Shown piece after piece: positions 1-64,000 of a stretch of 64,000 nucleotides of DNA. Within the stretch, counting starts at the first letter, position 1. Each line of letters opens with the position of its first letter. Under the pieces are notes generated by a model. The model saw only the letters and a list, made by a program, of their open reading frames with translations, had not been told where the DNA came from and made no database searches. Both the position numbers and the translations under genes were made by a program. This DNA is from an uncultured Pelagibacteraceae bacterium (GTDB lineage: Bacteria > Pseudomonadota > Alphaproteobacteria > Pelagibacterales > Pelagibacteraceae): contig CACGJS010000001.1 in assembly GCA_902573385.1 (NCBI GenBank), positions 1 to 64,000 of the forward strand. Direction: 5' to 3'.

Positions 1-561
1 CTATTAGCAATATTTAATATCCTTAGCTGGACTAAAAATGAAGGTATTTTCTATGGTTTATTTTTATTTTTTTCATTAATTTTTACTTATAATTTTTCTA
101 AATTTGATAAAAAATTTATTATTGTGGGGACTATAGTAGTTTTATTGTTAAGAATACTATTATTTAAATACTATGATAATCAATTAGATCCTGAATACTT
201 TCAAATGAAAGACACAATTTCATTTGATATACTGCTGTTATTTGAAAAGTTAAAAACTATTACTTTTTATGCTTTAATCTATTTTAGCCAGAATCCTATT
301 TATTTAATAACAATACCTCTTCTGCTATATATTCTTTATAAATATCCAAGAAAAGATATTGTTAATTTTATTTTTTATTTTTTAATATTAAACTTTATCT
401 TTGTTTACTTAACGTACATGTTTAAAATGGATGAAGTTGAGTTACTTATTAAAGCAAGTATGAAAAGAGTAATTTTTCAGACTTCTGGTTTTTACTTTTT
501 AATAATTATTATTTATATCAATAATTATGTTAAATTATTAAAAATTAATAAAAAATCATAG
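1..561 (+). CDS. C-terminal part of a polytopic membrane protein, probably a GT-C type glycosyltransferase (5' end outside window)
   Basis: The frame is open from base 1, so the gene starts upstream; the internal GTG at 124 is not the real start. The visible 186 residues are dominated by about five hydrophobic segments separated by short Lys/Asp-rich loops. A W-T-K-N-E-G stretch between the first two segments resembles the Arg/Lys-x-x-E-G loop often seen in GT-C sugar transferases (ArnT/PMT-like), but no catalytic loop is included. It lies 12 bp before a radical SAM gene on the same strand and so probably belongs to the same surface-glycan operon. O-antigen polymerase or another envelope membrane protein cannot be excluded. 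Confidence 0.6.
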   Translation, partial: LLAIFNILSWTKNEGIFYGLFLFFSLIFTYNFSKFDKKFIIVGTIVVLLLRILLFKYYDNQLDPEYFQMKDTISFDILLLFEKLKTITFYALIYFSQNPIYLITIPLLLYILYKYPRKDIVNFIFYFLILNFIFVYLTYMFKMDEVELLIKASMKRVIFQTSGFYFLIIIIYINNYVKLLKINKKS

Positions 562-573
562 CTAAAATTTTTT

Positions 574-1941
574 ATGAATATTCTTATATTAGATGTTTAT
601 CCTAAAACTACATACAGAATTTCCAAAGATCAAAATGGAGCTTATGGCACTGCTAATAATTATGGTGATGGATTTGTTGCTCAAATATTAAAAAGAATTG
701 TAAAAAAATCAATAGATTTCCCCCAACTATTTGTAGTACAGACGTGTGGGGAGCTTATGAATTTAGGCCATGAAGTTGATTATAGTACCGAACTTGATTT
801 AAATAAAGATTATGACCTTTATATCTTGCCATCATCAATAGTTTGTCATGAGACAGAATTGGAATACATAAAACTTTTAAAAAAAAATAATAAAAAAATA
901 ATAGTCATTGGTCCATTTGCAACATCAAATTTTCAACCGTATTTAAATGCTGGAGCGCACGTTATTAAGGGAGAACCAGAAATGTTTTTTCATAAATTTG
1001 ATAAAACCGTTAATGATCTAAATGATTTACCTGCCATCATTGAAAATTTTACTATTTTTCCACTTGATGAGTTAAATTTTCCTGGGTGGGAAGTTATTTT
1101 TAAAAAATATACTCCCCAAATGAAATTTATTGGAAGAGGGGCCGCAATAACAATTAATTCTTCAAGAGGGTGCCCATATTCATGTCAATATTATTGTGTT
1201 TATCCACTTCAGCAGGGCAGAAAATTAAGACTTAAATCACCTGAACGTGTAGTTGAAGAAATGATTCATTTCAAAAAAAATTTGAATGTGTCTAATTTTT
1301 TATTTAGAGACCCAGTATTTACCTTGGATAAGAATCATACAGAAGCTATATGTAAAGAAATTATTAAGTCTAAATATAAATTTAAAATCTGTGTAGAAGT
1401 TCATCTAAAAAATATTGATGAAAATTTAGCAAAAATTATGAAAGAATCAGGAATTAATCTTATGTATGTTGGTATTGAGTCTGGTGATGAGGAAGTAAGA
1501 GATGATGCGAATAGAACCTCTGAAAGTAATTTTAATCAGGTAACTAAAGTAAAATTTTTAGAAAAATTAGGAATTAGAGTTAAGGCAATGTATATTTTAG
1601 GCTTACCAAAAGATACTTCTCGTACTTTTAAACAAACAGTTAAATATGCAAAAAAAATTAAATCTTCCTATGCTCAATTTAGTGTTTTTACACCTTATCC
1701 AGGTACTCCAATTTATAATGAATATAAAGATAAAATTAATGTAAAATATTTTGAAAATTTTACTCAGTGGGAATTAGTATTTGACCATCCAAATTTTAAA
1801 ACAAGAGAAGTTACAGATTTGTTAAATTATGCGTATAAGGAATATTATTTAAATCCTAAATGGATTATAAAGTTTATATTAGATAGAATAAAAGATATTT
1901 ATGAAGGTATTAATAACAGGTTATTCAGGTTTTCTAGGTAG
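574..1941 (+). CDS. B12-binding-type radical SAM protein with CX3CX3C cluster motif
   Basis: 455 residues. The N-terminal part (about 1-160) looks like a Rossmann-type cobalamin-binding domain and carries K-D-Q-x-G-x-Y-G-T near residue 18 and S-S-I-V-C-H-E-T-E near 88. The radical SAM core follows. The 4Fe-4S motif reads C200-PYS-C204-QYY-C208, that is CX3CX3C instead of the usual CX3CX2C; the codons TGC 1171, TGT 1183 and TGT 1195 confirm this. Further SAM-domain signatures are a G-I-E-S-G segment and T-P-Y-P-G-T-P near the C-terminus. It is a close paralogue of the protein at 12311-13654. The last 41 bp overlap the next gene in another frame. Substrate unknown; the context suggests modification of a surface sugar or lipid. 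The family call is strong, the role is not. Confidence 0.85.
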   Translation: MNILILDVYPKTTYRISKDQNGAYGTANNYGDGFVAQILKRIVKKSIDFPQLFVVQTCGELMNLGHEVDYSTELDLNKDYDLYILPSSIVCHETELEYIKLLKKNNKKIIVIGPFATSNFQPYLNAGAHVIKGEPEMFFHKFDKTVNDLNDLPAIIENFTIFPLDELNFPGWEVIFKKYTPQMKFIGRGAAITINSSRGCPYSCQYYCVYPLQQGRKLRLKSPERVVEEMIHFKKNLNVSNFLFRDPVFTLDKNHTEAICKEIIKSKYKFKICVEVHLKNIDENLAKIMKESGINLMYVGIESGDEEVRDDANRTSESNFNQVTKVKFLEKLGIRVKAMYILGLPKDTSRTFKQTVKYAKKIKSSYAQFSVFTPYPGTPIYNEYKDKINVKYFENFTQWELVFDHPNFKTREVTDLLNYAYKEYYLNPKWIIKFILDRIKDIYEGINNRLFRFSR

Positions 1942-2707
1942 TTATCTTTGTGAAAATTTATCAAAAAATTTTCAAATAATAAAAGTAAATTTAAGAGAAA
2001 TACCTGAAGAAAATTCAAGTTCATTTAATACATTTCTTGGTAGGTTTTTAGATGCAGATGTAATAATTAATTGTGCCGCCAACCTTAAGCCAAAAACAAA
2101 AAAAGATATATTTATAAACGAAAATTTTCCAAAAAATTTGTTAGATTATTTGAAAAAAAAAGAGAAAAAACCTTTTTTTATTCACATAAGCAGTATTAAT
2201 GTCCTGGTTAATGATAGAAAAGATTATTACACAATAACAAAAAAAAATGCAGAAATAAATCTAAAGAGTCAAAATATAGCAATTATTAGATTACCTCTAG
2301 TATATGATAAGATTAATAATATTATTCAAGCAACTGGAAATTTTAAATTAATAGAACGTTATTTAAATTTAAGATATTTACCTATTTATCCAATGATTTT
2401 TCCAGGCCATATTCATTATCCAGTTGAAATTAATAAAATTTCAAATTTTATAGAAAAAATTATCAATAACGGAAATTTAGGCCGTTCAATTTATAATATT
2501 GCAGGCAGTGATAAAAAAAGTTTATGGGATTTAATTCAAGAAATGGCTTTATATAAAAAAAAAAGATTATTAAAAATTAATTTTCAAATATTAAATAAAA
2601 TTTTACCAAGCTTCATTAAAAAAATTTTAATTAAAAATTCATCAATACTTCAACAAATAATAGTTATCGACCATACAAAATACAAAGAAGAAAAAGAATA
2701 TTTATAA
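1901..2707 (+). CDS. NAD(P)-dependent epimerase/dehydratase (extended SDR family)
   Basis: 268 residues. The N-terminus is a Rossmann dinucleotide-binding motif (G-Y-S-G-F-L-G at residues 7-13), followed by an I-S-S-I strand and a Y-T-I-T-K motif, the YX3K catalytic pair of SDR enzymes. Such proteins epimerise, dehydrate or reduce nucleotide sugars. The ATG at 1901 puts the Rossmann motif right at the N-terminus as expected, so the 41-bp overlap with the radical SAM gene is accepted; translational coupling is likely. The protein is somewhat shorter than typical sugar epimerases (about 310 residues). Specific substrate not predictable. Confidence 0.8.
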   Translation: MKVLITGYSGFLGSYLCENLSKNFQIIKVNLREIPEENSSSFNTFLGRFLDADVIINCAANLKPKTKKDIFINENFPKNLLDYLKKKEKKPFFIHISSINVLVNDRKDYYTITKKNAEINLKSQNIAIIRLPLVYDKINNIIQATGNFKLIERYLNLRYLPIYPMIFPGHIHYPVEINKISNFIEKIINNGNLGRSIYNIAGSDKKSLWDLIQEMALYKKKRLLKINFQILNKILPSFIKKILIKNSSILQQIIVIDHTKYKEEKEYL

Positions 2708-2719
2708 TTTTATAATAAT

Positions 2720-3814
2720 TTAATTAGATTTCCAAATCCATGTTTTGGAAATCATGTATTTAAATATTGTGTCTAAGATAACACCTATTAAAGATGCATA
2801 AAGTGGATTTTTTGTAATTAAGTTAAAAGCTAAACTTGCAGATCCTATACTTGCAATAATACCAGGCAGATTAATTAAATAATATTTTGTTAAATTTATT
2901 ATTAATTTATTAAGTGAATTTGCACGGTTGTCGTAGAAGTTCAAATAATTATTTGCTAGGAAATTTATTGTAGCAGTAAAAAGAGTTGCAAATAAATGAC
3001 TTATATAAAAAGATACGTCTGCTAAATAATACATTCCAAATAAAATACTAAAATGAAATATAAAACCAATGCCTCCAATAATTATAAAACCTATAAATCT
3101 AGAAGAAATCATTCCATTAAACATATAAGATAATATTTGTGTAATAAAAGAAAATGCAACTTGTGAATTTAATTTTGAAGATCCATCGGTTCTAGACTCA
3201 AATTTAATTTCCTTTTCAATAATCTTAATTTTTTTTTTTTTATTTGAAAAAATAAGATCTAAAAGTACTTTAAATCCAGAATTAGCCAATAAAAAAAATT
3301 TTTTATTAAGCAAAGATACTTTTCCAGCGAAAAAACCAGTTAGAGGGTCTGATATATTTGTAGATAAAATTAATTGTAAAAATTTGTTAAAAAATTTACT
3401 TAGAAATAATCTTTTAGCAGAAATTACATCCATTTTTTTTAAATTTCTTACTCCAATGACAAGGTCATTAGCTTTAAGTTCATTAATTAAGTAGTTTATT
3501 TCAGAGGCTGAATGCTGTCTATCTCCATCCATTACAACAAAATATTCCCCCGTCATTGATTGAAGCCCAAATTTAATACTTTGAACTAAACCTTTATCAC
3601 TTTGTCTTTGAAAGAGTCTTACTTTTTCATTTTTATCAAATTTTTCCAAAATATTATTAACAGTAGAGTCTGTAGAACCATCATCCACTATTATAATTTC
3701 ATAATCTTTTTCCTTCATTTCAGATATGATCTCACTAATTAAAATAACAATATTATTCTCCTCATTTAGAGTTGGTATAATAATAGATATTTTTTCAGGT
3801 ATAAATTTTCTCAT
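2720..3814 (-). CDS. GT2 glycosyltransferase (DPM1/GtrB-like) fused to a GtrA-like membrane domain
   Basis: 364 residues in two parts. Residues 1 to about 225 are a GT-A fold glycosyltransferase: I-I-I-P-T-L-N-E-E-N, then V-D-D-G-S-T-D, then the metal-binding M-D-G-D-R-Q-H. Residues about 235-360 hold four hydrophobic segments resembling GtrA/DPMS flippase-like domains (start R-F-I-G-F-I-I-I-G-G, end K-Y-M-I-S-K-T-W-I-W). GtrB-type enzymes load a hexose on polyprenyl phosphate in the cytoplasm and GtrA is thought to flip the product, so the fusion would couple both steps. It is the last gene of a leftward operon, 9 bp after the GMC oxidoreductase. Sugar identity unknown. Confidence 0.85.
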   Translation of the reverse strand: MRKFIPEKISIIIPTLNEENNIVILISEIISEMKEKDYEIIIVDDGSTDSTVNNILEKFDKNEKVRLFQRQSDKGLVQSIKFGLQSMTGEYFVVMDGDRQHSASEINYLINELKANDLVIGVRNLKKMDVISAKRLFLSKFFNKFLQLILSTNISDPLTGFFAGKVSLLNKKFFLLANSGFKVLLDLIFSNKKKKIKIIEKEIKFESRTDGSSKLNSQVAFSFITQILSYMFNGMISSRFIGFIIIGGIGFIFHFSILFGMYYLADVSFYISHLFATLFTATINFLANNYLNFYDNRANSLNKLIINLTKYYLINLPGIIASIGSASLAFNLITKNPLYASLIGVILDTIFKYMISKTWIWKSN

Positions 3815-3823
3815 ATTTTTTTA

Positions 3824-5236
3824 CTAAGTGTTAAGCTTAGAGTGCAATTCATCTGCCAATCTTAATGATAATTGTATGATTGTATATGTTGGGTTTGTAT
3901 AACCGCCAGTTGTAAAGTTTGAACTTCCGGCAATATAAAGATTATTAATGTCATGTACTTTTAATTTTGAATTCACAACTGATATAGACTTATTTATTCC
4001 CATATTAGTACCTCCTAAATGATGATAACCTCCCATGTTTTTAAAATCATCTAAATTATATATATTTTCTTTAGCAGCTATTCTTCCAAGGTCTTCTTTA
4101 ATACAGAAATTTCCAAATTCTTCCAAAAAAGTTTTAGCAGCTAAAAGAGATTCTTTTGATTTATTATAAAACAAATTAACTACTGGTATATTTAATTTAT
4201 CTCTTTCATGAGGATCTAATTTAATTCTATTGTTTTTACTCGGTGGCTCTTCTATATTCATAAAAATATTTCCACATTTTAGGTCTTTTTTAAAAATTAG
4301 ATGAGCAATTTTTTTTCCATATTCAGGCGCTATACAAAGAATATCTTTAATTATTTCTTTGTATAATTTTGTATCTTCTTTAGCATTCATATAAATTGCT
4401 GCACTCAATATTTTTTTTTCTTCTATTAAGTTTTTACTAGCCGCAAAATGTAAAGGACCATCATAATCTATAAATTGATCATTTAATTTACTTTTAAGTT
4501 TTTTTTTATTAATTAATCCTATTCCAGAAATTATCCAAGGGTGATTCATCCAATATTGGCCTACAGGTAGGTTTTTATTTATTAAGCTACCATTTTTCTC
4601 TTTAGTCCAAAGTAAAATTCTAGAATTTTCTATACCACCACAAGCTAAAATAAAATATTTAGATTTAATTTTTTTTGATGAATTATTAAATAAACATATT
4701 GCAGATTGTATTTTTTTTTCAGACCCTTCAAAATGTGATAGCTGACAATTTAGTATAAGGTGAATTTTTTTTGATTTTTCGATATAAGTCTTATATTTTT
4801 CTGCAAATCTTACAGTGGAATATTTAAATTCAATTTGATTAAAATAATTATTTAACTTAGTTTTTTTGAATTGGTTTTTTATGTTAAGTATAGAACAAGT
4901 TTTTGTATTATAAGGGTCTAGGTCTTCTTTTTTAATTGGCCAATTTTTAAAATTATATGCTTCCATTGGTTTAGACCATCCGCCCCAGTGTCCAGAAGTT
5001 CCACCTAATTGGCGTAGCCTACTAGAAGATAGATCTGCTATATTATCTCCAATAATTTTTCCATTATATTGATCCTGTGAATCTTCACTATATTCTGACT
5101 CACCAGCTTCTATTATTACTGATGAAATATTTTTTTTTTCTAGCTCTAGAGCAACGGTCATTCCAGCTGGACCACTCCCAAATATAACTACTGGGAAATT
5201 ATTAAAGTCAATATCTTGAAATTTTCGAAAAATCAT
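3824..5236 (-). CDS. GMC-family FAD-dependent oxidoreductase
   Basis: 470 residues. The FAD ADP-binding motif G-S-G-P-A-G-M near residue 21 is followed by an acidic strand end (I-I-E-A-G-E). A G-G-T-S-G-H-W-G-G-W stretch near residue 78 is a GMC FAD contact. The C-terminal GMC domain contains Y-H-H-L-G-G-T-N-M-G, with the likely catalytic His, and N-L-Y-I-A-G-S-S-N-F. Family members oxidise alcohols or sugars. No signal peptide is present on this protein itself, but its ATG overlaps the stop of a 51-residue Tat-like peptide (TAATG), suggesting export or membrane anchoring through that partner. It lies with glycosyltransferases, so a sugar substrate is plausible but unproven. Confidence 0.85.
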   Translation of the reverse strand: MIFRKFQDIDFNNFPVVIFGSGPAGMTVALELEKKNISSVIIEAGESEYSEDSQDQYNGKIIGDNIADLSSSRLRQLGGTSGHWGGWSKPMEAYNFKNWPIKKEDLDPYNTKTCSILNIKNQFKKTKLNNYFNQIEFKYSTVRFAEKYKTYIEKSKKIHLILNCQLSHFEGSEKKIQSAICLFNNSSKKIKSKYFILACGGIENSRILLWTKEKNGSLINKNLPVGQYWMNHPWIISGIGLINKKKLKSKLNDQFIDYDGPLHFAASKNLIEEKKILSAAIYMNAKEDTKLYKEIIKDILCIAPEYGKKIAHLIFKKDLKCGNIFMNIEEPPSKNNRIKLDPHERDKLNIPVVNLFYNKSKESLLAAKTFLEEFGNFCIKEDLGRIAAKENIYNLDDFKNMGGYHHLGGTNMGINKSISVVNSKLKVHDINNLYIAGSSNFTTGGYTNPTYTIIQLSLRLADELHSKLNT

Positions 5237-5391
5237 TAATCATTTTCATTTAAATACCAAACAAAATTTTTTCTCTTTTTTAATTTTTTTTTAAATTTAT
5301 TGGTAATAAAATTAAAATTTAAAAAAGATAAAGAAAACAGCAGCATTAAATTTTTTTTTATAAAATTTCTTCTTGGTTTATTTTTATTCAT
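5236..5391 (-). CDS. Small Tat-signal-like peptide (51 aa), translationally coupled to GMC oxidoreductase
   Basis: An ATG at 5391 (reverse strand) opens a 51-residue frame whose TAA overlaps the oxidoreductase ATG as TAATG. The N-terminus carries P-R-R-N-F-I-K-K, close to the twin-arginine consensus RRxFLK, followed by a hydrophobic stretch (L-M-L-L-F-S-L-S-F-L), then a strongly basic segment and the C-terminus F-V-W-Y-L-N-E-N-D. By analogy with gluconate 2-dehydrogenase, whose small Tat-signalled subunit carries the FAD subunit through the Tat pore, it may be an export adaptor or anchor. That role is inference; the frame, the motif and the coupling are directly visible. Confidence 0.6.
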   Translation of the reverse strand: MNKNKPRRNFIKKNLMLLFSLSFLNFNFITNKFKKKLKKRKNFVWYLNEND

Positions 5392-5441
5392 CGTATTTAA
5401 ATAAATACACGAAAAATAAGGTTTTTTTAATTAAAAACTAC

Positions 5442-5470
5442 TTTACAAGTTTGGTTTTAATTCGTATATG
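5442..5470 (+). promoter_or_regulatory. Sigma-70 type promoter of the 5S rRNA gene
   Basis: TTTACA at 5442-5447 and TATATG at 5465-5470 are separated by exactly 17 bp. The expected start point, 6-7 bp downstream, coincides with the 5' end of the 5S rRNA (about 5476). This fits a 5S gene transcribed separately from a 16S-23S operon. Confidence 0.6.
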
Positions 5471-5475
5471 GTGTG

Positions 5476-5593
5476 TGCCTGGTGATTATTGCGAAGGGGT
5501 AATACCCGATCCCATTCCGAACTCGGAAGTCAAGCCCTTCAGCGCCGATGGTACTTTGTCTTAAGGCACGGAAGAGTAGGACATTGCCAGGCT
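5476..5593 (+). rRNA. rrf: 5S ribosomal RNA
   Basis: About 118 nt. Helix I is formed by GCCTGG (5477-5482) with CCAGGC (5587-5592). The loop B/helix III region contains the highly conserved CCGATCCCATTCCGAACTCG, and the 3' half contains GAAGAGTAGGACATTGCCAGGC. No 16S or 23S gene is present in the window: upstream is the GMC oxidoreductase operon on the other strand, and rpmJ begins 15 nt downstream. Separation of 5S from 16S-23S is known in SAR11. The exact ends are estimated from helix I. Confidence 0.95.
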
Positions 5594-5607
5594 AAAGTAT
5601 TATTATT

Positions 5608-5733
5608 ATGAAAATTAAAAGCTCGCTTAAATCCCTAAAAAAAAGAGATCTAAATTCTAAATTAGTTCGTAGAAGAGGTAGAGTTTATATTATTAATAAA
5701 ACAAACCCAAAATTTAAAGCAAGACAGAAGTAA
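5608..5733 (+). CDS. rpmJ: 50S ribosomal protein L36 (bL36), zinc-free type
   Basis: 41 residues: it begins [13 protein letters not shown] and ends [12 protein letters not shown], matching the alphaproteobacterial L36 pattern (S-L-K-S-L-K-x-R ... G-R-V-Y-x-I-N-K-T-N-P-x-F-K-A-R-Q). The Cys/His zinc ligands of the C+ type are absent, as in the YkgO-like C- form. It starts 15 nt after the 5S rRNA with no terminator between, so it may ride on the 5S promoter. Confidence 0.93.
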
Positions 5734-5738
5734 TTTTT

Positions 5739-5849
5739 ATGGATATTCAAAACCATAAAAATAAATGGGATAATTTCATTAAATTTATGTTGTGGGGAAC
5801 TGTCGCGGCAATAGTAGTATTAGTTCTAATAACGATGTTCTTATTGTAG
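5739..5849 (+). CDS. Small aa3-type cytochrome c oxidase subunit IV-like protein
   Basis: 36 residues with one transmembrane helix. The N-terminal part is short and polar (M-D-I-Q-N-H-K-N-K-W-D-N-F), followed by F-I-K-F-M-L-W-G-T-V-A-A and a Val/Ile/Leu-rich membrane span. This matches the layout of the bacterial aa3 oxidase subunit IV family (COX4_pro_2), and in many alphaproteobacteria this small gene lies directly before pntAA, as here. It lies 5 bp after rpmJ and 9 bp before pntAA. The identification rests on size, topology and synteny. Confidence 0.65.
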   Translation: MDIQNHKNKWDNFIKFMLWGTVAAIVVLVLITMFLL

Positions 5850-5858
5850 GTTTCGTTT

Positions 5859-6947
5859 ATGAAAATTACTTCAATTTTAGAAGATAAAAAAATCGAAAAA
5901 AGAATAGCTGTTACACCTGATGTAGCTAAAAAATATATAGGTTTAGGTTTTGAATTATTTTTACAAGAAAATTATGGATTGCACTTGGGTATTAGTGATG
6001 GTGAATATAAAGCAATAGGAGTAAATTTTCTTAAGGATGAAAAAGAATTAATTAATAGTTCAGATGTAATTATCCAGTTAGGTTTACCTTCAGATGATAA
6101 ACTTTCATTAATTCGAGAAAATCAGATAGTTATTGGAATTTTAAATCCTTACGTTAATAAAGAAAAAATAGAAAATTTTACAAAAAAAAAAATTAATTTT
6201 TTTTCTTTAGAACTTTTACCAAGAATAACTAGAGCACAATCCATGGATATACTTTCTTCTCAAGCTAATCTTGCTGGATATAAGGCTGTGGTAGAATCAT
6301 TTGCTTATTTCGAAAAAGCTATACCAATGATGATGACTGCTGCAGGAACAGTGCCAGCAGCAAAAGTATTAGTTGTTGGAGCAGGTGTTGCGGGCTTACA
6401 AGCTATTGCAACTGCCAAAAGAATGGGTGCGATTGTATTTGCAACAGATGTCAGAATGGCATCTAAAGAACAAGTAGAAAGTTTAGGTGGTAAATTTTTA
6501 ACAGTTGAGGGTGCGGAAAATCTTGAGACAGAAGAAGGGTATGCCAAAGAAGCTTCTGAAGATTTTAAAAAGAAACAAGAAGACCTGTTAGGTGAAACTT
6601 TAAAAAAAATAGATATTGTAATTTGCACAGCTTTAATTCCTGGAAAAAAAGCACCAATAATAATTAAAGAAGAAATGATAAATAATATGAAAGTAGGTTC
6701 AGTGATTTATGATTTAGCTGCTATTCAGGGAGGTAATACTATTTTTACAGAAGTAGATAAAGTAATAGATAAAAAAGGCGTTAAAATAATGGGTGAAAAA
6801 AATATTTTAAATAAATTGCCAATCTCTGCGTCAAGTTTATACGCAAAAAACGTATTTAATTTTGTTGTAAATCTATATGATAAAGAAAATAAGAAAATTA
6901 ATATTAACTTAGAAGATGAGATCATTGAAAAAACATTAATAAAATAA
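5859..6947 (+). CDS. pntAA: NAD(P) transhydrogenase subunit alpha part 1 (PntAA)
   Basis: 362 residues, homologous to the soluble NAD(H)-binding domain I of proton-translocating transhydrogenase (alanine dehydrogenase/PNT family). The N-terminal lobe starts I-L-E-D-K-K-I-E-K-R-I-A-V-T-P, with a Q-S-M-D-I-L-S-S-Q-A-N-L-A-G-Y-K segment. The Rossmann motif G-A-G-V-A-G lies at residues 174-179, and D-V-R lies near residue 200. The enzyme exchanges hydride between NADH and NADP+, driven by the proton gradient. As in other alphaproteobacteria, the alpha subunit is split, and the membrane part is the next gene. Confidence 0.95.
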   Translation: MKITSILEDKKIEKRIAVTPDVAKKYIGLGFELFLQENYGLHLGISDGEYKAIGVNFLKDEKELINSSDVIIQLGLPSDDKLSLIRENQIVIGILNPYVNKEKIENFTKKKINFFSLELLPRITRAQSMDILSSQANLAGYKAVVESFAYFEKAIPMMMTAAGTVPAAKVLVVGAGVAGLQAIATAKRMGAIVFATDVRMASKEQVESLGGKFLTVEGAENLETEEGYAKEASEDFKKKQEDLLGETLKKIDIVICTALIPGKKAPIIIKEEMINNMKVGSVIYDLAAIQGGNTIFTEVDKVIDKKGVKIMGEKNILNKLPISASSLYAKNVFNFVVNLYDKENKKININLEDEIIEKTLIK

Positions 6948-6951
6948 AATT

Positions 6952-7257
6952 ATGGAAATAGACCCTTTTATATTTAGACTAAGTATTTTTATTCTTTCAA
7001 TTTTCATTGGATATTATGTTGTATGGAGTGTTACACCTTCTCTTCACACTCCATTAATGTCAGTAACTAACGCTATTTCTTCAGTAATAATTGTTGGGGC
7101 TATCATTGCAGCATTGGCGGGAAATTCAGAAAGTATTTTTAACACTTCAAATATCTTTGGTTTTTTAGCTATATCTTTAGCTGCAATAAATATTTTTGGA
7201 GGCTTTTTAGTCACTCAAAGAATGCTTCAAATGTACAAAAAAAAGAAAGATAAATAA
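6952..7257 (+). CDS. pntAB: NAD(P) transhydrogenase subunit alpha part 2 (PntAB)
   Basis: 101 residues with about three transmembrane helices (start F-I-F-R-L-S-I-F-I-L-S-I-F-I-G-Y-Y-V-V-W). The segment S-V-T-P-S-L-H-T-P-L-M-S-V-T-N-A-I-S-S is the signature of the membrane part of the alpha subunit, and it ends Q-R-M-L-Q-M-Y-K-K-K-K. It forms half of the proton channel with PntB. It begins 4 bp after pntAA and 15 bp before pntB. Confidence 0.95.
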   Translation: MEIDPFIFRLSIFILSIFIGYYVVWSVTPSLHTPLMSVTNAISSVIIVGAIIAALAGNSESIFNTSNIFGFLAISLAAINIFGGFLVTQRMLQMYKKKKDK

Positions 7258-7272
7258 TAAATATAAATAATT

Positions 7273-8667
7273 ATGTCAGCAAACTTATCAGCAATTTTTT
7301 ATTTAATTTCAGGTGTATTATTTATTCTAGCATTAAGGGGTTTATCTTCTCCAGAAACATCTAGACAAGGTAATTTTTTTGGGATTCTAGGAATGATAAT
7401 TGCGATCAGCGTTACGTTTTTATCTGTAGGAAATTTTTCCAGTGGTTTTATTTATGTAATTATTTTTCTGTTGATAGGGGGCTTAATTGGAGCTTTTATA
7501 GCTTATAAAATCCCCATGACTGCAATGCCAGAACTAGTAGCTGGATTTCATAGTCTTGTTGGACTAGCAGCAGTTTTTGTTGCAATATCTGCTTTTTTAA
7601 ATCCTGAGGCTTTTAATCTTGGATCTCCAGGAAATATTAAACTTGGAAGCTTAATTGAAATGTCTATTGGTGCATCAGTTGGTGCAATAACTTTTTCAGG
7701 ATCTGTTATAGCTTTCTTAAAACTTCAAGGAATAATGTCGGGTTCACCAATAACATTTAAAGGCCAACACCCACTTAATGCCTTAATATTAATTTCAATA
7801 ATAGTTTTAACTTATCTTTTATGTTCAACACAATCTTCAAATCTATTCTGGATATTGTTAGCTGTCTCTTTCTTAATTGGTTTCTTATTAATAATTCCAA
7901 TCGGTGGAGCAGATATGCCTGTCGTGATTTCAATGTTAAATTCATATTCAGGTTGGGCAGCAGCAGGAATTGGTTTTACTTTAGAAAATAGTGCTTTAAT
8001 TATTACAGGTGCTTTAGTGGGTTCTTCAGGAGCAATTTTATCATACATAATGTGTAAAGGTATGAATCGATCATTTTTTAATGTTATCCTTGGAGGATTT
8101 GGATCTACAGAACAATCTTCATCCACTACTAACAAAGAGCAAAAACCTGTTAAAAGTGGTAATGCGGAAGATGCAGCTTTTTTAATGAAGAATGCTTCTT
8201 CAGTTATTATAGTACCAGGTTATGGAATGGCAGTTGCTCAAGCACAACATGCCTTAAGAGAAATGGTGGATACTTTAAAAAAAAATGGCATAAAAGTTAC
8301 ATACGCTATTCACCCAGTAGCTGGAAGAATGCCAGGGCACATGAATGTATTGCTTGCTGAAGCCAATGTACCATATGATGAAGTGTTTGAACTTGAAGAA
8401 ATAAATAATGATTTTGCTAATGCAGACGTTGCTTTTGTAATTGGAGCAAATGATGTAACAAATCCAGTAGCAAAAACGGACCCTCAAAGCCCAATTTATG
8501 GAATGCCAGTTTTAGATGTAGAGAAATGTAAATCTGTATTATTTGTCAAAAGAAGTTTGTCACCGGGATACGCAGGCATAGATAATGACTTATTTTACAG
8601 AGAAAATACTTTAATGTTATTTGCTGATGCAAAAAAAATGACAGAAGATATAACTAAGAATATTTAA
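7273..8667 (+). CDS. pntB: NAD(P) transhydrogenase subunit beta (PntB)
   Basis: 464 residues. The first ~270 are a series of hydrophobic helices forming the proton channel, including G-G-A-D-M-P-V-V-I-S-M-L-N-S-Y-S-G-W-A-A-A-G. The C-terminal soluble NADP-binding domain III contains V-P-G-Y-G-M-A-V-A-Q-A-Q, H-P-V-A-G-R-M-P-G-H-M-N-V-L-L-A-E-A and G-A-N-D-V-T-N-P-V-A, all canonical. Full length. It supplies NADPH at the inner membrane together with PntAA/AB. Confidence 0.96.
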   Translation: MSANLSAIFYLISGVLFILALRGLSSPETSRQGNFFGILGMIIAISVTFLSVGNFSSGFIYVIIFLLIGGLIGAFIAYKIPMTAMPELVAGFHSLVGLAAVFVAISAFLNPEAFNLGSPGNIKLGSLIEMSIGASVGAITFSGSVIAFLKLQGIMSGSPITFKGQHPLNALILISIIVLTYLLCSTQSSNLFWILLAVSFLIGFLLIIPIGGADMPVVISMLNSYSGWAAAGIGFTLENSALIITGALVGSSGAILSYIMCKGMNRSFFNVILGGFGSTEQSSSTTNKEQKPVKSGNAEDAAFLMKNASSVIIVPGYGMAVAQAQHALREMVDTLKKNGIKVTYAIHPVAGRMPGHMNVLLAEANVPYDEVFELEEINNDFANADVAFVIGANDVTNPVAKTDPQSPIYGMPVLDVEKCKSVLFVKRSLSPGYAGIDNDLFYRENTLMLFADAKKMTEDITKNI

Positions 8668-8673
8668 AATTAT

Positions 8674-9369
8674 ATGACCACAAAAATTTTTTGTGATATT
8701 GCTGAGTTAGATCAAATTAAGAAATTTAACAAAAAAAAAATAGTTAAGGGTTTTACTACAAACCCTAGCTTAATGAGAAAAGCTGGTGCAAAAAATTATT
8801 CCAACTATTGTAAAGAAATTTTAAAAATAACAAGAAAACCAATATCTTTTGAAGTTTTCGCTGATGATAGTAAAAATATTATCAATCAAGCTTTAAAAAT
8901 TAAAAGATGGGGCAAAAATATATACGTAAAAATTCCAGTAACTAATTCAAAGGGTGTCTTTTTAGGGAAAGTTATTAACAAACTTAATAATGATAATATA
9001 AAATTAAATATTACTGCTGTGTATACAGCTAAACAAACTTCTCAAATATTAAATAAAGTAAATAAAAAAACCAAATTAATAATATCAATTTTTGCAGGAA
9101 GAATGGCTGACAAAGGAAAAGATCCTGTTCCAGAAATTAAAAAAAGTATTAAACTTGCTAAAAAATTTAAAAATGTAGAAATTCTTTGGGCAAGTACAAG
9201 AGAACCATATAATTATATTCAAGCTAAAAAACTAGGATGTCATATCATAACAACTCCACCATTGATTATTGAAAAAATTGAAAAGTTTGGTAAATCTTTT
9301 TCAAATTTAACAATAGATACTGTTAAAGGTTTTTTGATAGATAGTAGAAAATCTAAATTTAAAATTTAA
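8674..9369 (+). CDS. tal: Transaldolase / fructose-6-phosphate aldolase family protein
   Basis: 231 residues, the size of the short transaldolase (TalC/Fsa-like) subfamily. Motifs: F-C-D-I-A-E at the N-terminus, K-G-F-T-T-N-P-S-L-M, the Schiff-base lysine in V-K-I-P-V-T, N-I-T-A-V-Y-T, and I-S-I-F-A-G-R-M-A-D-K-G-K-D-P. It would move a dihydroxyacetone unit between sugar phosphates in the non-oxidative pentose phosphate pathway, complementing the transketolase at 23377-25320. It lies 6 bp after pntB on the same strand. Transaldolase versus F6P aldolase activity cannot be separated from sequence alone. Confidence 0.85.
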   Translation: MTTKIFCDIAELDQIKKFNKKKIVKGFTTNPSLMRKAGAKNYSNYCKEILKITRKPISFEVFADDSKNIINQALKIKRWGKNIYVKIPVTNSKGVFLGKVINKLNNDNIKLNITAVYTAKQTSQILNKVNKKTKLIISIFAGRMADKGKDPVPEIKKSIKLAKKFKNVEILWASTREPYNYIQAKKLGCHIITTPPLIIEKIEKFGKSFSNLTIDTVKGFLIDSRKSKFKI

Positions 9370-10038
9370 CTACAATTTGTGAATATGAGCGTTGTATATT
9401 AAATTTAGATCGGATGATTTGATTTTTAATGGGTAAAAATTTTCTTCTAGTGAATTTTTGAAATGATGTCTTATAATTGAAATTAAATTAAAAATTGAAT
9501 TTACATGTTCTGTAGCAATCAAATAATCAAGTTCACTACCTACAGGATAATTTTTATTCTTTTGAAATAAACTTACAATTAATCTTCCGAGTCTCCATGC
9601 TATTCCAGGATCAGTAGGAAGGGATATAGATAACACTCCTCCTTTTTTTAATTTATTCATCATTTGGAATAAAAATTCTTCAGGTGATAAAATGTGTTCT
9701 AGACAATGTGATATAATTATACGATCAAAACTTTCGTCTGGATAAGGAAGTATTTTTCCATCATATATTTTATATTTAACTTTTGGATTTTCTTTATGAA
9801 AAGCTTCAGCATATTCTGAAGTTTCAGCAATATGGTATTCATTATATGAATGTTGAATAAAATTATAATGTGGAGTATCACCAGCACCTATTTCTAAAAT
9901 CTTATCATAATGGGAATTTTTTTTTTTAAACTTTTCTAAGTTTTTATGACCATAATTCATAAAAAAACCTTGCAAACCTACATAACAATGAGATTTATAT
10001 TTTTCTCCGAGTTTTTTAAATACTTCTTTTTTATACAT
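9370..10038 (-). CDS. Class I SAM-dependent methyltransferase
   Basis: 222 residues. SAM motif I reads I-L-E-I-G-A-G-D-T-P-H, followed by the conserved I-I-I-S-H-C-L-E-H-I-L-S-P-E-E strand/helix and the M-N-K-L-K-K-G-G-V-L-S-I-S-L-P region of type 11 methyltransferases. It forms the left edge of the second accessory island; its stop directly abuts the transaldolase stop. It is divergent from the membrane protein at 10096 with only 57 bp between. The substrate is unknown; sugar or lipid methylation is plausible from context. Confidence 0.8.
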   Translation of the reverse strand: MYKKEVFKKLGEKYKSHCYVGLQGFFMNYGHKNLEKFKKKNSHYDKILEIGAGDTPHYNFIQHSYNEYHIAETSEYAEAFHKENPKVKYKIYDGKILPYPDESFDRIIISHCLEHILSPEEFLFQMMNKLKKGGVLSISLPTDPGIAWRLGRLIVSLFQKNKNYPVGSELDYLIATEHVNSIFNLISIIRHHFKNSLEENFYPLKIKSSDLNLIYNAHIHKL

Positions 10039-10095
10039 TTCTATTAAAGGGTATTATATAAAATTTAAAAATAATTTTTTATTTATATAAGTCAA

Positions 10096-12237
10096 ATGAT
10101 ACAAAAAAAAAAGAAAAATTTATCTTTACAGTTCACATTTTTAGTGATTGCTTTTTTGTTCACATGGATGATTTTAGGATCCAAAAATTTAAATATATTT
10201 AATATAAATTGGACACTATATGATGATGCAACAACAGATTATTTAACTTGGATTTATTTTAAAAATGATATTTGGAGATTTCCGATAGTTGGTACAATTC
10301 CAAATTTTGGATTAAATGGAAATAGTACAATTGCAATTTCAGGCACTATTCCTTTTTTAGCTTTACTATTTAAACCATTAAAATACATAATAAATGATAA
10401 CTTTAATTATTTTGGTTTTTGGATTTTTTTGTGTTTTTTTTTACAATCATATATTTCATTTTTATTATTAAAAAAAATAACTAAAGATGAAATTTATTCT
10501 TTTATTGGCAGTATTTTTTTTAGTTTAAGTCCTATTTTCTTCAACAAAATAGGCTATCATTATGCATTAGCAGGTCATTGGATAATAATTTTATCTTTTT
10601 ATTTTTATTGTAATGAAAATTTAAACAAGAAATTTTCTTATAATATTTTTTTAATTTGTTTTTCTACTTTAGTTCATTTTTATTTTACAATGATGCTATC
10701 AATTATTTATTTTATAATTGTAATTTTTAATATTATTGAAAAAAAAAATTTATTATTTCATTTTAAAAAAGTTTTTCTTTTATTGATGATTATTTTACCC
10801 ACAATGTATATTGTTGGTTATTTTGCAATTCCAATGCAAGATACTCTCGGATACGGATATGGTTTTTATAAATTAAATATATTAGGACCAATAGACCCAG
10901 TTGGTGGAAATTTAAATGGTAATATTTTATGGTCAAGATTTATTTCAGATATACCTAATGCTACAGCAGGTGAATTTGAAGGCTTTAACTATTTGGGTTT
11001 AGGGCAGTTATTTCTTATAATTTGTGGAGCTTATTATTTTTTTAAAAATATAAAAAAAAGTGAAACAAGAAAATTTTTTCCATACTTTATAATTATTTTT
11101 ATTATGTTTTTATTATCAATTACTCATAAAGTTGATTTTGGAACTTATAATATAATTAGCTTAGATTTAAATAAATATGTTCTTGCGGCGCTTAGTTGGA
11201 TGAGAGCCTCAGGAAGATTTTTTTGGCCTATTTATTATTTCTTAATTTTTTTTTCTATCTTTATTATTTCAAAAAATTTTCAAAAAAAAAAAAGAATTTT
11301 ATTTTTAGCTATTTTACTATGTATTCAAATTACTGATATATCTCCAGGTTTGAAAAATTATTTATTTGGAAATTCTTTTAATAAAAAAGAATATAAATTA
11401 GAGGATCCAATTTGGAGCAAAATAAGTAATGATTATGAAATAGTTACTTCTACATACATTAAAAATGGGAGTAACGATTTTTTTAAAATAATTGGGTTTC
11501 TAAATGACTATACGCCTAAAACAGAAATTGCTTATTTGGCTAGATTTGATAGAGGGAAATTAATTGAAAATAGGTATAACAACTATAAAAATTTATATGA
11601 AAATAAAATAGATATTAAAAAATTTTATGTAATTAATAACCATGGCCATTTAAATCATTTAAAATTTCTTACAAAAAATAGCAAACATGCAATTTTAAAG
11701 CGAAATGATATTTGGTTATTGCTTCCTGATAAGTTTGAATTAATGAACGAAAAAGATTTTTTTAACCTTAAAAAAGTTGAAATGAAAAAGTTAAACTTGA
11801 ATAATAAAATTAATTTTACTTATAACTCTTTAAATGAATATTTAAGTATATTTGGACTTGGATGGACATACGATTTGTCTTCAAATGGTATTTGGACAGA
11901 TGGAAATAACTCAACAATTTTATTTAATGTTGAGACACTTTCTGAGGGAATTTATTTTATTGAACTTGAGATAATGCCAAACCTATTAAAACCCGATCAA
12001 ACAATCGAATTATTAATTTATGGCCAGGGGATATCTAAAAAAAAAATTAAATTTGATAATTTAAATAATTTTAAAAATAAAATAATAGTTAAATTTGATA
12101 AAAAAAAAATAATTGATGAGAAATATTTACTTTTAAATTTAAATATAAGTGGAGCAGTTTCAGCCCTTGAAGTAAGAAAAAGTCCCGATGTTAGAAAACT
12201 AGGTTTAAAAATAGACTCGCTAAAAATTACCAATTAA
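10096..12237 (+). CDS. Large polytopic membrane protein (DUF6311-like) with C-terminal soluble domain
   Basis: 713 residues. About ten hydrophobic helices fill residues 10-420. The first outer loop contains D-D-A-T-T-D-Y-L-T-W and the following loop contains G-L-N-G-N-S-T-I-A, an arrangement like DUF6311 / GT-C glycosyltransferases, where acidic residues in the first periplasmic loop are catalytic. Residues about 560-713 are soluble, probably beta-rich (repeated I-Y-F-I-E-L-E-I, I-E-L-L-I-Y-G, L-L-L-N-L-N-I-S strands), and could bind carbohydrate on the periplasmic side. It precedes the radical SAM-GT2-deacetylase genes on the same strand. Glycosyl transfer from a polyprenyl carrier is inferred, not shown. 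Confidence 0.6.
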   Translation: MIQKKKKNLSLQFTFLVIAFLFTWMILGSKNLNIFNINWTLYDDATTDYLTWIYFKNDIWRFPIVGTIPNFGLNGNSTIAISGTIPFLALLFKPLKYIINDNFNYFGFWIFLCFFLQSYISFLLLKKITKDEIYSFIGSIFFSLSPIFFNKIGYHYALAGHWIIILSFYFYCNENLNKKFSYNIFLICFSTLVHFYFTMMLSIIYFIIVIFNIIEKKNLLFHFKKVFLLLMIILPTMYIVGYFAIPMQDTLGYGYGFYKLNILGPIDPVGGNLNGNILWSRFISDIPNATAGEFEGFNYLGLGQLFLIICGAYYFFKNIKKSETRKFFPYFIIIFIMFLLSITHKVDFGTYNIISLDLNKYVLAALSWMRASGRFFWPIYYFLIFFSIFIISKNFQKKKRILFLAILLCIQITDISPGLKNYLFGNSFNKKEYKLEDPIWSKISNDYEIVTSTYIKNGSNDFFKIIGFLNDYTPKTEIAYLARFDRGKLIENRYNNYKNLYENKIDIKKFYVINNHGHLNHLKFLTKNSKHAILKRNDIWLLLPDKFELMNEKDFFNLKKVEMKKLNLNNKINFTYNSLNEYLSIFGLGWTYDLSSNGIWTDGNNSTILFNVETLSEGIYFIELEIMPNLLKPDQTIELLIYGQGISKKKIKFDNLNNFKNKIIVKFDKKKIIDEKYLLLNLNISGAVSALEVRKSPDVRKLGLKIDSLKITN

Positions 12238-12310
12238 AATTCTGTATATTTCCTAAATTAAATAATATAATGGATATAATTTGATAACAGTAAAATAGCA
12301 AAACCTTAAT

Positions 12311-13654
12311 ATGAAAATTTTTATTTTTGATCCATATAAGAGTGGAAATTTTAAGATAAACAAAGATCAAGCAGGAGGTTATGGCACATCTAACGAGATA
12401 GGGAATAATATTTTTTCATTAACTTTAGCGGCATTTTTAAAAAAAAATATAAATTATGCTCCTATGTTTGCAATTTATACATTTGCTGTATTAAAAAATA
12501 AAGGTTTTGATGTTGAATATACAAAAAGTTTTAACGATATTAAAAGCTGTGATTTATGTTTAGTGACTTCATCAATAGTCTGTCATGAAACAGAAATATA
12601 TTATTTAAAAAAACTAAAAGAACAAAATATTTATACAGGTGTTATAGGATCTTTCTGCACTACATTACCGGAACCTTATCTAAAAGAGTCTAATTTTGTT
12701 GTAAGTGGAGAACCTGAGTTTTTTTTTCTTAATGAAGAAGTGAAAAAAATTATACATGAAAAACGATCTGGTATTTTAAAAAATATAAATAATAATAAAC
12801 TTGATGATTTACCATATCCATCTTGGGAGCAAACTTTTAAATACGGCGGTCCAAGAGCTTTTTTTATTTCTTTATTTAGAAAAACTATTCCAATTTTATA
12901 TACCCGAGGCTGCCCATACTCTTGCTTTCATTATTGTACATATCCTACTCAACAAGGTAGAGCAGTTAGAAGAAGGTCAGTTGAAAACTTGATTGGGGAA
13001 ATTAATTTTTGGGCAAAAAAATATAATATTAAAAATTTTCTTTTTAGAGATCCAGTTTTTTCTATAAATAATAAAGTTACACTTGAAGTGTGTAAAAAAA
13101 TAAAAGACTCTGGACTTAAAATAAAATTTGGTATTGAAACACATCTAAATAATATATCTTTAGATTTAGCAAAGGAACTTTACGATTGTGGCCTTCGATA
13201 TGTAGAAGTTGGGATCGAGTCAGTAACTGATGAAGTAATTACTGCGTCTAAAAGATTTTCTATCGAAAAAGAAAAACAAATCAGTTTAATTAAAAATATT
13301 GAAAAAATTGGAATAAAAATAAAAACTATGTTTATTTATGGTCTTCCACTTGACGATCTAGAAACTTGTCAAAATTCTTTAAATTTTGCAAAAAAAATTA
13401 ATTCATCATACAGTCAATATAATATTTTTACCCCTTATCCTGGAACTCCAATATATAAAGAATATCAAAAAAAAATAATGTCAAATAAATATGAAGATTT
13501 TTCACAATCCAATTTAGTTTTCACGCATGAAAAATTAAGTAAGCAAGACCTATCAATGATGATAAGTAAAAGTTATAGAGATTATTATTTACGCAAAGAG
13601 TATTTTATAAAAATGTTTAAAAATTTTTTTAAACAAATGTCTATTAACATTTAA
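12311..13654 (+). CDS. B12-binding-type radical SAM protein with CX3CX3C cluster motif (paralogue of 574-1941)
   Basis: 447 residues. The N-terminal domain shows the same K-D-Q-x-G-x-Y-G-T and S-S-I-V-C-H-E-T-E motifs as its paralogue. The cluster motif is C201-PYS-C205-FHY-C209 (codons TGC 12911, TGC 12923, TGT 12935), again CX3CX3C, followed by Y-P-T-Q-Q-G-R. The radical SAM core continues with V-G-I-E-S-V and F-T-P-Y-P-G-T-P-I-Y. It is placed 4 bp before a GT2 gene and in line with a deacetylase, so a tailoring step on a lipid-linked sugar or its lipid is plausible. The reaction is unknown. Confidence 0.85.
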   Translation: MKIFIFDPYKSGNFKINKDQAGGYGTSNEIGNNIFSLTLAAFLKKNINYAPMFAIYTFAVLKNKGFDVEYTKSFNDIKSCDLCLVTSSIVCHETEIYYLKKLKEQNIYTGVIGSFCTTLPEPYLKESNFVVSGEPEFFFLNEEVKKIIHEKRSGILKNINNNKLDDLPYPSWEQTFKYGGPRAFFISLFRKTIPILYTRGCPYSCFHYCTYPTQQGRAVRRRSVENLIGEINFWAKKYNIKNFLFRDPVFSINNKVTLEVCKKIKDSGLKIKFGIETHLNNISLDLAKELYDCGLRYVEVGIESVTDEVITASKRFSIEKEKQISLIKNIEKIGIKIKTMFIYGLPLDDLETCQNSLNFAKKINSSYSQYNIFTPYPGTPIYKEYQKKIMSNKYEDFSQSNLVFTHEKLSKQDLSMMISKSYRDYYLRKEYFIKMFKNFFKQMSINI

Positions 13655-13658
13655 ATAA

Positions 13659-14378
13659 ATGAGTATATCAGTAATTATTCCATGTTTTAATTCTGAAAAA
13701 TATATCTTAAAAAATATTGTAAAATTAAGAGACCATATAAATAAGATAAACTACAAATATGAAGTTATCATTATAGATGATTGTAGTATTGATAAAACTT
13801 ATGAAGTTGTAAAAAATTTTATAATTAAAAATAAAAATATCAGAATATATAAAAACTATTCAAATAAAGGTAAATCATATTCATTAATTAGAGGAATAAA
13901 AAAATCTAAATTTAATAAAATAATAATTATAGACTCAGATCTACCTTATTTTTCAAAACTAAATATTTTAATTAAAAAATTGAGTCATTATGATTTTGTT
14001 TTTATAGATAGAGGACATAAAAAAAGTAAAAATATTGAAAAAAATAAAAGTATTTATCAAATTACAAGAGCATCAATCGGTTATTTCATTAATTTAATTA
14101 TTAGAAATGTATTTTCTATAAAAATTAGGGATACCCAAGCTGGATTGAAAGGATTTATTAAGCCAAAATATTTTTCAAAATTGAATTTTTTTTCAAAAAG
14201 ATTTTTTTTCGACTTAGAGCTATTATTGTATTTTATATCAAAAAAAAAAAAATTATTTTCAATACCAGTATTATTTAAAGTACCAACAAACTCTACTATT
14301 AAAATTTTTAGTTTTAAAAAAAATTTTGAAGTTATTAAAGAACTTATTATTATCTGCTTAAAAAAAAAATATAAATGA
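13659..14378 (+). CDS. GT2 family glycosyltransferase (polyprenyl-phosphate sugar synthase-like)
   Basis: 239 residues with a GT-A fold: I-S-V-I-I-P-C-F-N-S-E-K at the start, I-I-I-D-D-C-S-I-D-K-T, then I-I-D-S-D-L-P as the metal-binding DxD equivalent. R-D-T-Q-A-G-L-K-G-F is typical of the dolichyl-/undecaprenyl-phosphate sugar synthases (DPM1, ArnC, GtrB). There are no C-terminal transmembrane helices, unlike ArnC/GtrB. Its last four bases overlap the deacetylase start (ATGA), so the two are probably translated together. It probably loads a sugar onto a polyprenyl phosphate; the sugar is unknown. Confidence 0.8.
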   Translation: MSISVIIPCFNSEKYILKNIVKLRDHINKINYKYEVIIIDDCSIDKTYEVVKNFIIKNKNIRIYKNYSNKGKSYSLIRGIKKSKFNKIIIIDSDLPYFSKLNILIKKLSHYDFVFIDRGHKKSKNIEKNKSIYQITRASIGYFINLIIRNVFSIKIRDTQAGLKGFIKPKYFSKLNFFSKRFFFDLELLLYFISKKKKLFSIPVLFKVPTNSTIKIFSFKKNFEVIKELIIICLKKKYK

Positions 14379-15262
14379 AAAGATTAATAATTAATTGTGA
14401 TGATTTAGGGATTTCAGAAGAGACTAATTTAGGAATTATAGATTGTTTATTTAATAAAAAAGCATCCTCAGCATCAATAATTGCTAATGGAATTTTTTTT
14501 AATCATGCAATAAAAAATATTAAGAATAAAACACCAGATAATTTTTTTGGTATACATTTAAACTTAACTGAAGGTTCAGCTTTGAGCAGTGATAGCTTGG
14601 AACTTCTAACTGACGAAAAGTTTAATTTTAATTACAAACCTTCTTCTTTTTTTTTAATGAATTTACATAGAAATAAAATGATTGATGACTTAATTTATTT
14701 AGAATTTAAAGCTCAAATAATTAAAGTTTTAAATGAAGGAATTAAAATTTCTCACTTTGATAGTCATGAACATATTCATCATTCACCATTTATATATAGA
14801 ATTTTAAAAAAACTTGGTAAGGAATTTGGGATTAATAAGATTAGATTAGTTAAAGAATCAATTGTATTGAAAAATTTATTTAAAGATTTTAGTCATAAAT
14901 TTGTTTCAAAAAATTATGTTAAATTATTTTTATTAAACTTTTGTTCTAAAAGAATTCAAAATAATTTTTTTTTATCACCAAATTATTTTTATGGAATATT
15001 GAATTCTGGAAAAATTGATAGAGATGAGTTTTTTCTATACCTTAATAATATCAAACAGGATAGCGTAACTGAACTTTGTATTCACCCTGCTAATGAATTT
15101 GTTTTTTCAGAAAGCAAAAAGAATGAATTTTCTTACAAAAAATTTACTTATAGTCAAAATAGATTGTATGAAAAAAAGTTATTATTTTCAGAGGAGTTTC
15201 AAAAAAATTTAGAAGATCAAAAGGTTAAATTAATTAATTATACTAACCTATCTTTTATATAA
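14375..15262 (+). CDS. ChbG/HpnK (YdjC) family carbohydrate deacetylase
   Basis: 295 residues. The N-terminus I-I-N-C-D-D-L-G-I-S carries the metal-binding Asp pair; later come F-G-I-H-L-N-L-T-E-G and the metal/catalytic H-F-D-S-H-E-H-I-H-H cluster; near the end is L-C-I-H-P-A-N-E. Members remove acetyl groups from N-acetylated sugars (ChbG on chitobiose, HpnK on a hopanoid-linked sugar, NaxD on undecaprenyl-P-GalNAc). It overlaps the GT2 stop by 4 bp, which argues that it acts on the product of that transferase. Specific substrate inferred only. Confidence 0.82.
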   Translation: MKRLIINCDDLGISEETNLGIIDCLFNKKASSASIIANGIFFNHAIKNIKNKTPDNFFGIHLNLTEGSALSSDSLELLTDEKFNFNYKPSSFFLMNLHRNKMIDDLIYLEFKAQIIKVLNEGIKISHFDSHEHIHHSPFIYRILKKLGKEFGINKIRLVKESIVLKNLFKDFSHKFVSKNYVKLFLLNFCSKRIQNNFFLSPNYFYGILNSGKIDRDEFFLYLNNIKQDSVTELCIHPANEFVFSESKKNEFSYKKFTYSQNRLYEKKLLFSEEFQKNLEDQKVKLINYTNLSFI

Positions 15263-15295
15263 AAATTATTCCAATTATTGATTAAATTTTTAATT

Positions 15296-16867
15296 TTATT
15301 TTACTATTTCAGCTCTGGCGCTTTTTTCAACATTGGTGTGGTTTTTTCTTGCTATTTGATAAAAAGCAGGTTTTGGTGGTCGATTGTTAAAATCATATTG
15401 TGGCCAACGTTCCTTAGCATAGTAAATGGATTTACTTTCCTCACTATTACCTGTTGTTGGCAAAAGATAAAATCTTAATGCATAATACGCATCCCAAAAA
15501 AATTCTCCAGTTCGAATTCCTCTTATGATACGTCGTATTATAAAATTAGGATTAAAAAGTATGCATTGTAAGAAAAATTTTTTCATATATTTTTGAATGA
15601 TATCAAAGCTAAGATTTTCGTGAGCAAATAAATCTTTTGCAGTATAAATCATATACTCATCCCAATCGTATGAACGTATAAGTCCTTTATTGACATAATC
15701 ATTAAACATTTTAGTTCCTGGAAAAGCAATACAGATGCTAGCTTTCATCATATCTACAGGAATTGTTCGAGCAAAATCAATAGTCTCTTGCATAGTTTTT
15801 TCTGTATCAGCAGAAAGTCCAACCATAAAATAACCATTACTGTCTATTCCTGCTTTCCTAGCCATACGCACAGCTTTTGTGGCTTGCTCTACTGTAGCTC
15901 GACCACCTTTACCAAATGCTTTTAATACTTCATCACTACCTGACTCAAATCCAAATGAGACACGGTAGCATCCTGATCTACGTAAAGATTTAAAAAGATC
16001 ATCATCAGCACTTTCCACACGAATACCATTAGTACATGTCCAAACCATATCAACACCAGAGTCATAAATCTTATCACACACTTTTCTTGCCCATTTTTGA
16101 TCAGAAGTGAAGATATCATCTGCTAGCATAAATTCTTTGTACCCAAGCGATTTTAAATGTTTTATTTCTTCTACACAACGTTCAGGTGATTTTTTACGAT
16201 ATCCAAGACCTAATGAAATTTTGCTTGCACAAAAATCACATTTATATACACAACCACGAGAAAATTCTACTGTACTCATTGGAGTTCTTCTACATAGTAG
16301 ACGAGATATCGTATGATAGTCTTTTACATCATAAAGATGCCAAGCAGGCATTGGCAATTCATCAAGATTTGTAATTAGTGGACGAGTGCCAGTTGAAAAA
16401 ATTTTTTCATCTTCTCGGTAAAAAATACCTTTGATTTCAGATAAAGGCATACCGTCACAAAGATCACCAAAAGTATAATCAGCTTCACCAACAAGTACAG
16501 CATCAAGCATAGTTTCTTGAAGTGTTTCTTCTGGTAAAGCACTTGGATGTGGTCCTCCACCAACTAAAAAAATGTTCTTAGAAATATCTTTTATTAAAAC
16601 ACTTATATCACGTAACTGATTCATTAAAGGAGTAGTTCCAGTAATTCCAACAATGTCAGGTTTAATTTTTAGAACAAGATTACGAATTAGCTCATAATCA
16701 TATGGTCTCCATGACATGTCTAATATTTCTACTTCGTGTCCTCTTTCTAAAGCTACAGCAGCAATTGTAGCCAATCCTAAAGTAGGATAAATTGGATTGA
16801 CTACAGCAACTTTAGTTCCACCATAGCTAGGAGTGTAAGAAGGATTGATTAGTAAAATTTTTGCCAT
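15296..16867 (-). CDS. B12-binding radical SAM protein (BchE/cobalamin-dependent type), probably horizontally acquired
   Basis: 523 residues. The N-terminal B12-binding domain (about 1-150) contains I-L-L-I-N-P-S-Y, I-V-G-I-T-G-T-T-P and G-G-G-P-H-P-S-A-L-P-E-E. The radical SAM core has the canonical C206-VYK-C210-DF-C213, then F-G-F-E-S-G-S-D-E. The C-terminal ~130 residues contain an aromatic region of unknown role. The gene is visibly richer in G and C than its neighbours and its protein is less Lys/Asn-rich, pointing to recent transfer. It stands alone on the minus strand between the deacetylase and the initiator tRNA. Family members do methylations, cyclisations or rearrangements; the substrate is unknown. 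Confidence 0.88.
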   Translation of the reverse strand: MAKILLINPSYTPSYGGTKVAVVNPIYPTLGLATIAAVALERGHEVEILDMSWRPYDYELIRNLVLKIKPDIVGITGTTPLMNQLRDISVLIKDISKNIFLVGGGPHPSALPEETLQETMLDAVLVGEADYTFGDLCDGMPLSEIKGIFYREDEKIFSTGTRPLITNLDELPMPAWHLYDVKDYHTISRLLCRRTPMSTVEFSRGCVYKCDFCASKISLGLGYRKKSPERCVEEIKHLKSLGYKEFMLADDIFTSDQKWARKVCDKIYDSGVDMVWTCTNGIRVESADDDLFKSLRRSGCYRVSFGFESGSDEVLKAFGKGGRATVEQATKAVRMARKAGIDSNGYFMVGLSADTEKTMQETIDFARTIPVDMMKASICIAFPGTKMFNDYVNKGLIRSYDWDEYMIYTAKDLFAHENLSFDIIQKYMKKFFLQCILFNPNFIIRRIIRGIRTGEFFWDAYYALRFYLLPTTGNSEESKSIYYAKERWPQYDFNNRPPKPAFYQIARKNHTNVEKSARAEIVK

Positions 16868-17083
16868 ATATAAGATTAGTTTTATAGGAGATAAAAAATT
16901 TTTTCAATTATAATGTAAATATTAAGGTTTTCGAATTGTAAATTTTTTAAATTAAAAAGAGTTTTTTTATATAAATTTAATAGATTTAGATTTTGAAAAC
17001 TATTTAATAAGCTTCTGTAGAAGTTATAGTGGTCAAATAATATTTTTTAAAAGTTGCATAAAACAAAAAAGTAAAGTTGTAAT
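16868..17083. other. 216-bp AT-rich non-coding gap at the island edge
   Basis: No open frame of useful size is seen on either strand. For the leftward radical SAM gene a good -10 (TATAAT on the minus strand, 16907-16912) is present with a weak -35. A short inverted repeat, CTTCT-GT-AGAAG, lies at 17012-17023. No integrase remnant and no copy of the tRNA 3' end were recognised. Confidence 0.4.
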
Positions 17084-17160
<77 letters not shown>

Positions 17161-17164
17161 TTAT

Positions 17165-17359
17165 TTAAATTCTATTTTTAAGTTTATTTAATTTTTTAAC
17201 TCTTTTTATATTTTCTTGTAAAATTCTTTTTTTCTTTTCTGAGGGTTTTTCATAAACACTTTTTAATTTTACAACTTTAAAGAATCCATCACGCTGTAGC
17301 TTTCTTTTAAGAACTCTAAGAGCTTGTTCAATATTGTTATCTTTTACTTCTATTTTCGT
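17165..17359 (-). CDS. rpsU: 30S ribosomal protein S21 (bS21), probable ACG start
   Basis: Mature frame K-I-E-V-K-D-N-N-I-E-Q-A-L-R-V-L-K-R-K-L, then Y-E-K-P-S-E-K-K-K-R, typical of alphaproteobacterial S21. No ATG or GTG start exists. The only near-canonical start, TTG at 17371-17369, overlaps the Shine-Dalgarno GGAGG itself (17369-17365). The codon 5 nt after that site is ACG (17359-17357), and starting there gives the same N-terminal length as usual alphaproteobacterial S21 (M-x-x-x-V-x-D-N-N). I therefore place the start at ACG; TTG would add four residues. A sequencing or strain variant of ATG is possible. tRNA-fMet follows 4 nt downstream. Confidence 0.85.
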   Translation of the reverse strand, partial: TKIEVKDNNIEQALRVLKRKLQRDGFFKVVKLKSVYEKPSEKKKRILQENIKRVKKLNKLKNRI

Positions 17360-17364
17360 AATTA

Positions 17365-17369
17365 CCTCC
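17365..17369 (-). promoter_or_regulatory. Strong Shine-Dalgarno (GGAGG) that decides the rpsU start
   Basis: On the minus strand GGAGG is followed by TAATT and then ACG. The 5-nt spacing suits initiation at ACG and excludes efficient use of the TTG overlapping the site. A perfect anti-SD match stands out in this genome, where most starts lack one. Confidence 0.6.
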
Positions 17370-17371
17370 AA

Positions 17372-17394
17372 AAAAAGTGATTAATTAACACTTT
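17372..17394 (-). terminator. Possible hairpin plus T-run between trcR and rpsU
   Basis: On the minus strand AAAGTG (17394-17389) and CACTTT (17379-17374) flank a 9-nt AT loop, and the T-run continues to 17370. This resembles a weak intrinsic terminator or attenuator lying directly before the rpsU Shine-Dalgarno. The stem is only 6 bp, so confidence is limited. Confidence 0.35.
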
Positions 17395-17433
17395 AAAATT
17401 TTGATGTCTATTAAATTTATACATTTATCTTTA

Positions 17434-18015
17434 CTAATTCGCTTGTTTTATTTTATTTTTTTCTTTCTCTTTCTCTTTTTTTAATTTCTTTATTCTTCTT
17501 TCTGCTTTTTCAATAGCTTCAATTAAATCTTTTTGAGAAAAAATACCCATAGCAACTGGATCTTTTGGATTTAAATTATTATAGTTCCAATGACTCTTAT
17601 TCCTAATAGAGGTTACCGAATTTTTAGTTATTCCAACTAATTTTGCTATTTGAGAATCTTTTAATAATGAATGTTGTCTGATTATCCATAAAGCTGAGTC
17701 AGGTTTATCTTGTCTTTTAGATAGTGGAACATATTTTTTAATTGTTTTATCGATGCTAGATATTTCAATATCTGCATTTTTAATCTGTAAATCTCTATTT
17801 TCATCTTTTGATGATTGTTCAATTTCTTCTCTCGTTAGCTGTCCAGATATAATTGGATTATATGCCATTATTCCTTTTGCAACTTCACCGTCGGCAATGC
17901 CTTGGATTTCAACTTCATGTAGTTTACAAAATTTTGCAATTTGTTTAAATGTTAAAGTTGTATTTTCAACTAACCATACAGCTGTTGCCATTGGCATTAA
18001 TGGAGCATCAGACAT
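17434..18015 (-). CDS. trcR: TrcR/DUF1013 family transcriptional regulator
   Basis: 193 residues matching the alphaproteobacterial DUF1013 family (cell-cycle regulator TrcR). The N-terminus M-P-M-A-T-A-V-W-L-V-E-N-T-T-L-T-F-K-Q-I and the motifs H-E-V-E-I-Q-G-I-A-D-G-E and A-L-W-I-I-R-Q-H are characteristic. Two helix-turn-helix-like stretches are visible (F-K-Q-I-A-K-F-C; D-S-Q-I-A-K-L-V-G-I-T-K). The C-terminal 35 residues are a charged Lys/Glu helix. It abuts the rpmE stop exactly, as expected for an operon. Confidence 0.88.
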   Translation of the reverse strand: MSDAPLMPMATAVWLVENTTLTFKQIAKFCKLHEVEIQGIADGEVAKGIMAYNPIISGQLTREEIEQSSKDENRDLQIKNADIEISSIDKTIKKYVPLSKRQDKPDSALWIIRQHSLLKDSQIAKLVGITKNSVTSIRNKSHWNYNNLNPKDPVAMGIFSQKDLIEAIEKAERRIKKLKKEKEKEKNKIKQAN

Positions 18016-18243
18016 TTATTTATTTTCAGATCTAAAGTTTTGGAATTTTTTATTGAATTTACTCACACGGCCTTTGTCCAAAAGTTTTTGTTTTCCTCCA
18101 GTCCAAGCTGAATGAGATTTTGGATCAATTTCTAGTTTCAATAAGTCACCTTCAGACCCCCAAGTCGATCTAGTTTCAAACTGTGATCCATCAGTCATTT
18201 CAACTTTAATTGTATGATAGGCTGGGTGAATATCTTTTTTCAT
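18016..18243 (-). CDS. rpmE: 50S ribosomal protein L31 (bL31)
   Basis: 75 residues: M-K-K-D-I-H-P-A-Y at the start, then [20 protein letters not shown] and R-V-S-K-F-N-K-K-F. The zinc-binding Cys residues of the C+ form are absent, as usual for alphaproteobacteria. It abuts trcR. Confidence 0.95.
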
Positions 18244-18278
18244 ATCGAGACTTATAGCAAAAGATTTTAAGAAAACAA

Positions 18279-19019
18279 TTAAAAGTTACTCAATTTTTTA
18301 TACATTTTTTCATTAATTGCACTACTTGAAGCTTTTATGTTAATATTATTGTTTTTTGATAAATCTACAGTGTTAACTATACCACCTGCTTCCTTAACAA
18401 TTATTATACCAGCTGCAACATCCCATAAATTTAATTTATTTTGAAAATAACCATCATATCTTCCCGCAGCAACATAAGCCATATCAAGAGCGGCACTTCC
18501 AGATTTTCTTGTTGTTAATTCTATATTTGAACTTTCTTTTCCTCCAGTTGCAAATAAGCAGTTTTCAAGTTGCTTTTTTTTTGAAACTCTTATCCTCTTA
18601 TTGTTAAAAAAAGCTCCATTATTCTTTTCTGCATAAAACATCTCATCTTTGATAGGATCGTAGATCAGACCTGATACAATTTCATTTCCAGATTTTAAAG
18701 CAATAGAGATAGCAAAATGTGGTACGCCATGTAAAAAATTTGTAGTTCCATCTATTGGGTCTATAATCCAGGTGTTTTCACTATCTTTATTTATCTTGGA
18801 ACCATCTTCTTCGCTTATAATAGAGTAATTTTTTTTTGTTTTTACTAATTCTTCAATAATAATTTTTTCAGCTTTAGTATCTGCATTTGAAACAAAATCA
18901 GATGGTCCTTTAATTGATACTTGTAACTTTTCTATTTCACCAAAATCTCTTATTAAAGTTTTGGATGCTTTTTCACTAGCTTTAATCATTATATTTAAAT
19001 TTGCAGATATTAAATTCAT
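18279..19019 (-). CDS. suhB: Inositol monophosphatase family protein (SuhB-like)
   Basis: 246 residues. The metal-binding motifs of the family are all present: S-E-E-D-G-S near residue 68, D-P-I-D-G-T-T-N-F near 87 and L-W-D-V-A-A-G near 200. Members hydrolyse inositol-1-phosphate or related sugar phosphates; SuhB also has a role in rRNA maturation in E. coli. The start is 5 bp from the efp stop and the gene is co-directional with efp. Confidence 0.9.
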
Positions 19020-19024
19020 ATAAT

Positions 19025-19585
19025 TTATTTTTTTTTGATATATTCCATAGTTCTTGTATCAAGTATAATTTGATCTTCATTTTCTATAAATGGAGGTACT
19101 TGGATATTTATGCCATTTTCTAGAATTGCAGGTTTATAAGATGAGGATACAGTTTGACCTTTTAAAGCAACATCAGTTGTTGCCACTTTACAAGTAACTT
19201 GATTAGGTAGCTCAACCGATAAAGGCTTATCATTGTAAAAACTTATATTGACTTCTATATTTTCAGTTAATAACTTACCTTTTTCTCCAATAATTTCTTT
19301 CTTAATATTAATTTGTTCAAAAGATTTTGGATCCATAAAATAATAATTTATTTCATCATCATATAAATAATTAAATTTAGTTTCATCTAGTGAAGCTTTT
19401 TCTACTGATTCACTCGATCTAAATCTTTCATTTAATTTTGTGTTTTTATTTACACTCTTCATTTCAACTTGTGCGAATGCACCACCTTTTCCAGGTTTTA
19501 CATGTTGCGTTTTCAAAATTTGCCATAGATCGTTCTTATATTCGATGAGCATTCCAACTCTAATCTCACTTGCGTATATTTTCAT
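19025..19585 (-). CDS. efp: Translation elongation factor P
   Basis: 186 residues, the usual three-domain length. The tip loop reads H-V-K-P-G-K-G-G-A-F with Lys33 at the position modified in many bacteria. The C-terminus contains the conserved G-I-N-I-Q-V-P-P-F-I near residue 160. It relieves stalling at polyproline. The 5' end overlaps thiE by 4 bp. Confidence 0.95.
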   Translation of the reverse strand: MKIYASEIRVGMLIEYKNDLWQILKTQHVKPGKGGAFAQVEMKSVNKNTKLNERFRSSESVEKASLDETKFNYLYDDEINYYFMDPKSFEQINIKKEIIGEKGKLLTENIEVNISFYNDKPLSVELPNQVTCKVATTDVALKGQTVSSSYKPAILENGINIQVPPFIENEDQIILDTRTMEYIKKK

Positions 19586-20196
19586 TTTAATTTTTTAATA
19601 GCTTCTAATGGTTTGTATTTTTTATTATTCCAAATGTAGCTTGAAATAGCTAAAAAGTTAGCTTTATTCAATAAAAGTTTTTTATAATTACTCAGTTTTA
19701 TTCCACCGATAGCTACAATTGGAATATTGGTTATTTTTTTCGCTGAATTCAAGATTTTAAAGCTCGCATTGTATTTAGTTTTTTTTGTTTGAGACGCATA
19801 GAAGGCACCAAATGCTAAATAATCTGCATTATCTCTGATTGCTTTTTGTGCTAATCTAATTGAATTATGACAAGTAATGCCAATTATTTTACTTTTTAAT
19901 ATTTTTCTAGCATTAAGAATATTCATATCTTTTTGGCCCAAATGACATCCATCAGAATTTAATTTTTTAGCAAGTACAACATCATCATTTATTAAAAATT
20001 TTGTTTTATATTTTTTGCAGATTTTTTTAATTTTTTTTCCAATAATTAATTTTTTATTAAAAGAAACATTTTTAAGCCTAAGTTGAAAAAAACTTACTTT
20101 TTTTAACTTCAAAATCTTTATTAAATCATCGTAAAAAGATTCTCTAATTTTATTTGGGGAGATTAGGTAAATAAATTTTTTTTTGTTAATTCTCAA
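19582..20196 (-). CDS. thiE: Thiamine-phosphate synthase family protein (ThiE-like)
   Basis: 204 residues with a TIM-barrel pattern. Q-L-R-L-K, L-I-N-D-D, C-H-L-G-Q-K-D, I-G-I-T-C-H-N, Y-L-A-F-G-A-F and I-P-I-V-A-I-G-G-I match ThiE motifs, including the pyrophosphate-binding D and G-G loop. It would join hydroxymethylpyrimidine diphosphate and thiazole phosphate. thiD lies at 38990-39802. It overlaps efp by 4 bp and the aldolase gene by 11 bp. A TenI-like paralogue is the main alternative. Confidence 0.78.
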   Translation of the reverse strand: MRINKKKFIYLISPNKIRESFYDDLIKILKLKKVSFFQLRLKNVSFNKKLIIGKKIKKICKKYKTKFLINDDVVLAKKLNSDGCHLGQKDMNILNARKILKSKIIGITCHNSIRLAQKAIRDNADYLAFGAFYASQTKKTKYNASFKILNSAKKITNIPIVAIGGIKLSNYKKLLLNKANFLAISSYIWNNKKYKPLEAIKKLK

Positions 20197-21193
20197 TTTC
20201 TTTGGACCACTTTCCTTGAGCTGCCAATGTATTCATTTTTGCCCGATGATTAAATACTTTTTGAGTGCCTTCAATATCTCGGGTATTTTTTGACCAAAAT
20301 TTCAGAGCACTTTGTTGAAGAGCTCGTCCATAAGAATAACTCATTATAAAATTAGTAGTATTGATTTTATTTATCAAATTTAGATTTTCTGTTGCTTCTA
20401 TTTCTGATTGTCCACCAGATAGAAAAGCAATACCAGGTACATCTGATGGTACTGAGTTTTTTAGACACTCCAAAGTTAATTTTGCCACTTCTTCATTTGA
20501 AATTTTATCTTTAGATTTGTTTCCAGCTAAAATCATATTGGGCTTTAATATAATTCCTTTTAAATCAACTTTATGTAAAATAAGTTCTTCAAAACATTTT
20601 TTTATAACTTCAGATGTTTTTTGATAACAATCTTGAGCTGAATGATCACCATCCATTAATACCTCTGGTTCAACTATTGGAACCATATCACATTCCTGAA
20701 CTAATGCTGAGTATCTAGCTAAAGCATGAGCATTAGATTGTATTGATAGTTTACTTGGATATTCTTTTGATATGTTATACACGCCTCTCCATTTAGTGAA
20801 TTTTGCTCCAAGTTTGTAATATTCTTTTAGTCTTTCTCTTAATCCATCTAAACCTTCAGTAATTTTTTCATTTGGTGAGCCTGCTAAAATTTTAGCACCG
20901 GTATCAACTTTTATACCTGGGTGAGATCCCATACTTGCAATTAACTCTGGGATCTTATTTTTTTTTGAAGATGTTTGTTTTATTGTTTCGTCATATAAAA
21001 TTACACCTCCAATACAATCTCTCATACCATTGGAGCTAAAAAGAGTTTCTCTAAACAACAATCTATTTTCTGGAGTTGATGGAACATTTACTGAATCTAA
21101 TCTTTTAGTCATTGTTCCTGTACTCTCATCAGCAGCTAAAATTCCCTTTCCACTACCTAGAATTTTTAGCGCTATATTATTTAGTTCAGACAT
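20186..21193 (-). CDS. fbaB: Class I fructose-bisphosphate aldolase
   Basis: 335 residues. The N-terminus G-K-G-I-L-A-A-D-E-S-T-G-T-M-T-K-R, the K-W-R-G-V-Y segment, E-P-E-V-L and the Schiff-base lysine in I-L-K-P-N-M-I-L-A-G identify the eukaryote-like class I enzyme; F-L-S-G-G-Q-S is the phosphate loop. It lies next to pgk, gap and tkt in one leftward operon, forming the triose-phosphate part of glycolysis/gluconeogenesis. Confidence 0.95.
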   Translation of the reverse strand: MSELNNIALKILGSGKGILAADESTGTMTKRLDSVNVPSTPENRLLFRETLFSSNGMRDCIGGVILYDETIKQTSSKKNKIPELIASMGSHPGIKVDTGAKILAGSPNEKITEGLDGLRERLKEYYKLGAKFTKWRGVYNISKEYPSKLSIQSNAHALARYSALVQECDMVPIVEPEVLMDGDHSAQDCYQKTSEVIKKCFEELILHKVDLKGIILKPNMILAGNKSKDKISNEEVAKLTLECLKNSVPSDVPGIAFLSGGQSEIEATENLNLINKINTTNFIMSYSYGRALQQSALKFWSKNTRDIEGTQKVFNHRAKMNTLAAQGKWSKEIEN

Positions 21194-21194
21194 A

Positions 21195-22373
21195 TTAATT
21201 TAAAGCTTTTATACCAGGAAGTTCTTTTCCTTCAAGATATTCTAAAAATGCTCCACCAGCAGTTGAAACAAAATTGAAATTATTAATTGCATTGATTTGG
21301 TTTAAAACTGCGATTGTATCTCCACCACCTGCAACAGAGTAAATTAAGTTATTCTTGTTTTTTTCAGTAATTTTTTTTGCAATTTCATAACTGCCATTGG
21401 CAAAATTTGGATTTTCAAAGTAACCCGCAGGTCCATTCCATAAAACTGTTTCACTATTTTCAATTATATTTTTAATTTTATTTATTGTTTTTGGCCCAAT
21501 ATCTAAAATTAAATCATCGTTTGTTATTTCATTAAGTTCTTTAACTTGTGACTTATCTTCTATATTTTTTCCCACCTTAACATCCTCAGGATAAATGATT
21601 GTACATGAATGAATTTTTGAAGTTTTAAAAATATCTTCGATAATAGATTCACAATTATCCTCTTTAATTGATTTTCCTATTGGATTACCTTTATAGCTTA
21701 AAATATTATTGGCCATACCTCCAACAATAATAATATTATCAAACCTAGGTATTAAATTTTTAATTATACTAATTTTTGTTGAAATTTTTGATCCTCCAAT
21801 GATAAAAGTAACTGGTTTTTTAATTTCAGTAGTAACTTTTTTTAATGCATTTATTTCAGTTTCTAATTGAAGTCCGGCGAAAGATGGTAAAAAATCTGTG
21901 ATTTTACTTACTGAAGCGTGAGCTCTATGTGAGCACGAAAATGCATCATTAACAAATAAATCAGCAAATCCTGCCAAATGTTTTGAAAAATTTAAGTCAT
22001 TTTTTTCTTCTTGTTCATAAAATCTAATATTTTCTAGAAAAACTATTTGTTCTTTAGGGTCTTTAAATAGATCGTCTTTTTTTAATTTAAAAATATCCTC
22101 TTTAATCAGTGTAATTTTTTTATTAATTTTTTTTTCCAAATTTTCACAAATTGGTTTTAGTGAAAGGTCTTTGTTAACTTTTCCTTTAGGTCGCCCTACA
22201 TGAGAAATAATTATAATTTTAGATTGTTTTTTAAGTAAAAAATTAATTATTGGTAATATTTTATCAATTCTTGTTTGATCTGTAATTATTCCGTTTTTTA
22301 GTGGAACATTTAAATCTAACCTTAATAAAACTTTTTTTTGATTAAGATTCTCTTGATCTTTTATATTGTTCAT
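21195..22373 (-). CDS. pgk: Phosphoglycerate kinase
   Basis: 392 residues, full length. Motifs: L-R-L-D-L-N-V-P at the N-terminus, S-H-V-G-R-P-K-G, D-A-F-S-C-S-H-R-A-H-A-S, I-G-G-S-K-I-S-T-K and the C-terminal nucleotide loop G-G-G-D-T-I-A ... T-A-G-G-A-F-L-E-Y-L-E-G. It shares a single base with the gap stop, so the two genes are coupled. Confidence 0.97.
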   Translation of the reverse strand: MNNIKDQENLNQKKVLLRLDLNVPLKNGIITDQTRIDKILPIINFLLKKQSKIIIISHVGRPKGKVNKDLSLKPICENLEKKINKKITLIKEDIFKLKKDDLFKDPKEQIVFLENIRFYEQEEKNDLNFSKHLAGFADLFVNDAFSCSHRAHASVSKITDFLPSFAGLQLETEINALKKVTTEIKKPVTFIIGGSKISTKISIIKNLIPRFDNIIIVGGMANNILSYKGNPIGKSIKEDNCESIIEDIFKTSKIHSCTIIYPEDVKVGKNIEDKSQVKELNEITNDDLILDIGPKTINKIKNIIENSETVLWNGPAGYFENPNFANGSYEIAKKITEKNKNNLIYSVAGGGDTIAVLNQINAINNFNFVSTAGGAFLEYLEGKELPGIKALN

Positions 22374-23380
22374 TAAGAAATCTTATGAAGATACTCAGCT
22401 ATATCGCACATTCTGTTTGAAAATCCCCATTCGTTATCATACCAGGCAGATATTTTACCCATATTTTTTCCAACAACGTTTGTTAAGGTTGTATCAACAA
22501 TTGAAGAAGCGGGGTTATGATTAAAATCTATAGAAACAAGTTTTTCTTGAGTTATGTCTAAAACTTTACTTTTTTGTTTTTTACTAAAATTTTTAAATGC
22601 TGAATTAATTTTTTCAATACTCAAATCTTTTTTTGTACAAAAAACTAATTCAACTAGTGAAACGTTCGGAGTTGGCACTCTCATAGCAACTCCTTCTAGC
22701 TTACCTTTAAGCGAAGGTATAATTTCACCAATTGATTTTGACGCACCGGTTGAGGTTGGTACTATAGATTGGCTTGCTGATCTAGCTCTTCTTGGATCTT
22801 TATGTGAATTATCTAAGATTCTTTGATCACTTGTAAAAGCATGAATTGTTGTCATAAAACCTTTTTCAATCTCAAAATTTTCATTTATTACATGAGCGAC
22901 AGGGGCAAGACAATTTGTTGTGCATGAAGCAGCAGAAATAATATTGTCTTCTTTTTTTAATTTATTTTCATTAACTCCAAATACAATAGTTTTATCAGCA
23001 TTTTTGCATGGAGCTGAAACAATTACTTTCTTTGCTCCATTATTTAAATGTGGTAATAATTTATTTTTAGAGTTAAATTTACCAGTACATTCAAAGACAT
23101 AATCAACACCAAACTTTTTCCAATTGATATCATCCAAATCTGATTTTTGACTATAAGAAATTTTATTTTTATTAATAATTAGATGGTTTTTATCAAAACC
23201 TATTTTTGCATTAAATTTTCCATGGATAGAGTCGTATTTTAAAAGAGTCGAACAAGCTTCTGAATTTGTTCTGTTATTTATATGTTTTATTTCAATTTTT
23301 TTATTATTACTTTCAATAATTGTTCGAACAATCATTCTTCCGATTCTACCCATTCCATTAATGCCTACTCTTATTTTCAT
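22373..23380 (-). CDS. gap: Glyceraldehyde-3-phosphate dehydrogenase
   Basis: 335 residues. NAD-binding [10 protein letters not shown] at the N-terminus; catalytic Cys in S-A-A-S-C-T-T-N-C near residue 155; [26 protein letters not shown] at the end. N-N-R follows the second strand of the nucleotide fold. It overlaps the tkt stop by 4 bp. Confidence 0.97.
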
Positions 23381-25320
23381 AATTTTTCTTTAATCTTATT
23401 TATTATATTTTCTGAATTTAAATTAAAGTGATTATATATTTCTTTATAAGGAGCACTTTTTCCAAAATCATTAATTCCAAAATTCAATCCATTAAGTCCT
23501 GTATATTTTTTCCAATAATTTGTTTCAGAAGCTTCTATAGATACAATTAGATCAGTTTCAGCTAAAATTTTATTTTTATAACTTTTATTTTGCTTATCAA
23601 ATAATTCCTGGCAAGGCATCGATATTACTTTGGAGTAAATACTTTCTGTGGCCAATTTATGACTAATATCGCATGCTAAACTAGTTTCTGAACCAGTTGA
23701 TATAATTGTTACCTTAATATCGTCTGCAGTTCTCAAAATCTCATAAGCACCTGAAGATGACTCATTTTTAGAAGAATTTTTAGTTCTCACAGGGCTAATT
23801 GCTTGCCTTGTTAAAGCTATTACACTTGGGGAATTTTTATTTTCAATAGCTAATTGCCAGCATTCAAAAGTTTCAATTAAATCAGATGGTCTAAAAACAT
23901 TTAAGTTTGGGATTGATCTTAGGCTTGTTAGTTGTTCAATTGGTTGATGAGTTGGGCCGTCTTCTCCAAGACCAATAGAGTCATGAGTAAAAACGTATAT
24001 TACTCTTTGTTTCATCATGGCTGCAAGTCTGATCGATGGTTTACAATAATCACTAAATATTAAAAAAGTACCACCATAAGGAATTAAATCACTGTGTAGC
24101 GCAATTCCGTTCATTATACCACACATTGCATGTTCTCTAACTCCATAATGAATATAGTTTCCAGAAAAATTTCCAGGTTTTATTATTCTCTGGTTTTTTG
24201 TTTTTGTATTATTAGAACCAGTTAAATCTGCAGAACCACCAATTAGATTTGGTAATTTAGACATTGTATCTAAAAACATTTCTGAAGACTTTCTAGTTGC
24301 AAGCGGTTTAGAATTTTTCAAATAATCACTTTTTGCTTTTTCGATTAAATTATTCAATGAATTTGTTAAATTGTGATTAGAAAAGATTTTCTTGTATTTA
24401 CTTTCATGTTTTTTTGCTTTTTGAGAAGCTTTCTCTCCAATTTTTTTCCACTCCTTTAATAAATTACTTGGAATTTCAAAAGGGGCATATTTCCATTTTA
24501 ATTTTTTTCTTACCAAGTTTATTTCATCTTCACCTAGAGGACTTCCGTGAGAAGATGCTTTGCCACTTTTATTTGGTGAACCGTAGCCAATAGTTGTTTT
24601 ACATGAAATAGCAATTGGTTTTTTTGATTTTTGAGCTTTTTTCAAAGCTTTAAATATTTCTTTAAAATTATGACCATTAATATTTAAATAATCCCAACCG
24701 TAACTTTTAAATCTATTTTCATGATCATCTGAAACCGCTAAGTTTGTAGGTCCATCAATAGATATGGAATTATTATCAAAAAGTAAAATAAGATTCTTTA
24801 ACTTAAGATGCCCAGCAAGACTTAATGCCTCATGGCTAATTCCTTCCATTAAACAACCATCGCCGGCTACCACATAAGTTTTATGATTGATTTTATTTTT
24901 TCCAAATCTTTTTTTTAAGATTTCTTCTGCTATAGCAAACCCAACTGCATTTGAAATACCTTGTCCTAATGGGCCAGTTGTAGTTTCAATTCCGGTGTTT
25001 GGATGATATTCTGGGTGACCGGCACAAATAGAATTTAATTGTCTAAAATTCTTAATATCATTTAATGAGACACTCTTGTAACCAGTCAAATATAATAGAG
25101 AGTATAGCAACATAGACCCATGACCAGCAGAAAGTACCAATCTATCTCTATTTACCCAGCTTGGATTTTTTGGATTAAAATTTAAAAAGTCCTTAAATAG
25201 GACTGTTGCAACATCGGCCATACCCATTGGCATTCCAGGGTGACCAGAATTTGCTTTTTGGACGGCATCCATTGACAAAAACCTTATGGTATTTGATAAA
25301 TCTTTATGTAGTTTACTCAA
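23377..25320 (-). CDS. tkt: Transketolase
   Basis: 647 residues. ThDP enzyme motifs: [24 protein letters not shown], the G-D-G-C-L-M-E-G-I ThDP/Mg motif, and [14 protein letters not shown]. It joins the pentose-phosphate pathway with the triose-phosphate enzymes encoded directly downstream. Its start is divergent from the coiled-coil gene at 25375, leaving a 54-bp intergenic region for both promoters. Confidence 0.97.
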
Positions 25321-25374
25321 AAATTATCCTATCTAGACTAAGAAGACTCAATTTAATATTATAAATATATATAT

Positions 25375-25698
25375 ATGAAAACTCACAGTGAAAAAGAAAA
25401 AAAATTAGATTTAGCTCTCGACAAGTTAAAAAACTTAAATCTCAAAGATCCAAATTTGATAAAAAATTTACAAAACTTAAGTTCACAAAAAAATCAATTA
25501 GAAATTGAAAAAAAAGAAATTGAGGATAAATATCAAAGTTTAATGGATGAACATAAGGTCTTAAGCCTGAAATTAGAGAAAATGAATAATAACAGAATTA
25601 ATGAACAAAAAAAAGAAACAGAGTTTTCAGAAAAAATTGATGAATTAAATCAAGAAACAGATACTTTACTAGAGGAGATAGATAAATGGCAAATGTAA
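25375..25698 (+). CDS. Short coiled-coil protein (DUF4164-like) before zapA
   Basis: 107 residues, almost wholly predicted coiled coil: heptad-like leucines with Lys/Glu-rich faces. It has no signal peptide or membrane span. In alphaproteobacteria a small DUF4164 coiled-coil protein commonly precedes zapA, and its last 13 bp here overlap the zapA start. A role beside the division apparatus is inferred from position only. Confidence 0.7.
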   Translation: MKTHSEKEKKLDLALDKLKNLNLKDPNLIKNLQNLSSQKNQLEIEKKEIEDKYQSLMDEHKVLSLKLEKMNNNRINEQKKETEFSEKIDELNQETDTLLEEIDKWQM

Positions 25699-26132
25699 GC
25701 ATTAAATTTAATGGTAAAGAATTCTTACTATCTTGTGATGATGGACAAGAAGAACATCTAGAAGAATTATCAATTAATTTGAACAATAAGTTTAATGATT
25801 TGAAAAATCAATTAGGAAATATTGGAGAGAATAAACTTTTATTGATTACTTCAATCAAAATAATGGATGAGTATTTTGAAACAAAAAAGAATATTTTTAA
25901 AAAAAAAGAAGAATTAAAAGATCTATCAAATAAGTTTAGAGAATTAAAATCTTTGGTTTACGAATATAAGGAAATAAAAGAAGATGAGATTAAACTTTTG
26001 AATGAAAGCCAGGAAAAAATCAAAAAAGAAATTGAAAAAAATAAAGAAGATTATGAAAAAATAATTGAAGCTGCTACTGACAAAATTGAAAATTTTGTTG
26101 AAAAAAATAATTTAGAAAATCCCATCCAATAA
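25686..26132 (+). CDS. zapA: Cell division protein ZapA
   Basis: 148 residues. The N-terminal ~90 match ZapA: V-S-I-K-F-N-G-K-E-F-L-L-S-C, L-N-N-K-F-N-D-L, L-L-I-T-S-I-K-I-M-D-E-Y. The C-terminal ~60 residues are a Lys/Glu coiled coil longer than in E. coli ZapA (109 residues). It bundles FtsZ filaments. It begins inside the end of the preceding coiled-coil gene and lies 4 bp before the MTHFS gene; the 6S RNA that often sits at this place does not fit in the gap. Confidence 0.82.
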   Translation: MANVSIKFNGKEFLLSCDDGQEEHLEELSINLNNKFNDLKNQLGNIGENKLLLITSIKIMDEYFETKKNIFKKKEELKDLSNKFRELKSLVYEYKEIKEDEIKLLNESQEKIKKEIEKNKEDYEKIIEAATDKIENFVEKNNLENPIQ

Positions 26133-26136
26133 ATTT

Positions 26137-26679
26137 GTGTTAAAATACAAATTAAGAAAAAATATTTTAAAACTTAGACAAGTAGCTAATGATAATGTCA
26201 AAATAAATTTTGATAAAATAATAAAATTATTAAAAAAAGAAAAGATTAATAAAAAAAATATAGGAGGTTATTATCCTGTAAATTTTGAAGTAGATGATTT
26301 ACATATATTAAAGGAATTTGAAAAAAGAAAATTTAATATTTCTTTACCAATTATTAAAAAAAATTTTGATATGAATTTTTATAAATGGTCATTTGATATG
26401 CCTTTAAAGATAAATAAATATGGAATTCCAGAACCTAATTCAAATATTTTGATATATCCTGATGTTTTATTAGTACCTCTTGTTGCATTTGATAAAAAAT
26501 TAAACAGACTTGGATATGGTGGAGGATATTATGATCGATTAATAGAGAAATTATCGAAAAAGAAAAAAATTCTTAAGATAGGTTTAGCTCTATCTGTTCA
26601 AAAAATTAATAAAGTTCCAATTAATAAGCACGATCAAAAGTTAGATTATATTGTAACAAATAAAAGTATTATAAAATGA
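26137..26679 (+). CDS. fau: 5-formyltetrahydrofolate cyclo-ligase
   Basis: 180 residues from a GTG start. The family signature G-Y-G-G-G-Y-Y-D-R-L is at about residues 127-136; V-L-L-V-P-L-V-A-F-D precedes it, and G-G-Y-Y-P lies near residue 46. It converts 5-formyl-THF to methenyl-THF using ATP. zapA-fau neighbourhood is conserved in proteobacteria. It overlaps the next gene by 4 bp (ATGA). Confidence 0.9.
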   Translation: MLKYKLRKNILKLRQVANDNVKINFDKIIKLLKKEKINKKNIGGYYPVNFEVDDLHILKEFEKRKFNISLPIIKKNFDMNFYKWSFDMPLKINKYGIPEPNSNILIYPDVLLVPLVAFDKKLNRLGYGGGYYDRLIEKLSKKKKILKIGLALSVQKINKVPINKHDQKLDYIVTNKSIIK

Positions 26680-27482
26680 GAATTTTTTTTTTAGGTGATG
26701 TAGTTGGAGTTTCTGGACGCTCAATGATTTTTAACAATTTATTATCGGAGATAGAAAATAAAAAAATTGATTTTGTTGTTGTAAATGGTGAAAATGCAGC
26801 TGATGAAGGCGTAGGAATAACAGAAGAAATATGTAAAGATTTTTTTAACTGTGGTGTAGATGTAATTACAACAGGGAATCATATTTGGGATCAGAAAGAA
26901 ACTATGCTCCACATAGAAAAAGAGAATAGGCTTTTAAGACCTAAAAATTTCTTTGAACCTTCTCCGGGAAAAGGTTTTGGAATATTTGCTGCAAAAAATG
27001 GAATGAAAGTTGGTGTTCTAAATTTAATAGGAAACGTCTTTATGAAAAAAAGTGAAGATGTTTTTAAGATTGCAGAAAAATTTATGAAGGAACATGAACT
27101 AAAAAAGCATTATGATTTCTTAGTTGTTGATTTCCATGGAGAAATTACAAGTGAGAAGGTAGCTATGGGGCATTTTTTTGATGGTAATGCAACATTAGTC
27201 ATAGGCACCCATACTCATATCCCAACAAATGATGCAAGAGTATTAAAAAGTGGTACTGCATATCAAACTGATGCAGGAATGTGTGGAGATTATGACTCAG
27301 TGATAGGAATGAATAAAGATAATTCAATTAACAGATTTTTAAAAAAAAAATCACTCAAGCATTTTCCTGCAATAGGTGAGGCTAGTTTGTGTGGTGTAAT
27401 TGTTGATTGTGATATAAAAACAGGATTAGCGATCAAAGTAGAAAATTTTGTATATGGAGGGGAATTAAAAAATTCTCATTAA
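26676..27482 (+). CDS. ymdB: YmdB-family metallophosphoesterase
   Basis: 268 residues, matching the TIGR00282/YmdB family: F-L-G-D-V-V-G-V-S-G-R at the start, V-N-G-E-N-A-A-D-E-G-V-G-I-T, T-G-N-H-I-W-D-Q-K, D-F-H-G-E-I-T-S-E-K and G-T-H-T-H-I-P-T supply the dinuclear metal ligands. Characterised homologues hydrolyse 2',3'-cyclic nucleotides. It lies between the MTHFS and yebC genes. Confidence 0.9.
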   Translation: MRIFFLGDVVGVSGRSMIFNNLLSEIENKKIDFVVVNGENAADEGVGITEEICKDFFNCGVDVITTGNHIWDQKETMLHIEKENRLLRPKNFFEPSPGKGFGIFAAKNGMKVGVLNLIGNVFMKKSEDVFKIAEKFMKEHELKKHYDFLVVDFHGEITSEKVAMGHFFDGNATLVIGTHTHIPTNDARVLKSGTAYQTDAGMCGDYDSVIGMNKDNSINRFLKKKSLKHFPAIGEASLCGVIVDCDIKTGLAIKVENFVYGGELKNSH

Positions 27483-27487
27483 TTGTT

Positions 27488-28213
27488 ATGGCTGGTCATT
27501 CAAAGTGGGCAAGTATAAAGCATTCAAAAGGCAAGGCAGATAAACGAAGATCAAAAATATTTTCTAAACTGTCAAAAGAAATTAGTGTAGCTGCTAAACT
27601 TGGAGACAAGGATCCAGATATGAATCCAAGACTTAGATCTGCAATACAATCAGCAAGATCAGCAAATATGCCAAAAGATAATATAGAAAGAGCTATTGAT
27701 AAATCATCAGCAAATTCTGAGACAAATTTTGAAAATTTAAGATATGAGGGATTTGGACCAGATAAAATTGCTGTTATTGTTGAAGCATTAACAGACAATA
27801 AAAATAGAACTGCATCTAATATTAGAACTATATTCCAAAAAAGTGGTGGAAATCTAGGAACGCAAGGTTCTGCGTCACATAATTTTACACAACTGGGAAT
27901 TATTAAGATCAATAAACAAGAAGTATCAGAGGAAAAAATTTTTGAGTTAGCGATTGACTCTGGTGCTGATGAATGTATTTCTAATGAACATTATCATGAA
28001 ATTCATTGTGTTAAAAGTGAAATTTACAATGTAAAAAAAAATTTAGAAAAAACAATTTCAAATTTTGTCTCGACCGAAATTGAATGGGTACCACTAACCA
28101 GTATTAATATAGAAAAAGATAAAGTAGAAACTGCAATTGAATTCTTAGAGACTCTTGAAGATGACGATGACGTTCAGAATGTTTACACAAATATAAATTT
28201 TGGAAATAACTAA
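27488..28213 (+). CDS. yebC: YebC/PmpR family DNA-binding regulator
   Basis: 241 residues: M-A-G-H-S-K-W-A-S-I-K-H-S-K-G at the N-terminus, D-P-R-like M-N-P-R-L-R-S-A-I, N-M-P-K-D-N-I-E-R-A-I and Y-E-G-F-G-P, all diagnostic of the family. YebC proteins act as regulators and have been linked to relief of ribosome stalling. Its stop overlaps the ruvC ATG by one base. Confidence 0.95.
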   Translation: MAGHSKWASIKHSKGKADKRRSKIFSKLSKEISVAAKLGDKDPDMNPRLRSAIQSARSANMPKDNIERAIDKSSANSETNFENLRYEGFGPDKIAVIVEALTDNKNRTASNIRTIFQKSGGNLGTQGSASHNFTQLGIIKINKQEVSEEKIFELAIDSGADECISNEHYHEIHCVKSEIYNVKKNLEKTISNFVSTEIEWVPLTSINIEKDKVETAIEFLETLEDDDDVQNVYTNINFGNN

Positions 28214-28707
28214 TGCTCATAATTGGTATTGACCCAGGTATAACAGGCTCTATATGTTTTTTTGAAGACGGTAAAATAAAAGATGTAATTGAGATGCCTA
28301 ATATGTCTGAGGGTAAAAAAAACAAAAGGCAAGTTAATGGAGCTCAGGTATTTAATGAAATATCTTTAAGAATCAAAAATATAAAAAAAGAAAATATTAA
28401 AGTCATTATAGAACAAGTTTCGGCTATGCCAGGTCAAGGAGTAACGAGTATGTTTAATTTTGGTCAATCATTTGGAATTTTAAAGGGCATATGTTCAGCC
28501 ATGCAATTACCTTTGTATTTTGTAAGACCTGCTAAATGGAAAAAATATTTTAATCTTATTAATTCTGAAAAAGATGCAAGTAGAACTAAAGCTATAGAGA
28601 TATTTCCTTATTTTTCTAACCATTTATCTAGAAAAAAAGACTCTAATAAAGCTGATGCGATCTTAATTGCGAGTTTTTATTATGAGACCTACAAAATAGA
28701 AGAGTAA
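28213..28707 (+). CDS. ruvC: RuvC-like Holliday junction resolvase, phage/short-type variant
   Basis: 164 residues of RNase H fold. Catalytic acids: I-G-I-D-P-G-I-T-G, V-I-I-E-Q-V and the C-terminal A-D-A-I-L-I-A. The middle segment M-P-G-Q-G-V-T-S-M-F-N-F-G and the K-D-A-S-R ... P-A-K-W-K-K region resemble the RuvC-like resolvases found in phages and some bacteria more than E. coli RuvC. It sits between yebC and tolQ where alphaproteobacteria usually carry ruvC-ruvA-ruvB-ybgC; ruvA, ruvB and ybgC are not here. Confidence 0.82.
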   Translation: MLIIGIDPGITGSICFFEDGKIKDVIEMPNMSEGKKNKRQVNGAQVFNEISLRIKNIKKENIKVIIEQVSAMPGQGVTSMFNFGQSFGILKGICSAMQLPLYFVRPAKWKKYFNLINSEKDASRTKAIEIFPYFSNHLSRKKDSNKADAILIASFYYETYKIEE

Positions 28708-28760
28708 ATTAAGCTCTATTAAGACAAATTGATGACACATTTTAGTGTGAAATCTTATTA

Positions 28761-29435
28761 ATGGAAGCCGATATCACATCTCAAGCAGTAGGACTTGCTT
28801 CAAATACTGATTTCTCATTATGGAGCTTATTTATACGAGCTGACTTCGTAGTTAAATCAGTAATCTTAATGTTAATTGGTTGTTCTATTTATTCTTGGGC
28901 AATCATTATTGAAAAATTTAAAATGTTTAAAAAGATTAATATAGAGTCCGACGAGTTTGAAGAAAAATTTTGGAAATCAAAATCAGCTGAAACATTTTAC
29001 AATAATTTACCAGCAAATTTAGAAAATCCAATGGGATTGTTGTTTAAAGAATCTATGAAAACCTTATTGAAAGCTAAATCTAAATCAAACTTAAATGAAA
29101 GATTGAGCAGTATGTTGGAAGTTAATATTGAAAAACAAATGGTAAAGCTTGATAAAGGTTTTACCTTTTTAGCAACTGTTGGTTCTACAGCGCCTTTCAT
29201 AGGATTATTTGGAACTGTATGGGGAATAATGAATTCATTTCAATCAATTGCAATTTCTAGAAATACAAGTTTAGCAATTGTAGCACCAGGAATCGCTGAA
29301 GCTTTATTTGCAACTGCACTAGGCTTATTAGCAGCGATACCAGCCGTTGTTGCTTATAATAAGTTTAATAACGATTCTAAAAAATACTCACAAAAGTTAG
29401 AAAACTTTTCTAAAAGATTTTTATCAATAATTTAA
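28761..29435 (+). CDS. tolQ: Tol-Pal system protein TolQ
   Basis: 224 residues with three transmembrane helices (about 25-50, 130-155, 165-195). The region A-T-V-G-S-T-A-P-F-I-G-L-F-G-T-V-W-G-I-M is the TolQ/ExbB/MotA proton-channel signature. It forms the proton-driven motor with TolR and energises TolA during outer-membrane constriction. It is the first gene of tolQRAB-pal-cpoB. Confidence 0.95.
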   Translation: MEADITSQAVGLASNTDFSLWSLFIRADFVVKSVILMLIGCSIYSWAIIIEKFKMFKKINIESDEFEEKFWKSKSAETFYNNLPANLENPMGLLFKESMKTLLKAKSKSNLNERLSSMLEVNIEKQMVKLDKGFTFLATVGSTAPFIGLFGTVWGIMNSFQSIAISRNTSLAIVAPGIAEALFATALGLLAAIPAVVAYNKFNNDSKKYSQKLENFSKRFLSII

Positions 29436-29436
29436 A

Positions 29437-29853
29437 ATGACTTTTAAACTCAATCGTTCATCAAAGGAACCAATGAGTGAAATAAATGTCACACCTTTTG
29501 TGGATGTAATGTTGGTTTTATTAATTATTTTTATGGTAACGGCACCATTATTGACTGTGGGAGTTCAAGTTGATTTACCAGAAAGTTCTGCTGACTCATT
29601 ACCAGAAGAACTAGAGCCATTAACATTGTCTATTAATTCAAAAGGAGAAATTTTTATTCAAGAATCTAAAGTAGAGTATGAAAAAATTGTTGCAAAAATA
29701 TTGGCAGTATCAAAGAATAGAACTGATACTAGAATTTATGTAAGAGGCGATAAGTCAATAAACTATGGACGAGTTTTAGAAATAATGGGCATGCTATCAG
29801 GATCTGGATTTACAAAAGTTGCTTTAATCTCTGAGCCTTATAAGGAAAGGTAG
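29437..29853 (+). CDS. tolR: Tol-Pal system protein TolR
   Basis: 138 residues. The cytoplasmic N-terminus M-S-E-I-N-V-T-P-F is followed by one membrane helix with the essential Asp (V-D-V-M-L-V-L-L-I-I-F-M-V-T-A-P). A periplasmic ExbD/TolR domain follows. One base separates it from tolQ. Confidence 0.95.
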   Translation: MTFKLNRSSKEPMSEINVTPFVDVMLVLLIIFMVTAPLLTVGVQVDLPESSADSLPEELEPLTLSINSKGEIFIQESKVEYEKIVAKILAVSKNRTDTRIYVRGDKSINYGRVLEIMGMLSGSGFTKVALISEPYKER

Positions 29854-29858
29854 TGTAA

Positions 29859-30671
29859 GTGAACAGAAGTATTTTTATTTCTTCAGGTTTTCATATTTTA
29901 TTAGTTATAATTACAGCAATGAGCTTACCGTTTTTATCAAAAAAACCTATTGATCTTCCCCCAATAGTTTCGGTTGAACTTATTCAAATAACAGATCAAA
30001 CAAATATTCCATTTGCACCAAAGGCTAAAAAAATAATTGAAAAAGTAAAAAAAAAAGAAAAAGAAAAGTTAGTTTCTGAGCAAGCTCCTCCTAAAAAAGT
30101 AAAAAAAGAAAAACCTGATGCAGTGCCATTACCAGATAAAAAGATTGAAAAAGTTGAAAAAATAGAAAATAAAAAACAAAATCCAGAAAAAATAGACAAC
30201 GAAGTTAAACAAGTTTCTGAGTTTGAAAAAAAAGAGCTTTTCGACCCTAATAATATTGCTGCACTTATTGATAAATCCAAGGAAGAAATAGCAGAAAGCA
30301 CTAATAAGCTAGATAAAGTAACTCAAGATCAAGATAAGACCATAAAATTAGGCGGTTTATCTTTAAGCGAAGAAGATGCTTTAAAAGCTCAAATTTTTGG
30401 GTGTTGGAGCATACCTTTAGGTTTGCCATATAGTGATAATTATATAGTTAGAATAAAACTTAAGTTAAAACCTGATGGATCTGTTATAAAGTCTGAAATA
30501 TTAGATCATGCAAGAATGAATAAACCAGGACAAAAATTTTTTAAAGTTTTAGCTGAAAGTGCTTTAAGAGCAATCAAGCTATGTTCGCCGCTTAGAGTTC
30601 CTACTACTGGTTATGAAAGGTGGAAAGAGTTACAATTAAATTTTGATGCGAGGGAAATGCTTCAAGGATAA
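29859..30671 (+). CDS. tolA: TolA-like envelope-spanning protein
   Basis: 270 residues from GTG. One N-terminal membrane helix ([15 protein letters not shown]) precedes a long Lys/Glu/Pro-rich segment (about 45-150) that would span the periplasm. A C-terminal globular domain includes [11 protein letters not shown] and [11 protein letters not shown], as in alphaproteobacterial TolA/TonB-C-like domains. Position between tolR and tolB supports the call. The exact start is uncertain, but GTG is 5 bp after tolR and fits the family. Confidence 0.85.
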
Positions 30672-30672
30672 A

Positions 30673-32013
30673 ATGAAAAGTATATATATATTAATATTAT
30701 TATTTTTAATACCAATTAAAGCATTTGCTTTAATAGAGGTTGATATAACAAGGGGTAATCTAAGTCCATTACCAATTGCAGTATCTCCTTTGTCTACCGA
30801 TAAAGAGTCTAAGAAAAATTTTGAAGTATTATTAAAAAAAAAAGATATTGGTTCCGCAATCTCTTCGGTAGTAGAAAACAATTTAAAACAAACAGGATTA
30901 TTCAATACCTTAAGTAAAGATGCGTTTTTACAAAAACCAAATATTGCTCACTTAAAGCCTCGGTTTGAAGACTGGTCATTAATTAAAGCTCAAGCATTGA
31001 TAACTGGTAAGGTAACGATTGTTAACGAAAAATTAAGAGTTGAATTTAGATTGTGGGATGTTCTAGCTGGTAAAGAAATGATGGCACTAGCTTTTACAAC
31101 TGTACCAACTAACTGGAGAAGAGTTGGTCATATTATTACAGACAAAGTTTATGAAAGGCTAACTGGAGAAAAAGGATATTTTGATACTAGAATTATTTAT
31201 GTTGCTGAAGAAGGACCAAAAACTAATAGAGTTAAAAAATTAGCAATTATGGATCAAGACGGTTTCAATAATAAGTATCTAACTCTAGGAAATGAATTAG
31301 TTTTAACTCCAAGATTTAACCCAACAAACCAAATGGTTACTTATCTATCTTATTTTAGAAACTTACCTAGGGTATATCTTTTGGATATTGAAACAGGAGT
31401 TCAGGAAGTTGTAGGTGATTTTCCAGGTATGACATTTGCTCCTAGGTTTTCACCTGATGGAAAAAAAATTATAATGAGTTTTGCAATGGATGGAAATTCT
31501 GAAATATACACTATGGATCTTGAAAATAGAGTGGTAGAAAAAATAACTAATCATCCATCTATAGATACTTCGCCATCTTATTCTCCAGATGGAAAATTTA
31601 TATGTTTTAATTCTGACAGAAGTGGTTATCAACAAATTTATGTAATGAAAAGTGATGGTACTAATGTGAAAAGAATTTCTTTTGGTAAAGGTTTATACGG
31701 AACACCTGTTTGGTCGCCAAGAGGTGACTTAATAGCTTTTACTAAATTACATAAAGGTAAATTCTATATTGGAGTAATGAGAGTTGATGGAACAGGTGAA
31801 AGACTTTTGACAGAAAATTTTTACCAAGAAGCACCTTCATGGTCTCCAAATGGTAGAGTTTTAATATTTTATAGAGAGACCAAAACAAACTCTGAAGGGG
31901 AGGGATTTTCTGCAAAATTATGGTCAATTGATTTAACAGGGTATAATGAGAGGCAAGTACCCACAGAAACCGACGCTTCTGACCCATCCTGGTCATCTTT
32001 ATTAAGTAATTGA
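30673..32013 (+). CDS. tolB: Tol-Pal system beta-propeller protein TolB
   Basis: 446 residues from the ATG at 30673, which places a clean signal peptide ([19 protein letters not shown]) at the N-terminus; the ATG at 30643, which would add 10 residues and overlap tolA, is rejected. After an N-terminal domain (to about 170), propeller blades repeat [16 protein letters not shown] and W-S-P-N-G-R-V-L. It is a periplasmic partner of Pal and TolA. Confidence 0.95.
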
Positions 32014-32093
32014 TAGCTAAATAGGTTGCTTTTTTAACTTGAAACATCTATTTAGTTGTGAAAAAGTTAGGTTATTCAATTTTAAGGAGCAAT

Positions 32094-32576
32094 ATGAACT
32101 TGAGCAAAATTTTAAAAAATATATTTCTAATAATGATAGCCAGTTTATTATTATCAGCTTGCGCAACACAAGTTAAAAAAACTTCTGGGCAAATGCAAGG
32201 TGATGTGTACACTGGAACTGATACTGTAAAAGAGTTAGCAAAAGGAGTTCCTGATAGAGTATTCTTTGCAACTAACGAAACAGTTTTAACAACAGCATCA
32301 AGAGACACACTTAGAAAACAAGCCGCTTGGTTAAGAAAAAATTCTAGTGTAAATGTAGTATTAGAAGGTCATGCCGACGAAAGAGGTACGAGAGAGTACA
32401 ATTTAGCATTAGGTGAAAGACGAGCTAATTCTGCTAAAGACTATCTAATGACATATGGAATTTCGTCAGATAGAATTTCTGTAATTAGTTATGGAAAAGA
32501 ACGACCAGTAGATTCAGGTTCAAATCCTTTAGCTTGGTCAAAAAATAGAAGATCTGTAACAGTTAAAGCTAACTAA
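32094..32576 (+). CDS. pal: Peptidoglycan-associated lipoprotein Pal
   Basis: 160 residues from the ATG at 32094, preceded by an AAGGA Shine-Dalgarno. This start gives a normal lipoprotein signal with lipobox L-L-L-S-A-C; the upstream GTG at 32058 would add a poor N-terminus. The OmpA-like domain has F-F-A-T-N-E-T-V-L, V-V-L-E-G-H-A-D-E-R-G-T-R-E-Y-N and the diaminopimelate-binding region through R-V-S-like D-R-I-S-V-I-S-Y-G-K-E-R-P. It tethers the outer membrane to peptidoglycan. Confidence 0.95.
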   Translation: MNLSKILKNIFLIMIASLLLSACATQVKKTSGQMQGDVYTGTDTVKELAKGVPDRVFFATNETVLTTASRDTLRKQAAWLRKNSSVNVVLEGHADERGTREYNLALGERRANSAKDYLMTYGISSDRISVISYGKERPVDSGSNPLAWSKNRRSVTVKAN

Positions 32577-32589
32577 TATAAAAATTTAG

Positions 32590-32628
32590 AAAAGACCCTA
32601 ACATGAAAGTGTTAAGGGTCTTTTTTTT
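32590..32628 (+). terminator. Rho-independent terminator after pal
   Basis: AAAAGACCCTAACA pairs with TGTTAAGGGTCTTTT (one bulged A) around a TGAAAG loop and runs into a T8 tract. This is the clearest intrinsic terminator in the window and ends tolQRAB-pal before cpoB. Confidence 0.85.
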
Positions 32629-32655
32629 GCCATTATTGTAATTACAAATTAAAGA

Positions 32656-33642
32656 ATGATTAAATTTAAAAATTTTATATTAATAAATTTATTTTTAATT
32701 TTTGTTTCATCTTTTAGCAACTCTTTGGCAGATAATCACAATGTGTTTGAAATATTAGAAAAAATACAAAAAGATCTTAAGACATTAGAAAGAGCGGTTT
32801 ATTCAGATTCTATAAATACTACAACTAACATTACAGATAATACATCAGGTATTTCAAGTGGAAATTCAGAAGAAGCTTTAACAAGACATTTATTAAAATT
32901 ATCAGAAATAGAAAATCAATTTCAAGAACTAACTAATAAATTTGAAGAAATAAATTTTAAGTTAGACAAATTATCAAATAGACTTTCAAAAGTACAAGCA
33001 GATAACCAAATGAGATTTCAAAATTTAGAAAATGGAAATGAAAGCTTAAGCAATGAAACAATTCCTGATACTGAGAAAGAAATAGTTAAAAAATTACCAG
33101 GATCATCAGAGCCTCAAGATCTTGGTTCAATCACTTATAAAGATTCACAACCAACTACTAGCGAACAACTCATTCAGTCAGTAGACACGGTAGGAACAGT
33201 TGTAACAGAAACTTTTGAATCAGTAGAAAAATTATTACCTGATGAGTCACCGGAAAAACAATATGAATTTGCAAGCAGTTTTTTACAGATCGGAGATTAC
33301 AATACTGCAGAGAGAGCATTTGGAGAATTTGTAGAAACAAATCCTAAACATAAGCTAGCCGGAAGTGCACAATATTGGTATGCTGAGACATTTAGAATAA
33401 GACAATTGTATACTGATGCTGCATCTGCTTTTTTGGAGGGGTATCAAAAATATCCTGAAAGTGAGAAAGCTCCTATAAATTTATTAAGACTTGGTGTGTC
33501 GATGATCCAAATCGGAGAAAAAGAACAAGGCTGCAAAATGATAAATGCTTTAAAAGAGACCTATCCAAAGGCAGAACTATCTATTTTGCAAAAAGCAAAA
33601 TTTGAGGCGAAAAAGTTTGATTGTAAAAAACAAAAATCTTAG
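32656..33642 (+). CDS. cpoB: Cell division coordinator CpoB / YbgF
   Basis: 328 residues. Signal peptide (L-I-N-L-F-L-I-F-V-S-S-F-S-N-S-L-A), then a coiled-coil region (about 35-130), a Ser/Thr/Glu linker and C-terminal TPR repeats (Y-E-F-A-S-S-F-L-Q-I-G-D-Y-N-T-A-E; A-Q-Y-W-Y-A-E-T). It acts in the periplasm, linking Tol-Pal with peptidoglycan synthesis in E. coli. Separated from pal by the terminator, so it may have its own promoter. Its 3' end overlaps the tilS frame. Confidence 0.9.
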   Translation: MIKFKNFILINLFLIFVSSFSNSLADNHNVFEILEKIQKDLKTLERAVYSDSINTTTNITDNTSGISSGNSEEALTRHLLKLSEIENQFQELTNKFEEINFKLDKLSNRLSKVQADNQMRFQNLENGNESLSNETIPDTEKEIVKKLPGSSEPQDLGSITYKDSQPTTSEQLIQSVDTVGTVVTETFESVEKLLPDESPEKQYEFASSFLQIGDYNTAERAFGEFVETNPKHKLAGSAQYWYAETFRIRQLYTDAASAFLEGYQKYPESEKAPINLLRLGVSMIQIGEKEQGCKMINALKETYPKAELSILQKAKFEAKKFDCKKQKS

Positions 33643-34639
33643 AATTATTTTAAAACATTTAAATAATAACCAAATACGTAAAATTTTCATAAAATTTAAA
33701 AATCATTTAGATAAAAATGAAAGTTTTGCTGTAGCGGTATCTGGAGGCCCAGATAGTTTATCTTTGTCTTTTTTATCAAAGTGTTTTTCAATAAAGGAAA
33801 GTGTTAAAGTAAAATTCTATATTGTAGACCATAAATTAAGAAAAAATTCATCTTCAGAAGCGAGATTAGTTTGCAATATATTAAAAAAGATTGGAATTAA
33901 TTGCAAGGTATTGACATGGAAGGGGAAAAAACCAATTAGCAATATTCAAGCTATTGCTCGAAAAAAAAGATATTCTCTTTTAATAAGCCAATGTAAAAAA
34001 GATAATATAAATAATCTTCTTTTAGGTCATCACATAGATGATTTATACGAAAATTTCTTGATTAGATTACTTAGAGGAAGCGGACTAAAAGGTTTAACAT
34101 CTTTTGGCAATAAGTCAGAATATAAAGTCAATAATATTAATATTATAAGGCCGTTAATGAGCTTTGAAAAAAATGACTTGATTTATATTTCTAAAAAAGT
34201 TTTTGGTTATTATATCGAGGACCCTTCTAATTTAGATGAAAACTTCAAAAGAATTAAAATTAGAAAATTAATAAGCAATCTAAAACAAGAGGGTTTAGAT
34301 AAAAAAAAACTTAAACTAACAATAAATAATTTAAAAGACTCGGAAGAAACAATTCATTTTTATGTTGAAAAGAATATTGATAATAACACAATCTTTTTTA
34401 AAAGAAAAAATACTTTTTTTGTTAATAATACCTTTTTTGATCAACCCAATGAAATAGTTTTTAGATCTTTATCATTTTTGATTAAGGTAGTTGGAGGTAA
34501 ATATTACAATGCTAGAGGAAAAAATATTCAAAATTTAATCAAAAAAATCAAGAAAGATGAAATAAGAAAAAAAACTACACTTGGTAGATGTTTTATTGAA
34601 AAATTTCAAAAAACCATAATAATTTCAAGAGAAAACTGA
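33602..34639 (+). CDS. tilS: tRNA(Ile)-lysidine synthase TilS
   Basis: 345 residues from a TTG at 33602, which overlaps cpoB by 41 bp; a TTG at 33617 is an alternative. The PP-loop A-V-S-G-G-P-D-S-L-S-L near residue 47 and the G-H-H-I-D-D-L-Y-E-N-F-L-I-R-L-L-R-G-S-G segment are diagnostic. It modifies C34 of the minor tRNA-Ile to lysidine so that AUA is read as Ile, a codon heavily used in this AT-rich DNA. It is shorter than E. coli TilS (432), with a reduced C-terminal region. Confidence 0.92.
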   Translation: MRRKSLIVKNKNLRIILKHLNNNQIRKIFIKFKNHLDKNESFAVAVSGGPDSLSLSFLSKCFSIKESVKVKFYIVDHKLRKNSSSEARLVCNILKKIGINCKVLTWKGKKPISNIQAIARKKRYSLLISQCKKDNINNLLLGHHIDDLYENFLIRLLRGSGLKGLTSFGNKSEYKVNNINIIRPLMSFEKNDLIYISKKVFGYYIEDPSNLDENFKRIKIRKLISNLKQEGLDKKKLKLTINNLKDSEETIHFYVEKNIDNNTIFFKRKNTFFVNNTFFDQPNEIVFRSLSFLIKVVGGKYYNARGKNIQNLIKKIKKDEIRKKTTLGRCFIEKFQKTIIISREN

Positions 34640-34664
34640 TTTATTAGTTAAATTCTGTAACAAT

Positions 34665-34692
34665 TTGACACTTGTTTAATCTATGATAATTC
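34665..34692 (+). promoter_or_regulatory. Putative sigma-70 promoter of ftsH
   Basis: TTGACA (34665-34670) and TAATTC (34687-34692) with a 16-bp spacer lie in the 66-bp gap before ftsH. The perfect -35 stands out. The implied leader is very short. No good sigma-32 (CTTGAA - CCCCAT) match is seen, although ftsH is a heat-shock gene in many bacteria. Confidence 0.45.
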
Positions 34693-34705
34693 TTATCTTA
34701 AATAT

Positions 34706-36598
34706 ATGAACATTAAAAATCTAGCGATGTGGGCTATAATAGTTTTCCTTACTATTGGTCTTTATAACATGTTTAAGAATCCTCAGGGATCGATAAATAC
34801 AAAAAATAATATTATATTTTCAGAATTTTTATCAGAAGTAGAAAATGGAACTGTAGTTAAAGTAGAAATTAAAGGAAAAAATATTAAGGGCATATTATCT
34901 AATGGAAATACATTCTCCACTTATGCTCCAGATGATCCAAATCTTATAGAAAAGCTTTCTGATAAAGGAGTGAGTATTTCAGCTGCACCACTTGAAGATG
35001 AAATGCCTTCGCTACTTGGAATTCTTCTTTCATGGTTTCCGATGTTATTATTAATTGCAGTTTGGATTTTTTTTATGAGACAGATGCAAGGTGGAAAAGG
35101 TGGAGCTATGGGTTTTGGAAAATCAAAAGCAAAAATGATGAATCAATTAAAGGGTAAGGTTACTTTTAATGATGTTGCTGGAGTTGAGGAAGCTAAAGAG
35201 GAAGTTGAAGAAGTTGTTGAATTTTTAAAAGACCCAAAAAAATTTAGTAAGCTTGGAGGAAAAATACCGAGAGGTTGTTTACTAGTCGGGCAACCAGGAA
35301 CAGGTAAAACATTATTAGCAAGAGCAATTGCTGGAGAAGCAGGAGTTCCCTTTTTTACAATATCAGGATCAGATTTTGTTGAAATGTTTGTTGGTGTTGG
35401 GGCTTCTAGAGTTAGAGATATGTTTGAACAAGGAAAAAAACATTCGCCATGTATTATATTCATTGATGAGATAGATGCTGTTGGAAGAAGTAGAGGTGCA
35501 GGTCTTGGTGGTGGAAATGATGAACGAGAACAAACTTTGAACCAATTATTAGTTGAGATGGATGGATTTGATACCAATGAAGGAGTAATAATTATTGCAG
35601 CAACTAATAGGCCCGATGTATTAGACCCAGCTTTGTTAAGACCCGGTAGATTTGATAGACAAGTAGTTGTTGGCCTTCCAGATATTATAGGTAGAGAGAA
35701 AATTTTAAAAGTTCATGTTAAAAAAATTAAAATGGCTCCAGATGTGAAATTAAGAACTATAGCGAGAGGAACTCCAGGTTTTTCAGGGGCAGATTTAGCT
35801 AATATAGTTAATGAAGCAGCATTATTGGCTGCGAGAAAAAATAAAAGAATTGTTACATTAAATGAATTTGAAGAAGCAAGAGACAAAGTAATGATGGGAT
35901 CTGAAAGAAGATCTATGGTAATGACAGAGGAAGAAAAAACTCTAACTGCTTATCATGAGGCTGGACACGCAATAGTAACTATCAATGAAGATGCTGCTCA
36001 TCCTATTCATAAAGCAACTATTATTCCAAGAGGAAGAGCATTAGGAATGGTTATGCAATTACCAGAGAGAGATGAGTTGTCTCAAACAAGAGAACAGCTC
36101 CACGCACAATTAGCTATAGCAATGGGAGGAAGAGTTGCTGAAGAGATAATTTTTGGAGATGACAAAGTAACAACTGGAGCATCTAGTGATATTGAGCAAG
36201 CAACAAAGAGAGCAAGGGCTATGGTAATGAGAGCTGGTTTAAGTAAAGAATTAGGGCCTGTTGCGTATGGAGAAAATGAAGAAGAGGTATTTTTAGGAAG
36301 ATCAGTTGCAAGAACACAAAATATGTCTGAGGAAACCTCAAGAAAAGTTGACTCAGAGATTAGAAAGATTGTGGATAAAGGCTATGAAAGAGCTAGAAAA
36401 GTTTTGACAGAAAAAATTGATGACCTACATAAATTAGCCAAAGCTCTTTTAACATATGAAACATTATCAGGTGATGAAATAGAAAATTTAATAAATAAAA
36501 ATATTTATCCATCAAATAAAGAAGACTTAAAGGTTGAAGATGAAGACAAAAGTTCGACTTTAGGATCAATGGGACTTAAGCCAAAAATAGTTCATTAA
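34706..36598 (+). CDS. ftsH: ATP-dependent zinc metalloprotease FtsH
   Basis: 630 residues. Two membrane helices (about 5-22 and 100-120) flank a periplasmic domain. Walker A G-Q-P-G-T-G-K-T is at 195-202, Walker B is [11 protein letters not shown], the SRH is [16 protein letters not shown], and the zinc site H-E-A-G-H is at 417-421. It degrades membrane proteins and regulators such as sigma-32, whose gene rpoH is at 41091-41984. The start of hflK, encoding a usual FtsH modulator, lies at the right end of the window. Confidence 0.97.
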
Positions 36599-36604
36599 TA
36601 TATA

Positions 36605-37657
36605 ATGAAAAAATATTACACAAGAGTGTGTAATTTTTACTATGGTGAAAACTCAATTAAATTAATTAAGCAAAAAAAAAGCTTACCTTTAAATGGTAAT
36701 AAAAAAATTTCTTTTGACCATATAGAAATATTATCAAGAAATTCAAAAAAAAAAATTCACATAAAAGAAGTAAAGAATCTAACAAAAAATTTAAAAAAAA
36801 AGATAAAAAAAGATATTAAAATTATTACTCAAAAAAAAAATAATTTTTCAAATTTAAATTTTAGTAAAATTCCAAATATTATGGGTATTTTGAATTTGAC
36901 CCCTGATAGTTTTTCAGACGGAGGAAAATTTAATAAAGGAAATTTAGGATATGAACAAGCTAAAAATTTATTTAAGTTTGGAGCTGATATAATTGATATA
37001 GGAGGAGAGTCAACTAGACCTAAATCTAAAATTATAAAAAAAGAAATTGAATGGAATAGAATTAAAAAAATATTAACCAAAATAAATAAAAAAATTGTTC
37101 TATCATTAGATACAAGAAAATCAGAAATAATGGAAAATGGAATTAAAAAAGGAGTTAAATTAATCAATGATATTTCAGGATTAAGTTTTGATACACAAAC
37201 AATAGATGTCTTAAAAAAATATAAAATACCTTTTTTTATTCATCATATCCAGGGCACACCATTGACCATGCAAAACAACCCAACATACAAAAACGTATTA
37301 TTAGACATTTATGATTATTTTGAGAAAAAGATAAATTATGTAAGAAAAAATAAAATAAAACATAATAAAATTATACTTGACCCAGGCATAGGTTTTGGAA
37401 AAAATTTGAAACATAATTTGAACTTAATAAGTAATATTTCTATTTTTCATAGTCTTGGTTTTCCTATATTGCTTGGTATGTCAAAAAAAAAATTTATCAA
37501 AGAAATTTCTGGAATTAATGATAGTAGAAAAAGAATTGGAGGAACAGTTAGCTCTACAATATTTGCGATGATGCAAGGAGTTCAAATTTTACGAGTTCAT
37601 GATGTAAAAGAGGTTATTCAAAGCATTAAAGTTTTCAATGAATTATTAAAAAGATAA
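36605..37657 (+). CDS. folP: Dihydropteroate synthase, with N-terminal extension
   Basis: 350 residues. The catalytic barrel begins only near residue 95 with I-M-G-I-L-N-L-T-P-D-S-F-S-D-G-G, followed by D-I-I-D-I-G-G-E-S-T-R-P, I-L-D-P-G-I-G-F-G-K and G-M-S-K-K-K-F-I. The preceding ~90 Lys-rich residues are extra compared with E. coli FolP (about 282) and resemble no domain I can name. It joins p-aminobenzoate to the pterin diphosphate in folate synthesis. It overlaps glmM by one base and begins 6 bp after ftsH; ftsH-folP-glmM order is widely conserved. Confidence 0.92.
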   Translation: MKKYYTRVCNFYYGENSIKLIKQKKSLPLNGNKKISFDHIEILSRNSKKKIHIKEVKNLTKNLKKKIKKDIKIITQKKNNFSNLNFSKIPNIMGILNLTPDSFSDGGKFNKGNLGYEQAKNLFKFGADIIDIGGESTRPKSKIIKKEIEWNRIKKILTKINKKIVLSLDTRKSEIMENGIKKGVKLINDISGLSFDTQTIDVLKKYKIPFFIHHIQGTPLTMQNNPTYKNVLLDIYDYFEKKINYVRKNKIKHNKIILDPGIGFGKNLKHNLNLISNISIFHSLGFPILLGMSKKKFIKEISGINDSRKRIGGTVSSTIFAMMQGVQILRVHDVKEVIQSIKVFNELLKR

Positions 37658-38988
37658 TGAATAAAAAATATTTTGGTACTGATGGAATTAGAGGAACTGT
37701 TAATAAAGGAAATATTAATGGCGACATGTTTTTTAAATTTGGGCTAGCTGCAGGAACTTTTTTTAAAAATCAAAAAAAATCTAAACAAACTGCAATTATT
37801 GCAAAAGATACAAGGTTATCAGGGTATACTTTGGAACCCGCACTTGTATCTGGCCTTACATCAGCAGGCATGCATGTCTATACACTAGGACCTTTACCAA
37901 CAAACGGTCTTGCTATGCTAACTAAATATATGAAGGCAAATATGGGTATAATGATTACTGCTTCACACAACCCCTATTATGATAATGGATTAAAATTATT
38001 TGGTCCAGATGGTTTGAAATTATCAGATAAAATAGAGAGGAAAATCGAAAATTTGATTGACAAAAAAATAGACAAACAATTATCTAACCCAAAAGTCCTT
38101 GGAAGAGTAAAGAGGCTAGAGAATGCAACTGAAGAATATATTAAAATTCTTAAAAAAAATTTTCCTAAAAATTTTAATTTAAAGAAATTAAAAATAGTTA
38201 TCGATTGTGCAAATGGTGCTGGATATAAGTCAGGTCCCAAACTGTTACAGTCTTTAGGAGCTAAAGTGATATCAATAGGTATCAAACCAAATGGCTTAAA
38301 TATAAATGAAAAATGTGGATCTACAGTTCCAAAGAAAATTCAACAAGCTGTTAAGAAATATAGGGCACATATTGGAATTTCTTTAGATGGGGATGCGGAC
38401 AGAGTAATTATGTGTGATGAAAATGCAAATATTATTGATGGCGACCAAATAATAGCAGCATTAGCTAAAAGATGGAAAAATAAAAAAATGTTACGAGGTG
38501 GGGTAATTGGAACTTTAATGTCTAATTATGGTGTAGAAAAATTTTTTAAATTTAACAATATAAAGTTTCTAAGAGCAAATGTTGGTGATCGTTATGTAAA
38601 AGAAAAAATGAAAAAAAATAATTTTAATCTAGGTGGTGAACAATCAGGTCATATTATTCTAGGTAAATTTGCAACAACAGGCGATGGTTTATTGGTTGCT
38701 CTAGAAGTTTTATTTTCATTAAGAAAAGGAAAAAAGGCTAGTACATTTTTTAATGTTTTTAAAAAGACACCTCAAATTTTAGAAAACATAACAGTAAGAG
38801 ATAAAAATATTATAAATGAGATTAAAGTTAAAAAAGCTATTAAATTAACAAAAAACTTAATCAACGGGCAAGGCAGAATGCTTGTTAGAAAATCAGGAAC
38901 TGAACCAAAAATTAGAATAATGGGAGAGAGTCAAAATAAAAAATTACTTATAAAATGTATTAATATCATAAAAAAAGAAATCAGATAA
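37657..38988 (+). CDS. glmM: Phosphoglucosamine mutase
   Basis: 443 residues. F-G-T-D-G-I-R-G at the N-terminus, the phosphoserine loop T-A-S-H-N-P-Y-Y-D-N-G, Mg-binding D-G-D-A-D-R, and C-terminal R-K-S-G-T-E-P-K-I-R phosphate-binding loop. It makes glucosamine-1-phosphate for peptidoglycan and LPS. It starts on the last base of the folP stop. Confidence 0.96.
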   Translation: MNKKYFGTDGIRGTVNKGNINGDMFFKFGLAAGTFFKNQKKSKQTAIIAKDTRLSGYTLEPALVSGLTSAGMHVYTLGPLPTNGLAMLTKYMKANMGIMITASHNPYYDNGLKLFGPDGLKLSDKIERKIENLIDKKIDKQLSNPKVLGRVKRLENATEEYIKILKKNFPKNFNLKKLKIVIDCANGAGYKSGPKLLQSLGAKVISIGIKPNGLNINEKCGSTVPKKIQQAVKKYRAHIGISLDGDADRVIMCDENANIIDGDQIIAALAKRWKNKKMLRGGVIGTLMSNYGVEKFFKFNNIKFLRANVGDRYVKEKMKKNNFNLGGEQSGHIILGKFATTGDGLLVALEVLFSLRKGKKASTFFNVFKKTPQILENITVRDKNIINEIKVKKAIKLTKNLINGQGRMLVRKSGTEPKIRIMGESQNKKLLIKCINIIKKEIR

Positions 38989-38989
38989 G

Positions 38990-39802
38990 ATGAGCCCAAA
39001 ATCAAAAATATTAATAATTGCAGGATCAGACTCATCTGGTGGCGCCGGCATACAAGCTGATATTAAAACGGTCACAGCATTAGGTTCTTATGCCATGACA
39101 TCTATAACAGCAGTTACGATTCAAAATACTACTGGTGTAAAGTCAATAGTTTCAATTAACCCAAGAGAGATATCTAGTCAAATTGAATTTACCTCCAAGG
39201 ATATTAGGCCTGATGCTATAAAAATTGGAATGCTTCACTCTTCAAAAGTAATAAAGTCTGTAATTCATTCATTGAATATTATTAATGTTAAGAAAATAAT
39301 TTTAGACCCAGTTATGATTGCTAAAGGTGGCGCTAGATTGATAGATGAAAAAGCCATTGATTTATTAAAAAATAAATTAATAAAAAAAGTTAGCTTAATA
39401 ACTCCCAACATTCCTGAAGCAGAAATATTAACTAATACTAAAATAAAGACTAAAGAAGATATGATCTTTGCAGCAAGCTTATTGATTAGTATGGGTGCGA
39501 AAAATGTTTTTATAAAAGGAGGACATCTACATTCTAAAAACGTTTATGATATTTTTGTTAATAAAAAAGAGATTGATATTATAAAGAATAGAAGAATTAC
39601 AACCAGCAATACACATGGAACTGGATGCACCTTATCTTCTGCCATTACTACATTTTTTTCATGTGGAAAAACTCTAAAGAAATCTTGTGAGCTAGCCACT
39701 AAGTATGTAAATCAATCCATAAGATCTAATCTTAATTACGGTAAAGGTCATGGTCCAATAAACCATTTAAGTTCAAGTTTTATAGAGAAGAAATTTAGAT
39801 AA
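38990..39802 (+). CDS. thiD: Hydroxymethylpyrimidine/phosphomethylpyrimidine kinase
   Basis: 270 residues of ribokinase fold: [16 protein letters not shown] near the start, [11 protein letters not shown], and the anion-hole motif [10 protein letters not shown] near residue 205. It phosphorylates HMP and HMP-P for thiamine synthesis, feeding ThiE (19582-20196). In cultured SAR11, HMP must come from outside because thiC is missing. It overlaps purA by one base (TAATG). Confidence 0.93.
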
Positions 39803-41094
39803 TGAAAAATGTAGTTGTCGTTGGTTCACAGTGGGGAGATGAAGGAAAAGGAAAAATAGTTGATTGGTTGTCTGACCAGGCAGATGTTGTTATTCGTTTC
39901 CAAGGTGGTCATAATGCTGGACATACATTGGTAATCGATGGAGTTACATATAAATTAAGATTGCTTCCTTCAGGAATTGTTAGAAAAAATAAAATATCAA
40001 TAATCGGTAATGGGGTTGTTGTTGATCCTTGGGCTTTATTAGAGGAAATTGAAGAAATAAAATCTAAAGGTGTCAATGTAAGTGAGGAAAATTTTATAGT
40101 TTCAGAATCTGCAAATCTTATCCTACCTTTTCACAGAGAAATGGATGAAATTAGAGAAGATGCGGCTGGTAAAAGCAAAATTGGAACTACTAGACGTGGA
40201 ATAGGTCCTGCATATGAAGATAAAGTAGGAAGAAGATCTATTCGAGTTATGGATTTAAGGTCTGAGAGCAATCTTGATCATAGATTAGAAACAGTATTAT
40301 TACATCATAACGCAATTAGAAAAGGACTTGGAAAAAAAATATATAAAAAAGATCAACTTAAAAAAGAACTTTTAAAAATAGCTCCAAAAATATTGAAATT
40401 TTCACAACCAGTTTGGCTTAGAATAGACGAGTATAAACGACAAGGAAAAAAGATATTATTTGAAGGTGCACAAGGAATTTTATTAGATGTTGATCATGGA
40501 ACATATCCATTTGTAACATCTTCAAATACTGTTGCATCTAGTGCGGCAACTGGTACTGGTTGTGGACCAAATTCAATTAATTATGTTCTTGGAATAACAA
40601 AAGCTTACACGACCAGAGTGGGAGAAGGACCCTTTCCAACAGAATTGCATGATCATACTGGAGAGTTACTTGGTTCAAGAGGAAAAGAATTTGGAACAGT
40701 TACAAGTAGAAAAAGAAGATGTGGATGGTTTGATGGAGTTTTGGTGAGACAAACAATTAAAATTTCAGGCATTGATGGCATAGCATTAACTAAATTAGAT
40801 GTTTTGGATGAATTAGATGAAATTAAAATGTGTATCGAATACGATCTAGATGGAAAAAAAATAGACTATCTTCCTGCAGCTGTTGAAGATCAATTAAAGA
40901 TAAAACCTATTTATAAAAAATTCCCTGGTTGGAAAACGGCAACTAATGGAATTAAAAACATTGAAGCCCTTCCAGAGAATGCAAAAAACTATATTTATGC
41001 TTTAGAAGATTTTATTGGTACAAAAATTTCAAGTATATCAACTAGCCCAGAACGAGAAGACACAATTCTTTTAGAAAATCCTTTTGAAGTTTAA
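39802..41094 (+). CDS. purA: Adenylosuccinate synthetase
   Basis: 430 residues. GTP-binding [41 protein letters not shown] and [11 protein letters not shown] are all canonical. It converts IMP and Asp to adenylosuccinate. Its TAA shares the palindrome TTAA (41091-41094) with the rpoH stop codon on the opposite strand. Confidence 0.97.
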
Positions 41095-41984
41095 TTAATA
41101 GGTAGTAAATTTCTTGATTTAGCTGCATTGAGCATATGCTTTTGAATTTTTTCAAAAGCTTTGTTTTCTATTTGTCTAACCCTTTCTCTACTAATTTTAT
41201 ACTTTTTACTTAACTCTTCAAGAGTTGTTGTTTCTTCATTTAATCTTCTTGAATATAAAATTTCTTTTTCTCTGTTATTTAAAATCTTAATAGAATCAAT
41301 TAGTAAATCTTTTCTATTCTTCATTTCTTCTTGTTGAGCAAACTTTAAGTCATGATCAAGCTCTTTATCAGCTAACCAATCTTGCCACTCATCACCATCC
41401 TCACCAACTGGAGCATTTAATGAAAATTCTTTACCTGACAACCTTCTATTCATTGAAACAACTTCATCTTTGCTTACATCTAGCTTTTCTGCAATTTCAT
41501 TTACATGCTCTTCTCTTAAATCTCCTTCACTTTTTGGAGCAATTTGGTTTTTTATTTTTTTTAGATTAAAAAATAATTTTTTTTGAGCTGTTGTTGTACC
41601 TATTTTTACTAAGCTCCAGGACCTTAGAATATACTCTTGAATTGAAGCTTTAATCCACCACATTGCATAAGTTGCTAGTCTAAAACCTTTCTCAGGTTCA
41701 AATTTCTTAACCGCTTGCATTAAACCAACATTGCCTTCAGAAATCATTTCATTGATTGGCAACCCATAACCTTTGTAACCCATTGCAATTTTGGCAACTA
41801 ATCTTAGATGACTTGTTACAAGTTTTTCAGCTGACTTAATACTACCTGTGGTCTTCCAATTTTTTGCTAGCATATATTCTTCTTCGGCATCTAGCATTGG
41901 AAATTTTTTAATTTGTGCAAGATAAATAGATAGACCACCTTCATTTGAAAGTGTAGGAAGATTATTATTAGTTGTTGCTGCCAT
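41091..41984 (-). CDS. rpoH: RNA polymerase sigma-32 factor RpoH
   Basis: 297 residues. Region 1.2 [14 protein letters not shown] is followed by region 2 with [13 protein letters not shown] and [14 protein letters not shown]. The RpoH box Q-K-K-L-F-F-N-L separates it from RpoD. The C-terminal region 4 HTH is [12 protein letters not shown]. It directs heat-shock transcription. It is convergent with purA and probably co-directional with rluD. Confidence 0.95.
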
Positions 41985-42026
41985 AATATAAGTTTATTTA
42001 ATTAACTTTAATAATATTTCAATACT

Positions 42027-43007
42027 TTATTTATTAGTGTTTCTAAGTAATTTTAGTATATTTTCAAGGTCTTGTGGCAGAACTGATGAAAAAATCATTT
42101 CTTTATTAGTTTTAGGGTGAATAAATCCTAGTGTTTTTGCATGAAGAAACTGTCTATCCAATTTATAAATTAAATTTTCTAAATTAGTTGCTATATTTTT
42201 AAGTTTTTTATATTTTTTTTTATATTTATTATCTCCAAGAATACTATTACCCATATGTTTCATATGAACTCTTATTTGGTGGGTTCTTCCAGTTTCAAGT
42301 TTACATTCAACTAGACTTAGTGTTGGGGTTTTATCATTCTCAAAAATTTCAAGAGTTTTATAATTTGTGATAGCTCTTTTTCCTTTAGAGTCACTTACTT
42401 CCATCATTTGTCTATTTTTTGAACTTCTAGTTATAAAAGTATCAATTCTACCTGAGGAAGGTCTAAGCTTTCCCCAAATTAAAAGTTGGTAAATTCTAGT
42501 AATTGTATGTTTGCTAAATTGAAGAGATAGGTTTTCATGAGTTTCGTTATTTTTGGCTATGACAATTAATCCTGAAGTATCTTTATCAATTCTATGAACA
42601 ATACCTGGCCGAAGTTCATCACCGATTGTTGAAAGAGCATTTTTATTATAACTCATTAAAGCATTTACGATCGTTCGATCATAATTTCCAGCTCCTGGAT
42701 GCATAATAATACCCGAAGGTTTATTTATTATTAATAAATCTTTGTCTTCATGAATAATCTCAAGTTTAAAATCGTATGGTTTTAAAGAAGGTATCTTAGG
42801 TTTTGGAATTTCAAGTATTAAAATATCTCCTTTAGATACTTTTTTAGAAGGAGTATTTATTATTCTATTATTTAACTTTAATTTTTTTTTTAAGATTAAA
42901 TTTTTAATTCTTGTTCTACTAATCAACTTCTCTCTTTTGTTTATAAAAACATCAACTCTTAGACTATTTTCATCTGACTTTACTATTAAATTAATGTTTT
43001 TTTTCAT
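42027..43007 (-). CDS. rluD: Ribosomal large subunit pseudouridine synthase RluD/RluC family
   Basis: 326 residues. An N-terminal S4 RNA-binding domain (S-R-T-R-I-K-N-L-I-L-K-K-K-L-K-L-N) precedes the RluA-type catalytic domain: I-I-N-K-P-S-G-I-I-M-H-P-G-A-G, catalytic Asp in H-R-I-D-K-D-T-S-G-L, and T-G-R-T-H-Q-I-R-V-H. It lies upstream of rpoH, as in many alphaproteobacteria, which favours RluD. Confidence 0.92.
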   Translation of the reverse strand: MKKNINLIVKSDENSLRVDVFINKREKLISRTRIKNLILKKKLKLNNRIINTPSKKVSKGDILILEIPKPKIPSLKPYDFKLEIIHEDKDLLIINKPSGIIMHPGAGNYDRTIVNALMSYNKNALSTIGDELRPGIVHRIDKDTSGLIVIAKNNETHENLSLQFSKHTITRIYQLLIWGKLRPSSGRIDTFITRSSKNRQMMEVSDSKGKRAITNYKTLEIFENDKTPTLSLVECKLETGRTHQIRVHMKHMGNSILGDNKYKKKYKKLKNIATNLENLIYKLDRQFLHAKTLGFIHPKTNKEMIFSSVLPQDLENILKLLRNTNK

Positions 43008-43030
43008 AAAATGTAATATTAATACTATAT

Positions 43031-43107
43031 GCGCTTGTAGCTCAACTGGATAGAGCGCCTGACTTCGGATCAGGAGGTTCTGGGTTCGACTCCTAGCAGG
43101 CGCACCA
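43031..43107 (+). tRNA. tRNA-Arg (TCG)
   Basis: 77 nt including encoded CCA. Acceptor GCGCTTG pairs with CAGGCGC (one G:U). The anticodon stem CCTGA/TCAGG carries loop CTTCGGA, anticodon TCG at 43065-43067. The T arm is CTGGG-TTCGACT-CCTAG. It is divergent from rluD and ends one base before the stop codon of the ABC permease on the other strand. Confidence 0.96.
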
Positions 43108-43108
43108 C

Positions 43109-43915
43109 TTATTCACCAATATTTATTAAAGATCCCTTTTTTCTGGCCTGAGCAAAGGAATAATAAAATATTGAAATTGCAATAATTAAGTAAAGTGCAT
43201 TCAAGTAAAAAGCTTGGACTATGTTTTCATAGTTAACAGTTTGGTCAATTAATATACTTCTGGCTTCTTCAAAAATATAAACCAAAGGAAGTCCAAATGC
43301 TATTGATTGAAATATTTCAGGTAAGGTTTCTATTGGATAGTAGACACAACCAAAAGGCGCTAATAAAAATAAAGTTGACCATGAAATATTTTCAAAAGAT
43401 GGTCCAAACCTTAATAGTCCAGCAGACACTAATAGACCTAAGGTTATCCCAAAAATATATAGACTTAAGAAAAGGAAAAATAAAGGAATACCTAGATTTA
43501 GAAGAGATATTCCAAATAAAGGAGAAGTTAGAAGTATTGCTGGTACTAGTCCTATTAAAGCTCTAACTAATGCTGTAAAAACTAATGAAGTAATTATTTC
43601 ACTCATCTTCATTGGTGCAATAAATAAATTAGTGAAGTTTCTACTCCATATTTCTTCTAAAAATAAAATATTAAAACCTATACTTGTTCTAAATAAAAAA
43701 TCATAAAGAATAGCGCAAGAAAGAATAACTCCAATTGCACCACTATAATAGGTGCTATGTGAAGCAAAAAAATTTGAAATAAAGCCCCAAAGAGTAATTT
43801 GTATAGTGGGCCAATATACTAGATCCAAAACTCTTGGAAAAGATTGGGTAATTAAAAAAAAATGTCTTAAAAAAAGACCATAAATTCTATTAAAACTCAT
43901 TTTAATTCCTTGCAA
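43109..43915 (-). CDS. ABC-2 type transporter permease
   Basis: 268 residues with about six membrane helices. The first cytoplasmic part R-H-F-F-L-I-T-Q-S-F-P-R-V-L-D-L-V-Y-W-P is followed by TM segments typical of ABC-2 exporters. It forms a pair with the ATPase upstream, overlapping it by 14 bp. The substrate is unknown; such pairs export polysaccharide, lipid or drugs. Confidence 0.85.
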   Translation of the reverse strand: MQGIKMSFNRIYGLFLRHFFLITQSFPRVLDLVYWPTIQITLWGFISNFFASHSTYYSGAIGVILSCAILYDFLFRTSIGFNILFLEEIWSRNFTNLFIAPMKMSEIITSLVFTALVRALIGLVPAILLTSPLFGISLLNLGIPLFFLFLSLYIFGITLGLLVSAGLLRFGPSFENISWSTLFLLAPFGCVYYPIETLPEIFQSIAFGLPLVYIFEEARSILIDQTVNYENIVQAFYLNALYLIIAISIFYYSFAQARKKGSLINIGE

Positions 43916-44624
43916 GTTTTAAAAAAACTTCCTCTAAATTTTTTCTACCATGTTTATTAATTAATTCGTCGTGATTGCCTTTATCTATAATTATTCCATC
44001 CTTCATCATCAATATTAAATCACACAATCTCTTCACTTCGTTCATATTATGAGAGGCAAGTAATACTGATATCTTTTTATCTTTTTTATAATTTTCTAAA
44101 AAAGTTCTAATAAAATCTCCTGTTTCTGGATCAAGAGAAGCTGTTGGTTCATCTAAAAGAAGTACTGTTGGATTATTAATCAAAGCTTTAGCTAAACTTA
44201 CCCTATTTTTTTGACCAGAAGAGAGTTCACCAGTTACTTTTTTTAATAAATTTTCAAGTCTTAATTCATTAGCTAAATATTCGATTCTATGATTTAAATT
44301 TTTGACACTATATAATTTACCATAAACAATTAAATTTTGTTTTACTGTCAGTTTTTTAGGTAATTCAATATATGGAGAAATAAAATTCATTTTATGGAGA
44401 AGAGAAATTCTATGATCTTCAATATTCATTCCGTTTATTAATACAGAACCACCAGATGGTTTTAATAAACCAAGTATCATAGCTATAGTGGTAGTCTTTC
44501 CACATCCATTTGGGCCAAGCAAACCTATAATTTCATTTTCTTTAATTTTGAAATTAATATTTTTTACAGCTATTTTAGAATCATAAGATTTTGAAAGATT
44601 TATAACTTCGATTGAATTTTGCAT
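43902..44624 (-). CDS. ABC transporter ATP-binding protein
   Basis: 240 residues. Walker A G-P-N-G-C-G-K-T-T-T, signature L-S-S-G-Q-K-N-R-V, Walker B V-L-L-L-D-E-P-T-A-S-L-D and the H-loop A-S-H-N-M are all intact. It pairs with the ABC-2 permease at 43109-43915 and overlaps the upstream tsaC stop by one base. Confidence 0.9.
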   Translation of the reverse strand: MQNSIEVINLSKSYDSKIAVKNINFKIKENEIIGLLGPNGCGKTTTIAMILGLLKPSGGSVLINGMNIEDHRISLLHKMNFISPYIELPKKLTVKQNLIVYGKLYSVKNLNHRIEYLANELRLENLLKKVTGELSSGQKNRVSLAKALINNPTVLLLDEPTASLDPETGDFIRTFLENYKKDKKISVLLASHNMNEVKRLCDLILMMKDGIIIDKGNHDELINKHGRKNLEEVFLKLARN

Positions 44625-45556
44625 TAAAATCTAGATGCTCTCTTTAATCTATCATTTATTGATTTACCTAAACCAATATTAGGAATTTTTTCAACAGCAA
44701 TTGATTTATATCCTTTATTCTTTATTTTTCTTAAATATGAATATAAATTTTTAGCAGCTTCTTTTAGATCATTTTTTTTACTCAAATAAAAATAATTAAA
44801 ACTTTTTATTTTTTTCTTTTTTACTAAAAGATAAGCTTCATTTTTTTTAGGTTTTAAAGCATTCATTCTTAAAGGAATTCCCGGTGAGTAATGTAATTTT
44901 GATTGACCAGGAGCAATTTTTTTAGAGGGATTTATATTAATCTTAATTTTTTTATTTAAAACACTTTCAATTTTAGAAACTTCTAATCCACCCAATCTTA
45001 ATATTTGTGGAAATTTTGTTAAATCTATTATAGTTGACTCAAGCCCAATTTTTGATTTTCCACCATCTAAAACATAATGAATTTTTTTGCCAAAATCATC
45101 TTTAACATCAGAAGCCTTTACAGCACTTACTTTGGTACTAATATTTGCACTAGGTGCAGCTAGAGGATAGTTTAAATCATTTATCAATTTTTTGAAAACT
45201 CTGTGTTTTGGAAACCTAACTGCTAAAGTTTTTTTATTATTTGTAACAATTTTAGATATTTTTGAATTTTTTTTTAAATGTAAGACAAAGGTTAATGGGC
45301 CAGGACAAAATTTTTTATAAAGTTTAAGAAATTCATCACTTATTAAACAATCATTTTTTAAATCACTAATGTTAGAGTAATGAACAATTAGGGGGTTAGA
45401 TTTAGGTCTTTTTTTTAATTTAAATATCTTTTTTACTGCATAACTTGAAAAAGCATTAGCAGCTAAACCATAAACTGTTTCAGTGGGCACTCCTATACAG
45501 TAATTTTTATCTAGGTATTTTTTAGCTTTTTTGATATTTGATTGATTAAATTTCAT
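44624..45556 (-). CDS. tsaC: L-threonylcarbamoyladenylate synthase (Sua5/TsaC type)
   Basis: 310 residues. YrdC-domain motifs V-P-T-E-T-V-Y-G-L-A-A-N-A, K-R-P-K-S-N-P-L-I-V-H, C-P-G-P-L-T-F-V-L and A-P-S-A-N-I-S are present, and S-T-I-I-D-L closes the domain. The remaining ~110 residues form a reduced Sua5 domain, making it Sua5-like rather than the short TsaC. It makes the threonylcarbamoyl-AMP used for t6A37 in tRNAs. It diverges from xseB with only 20 bp between. Confidence 0.92.
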   Translation of the reverse strand: MKFNQSNIKKAKKYLDKNYCIGVPTETVYGLAANAFSSYAVKKIFKLKKRPKSNPLIVHYSNISDLKNDCLISDEFLKLYKKFCPGPLTFVLHLKKNSKISKIVTNNKKTLAVRFPKHRVFKKLINDLNYPLAAPSANISTKVSAVKASDVKDDFGKKIHYVLDGGKSKIGLESTIIDLTKFPQILRLGGLEVSKIESVLNKKIKININPSKKIAPGQSKLHYSPGIPLRMNALKPKKNEAYLLVKKKKIKSFNYFYLSKKNDLKEAAKNLYSYLRKIKNKGYKSIAVEKIPNIGLGKSINDRLKRASRF

Positions 45557-45576
45557 GTATTAATAGTTACTAATAT

Positions 45577-45822
45577 ATGAAAGATAAAAATTTACCAAAC
45601 GATAATAACTCTCAATCACTTGAAGAATTAACGAATGATGTAAATAATATTATTGAATTACTAGAAAAAGAAAAAGATCTTCAAAAATCTATAGATACTT
45701 ATCAAAAACTATTAAGATTAAATAATATTATAGAAAAAAAATTTCAAAAAAACTCTAAAAAAATTAGTGAAGAAACTAAACAAAAAATAAATCTTGTGAT
45801 GAGAAAAAAAAATGAAAAGTAA
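45577..45822 (+). CDS. xseB: Exodeoxyribonuclease VII small subunit
   Basis: 81 residues. The family motif S-L-E-E-L-T-N-D-V-N-N-I-I-E-L-L-E is followed by helix L-Q-K-S-I-D-T-Y-Q-K. The usual proteobacterial order xseB-ispA-dxs is kept. The 3' end overlaps ispA by 11 bp. Confidence 0.88.
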   Translation: MKDKNLPNDNNSQSLEELTNDVNNIIELLEKEKDLQKSIDTYQKLLRLNNIIEKKFQKNSKKISEETKQKINLVMRKKNEK

Positions 45823-46684
45823 ACTTATAAAAGTAGCTAAAGATACAAATTCTTTTTTAAAAAATTTTTTAAAAAAACAGAAAAAAACAGAATTAATTCC
45901 TGCAATGAATTATGGATTATTTTCTGGCGGAAAAAGAATTAGATCAAAAATTTTATTAGATATAGGTTTTTTATTTAAAGTAGATTATAAAACTTTAATT
46001 ATCATTGGATCGGCAGTTGAATGTATACATGCATACTCTTTAATTCATGATGATTTGCCATGTATGGATAATGATAAAATGAGAAGAGGAAAGTTATCAA
46101 CGCATGTTAAATTTGGAGAGTCTACTGCCGTATTGGCTGGTAATTCTCTTTTAACAATGGCATTTGAAATTTTAACAAGCTTAAATTTAAATATAAGCGA
46201 AAAAATAAAAATAAACTTAATTAAAAAACTATCTGAATGTTCTGGCCATTTGGGAATAGCAGGAGGTCAATTTTTAGATTTAAGCTTTGAAAAAAAAAAT
46301 ATCTCAAAAAATAAAATTATAGATATGGAGATAAAAAAAACAGGAAAACTTTTTAGTTTTTGCTGCATGGCTCCAGCAATTATTAAAAAAAAAAGTCTCA
46401 AAGAGATTAAATTTTTTGAAAAGATTGGATCTGATATTGGTTTATTATTTCAAATCGCTGATGATTTAATTGATCTTAAGGGATCAACCAAAATAGCTGG
46501 AAAAAAAACTGGAAAAGATAAAAAAAGAGGAAAAGCTACTCTTATAAGTTTACTTGGACATAAAAATGCTATTAAATATAGCAACAATATTAAAAGTAAA
46601 ATTATTAAAGATTTAAAAAAATATGGTTCTAAATCAAAAAATATTAATGAAACTTTAAATTATATTTTATTAAGAAATAAATAA
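45812..46684 (+). CDS. ispA: Farnesyl/geranylgeranyl diphosphate synthase (IspA family)
   Basis: 290 residues. First Asp-rich motif in [10 protein letters not shown], with R-R-G-K just after; second motif in Q-I-A-D-D-L-I-D; substrate-binding G-G-K-R-I-R-S at residue ~38. It condenses IPP with allylic diphosphates. It shares one base with the dxs start (TAATG), coupling both enzymes of isoprenoid supply. Confidence 0.94.
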
Positions 46685-48597
46685 TGCAAGATTATAAATT
46701 TTTAAAAGATATAAATTTTCCTTCTGATCTAAAAAAGCTATCTGAAAGTGATCTTAAGACACTCTCAGATGAACTTAGAGAAGAAATGATAAATGTAGTT
46801 TCTGAGACAGGTGGTCATCTTGGAGCAGGATTAGGAGTTGTAGAATTAACTGTTGCTCTTCATTATGTATTTGACACTCCAAATGATAAATTAATCTGGG
46901 ATGTTGGTCATCAAACATATCCACATAAAATTTTAACAGGAAGAAAAAATAAAATAAGAACTCTAAGACAAGGAAATGGATTATCTGGATTTACTAAGAG
47001 ATCTGAAAGTGAATATGACCCGTTTGGAGCAGCACATAGCTCAACCTCTATTTCTTCTGCTTTAGGAATAGCTGAAGCTAACAAACTATCTAATAAATCA
47101 AATAACGTGGTTGCAGTAATTGGTGATGGAGCAATTAGTGCAGGTATGGCTTATGAGGCAATGAATAATGCTGGAGCTTCAAAAGCTAAAATGATTGTAA
47201 TTTTAAATGATAACGACATGTCTATAGCTAAACCAGTTGGAGCAATGAGAACTTATTTAGCAAGATTATTGTCAGGAAAAATTTATTTTAGTTTAAGAGA
47301 AACTTTTAGACTAATTGTTTCAGCTTTTTCAAAAAGATTCAGTGCAAAAGCTGGAAAAGCTGAGGATTTTTTACGTTCAGCCGTAACTGGAGGAACACTT
47401 TTTAATTCTCTGGGTTTTTATTATATAGGACCAATTGATGGTCATGATCTAGATGCTCTTTTGCCCATTTTGAAGAATGCAAGAGACTCCAAACATAATG
47501 GTCCAATCATGATTCATGTAAAAACAAAAAAAGGTAAAGGTTATTCATATGCTGAAAAAGCAAATGATCATTATCATGGAGTTTCAAAATTTAATGTTGA
47601 AACAGGTGAACAGGTAAAAAGTAGCACAAATTTACCCGCTTATACGAAAGTTTTTGCAAACACTTTAGTTAAACATGCGCAAAAAGATAGTAAGATTGTT
47701 GGAATTACGGCAGCAATGCCTAGTGGAACAGGAATGGATATCTTTGCAAAAGAATTTCCCAAAAGAATGTTTGACGTTGGTATTGCTGAACAGCATGCAG
47801 TTACTTTTGCTGCTGGTCTAGCAACGGAGGGCTTTAAACCTTATGCTGCTATTTATTCAACTTTTTTACAAAGAGCCTATGACCAAGTAGTTCATGATGT
47901 TGCTATACAAAGTTTACCAGTTAGATTTGCAATTGATAGAGCTGGTTTAGTTGGTGCAGATGGATCAACACATGCTGGCTCTTTTGATATAACCTATCTA
48001 TCAACTTTGCCTAATTTTGTAGTTATGGCGGCAAGTGATGAGTCTGAACTGGTAAAAATGATTAATACTTCCATAGATATTAATGATCGGCCTAGCGCTA
48101 TTAGATATCCAAGAGGAACAGGTATTGGATTAGAATTACCTTCAATAGAAGAAAAAGTAGAGATAGGAAAAGGAAGAATAATTCAAGAAGGAAAAAAAGT
48201 TTGTATTTTAAGTTTAGGAACAAGATTAGAAGAATGTAAAAATGCTGCTGAAGAATTAAAGAATAAAGGAATAATCCCAACAATTATTGATGTAAGATTT
48301 GTAAAACCATTAGATGAAGAGCTTATTTTGAGATTTGCAAGAACACATGAAATAATGATTACTGTCGAGGAAGGTTCTATTGGAGGCTTTGGTTCACATG
48401 TTAAAAACTTATTAGCTGAAAAAGGTATTTTTGACAAAGGTTTAAAATTTAGATCTATGACACTCCCAGATATTTTTATTGAACAAGATAGCCCAAAGAA
48501 AATGTATGATGTTGCCGGTTTAAATGCAAAACAAATTTCAAAAAAAATTTTAGATATTTTATTTATGCAAGACTCAATTAAAGTAGTAAAAAATTAG
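46684..48597 (+). CDS. dxs: 1-deoxy-D-xylulose-5-phosphate synthase
   Basis: 637 residues, full length. ThDP motif [13 protein letters not shown] through [44 protein letters not shown]. First step of the MEP isoprenoid pathway, from pyruvate and glyceraldehyde-3-phosphate. Convergent with aroC, 18 bp apart. Confidence 0.97.
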
Positions 48598-48615
48598 ATT
48601 TAATTATAAAGATTT

Positions 48616-49698
48616 TTAACTGCACTGGGCTTTATGCATTAAATAATGATCTAATAGCACACAGTTTAACATTGCTTCGCCTACTGGAACAGCACGTATT
48701 CCTACACAAGGGTCATGTCTACCTTTTACTGAGATAGTTGTGTTTTTTCCAAACTTATCAATTGTTTTTCTACTTTTTAAAATTGATGAAGTTGGTTTAA
48801 CTGCAAAAGAAATCACAATTTCTTGGCCACTTGAAATTCCTCCTAGTATGCCTCCTGCATTATTTGATTTAAATATTAATTTTTTCCCTTTTTGTGAAAT
48901 TTCATCAGAATTTTGTTCACCAGTCAATTGTGCTGAGTTCATTCCTGAACCTATATTTACACCTTTAACAGCATTAATGCTCATCATAGCAGAAGCAATA
49001 TCCATATCTAATTTTGAATAAATGGGAGCACCTAAACCAGCAGGAATTCCTCTTGCTCTTACTTCTATAATAGCACCACATGAAGATCCAGACTTTCTAA
49101 TGCTAAGTAAATATTTTTCCCATAATTTTACAATCGATTTATCAGGACAGAAAAATGGATTTTTTCTAATTGTTGAGTCATTCCATTTGTTTAAATCACA
49201 CCCAAGTATTCCTAATTGAGTTACTGCACCAATAACTCTAAATTTTTTACCTATTTTTTTTTCTAAAACTTTTTTTGCTATTGCACCAGCTGCCACTCTT
49301 GCTGCTGTTTCTCTAGCAGAAGATCTTCCACCACCTCTGTGGTCTCTAATTCCATATTTTTTAAAGTATGTAAAATCTGCATGTCCTGGTCTGAATTTAT
49401 TTTTAATAGTTTCATAGTCTCTAGACCTCATATCCTTATTATAAATAATTAGAGAAATAGGTGTTCCAGTTGTTCTACCTTTGAATACTCCTGATAGAAT
49501 TTGTACTTTATCATCTTCTTTTCTTTGAGTTGTAAACTTAGATTGACCAGGTTTTCTTTTATTAAGTTCTATTTGAATATCTTCTTCTTTTATATCAATA
49601 TTTGGTGGGCAACCATCAATTATACAGCCTATAGCAGGTCCATGTGACTCGCCCCATGTAGTGAAACGAAATAGCTTTCCAAAAGTATTAAATGACAT
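48616..49698 (-). CDS. aroC: Chorismate synthase
   Basis: 360 residues. G-E-S-H-G-P-A-I-G near the start, [15 protein letters not shown] and [18 protein letters not shown] are the family signatures; R-H-D-P-C near the end is also conserved. Uses reduced FMN to make chorismate. Divergent from pdxH with 33 bp between. Confidence 0.96.
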
Positions 49699-49731
49699 TA
49701 TTTATATTATATAGAATATTTTGTTAAAATT

Positions 49732-50358
49732 ATGAATCAAAAAAACGCATTAGGATTGAATAGTTGCTTTTTAGATCTAAAAGACCCAATTGAATTGTTT
49801 AAAATATGGATGGAAGAAGCAAAAACTGCTGAACTAAATGATCCAAATGCACTTGCCCTTGCTACAGCTGATATAAATGCAAAACCATCAGTTAGAATGG
49901 TTTTATTAAAAGATTTTAGTAAATCTGGTTTTATTTTTTATACAAATTTAGAAAGTCAAAAGAGCAATGAATTAAAAGAGAACCCCAAAGCTTCTATGTG
50001 TTTTCATTGGAAAAGCTTATTAAGACAGGTAAGAGTTAATGGCATATTAACAAAAGTGAATGAAGATTTAGCAGATGAATATTATAATTCTAGATCTTAT
50101 GATAGTAGAATTGGTGCATGGGCCTCTAAACAAAGTAGAGCTTTAAAAAATAGAAAAGACTTAATTTTATCAATAGAGGAATATAAGAAAAAATATAATA
50201 AAAAAGATGATGTGCCGAGACCAAAGCATTGGTCCGGGTGGAATTTATTGCCATCAAATATTGAGTTTTGGTTAGATGGAGAAAGTAGAATTCATGAAAG
50301 ACTTAAATATAATAAAGATGAAAAAGGAAATTGGAATAAAATTTTATTAAATCCTTAA
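49732..50358 (+). CDS. pdxH: Pyridoxamine 5'-phosphate oxidase
   Basis: 208 residues. N-A-L-A-L-A-T-A-D, R-M-V-L-L-K-D-F, F-Y-T-N-L-E-S-Q-K and the C-terminal P-S-N-I-E-F-W-L-D-G-E-S-R-I-H-E-R-L are canonical FMN and PLP contacts. Its stop shares the palindrome TTAA (50355-50358) with the polyprenyl synthase on the other strand. Confidence 0.95.
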   Translation: MNQKNALGLNSCFLDLKDPIELFKIWMEEAKTAELNDPNALALATADINAKPSVRMVLLKDFSKSGFIFYTNLESQKSNELKENPKASMCFHWKSLLRQVRVNGILTKVNEDLADEYYNSRSYDSRIGAWASKQSRALKNRKDLILSIEEYKKKYNKKDDVPRPKHWSGWNLLPSNIEFWLDGESRIHERLKYNKDEKGNWNKILLNP

Positions 50359-51368
50359 AAATTTCTTTCCAAACTAAAAGAAGTTAAATTTTCTAAAATA
50401 GTTTTTTGTTCTGAATTTTTAAATATACTTAAAGAATTTGAAGCAAGATTAATAAAGTGGTCTGCTTTTTTATAACACTCACTAATTATATTATACTTTT
50501 TTATTAAATTTAAAGTAAAAGTTAGATCTAAGTCAGATCTTCTATTTTGTTTAAAGAAGCTCGCTATTTTTTCTTTTTCAGAAGAATTTATTTTTTGGAA
50601 TAATAAAATGATTGGTAATGTAATTTTACCTTCAAAAAAATCTTTACCTATTTTTTTTCCAAAAATTTTTACTTCCGAATTATAATCCAAAGTATCGTCC
50701 GCTATTTGAAAAGTTAAACCAATATTTTTTCCATAAAAATCTAAAGCATTTTTTTCTTTGCTTTCTGAGTTAGATAGAATAGCTCCAACTTTTGTAGCAG
50801 CAGAAAATAAAGCGGCAGTTTTAGATGAAATTATTTTTAAATAAGTTTCTTCAAGTATATCTATCTCTCCTTTATGTTGTAGTTGTAAAATTTCACCCTG
50901 GGCAATCTGTGCTGAAGTAGACGATAATAGTTTTAAAATTTCTAAATTTCCATCTTCAACCATCATTTCAAAACATCGACTTAAAAGATAATCTCCAATT
51001 AAAATTGAAGTTTGATTGCCCCAAATAGAATTAAGTGTTTTTTTTCCTCTTCTTAAGTCTCCAAAATCTATTACGTCGTCATGCATGAGTGTTGCGCTAT
51101 GTATCAATTCCACACAGGCAGCTAAATTAATATCTCTTCCACCTTTTGTATATCCACACAATTTTGCTGAGCCTAATGTTAGTAGAGCTCTTAATCTTTT
51201 TCCACCACTCAGTATATGATAGTTGGTCATTTTTTGAACTAATTCTACATCACTAGCAAGTTTTGATTTTATTTTCTCTTCAACCAAGACCAATTTCTCA
51301 TCCACAGATTCCTTGAGCTGATAATAAGAATTATTTATTTGATTTTTAAGCTGTATAACTGTTCCCAT
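50355..51368 (-). CDS. ispB: Long-chain polyprenyl diphosphate synthase (octaprenyl/decaprenyl type)
   Basis: 337 residues. The first Asp-rich motif is L-M-H-D-D-V-I-D-F-G-D-L-R-R-G-K, with small residues before it as in long-chain synthases; the second is I-A-D-D-T-L-D-Y. G-G-K-R-L-R-A binds IPP. It supplies the ubiquinone side chain. It is distinct from the shorter-chain IspA at 45812-46684. Chain length cannot be fixed from sequence alone. Confidence 0.93.
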   Translation of the reverse strand: MGTVIQLKNQINNSYYQLKESVDEKLVLVEEKIKSKLASDVELVQKMTNYHILSGGKRLRALLTLGSAKLCGYTKGGRDINLAACVELIHSATLMHDDVIDFGDLRRGKKTLNSIWGNQTSILIGDYLLSRCFEMMVEDGNLEILKLLSSTSAQIAQGEILQLQHKGEIDILEETYLKIISSKTAALFSAATKVGAILSNSESKEKNALDFYGKNIGLTFQIADDTLDYNSEVKIFGKKIGKDFFEGKITLPIILLFQKINSSEKEKIASFFKQNRRSDLDLTFTLNLIKKYNIISECYKKADHFINLASNSLSIFKNSEQKTILENLTSFSLERNF

Positions 51369-51413
51369 ATAAAATTAAGTTAGTATAATTAAGTTTTATT
51401 TATTACTTATCAA

Positions 51414-51441
51414 TTGACGCACCTTAATCTTCAACTATAAG
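51414..51441 (+). promoter_or_regulatory. Putative sigma-70 promoter upstream of the S49 peptidase-glyQS-ppdK genes
   Basis: TTGACG (51414-51419) and TATAAG (51436-51441) with a 16-bp spacer lie in a 111-bp divergent gap. An AAGGA Shine-Dalgarno precedes the ATG at 51480. Confidence 0.5.
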
Positions 51442-51479
51442 TAGCTTTATATTAAATCAAAATTCTGTAAGGATTATAC

Positions 51480-52286
51480 ATGTTATCATTTTTTAAAAAG
51501 AAAAAAATAGTAGCTCATATTAGGCTAAATGGCGTAATTGGAAATGCAGGTAAATTCAAACAAGGCATAGATTTTGCAGGCCAGGAGGAAATAATTGTGA
51601 AAGCTTTTTCTCTAAAAAAAGCAAAAGCCGTCGCAATTACCATTAATTCACCCGGTGGATCGCCAGTACAGTCTCATTTGATATATAGATTTATTAAAGC
51701 TCAAGCTAAAAAAAATAAAAAAAAAGTTATTGTTTTTGCAGAGGATGTTGCGGCCTCTGGAGGGTATTTAATAGCGTGTGCTGGAGATGAAATATATGCT
51801 AACTCAAGTTCAATAATTGGATCAATTGGCGTTATTTATTCATCTTTTGGTTTTACAGAGTTAATAAAAAAAATTGGAGTTGAGAGAAGAGTTCATACTG
51901 CTGGAAAAAATAAAAGCACTTTAGATCCATTTCTTGAAGAAAAAACAGAAGATATTGAGAGACTTAAAAATATTCAGTTAGAACTTCACAAAGATTTTAT
52001 AAAAGTAGTAGAAGAAAGTCGAAAATCTAAGCTTAATAAGTCTGAAGTAGAATTATTTTCCGGAGAGTTTTGGTCTGGAAGTAAAGCAAAAGATCTTGGT
52101 TTAATTGACAATGTAGGCAATGCCAATGAAGTTTTGAAAGAAAAATTTGGTGAAGATGTTGTAATTAAAAAATTTGAAAAATCTAAAAGTTGGTTAAATA
52201 AAAAACTTTCTTCATCTAGTAATCAAATGGATCAACTAGCAAACATTCTTGAAGAAAGATCTATCTGGCAAAGATATGGCTTCTAA
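51480..52286 (+). CDS. sppA: S49 family serine peptidase (SppA/SohB-like)
   Basis: 268 residues. [11 protein letters not shown] (oxyanion loop) and the catalytic serine in [15 protein letters not shown] are followed by S-I-I-G-S-I-G-V-I. It lacks an N-terminal membrane anchor, unlike E. coli SppA, and is about half its size (single S49 domain). It overlaps glyQ by 11 bp. Confidence 0.88.
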
Positions 52287-53160
52287 AAAAAAAACTACAA
52301 AACCTAAATTTCAATCTTTTCAGGATACTATATTTAATCTTCAAAAATATTGGAGTAAACAAGGGTGTATTGTTTTACAGCCTTACGATATGGAAGTTGG
52401 AGCAGGAACTTTTCATCCAGCAACAACATTAAGGTCTTTAGGATCAAAACCTTGGAAGACAGCTTATGTTCAGCCATCAAGAAGACCAGCTGATGGAAGA
52501 TATGGAGATAACCCAAATAGACTACAACACTATTATCAGTTCCAAGTATTAATAAAACCTTCTCCAGATAATATAAAAAAACTTTATTTAAATAGTTTAA
52601 CTGTTATTGGTATTAATCATAAAGAACATGACATTAGATTCGTAGAAGATGATTGGGAAAGTCCGACTTTAGGAGCTGCAGGACTTGGTTGGGAAGTATG
52701 GTGTGATGGAATGGAAATTACGCAATTTACTTATTTTCAGCAAATGGCAGGTTTTGAATGTAAGCCAGTTTCGGTAGAAATTACTTATGGACTTGAAAGA
52801 ATCTGTATGTTTACTCAACAAACAAAAAATGTTTATGATCTTTTATGGAATGATGAAGGAGTAAAATATGGTGAAGTATTTCAACAAGCAGAAAAAGAAT
52901 TTTCAGCTTATAATTTTGAATATGCGAATACAGAAAATTTATTTAAAATATTTGACATGTTAGAACTAGAAGCAAAAGCATTAGTGGAAAAAAAATTATC
53001 ATTACCAGCATATGATCAGTGCCTAAAAGCAAGCCATGTATTTAATATTTTAGATGCAAGAGGGGTTATTAGTGTAGCTCAAAGGGCAGGCTATATTGGA
53101 AGAATTAGAGGAATTACCAAAGGTGTTGCAGAAATTTGGTTAAGTAGCCAAACAAAATAA
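52276..53160 (+). CDS. glyQ: Glycyl-tRNA synthetase alpha subunit
   Basis: 294 residues from the ATG at 52276; a TTG at 52249 is rejected because ATG gives the usual N-terminus just before [13 protein letters not shown]. Motifs: [31 protein letters not shown] and W-E-V-W-C-D-G-M-E. It forms the alpha2beta2 enzyme with GlyS, whose ATG overlaps its stop by one base. Confidence 0.97.
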
Positions 53161-55226
53161 TGTCTGAGTTTTTTTTAGAACTATTCAGTGAAGAAATTCC
53201 TACAAATTTACAAAAAAGTTCTCGTATTATTTTATTGGAAAATTTCCAAAATTTATTTGAAGAGAAACAGCTAACGTTTAAAAAAAGTTTAGCATATTCA
53301 ACCCCAAATAGACTTATAATTTTATTTGAAGGATTATCTAAAGAAATTACACAAAAAGCTGAAGAAGTAAAAGGACCAAACGTTAATGCTCCACAAAATG
53401 CAATAGAAGGTTTTTTAAGATCTCATAAAATAGAAAAAGAGCATTTATTTAAAAAAGTATTAGAAAAAAAAGAGTTTTATTTTTTCAAAAAATCATCAAA
53501 AAAAATTAAGACCTTTGACTTATTACAAGAGCAAACTCCTTTAATTCTTAATAAAATACCATGGAAAAAATCAATGCGATGGGGAAATTTTAATCTTAAT
53601 TGGGGAAGGCCGTTAAAATCAATATTAGCAACTTTTGATGAAAAAAATTTAAATTTTAAATTTCATCACCTAACTTGTGTAAATACAACTTTTGTCGATA
53701 AAGATTTCGAAGATAAAAAAAGGATATTTAAAAATTTTAAAGATTATAAAATTTTTTTTCAAAAATCAGGAGTAGTTATTGATCATAATTTGAGAAAAAA
53801 ATTTATTGAAAAAGAAATTGAAAGAATTTCTAAAAAAAAGAATATTATTGTAGATATAAATAATAAACTTTTAGAAGAGGTAACAGGTTTAGTAGAAAAA
53901 CCCAGTGTTTTAATTTGTAAATTTGACGAAATATTTTTGAAAATTCCAAAAGAAATCCTAATCATTACAATGCAACATCATCAAAAATATTTTCCAACAT
54001 TTAATAAAAAAGGAAACATAACAAATGAATTTTTGGTAATTACTAATAATAAAGATACAAAAGGATTTATCAAATCTGGTAATGAACGAGTTGTAGAAGC
54101 AAGACTAAGTGATGCACAGTTTTTTTGGAAAAAAAATAAATCACAAAATTTAGTCAAACAAGTCACTAAGTTGAAATTGATAAATTATTTTAAAGGTTTA
54201 GGTTCTTACTTTGATAAAGTACAGAGAATGCGAAAATTAGGAGGCATGATCTCTGATGAACTACTTATAAGTAAAGATAAAGTTGAATTGTTATGTTCAA
54301 TCAGTAAAGCGGATTTAATTTCTGATCTAGTGAATGAATTTCCAGAGTTACAAGGAATTATGGGAGGACATTTTGCTGAGGCCCAAGGTTTTGAAAAAGA
54401 TATATCTTTAGCTTTAAGTGAACAGTATTTACCACAGGGTCTTATTAGTAAAGTGCCAAAAAAAAAATATAGCATTGCTTTATCATTGACTGATAAATTA
54501 GATACACTGGTTGGTTTTTTTGGCATAAATCAAAAACCGACAAGTTCAAAAGATCCTTATGCACTAAGAAGATTAGCCTTAGGAATTATTAGATTATTAA
54601 TAGAAAATAAAAATAATTTTAAATTAAGAGATTTAATAAATTATTCAGAATCTCTTTATGAGGAACAAGAATTTAAATTTGATAATGACAATACTCAAAA
54701 AGAAATAATTAATTTTTTATTAGATAGATTAAGGTATTATATGAAAGAAAAAAATATTAGAGATGATATTGTTGAAGCTAGTATAAGTTCTACTGATTTA
54801 AATAATATTACATTAATTTATAAAAAAGCTTTATATTTAAATAAAATAATAGATACACAGATTGGAAAAGATATAATCTTAAGCTACAAACGATGTTCAA
54901 GTATTTTAGTCAGTGAACTCAAAGATGAGTCATTAGAGATTTTAAATACAGTTGATCCAGGAATCTTTAAAAACGAATACGAGAAAAATCTATATAAAAA
55001 AATTACGCAATTAAGAAAATATTTTGAGAATATTAATAAAGATGAAAATTATAATGAAACACTTACTAATCTAGCAAATATAAAAGCAGTAATTTTTGAA
55101 TTTTTTGATAACGTTATTGTTAATGATAATGAAATAATCATCAAAAAAAACAGATTGGAACTTTTACAAATGTTATGTAAAACCTTCGATAACTATATAA
55201 ATTTTTCTAATATTGAGAGCATTTAG
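53160..55226 (+). CDS. glyS: Glycyl-tRNA synthetase beta subunit
   Basis: 688 residues. Start F-F-L-E-L-F-S-E-E-I-P; R-W-G-N-F-N-L-N-W-G-R-P-L; M-Q-H-H-Q-K-Y-F-P; R-L-S-D-A-Q-F-F-W; and S-K-D-P-Y-A-L-R-R are family hallmarks. The C-terminal helical DALR-like region is present. It follows glyQ directly, and its stop overlaps the GTG of ppdK. Confidence 0.96.
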   Translation: MSEFFLELFSEEIPTNLQKSSRIILLENFQNLFEEKQLTFKKSLAYSTPNRLIILFEGLSKEITQKAEEVKGPNVNAPQNAIEGFLRSHKIEKEHLFKKVLEKKEFYFFKKSSKKIKTFDLLQEQTPLILNKIPWKKSMRWGNFNLNWGRPLKSILATFDEKNLNFKFHHLTCVNTTFVDKDFEDKKRIFKNFKDYKIFFQKSGVVIDHNLRKKFIEKEIERISKKKNIIVDINNKLLEEVTGLVEKPSVLICKFDEIFLKIPKEILIITMQHHQKYFPTFNKKGNITNEFLVITNNKDTKGFIKSGNERVVEARLSDAQFFWKKNKSQNLVKQVTKLKLINYFKGLGSYFDKVQRMRKLGGMISDELLISKDKVELLCSISKADLISDLVNEFPELQGIMGGHFAEAQGFEKDISLALSEQYLPQGLISKVPKKKYSIALSLTDKLDTLVGFFGINQKPTSSKDPYALRRLALGIIRLLIENKNNFKLRDLINYSESLYEEQEFKFDNDNTQKEIINFLLDRLRYYMKEKNIRDDIVEASISSTDLNNITLIYKKALYLNKIIDTQIGKDIILSYKRCSSILVSELKDESLEILNTVDPGIFKNEYEKNLYKKITQLRKYFENINKDENYNETLTNLANIKAVIFEFFDNVIVNDNEIIIKKNRLELLQMLCKTFDNYINFSNIESI

Positions 55227-57889
55227 TGAAAAAACTAATTTTAAACTTTAAATCAAAAGAGTCGAAAAAACTAAAAAATCCAAAAAATTTTCTTGGAGGA
55301 AAAGGTGTAAATCTTTCTCAAATGGGAAGAATGGGACTACCTGTTCCACCTGGATTCACTATTTCAACTAACGTTTGTAAATTATTCTATCAAAATAATA
55401 AAAAACTAAATACTAAGATATTAAATGATATTAAAAATCAATTAAAAATTATTGAAAAAGATTCTAATAAAAAATTTGGAGACTTAAAGAATCCTCTACT
55501 TGTATCTGTAAGGTCGGGGGCAAGAATTTCGATGCCTGGTATGATGGATACAATATTAAATTTAGGTTTAAATGATAAAACTGTTTTAGCCTTAGCCAAA
55601 AAAACTTCAAATATGAGGTTTGCAAAAGATAGCTATAGAAGATTTATTCAAATGTATAGCAATGTCGTAATAGGTATAGAAAATTACAATTTTGAAGAAT
55701 TAATTGAAAATTATAAGTTAACTAAAGGTGTTTTGCTAGATACTCAGTTGGATGAAAATGATTGGGATGGTTTAATTCATGACTTTAAAAAAATCATAAA
55801 AGAAAAAACAAAAAAAGATTTTCCACAAAATGTTTTTGATCAATTAAACGGAGCTATTAGTGCAGTGTTTTTATCATGGGAGAGTAATAGAGCGAAAGTT
55901 TATAGAAAATTAAATCAAATTCCATCAGATTGGGGTACTGCAGTTAATGTTCAATCAATGGTTTTTGGTAATATGGGAAATGATTGTGCAACAGGAGTTG
56001 TCTTTACAAGAAATCCATCTGATGGAAAAAATGAAATTTATGGAGAATATCTAATAAATGCTCAGGGTGAAGATGTAGTAGCTGGAACAAGAACACCTCA
56101 ATACATTACTAAAAAAGCCAGAAAAAATGCAAAGGCAAAAGAAAAGTCTATGGAAGAGTCAATGCCAAAAGTATTTAAACAACTAGTTAAAATTTTAAAA
56201 GTACTAGAAAAATATTATAAAGATATGCAAGATGTCGAATTTACAGTCGAAAATAATAAATTATGGATGCTACAAACTAGATCAGGTAAAAGGACTTCTA
56301 AATCTGCAGTTAAAATAGCAGTAGATATGGTTAAAGAAAAACTTATTTCAAAAAAAGAAGCAATATTGAGAATTGACCCAAGTTCTTTGGATACATTGCT
56401 ACATCCAACACTAGATGAAAAAAGTTCAATAAATATTATAGCGAATGGTTTACCAGCCTCTCCAGGAGCTGCATGTGGAAAAGTTGTTTTTTCTTCAGAT
56501 GAAGCTGAAAGATTAAATTCGATGATGCAAGATACTATTTTAGTAAGAATTGAAACTTCACCAGAAGATATTCATGGAATGCATGCTGCAAAAGGAATTT
56601 TGACAGCAAGAGGCGGAATGACGAGTCATGCTGCAGTTGTAGCAAGAGGAATGGGAAGACCCTGTGTTTCAGGTTCGAGTGAAATTGATATTGATTACGA
56701 AAGAAGAAGATTTAAAACTTCATCTGTAGAAGTTAAAGAAGGTGATATAATTACCATTGATGGTTCATCTGGAAGAATTATTTTAGGAGAAGTAACAACA
56801 GTTAAGCCAGAAATTTCGGGAGATTTTTCAAAACTAATGAATTGGGCCGATAGATATAGAAAATTAAAAGTTAGAACAAATTCAGAAACACCACTTGATA
56901 CAAAAACTGCTAGAGACTTTGGTGCTGAAGGTATAGGTCTTTGTAGAACAGAACATATGTTTTTTGACCAAGAAAGAATTTTATCTGTTAGAGAGATGAT
57001 TTTATCAAAAACAATTGAAGATAGAAATAAAGCATTAGACAAACTCTTGCCTCATCAAAGAAAAGATTTTACTGAAATATTTAAAATTATGTACGATCTA
57101 CCTGTAACAGTAAGGTTACTAGACCCTCCGTTGCATGAATTTCTTCCTAAGACTGAGAAGGAAATCAATGATATTGCAAAAGTAGTAGAGTTACCTTTAA
57201 AGGAAATTGAGTCAAGAATTAATGAATTACATGAACAAAACCCTATGTTAGGACATAGAGGATGTAGATTAGGTATCTCATTTCCAGAAATTTACGAAAT
57301 GCAATGTAGGGCAATTTTTGAAGCATTATCAGAGCTTAAGATTAAAAAAATAAAATCAGCTTTTCCTGAAATTATGATCCCATTGGTTTCAACCGAAGCA
57401 GAAATAAGAATTATGAAAGAATTAGTTGTAAGAATAGCAAATGAAGTTCAAAAGAAAAAAAATATTAAAATTGATTATACTGTAGGAACTATGATTGAGT
57501 TGCCAAGAGCCTCCTTAAAAGCAAAGGATATAGCGAAACATGCAGATTTTTTTAGTTTTGGAACTAATGATTTAACTCAAACGACATTTGGTTTAAGTAG
57601 AGACGATAGTGGAAAGTTTTTGAATGACTATATCGAAAATAAAATATTTTCTATCGATCCATTTATATCAATTGATGATGGCGTAGCTGATTTAATTGAA
57701 ATTGCAACTGAAAGAGGAAGAAAACAAAATAAAAAAATTAAACTTGGAATTTGTGGAGAACATGGTGGTGATCCCAAGAGCATTCGTTTTTGTGCGGAAA
57801 CAGGGCTAGATTATGTTTCTTGTTCTCCTTATAGAGTTCCCGTAGCGAGATTAGCGGCTGCTCAAGCCGAATTATATAAAAAAAATTAA
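55226..57889 (+). CDS. ppdK: Pyruvate, phosphate dikinase
   Basis: 887 residues from GTG. N-terminal ATP-grasp domain (L-G-G-K-G-V-N-L-S-Q-M; S-V-R-S-G-A-R-I-S-M-P-G-M-M-D-T), the phospho-histidine swivel domain G-G-M-T-S-H-A-A-V-V-A-R-G-M-G, and the C-terminal PEP/pyruvate barrel (G-C-R-L-G-I-S-F-P; T-N-D-L-T-Q-T; G-I-C-G-E-H-G-G-D). It interconverts pyruvate and PEP using ATP and phosphate. glyS-ppdK adjacency is common in alphaproteobacteria. Its stop is shared as TTAA with nadC on the other strand. Confidence 0.97.
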   Translation: MKKLILNFKSKESKKLKNPKNFLGGKGVNLSQMGRMGLPVPPGFTISTNVCKLFYQNNKKLNTKILNDIKNQLKIIEKDSNKKFGDLKNPLLVSVRSGARISMPGMMDTILNLGLNDKTVLALAKKTSNMRFAKDSYRRFIQMYSNVVIGIENYNFEELIENYKLTKGVLLDTQLDENDWDGLIHDFKKIIKEKTKKDFPQNVFDQLNGAISAVFLSWESNRAKVYRKLNQIPSDWGTAVNVQSMVFGNMGNDCATGVVFTRNPSDGKNEIYGEYLINAQGEDVVAGTRTPQYITKKARKNAKAKEKSMEESMPKVFKQLVKILKVLEKYYKDMQDVEFTVENNKLWMLQTRSGKRTSKSAVKIAVDMVKEKLISKKEAILRIDPSSLDTLLHPTLDEKSSINIIANGLPASPGAACGKVVFSSDEAERLNSMMQDTILVRIETSPEDIHGMHAAKGILTARGGMTSHAAVVARGMGRPCVSGSSEIDIDYERRRFKTSSVEVKEGDIITIDGSSGRIILGEVTTVKPEISGDFSKLMNWADRYRKLKVRTNSETPLDTKTARDFGAEGIGLCRTEHMFFDQERILSVREMILSKTIEDRNKALDKLLPHQRKDFTEIFKIMYDLPVTVRLLDPPLHEFLPKTEKEINDIAKVVELPLKEIESRINELHEQNPMLGHRGCRLGISFPEIYEMQCRAIFEALSELKIKKIKSAFPEIMIPLVSTEAEIRIMKELVVRIANEVQKKKNIKIDYTVGTMIELPRASLKAKDIAKHADFFSFGTNDLTQTTFGLSRDDSGKFLNDYIENKIFSIDPFISIDDGVADLIEIATERGRKQNKKIKLGICGEHGGDPKSIRFCAETGLDYVSCSPYRVPVARLAAAQAELYKKN

Positions 57890-58719
57890 ATTTCTAATTT
57901 AAAATCAATAGCAGGCACACTATGAGTTATGCTTCCGATTGAAATTCTATCAATACCAGTTGCTGAAATTTTTTTTACTGATTTTAAATTAATATTTCCT
58001 GAGGCCTCAGTTTCATAATACTTTTTGGCTATTTTAACTCCAACCTTAAGTTTCTTAATGTTCATATTATCAAATAAAACTGTATTGAATTTGAGACCAA
58101 TTATTTTTTTTAATTGATTTAGATTATCTACTTCAACTGTAATTTTTCTTTTTTTTTTATTTTTAATAGCCAAATCAACTAAAGCTTTGATGTTAGAGCT
58201 TGCTATATGATTATCTTTAATTAAAAATTCGTCACTCAAGTTAAATCTATGGTTAACTCCACCACCTAGTTTTACAGCATACTTTTGTATTACTCTTAAA
58301 GTTGGAATTGTTTTCCTTGTACAACAAATTTTACAATTTTTATTAACCAGCTTAACAAAATTATTTGTTTTAGTGGCAATGCCTGAGATATGACTTATAA
58401 AATTAAGAGCAACTCTTTCTCCAATTAATATATTTTCAGCTTTCCCTTTAATAATTGCTATTAAGGTATTTTTTTTTACAAAAGAACCTTCTTTTTTTTT
58501 AATTATAAATTTTATCTTTTTGTCAATTAGTTTGAATGTTTGTTTTGCGAATTTCAAACCACCAATCATAGCTTCTTGATTAGAAATTAATTTAGCTTTT
58601 ATAATTTTAGTATTTTTAATTAAGTTTGAAGTAATATCGCCAGAAGGGTAAAGATCTTCGTTTAAAGCAAGTTTAACTGTATTATTAATATAATAATTGC
58701 TTAATTTAATTTGAGACAC
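57886..58719 (-). CDS. nadC: Nicotinate-nucleotide pyrophosphorylase (quinolinate phosphoribosyltransferase)
   Basis: 277 residues. E-D-L-Y-P-S-G-D-I-T-S near the start, C-T-R-K-T-I-P-T-L-R, G-G-V-N-H-R-F-N-L-S-D, I-K-D-N-H and A-S-G-N-I-N are conserved quinolinate/PRPP contacts. It follows nadA by 5 bp on the same strand. Confidence 0.95.
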   Translation of the reverse strand: MSQIKLSNYYINNTVKLALNEDLYPSGDITSNLIKNTKIIKAKLISNQEAMIGGLKFAKQTFKLIDKKIKFIIKKKEGSFVKKNTLIAIIKGKAENILIGERVALNFISHISGIATKTNNFVKLVNKNCKICCTRKTIPTLRVIQKYAVKLGGGVNHRFNLSDEFLIKDNHIASSNIKALVDLAIKNKKKRKITVEVDNLNQLKKIIGLKFNTVLFDNMNIKKLKVGVKIAKKYYETEASGNINLKSVKKISATGIDRISIGSITHSVPAIDFKLEI

Positions 58720-58724
58720 TTTTA

Positions 58725-59714
58725 TTACCTGCCAATTGCAGCCATTCTCTCAACAGGTATTCTTGCTTTTCTTATCATTTCTTCATCTATTATTATTTCA
58801 CCAGTTTCACTCTCTAAACAATCTAGAATTTTTGGGAGTGTAATTTTTTTCATATGAGGACAAAGATTACAAGGTCTTATAAATTCTACATTTGGATTTT
58901 CTACTTGAATATTATCACTCATCGAACACTCTGTAACCATCATTACTTTTTTAGGTTGTTTATCTTCAACATATTTAATCATTCCACTAGTTGATCCAGC
59001 AAAATCACTAGCTTTAATAACATCAGGAGGACACTCAGGGTGTGCAATTATTTTAATTCCAGGATTTTTTTCTCTAATACTGAATATTTCTTTTTCATTA
59101 AACTTTTCATGGACCATACAAATTCCTTTCCATGGAATAATTTCAACATCTGTTTGTGAAGCTACGTATTTTGCTAAATAATCATCTGGTAAAAATATAA
59201 CTTTTTTTACTCCTAGAGAGTTTACAATTTTTACAGCATTAGCAGATGTACAACATACATCAGTTTCAGCTTTTACTTCAGCAGAAGTATTAACATAAGA
59301 TACAACAGGTACACCTGGATGTTTTTTTTTTAATAGTCTGACATCTTTACCTGTTATAGATGACGACAACGAACAACCAGCATTCATATCCGGTAATAAA
59401 ACTTTTTTTTTAGGACTCATTAACTTAGAAGTTTCTGCCATAAAATGAACTCCTGCCATTACAATTATATCAGCTTTTGTTTTAGAAGCTTCTATTGCCA
59501 GAGCCAAAGAATCAGCAGCAACATCTGCTACTCCATGATAAATCTCTGGAGTTTGGTAGTTATGAGCAAGTATTATTGCGTTTTTTTCTTTTTTTAATTG
59601 ATTAATTTTATGAATGTAAGGAGCGTGAACAGACCACTCTATTTCTGGTATAATTTTAGAAATTTTTTTATAAATAGGATCAGTTGCTTTTTTAACTTCT
59701 TGTGAAAATTCCAT
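58725..59714 (-). CDS. nadA: Quinolinate synthase A
   Basis: 329 residues from the ATG at 59714; a TTG at 59729 is less likely. H-N-Y-Q-T-P-E-I-Y near residue 50, V-M-A-G-V-H-F-M-A-E-T, D-V-C-C-T-S-A-N-A, H-P-E-C and C-N-L-C-P-H-M-K supply substrate contacts and the three 4Fe-4S cysteines. It condenses iminoaspartate with dihydroxyacetone phosphate. nadB, the usual iminoaspartate source, is not adjacent. ssrA lies directly upstream on the same strand. Confidence 0.96.
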   Translation of the reverse strand: MEFSQEVKKATDPIYKKISKIIPEIEWSVHAPYIHKINQLKKEKNAIILAHNYQTPEIYHGVADVAADSLALAIEASKTKADIIVMAGVHFMAETSKLMSPKKKVLLPDMNAGCSLSSSITGKDVRLLKKKHPGVPVVSYVNTSAEVKAETDVCCTSANAVKIVNSLGVKKVIFLPDDYLAKYVASQTDVEIIPWKGICMVHEKFNEKEIFSIREKNPGIKIIAHPECPPDVIKASDFAGSTSGMIKYVEDKQPKKVMMVTECSMSDNIQVENPNVEFIRPCNLCPHMKKITLPKILDCLESETGEIIIDEEMIRKARIPVERMAAIGR

Positions 59715-59784
59715 ATCTAAACTTATCAATCAGCAAGCATCATGTCATTTTATTATTGGTCGCATAAATATTGAAAAATCCATA

Positions 59785-60050
59785 TTTTAAGGGGCGTTCT
59801 GTTACCCGGTGCCCCAGACCGTGCTTTTATGATTAACCTAGGTTAATTATGCAGCAAGTGCGTAACTTTCGTTAGCATTTAAAGTTTAGCCCGTTGCGGT
59901 GGAACAATCCCGAACGAAAGAATAGCCTTTAGTCACCCGTCGATCCTATTTCACCCCCATAAGTTGCAAATGGTGGAGGTGGTGGGTACTGCCCCCACGT
60001 CCGTAATGGTTATTACGAAATTCGTTTATCGTCGTAGTTGGCAAGCCAAC
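59785..60050 (-). ncRNA. ssrA: Two-piece (permuted) tmRNA
   Basis: Read on the minus strand, the acceptor piece comes first (about 60050 to 59971). It ends in T arm GTGGG-GGCAGTA-CCCAC followed by CACCTCC-ACCA. After a 12-nt spacer (59970-59959) the coding piece starts at 59958 with GGGGGTG, which pairs fully (one G:U) with CACCTCC to make the 7-bp acceptor stem. GGATCGACGGG follows, the usual tmRNA D-loop region. Helix 2 can form between TTCGTT (coding) and AACGAA (acceptor). The resume frame at 59876-59847 encodes ANESYALAA-stop. The 3' part holds GGGGC/GCCCC pairing around 59791. This is the alphaproteobacterial split form; the outer ends are estimates. Confidence 0.92.
59847..59876 (-). 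other. tmRNA proteolysis-tag reading frame (ANESYALAA)
   Basis: GCT AAC GAA AGT TAC GCA CTT GCT GCA TAA. Ala resume codon, with U at -6 and A at -3 as needed for tmRNA function, and the ALAA C-terminus recognised by ClpXP. It is a nine-residue tag, one residue shorter than in E. coli (ANDENYALAA). Confidence 0.9.
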
Positions 60051-60054
60051 GCTA

Positions 60055-60084
60055 TTAATATAAAAGCATTTACAAGAGATTCAA
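60055..60084 (-). promoter_or_regulatory. Putative sigma-70 promoter of ssrA
   Basis: On the minus strand TTGAAT (60084-60079) and TATTAA (60060-60055) are 18 bp apart. The predicted start falls at about 60049, where a perfect GTTGGC-TT-GCCAAC hairpin (60050-60037) would open the precursor transcript. Confidence 0.45.
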
Positions 60085-60092
60085 TAAAAATC

Positions 60093-61043
60093 ATGAAATT
60101 AACTAAAGAACAATCACAAGAAATTAAAGATCAGCAATCTCAAGAGAATCAAACAAAAAGAGTTACAGTTTTAGGGCTTGAAAAAATTCTTTATGAGGCA
60201 ATACCAGCACTAGATCATGGTTTTGTTAGAGTAGTAGACTATATGGGAGATGACACTTCAATTGTTCAAGCTGCTAGGGTTTCTTATGGAAAGGGAACTA
60301 AACAAGTTTCTACAGATAGCGGATTGATAAAGTATCTAATGAGACATTGGCATAGCACTCCTTTTGAAATGTGTGAAATAAAATATCATGTCAAACTTCC
60401 AATATTTATTGCACGTCAATGGATCAGACATAGAACAGCAAATGTTAATGAATATTCCGCTAGATATTCTATTTTGGATAAAGAATTTTATTTACCGTCA
60501 GTAGAAAATTTAGCAGCTCAATCATCAAGCAATAGACAGGGCAGAGGTGACGTTATTGAAGGGGAGCAAGCTAAAGAAGTTTTAGAACTTTTAAAAAATG
60601 ACGCAGAAAAAACTTATAATAATTATGAAATGATGCTTAATCAAAGATTTGATGGGTCAACAATTGATGAAAATAAAAAAGGTTTAGCAAGAGAGCTAGC
60701 AAGAATGAATTTAACTTTAAATACTTATACTCAATGGTACTGGAAAACCGATTTATTAAATCTAATGAATTTTTTAAGATTAAGAGCAGACAGTCATGCT
60801 CAGTATGAAATAAGAGTATATGCTGATATAATGTTAGATACTTTAAAGAAATGGGTTCCAATAACTTTTGATGCATTTATGGATTATAGAGTTGGTGGAA
60901 CCGAAGTATCAGCTAAAGGTAAATTAATAATTCAAAAATTAATTAAAGGTGTAGAGGTTAATCTTGAAAATTCTGGACTGTCAAAAAGAGAGTGGAATGA
61001 ATTAATGGTAGCTTTTAATCTTAATGAAAGATTACTTAAATAA
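60093..61043 (+). CDS. thyX: Flavin-dependent thymidylate synthase ThyX
   Basis: 316 residues from the ATG at 60093. A frame open further upstream (to 59964) runs antisense through the tmRNA acceptor piece and is rejected. The ThyX motif RHRX7S reads [11 protein letters not shown], followed by A-R-Y-S, and [11 protein letters not shown] is the C-terminal nucleotide/flavin region. It methylates dUMP with methylene-THF and FADH2. The acyltransferase start overlaps its last 20 bp. Confidence 0.96.
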
Positions 61044-62949
61044 AAATATTAAAATTAAATATAGATCTGAAATAGATAGCTTAAGAGCAATTTCAGTTTT
61101 AGCAGTTGTAGTTTATCATGCTAAAATAAATATTTTAGGTTATTCATTATTTCCAGGAGGATATTTAGGTGTTGATATCTTCTTTGTAATTTCAGGATAC
61201 TTAATAACCTCTATAATATTTAAAGAATTAAAGTATAAAAAAAATTTTTCTTTTGGTGGTTTTTATTTAAGAAGAGCTCGAAGAATACTCCCTGCTTTAT
61301 TTTTTCTGTTATTATGCTCTATCCCATTAGCATGGTTTGCATTATTACCTTCTGGTTTGGTAGATTTTGCTAGGTCTATTTATTTTTCACTTGGATTTTC
61401 TTCAAATTTTTATTTTTATTTTACAGGACTTGAGTATGGAGCAGTTGATGGCTTATTAAAACCATTATTACATACTTGGTCTTTAGCAGTCGAAGAACAA
61501 TATTATATTATATTTCCAGTTTTATTTGTATTTGGTTTTTTTTTTTTAAAAAAAAAAATTCATATAGCTATATTAATAATTCTTCTTTTAAGCTTAATAT
61601 TTGCTGAATATTTTTCATTAAAAAATTCAAATTTGAATTTTTATATTTTACCAAGTAGAGCTTGGGAACTTTTAGCAGGCTCTGCATTGGTTTTTTTAGA
61701 AGATAAAAAAAATTTTAAAATATCTAACTTTGTAAGCAATTTATTTTGTCTTTTAGGATTATTAATGATTTTTTTTTCATTTATCTATTTTTATGAAGCT
61801 GTTCCAAATCCTAATTTAAAAAATTGTTTACCAGTAGTTGGGACAATATTTATTTTAATTTTTATAAAAAAAAAAACAATTTTTGCAAAACTTTTAAGTA
61901 ATAAATTACTTGTTGGCTTAGGTTTAATCTCTTATTCATTATATTTATGGCACTATCCAATCTTTGCTTTTGCAAGAAACCTTAGGATAGCTCAAGGACT
62001 ATTAGAATACTCACTTATTGCTATTTTGATTTTTTTAATATCAATATTTTCATATTTTTTTATAGAAAAACCTTTTCGTGATAAAAAATTTATATCAAAT
62101 CAATTATTTGTTAAAATTATTATAATTAGTTCATCAATATTAATTTTATCTTCATTTACAATTATCAACAACAAGGGTTTTAAAAACAGATTTGCAAATT
62201 ATGATAAATTTAGCATTGACTACCAAAAATACTTAACAGAAGTTAGATTAAAAAAATATGAACTAGGAAATCCACAATTTATTGATTTAAATAAAAAAAA
62301 TATTTTAATAATTGGCAATTCACATGGAAGAGATACTTTTAATTCCTTAAAACTTAATGAAGATTTATTTGAAAATTTAGAATTTTCAATTCTTGATACT
62401 CGAATTTATTGTATTGAAAAAATTTTTGAAAAATCCGAATTTTGTGATGGACTTAAAATGACAAAATTGGAAAAGAAGATATTTAATGAAGCTAATATAA
62501 TTATAATTAGTGCAGCATATACAGAAAAAGATTTGATCAAAATTGAAAAAATTATAGATATTTCTAAAAAATATAAAAAAGAATTAATTTTGACTACCAA
62601 GAGTCCAAGTTTTTATTATGAAAATTATCTATCTATTGTAGATAAATTCTACAATTTAAATAAAAGATTGCCCAATAAAGATGAGACAATAATTTTAGAA
62701 AAAGAATATTTTAAAAGTATGGATGAAGGAGTTAAAATTTTGAATAAAAAAATAGAGGTTATAGCTAAAAATAAAAATATTAAATTATTAAAAAAAATAG
62801 ATTTATTATGTGATCAAAAAAAACAAAGATGTGAGTTTTTAACAAAAAATAAGGATCGAATTTTATATGATGCAAATCATTACTCAATAAATGGAGCTAA
62901 ACACATAGGAAAAAAAATATTTTCTTTAAATTGGTTAGATTTAAATTAA
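61024..62949 (+). CDS. Membrane acyltransferase (OafA/YrhL type) with C-terminal SGNH domain
   Basis: 641 residues. The N-terminal Acyltransferase 3 domain has about ten membrane helices. It starts [20 protein letters not shown], with the catalytic-type His, then [17 protein letters not shown] and R-R-A-R-R-I-L-P-A. The periplasmic C-terminal domain (about 385-641) has SGNH block I as I-G-N-S-H-G-R-D and the C-terminal Asp-His pair in Y-D-A-N-H-Y-S. It probably O-acetylates a surface polysaccharide or LPS. It overlaps thyX by 20 bp and shares a TTAA stop with mrp. Confidence 0.88.
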
Positions 62950-63767
62950 AAAGATGATTTAATTTTATTAGCTAAATCTAAATAAATTTTAGAAATTTGA
63001 TGTCCTGGATTAGCTTCAACAATCGGTTTTCCTTCATCAGCAGATTTTCCAACTTCAGGATTAATTGGAATTTCTCCTAAAAATTCTTTTTTGAATTCTT
63101 TTGCAGTTTTTTTAACCCCACCTTCACCAAATATTTTATATTTTTTTCCATCATCACCCATAAAATAACTCATATTATCTACTAAGCCTAAAATTTTTAC
63201 ACCGAGTTTATCAAACATCTTAATTCCTCTTTTTACATCTAACAAAGCAATTTCTTGAGGAGTTGATACTATAATTGCACCATCCATTTTAATTTCAGTA
63301 GCGAATGTTAACTGAGTATCACCAGTTCCTGGAGGCATATCAACAATTATAAAATCTAAATCTTTCCAAGACACTTTTTGAGTAAAAGTTTTGATTGCGC
63401 TTGTTACCATTGGACCTCTCCAGATCATCGGAGTCTGTTGGTCAGCTAGAAATCCAATTGACATACACTGAATATCATATTTAGTAATTGGTGTTAAAGT
63501 TATTCCATCACTTTTTGGTTTTTCATTAATATCAAACATTTTTGGAATAGAGGGTCCATAAATATCAGCATCAAGTAAACCAACCTTACAACCAATACTT
63601 TTTAAGGCTAAAGCAAAGTTAGTTGCGAATGTAGATTTTCCTACCCCTCCTTTTGCACTTGAAATAGCTATTGTAAATTTTGTGCCTTTAATAGGGTTTT
63701 TTTCCGGAGGTTTCCCTGCCATTTTTTTCCTCATTGCGTCATTTAATTCTGGTTTTTCCTTAGGCAT
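62946..63767 (-). CDS. mrp: Mrp/ApbC-type P-loop iron-sulfur carrier ATPase (short form)
   Basis: 273 residues. Deviant Walker A S-S-A-K-G-G-V-G-K-S-T, switch D-A-D-I-Y-G-P-S-I-P and D-M-P-P-G-T-G-D-T-Q-L-T identify Mrp. The N-terminal MIP18-like domain of many Mrp proteins is missing; instead about 28 charged residues precede the P-loop. The usual C-x-x-C cluster motif after N-M-S-Y-F is replaced by M-G-D-D-G. It is thought to deliver Fe-S clusters. Divergent from hflK with 51 bp between. Confidence 0.92.
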   Translation of the reverse strand: MPKEKPELNDAMRKKMAGKPPEKNPIKGTKFTIAISSAKGGVGKSTFATNFALALKSIGCKVGLLDADIYGPSIPKMFDINEKPKSDGITLTPITKYDIQCMSIGFLADQQTPMIWRGPMVTSAIKTFTQKVSWKDLDFIIVDMPPGTGDTQLTFATEIKMDGAIIVSTPQEIALLDVKRGIKMFDKLGVKILGLVDNMSYFMGDDGKKYKIFGEGGVKKTAKEFKKEFLGEIPINPEVGKSADEGKPIVEANPGHQISKIYLDLANKIKSSF

Positions 63768-63818
63768 ATTCTTATCTTAGCTTGTTTTTCTCTATAAAGA
63801 CATTATATACATTGTCAT

Positions 63819-64000
63819 ATGTCAGACGATTTTCAAGGTAGAGGCGGAAGTCCATGGGGAACACCTCCAGGAGGAGGAAATGGTTCTGGGAAAAGACCAA
63901 CACCTCCAGACATTGATGCAATTATTAGAGACATTCAAAGTAAAATTAATAAATTTTTACCTGGTGGAAGCTCATCAGGAGGTAAACCAATTGGTCTAGT
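63819..64000 (+). CDS. hflK: HflK, N-terminal part (FtsH protease modulator; 3' end outside window)
   Basis: The frame is open to the window edge (60 codons). M-S-D-D-F-Q-G-R-G-G-S-P-W-G-T-P-P-G-G-G and P-D-I-D-A-I-I-R-D-I-Q match the Gly/Pro-rich N-terminus of HflK, which precedes its membrane anchor and SPFH domain. HflK-HflC surrounds and tunes FtsH (34706-36598). Confidence 0.85.
   Translation, partial: MSDDFQGRGGSPWGTPPGGGNGSGKRPTPPDIDAIIRDIQSKINKFLPGGSSSGGKPIGL

Follow-up and report, generated by a model that had tools for sequence, protein, structure and literature searches.

The Tat pathway carries folded, cofactor-bearing proteins, and a signal-less partner can ride with a signal-bearing one. 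A locus in an uncultured Pelagibacteraceae bacterium (SAR11) raised the question whether the signal-bearing partner can be reduced to little more than the signal itself. At this locus a very small gene with a Tat-like motif runs into the gene of a GMC oxidoreductase. The gene pair was characterized in the window, i.e., the whole stretch of 64,000 nucleotides that was analyzed, and it was compared with homologous loci in SAR11 and in other bacteria.

The Gene Pair and Its Genomic Context

The small gene comprises 51 codons on the minus strand (5236–5391), from an ATG at 5391 to a TAA stop at 5238–5236, and its translation is MNKNKPRRNFIKKNLMLLFSLSFLNFNFITNKFKKKLKKRKNFVWYLNEND. The peptide contains the twin-arginine motif R-R-N-F-I-K-K (residues 7–13; 5353–5373, minus strand), a hydrophobic core, a Lys-rich region and the C-terminal sequence FVWYLNEND, of which W-Y-L-N-E-N-D (5239–5259, minus strand) is the proposed docking motif. 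The gene ends in TAATG, and one base is common to its stop codon and to the ATG at 5236 of the oxidoreductase gene (3824–5236, minus strand), which encodes the proposed cargo of 470 amino acids. An earlier note on this DNA had described a small frame that ends in this junction, and both genes were borne out; the strand had been absent from that note. It had also claimed that the oxidoreductase has no signal of its own, and this turned out to be correct. An N-terminal signal was absent from the oxidoreductase in the window and from its relatives; the FAD-binding GxGxxG and the GMC/FAD domain begin about 20 residues in, so that there is no room for a signal.

The oxidoreductase gene is followed, after a gap of 9 nt, by a gene for a family 2 glycosyltransferase with a C-terminal GtrA/DPMS transmembrane domain (2720–3814, minus strand), which is likely part of the same transcript. 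On the other side, a 5S rRNA gene (5478–5592, plus strand) is oriented divergently from the pair and marks the edge of the SAR11 hypervariable region HVR2. This region was reported to contain mainly cell-surface genes and to be flanked by the only 5S and 23S genes of SAR11 (PMC2217521). Because HVR2 is bordered in this way and the 5S rRNA gene adjoins the pair, the two genes appear to form the unit at the very edge of HVR2. Two radical-SAM genes of similar sequence are located one on each side of the pair (574–1941 and 12311–13654). In addition, a match to the pntA sRNA family (RF01810) was found at 5735–5796, between an rpmJ-like frame (5608–5733) and a pntA-like gene at 5859.

Conservation of the Peptide in SAR11

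The oxidoreductase was present in 22 of 397 genomes of the order, this genome included. It is thus an accessory gene, which matches the expectation for HVR2. The earlier note had suggested looking for the same small frame upstream of GMC genes in related genomes, and this search was positive. Directly upstream and on the same strand, 20 of the 21 SAR11 relatives had a frame of 41–59 amino acids with the same build, i.e., a Tat-like motif and a C-terminal W...D. The sole relative without such a frame was the most divergent one, which lies on a contig of 3.2 kb (L022), and for the homologues with a readable gene context the count was 20 of 20. In 21 aligned SAR11 peptides the second Arg, the Trp and the terminal Asp were invariant and the Leu nearly so (at least 90%), and the remainder varied freely; KR replaced RR in 5 of the 20 relatives. 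The gene arrangement was constant, with a junction spacing of −14 to +19 nt in the SAR11 pairs. Stop and start overlapped in 17 of 20 SAR11 pairs and in 39 of 66 pairs from other bacteria, and the remaining pairs were 0–19 nt apart.

The dN/dS values of the peptide were below 1, about 0.15–0.35 in most close pairs and up to 0.76 in some. They were 0.35 in SAR11 (one pair), mostly 0.15–0.4 in Mesorhizobium (up to 0.76), 0.14–0.36 in Pseudomonas and 0.15–0.22 in Halomonas. Judged from these ratios, the peptide is encoded by a real gene under purifying selection. The distances of peptides and oxidoreductases in SAR11 were weakly correlated (r = 0.23, permutation p = 0.006), which shows co-inheritance of the peptide and the enzyme, not contact between them.

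Short and Long Forms of the Peptide in Other Bacteria

Additional loci were gathered by searches with oxidoreductase alignments as query; a contig search with the single window oxidoreductase yielded no match, but the alignment as query did find loci. They were from Alpha-, Beta- and Gammaproteobacteria, Bacteroidota, Myxococcota, Acidobacteria and others. The small frame is conserved with the oxidoreductase far beyond SAR11. A partner was defined as a frame adjoining the GMC gene with RR or KR, a hydrophobic stretch and W-x-[LIVM] near the C-terminus. Such a partner was present at 108 of 124 GMC loci, compared with 70 of 4259 (1.6%) other frames in the same DNA; this is an enrichment and not a census, because the loci were chosen by similarity to enzymes that often have a partner and several adjacent frames were tried per locus. 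A few of the 108 partners look spurious (e.g., L125 and L082), and at 16 of the 124 loci no partner was found by this definition, some partners having been missed or lying elsewhere.

The sequence in the window is very AT-rich and Lys-rich, as would be expected if the peptide were a spurious frame in AT-rich DNA. This explanation was contradicted by the conservation, the dN/dS values below 1, the motif and the position of the frame. Together with the background count, the conservation ruled it out, and its probability is regarded as negligible.

RR was present in 101 of 107 partners and KR in 6. The KR partners were the five SAR11 peptides and L125, which looks spurious, and the other members from outside SAR11 had RR. 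The distance from the RR to the W fell into two classes, a short form with 27–52 residues (65 members, including L125 at 26) and a long form with mostly 84–129 residues (42 members). The short form was encoded upstream of the oxidoreductase in nearly all cases, often with an overlap, and was found in Mesorhizobium, Pseudomonas, Halomonas and others. Typical C-terminal ends were VEVNGWILKRSDLA in Mesorhizobium, VVVNGWLLKSSDR in Halomonas and VVINGWVLPAQYF in Pseudomonas. The whole length of the SAR11 peptides matched the other short peptides in a profile comparison with a probability of 92%, and by this measure the SAR11 peptide belongs to one family with the other short forms. The long form has 125–140 amino acids and was encoded upstream or downstream of the oxidoreductase in Bacteroidota and others; a typical end in Bacteroidota was VMVDGWILSRTEARQCALFSL.

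Both forms are encoded beside the same enzyme family, and they share the Tat signal and a W-x-L that is followed by an acidic residue. In contrast to the short form, the long form ends in V-[DN]-G-W-[VI]-L-S-x-[TS]-E, and it has an extra helical domain and a helix after the motif. When one long form was modeled with AlphaFold2, the partner was predicted with confidence to fold into a domain, in which the W motif is part of a hairpin (pLDDT about 95) that is followed by a helix. A profile comparison of the two forms aligned only the signal, and thus their putative homology is based on the common motif and position.

The Oxidoreductase Is Related to the Cargo of a Known Tat Hitchhiker

The enzyme is a member of the GMC oxidoreductase superfamily, as revealed by a match to the GMC C-terminal domain (PF05199, 1.6e-15). 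The glycines of the GxGxxG, H405 and the P-T of the N-P-T region were invariant in the alignment. The nearest solved folds were the large (catalytic) subunit of fructose dehydrogenase and the alpha subunit of the Burkholderia cepacia glucose dehydrogenase (BcGDH), followed by pyranose oxidases. Pyranose 2-oxidase and C-glycoside oxidase have a close GMC fold; to our knowledge neither of them uses a Tat partner. Against the NCBIfam model for pyranose oxidase the enzyme sequence scored 63 bits, compared with a cut-off of 545 bits.

In BcGDH, the role of Tat hitchhiker is taken by the gamma subunit of 168 amino acids, which is needed for proper folding and secretion (PMC6719666). Like the peptide, BcGDH gamma and FdhS, which are members of Gluconate_2-dh3 (PF13618), combine a Tat signal on a small protein with a signal-less FAD subunit of the GMC fold. 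They differ in size, because the known gamma subunit has a folded mature part of 121 amino acids, whereas the peptides of 41–59 amino acids have almost no mature part. The earlier note had called the peptide smaller than the known gamma subunits, and this is certainly the case. A multihaem cytochrome gene was not seen next to the pair in the window.

Membership in Gluconate_2-dh3 was ruled out. Neither the short nor the long forms had a Pfam match to this family, an hhalign comparison with both forms revealed only the RR segment in common, and a member of the family was not found in this genome. No other family of Pfam or NCBIfam matched either form (for the long form on NCBIfam, this applies to the Jannaschia variant only), and a search of open-licence papers yielded no description of the short or long peptides. 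TIGR02811 (formate dehydrogenase region TAT target) also covers a small protein with a Tat signal that is encoded next to a redox enzyme; however, its gene context is different, and the Halomonas peptide scored 17.7 bits, far below the cut-off of 48.45 bits. The simplest reading of these comparisons is that the peptide works like a hitchhiker subunit, yet is outside the known hitchhiker family.

Tat Hitchhiker, Membrane Anchor or Maturation Subunit

The small partner carries a twin-arginine signal, as judged by the motif and the hydrophobic stretch; few features of the peptide are as well conserved as the twin arginine. The Tat translocase subunit TatC was found in 38 of 42 SAR11 genomes; it was not found in this genome, which is 61% complete. 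A cofactor-bearing cargo without signal and, in most SAR11 genomes, a translocase are both present. Based on the conserved RR, the presence of TatC in SAR11 and the relationship of the enzyme fold to the catalytic subunit of BcGDH, the complex of which has a hitchhiker gamma subunit, it is proposed with a probability of roughly 0.7 that the peptide acts as a Tat hitchhiker of minimal size. The export signal would be encoded apart from its cargo and would consist of a signal helix and a docking motif of about ten residues. The earlier note had already suggested a minimal hitchhiker. The peptide is indeed conserved together with the oxidoreductase, its twin arginine and C-terminal motif are fixed, and the nearest folds of the enzyme include a known hitchhiker cargo; binding, export and a periplasmic location are what we infer from these observations. 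An AlphaFold2 model of a SAR11 peptide-enzyme fusion (L015, in frame, with the stop read as a residue) had a mean pLDDT of 84.6 for the enzyme and below 50 for the peptide. It thus lent no structural support to docking, although, with few paired rows, it says little either way.

Alternatively, the peptide could foremost be a membrane anchor, i.e., a single-pass signal-anchor with a secondary or absent role in Tat targeting, and the enzyme would be located at the cytoplasmic face or be inserted by another route. An A-x-A cleavage motif was present in none of the 20 SAR11 peptides and in 22 of the 44 other short forms, the only hydrophobic stretch of the peptide spans about 18 residues, and the KR of the five SAR11 peptides is a weaker Tat motif, which also counts against the proposed hitchhiker. 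In contrast, a plain anchor would hardly account for the RR in 101 of 107 partners, and a related FAD subunit is a known Tat hitchhiker cargo. Furthermore, the hydrophobic core is flanked by basic residues on both sides, an arrangement that fits a Tat signal better than an anchor inserted by Sec. A mere anchor is therefore considered unlikely. The earlier note had mentioned an anchor as the alternative to the hitchhiker, and anchoring may hold in addition to it: because the A-x-A is absent, the SAR11 peptide may escape cleavage and thereby keep the enzyme at the membrane, an argument that is weakened by the low alanine content of SAR11.

As a further alternative, the peptide could be a cytoplasmic maturation or stabilizing subunit, which would be involved in FAD insertion or folding and would resemble a Tat signal only secondarily. 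BcGDH gamma was reported to be needed for proper folding besides secretion (PMC6719666), and the long form has a predicted folded helical domain. However, the short form consists of a signal helix, about ten residues and little else, and its best-kept part is the twin arginine, together with the W and the D. A function solely in maturation thus seems rather improbable.

A Putative Mechanism of Export

According to the hitchhiker reading, translation of the peptide would immediately precede that of the oxidoreductase, and the two would probably be linked by stop-start coupling. In the cytoplasm, the peptide would then dock with its C-terminal W-x-L-x-x-x-D on the folded, FAD-loaded oxidoreductase. 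TatC would next read the RR helix, and the peptide and the oxidoreductase would cross the membrane in the folded state. The SAR11 peptide would probably not be cleaved and would keep the oxidoreductase attached to the inner membrane on its outer side. There the enzyme might oxidize a sugar from the surface polysaccharide that the HVR2 genes around the pair produce. Relatives of the enzyme in SAR11 and Pseudomonas are encoded next to genes for an O-antigen ligase, GT87, a flippase and glycosyltransferases, which suggests that a sugar of a surface polysaccharide is the substrate. In 15 of 21 SAR11 oxidoreductases a cysteine in C-x-[AS]-P is followed by a second cysteine about 19–20 residues on, and the other 6 have only the first. 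The cysteine pair could be a disulfide, which would fit a periplasmic location.

If this reading is correct, the peptides would be the smallest Tat hitchhikers known to us, with the address split from the cargo in fewer than 60 residues, and they could reveal what a partner needs for Tat carriage, possibly one tryptophan-centred motif. Many GMC enzymes without a visible signal would then be periplasmic, which bears on the modification of surface sugars in SAR11 and other bacteria, and a docking motif as short as this could be used to tag folded proteins for export. Even odds are given to the more general proposal that split Tat signals form a widespread family, as yet unnamed, whose members would comprise about 40–60 residues with a signal helix and a docking motif of ten residues and be translated just before the enzyme. 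For periplasmic sugar oxidoreductases encoded at surface-polysaccharide loci, they would be export tags that can be detached and, if left uncleaved as would be the case in SAR11, would also tether the enzyme to the membrane.

Annotation and Variants of the Small Gene

Annotation can easily overlook such small genes or assign them a wrong start. The partner of Azospirillum thermophilum (WP_146214751.1; L041:7763-7951) is mis-started in the public annotation, i.e., the annotated start omits the RR motif, and an in-frame reading from further upstream restores it. Several unusual arrangements were also observed. At one locus (L049) two GMC genes are arranged in tandem, and each has its own short Tat-W peptide upstream. 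At another locus (L139) the partner is encoded downstream of the GMC gene, and the Tat signal and GWSLSETE belong to a far longer protein, seemingly a fusion with another domain. Lastly, on a Jannaschia plasmid the GMC gene is followed by a gene for a Tat-signal protein of 130 amino acids (L042:6542-6934), which ends in VVVADRFVVARSE; in this variant of the motif an F takes the place of the W.
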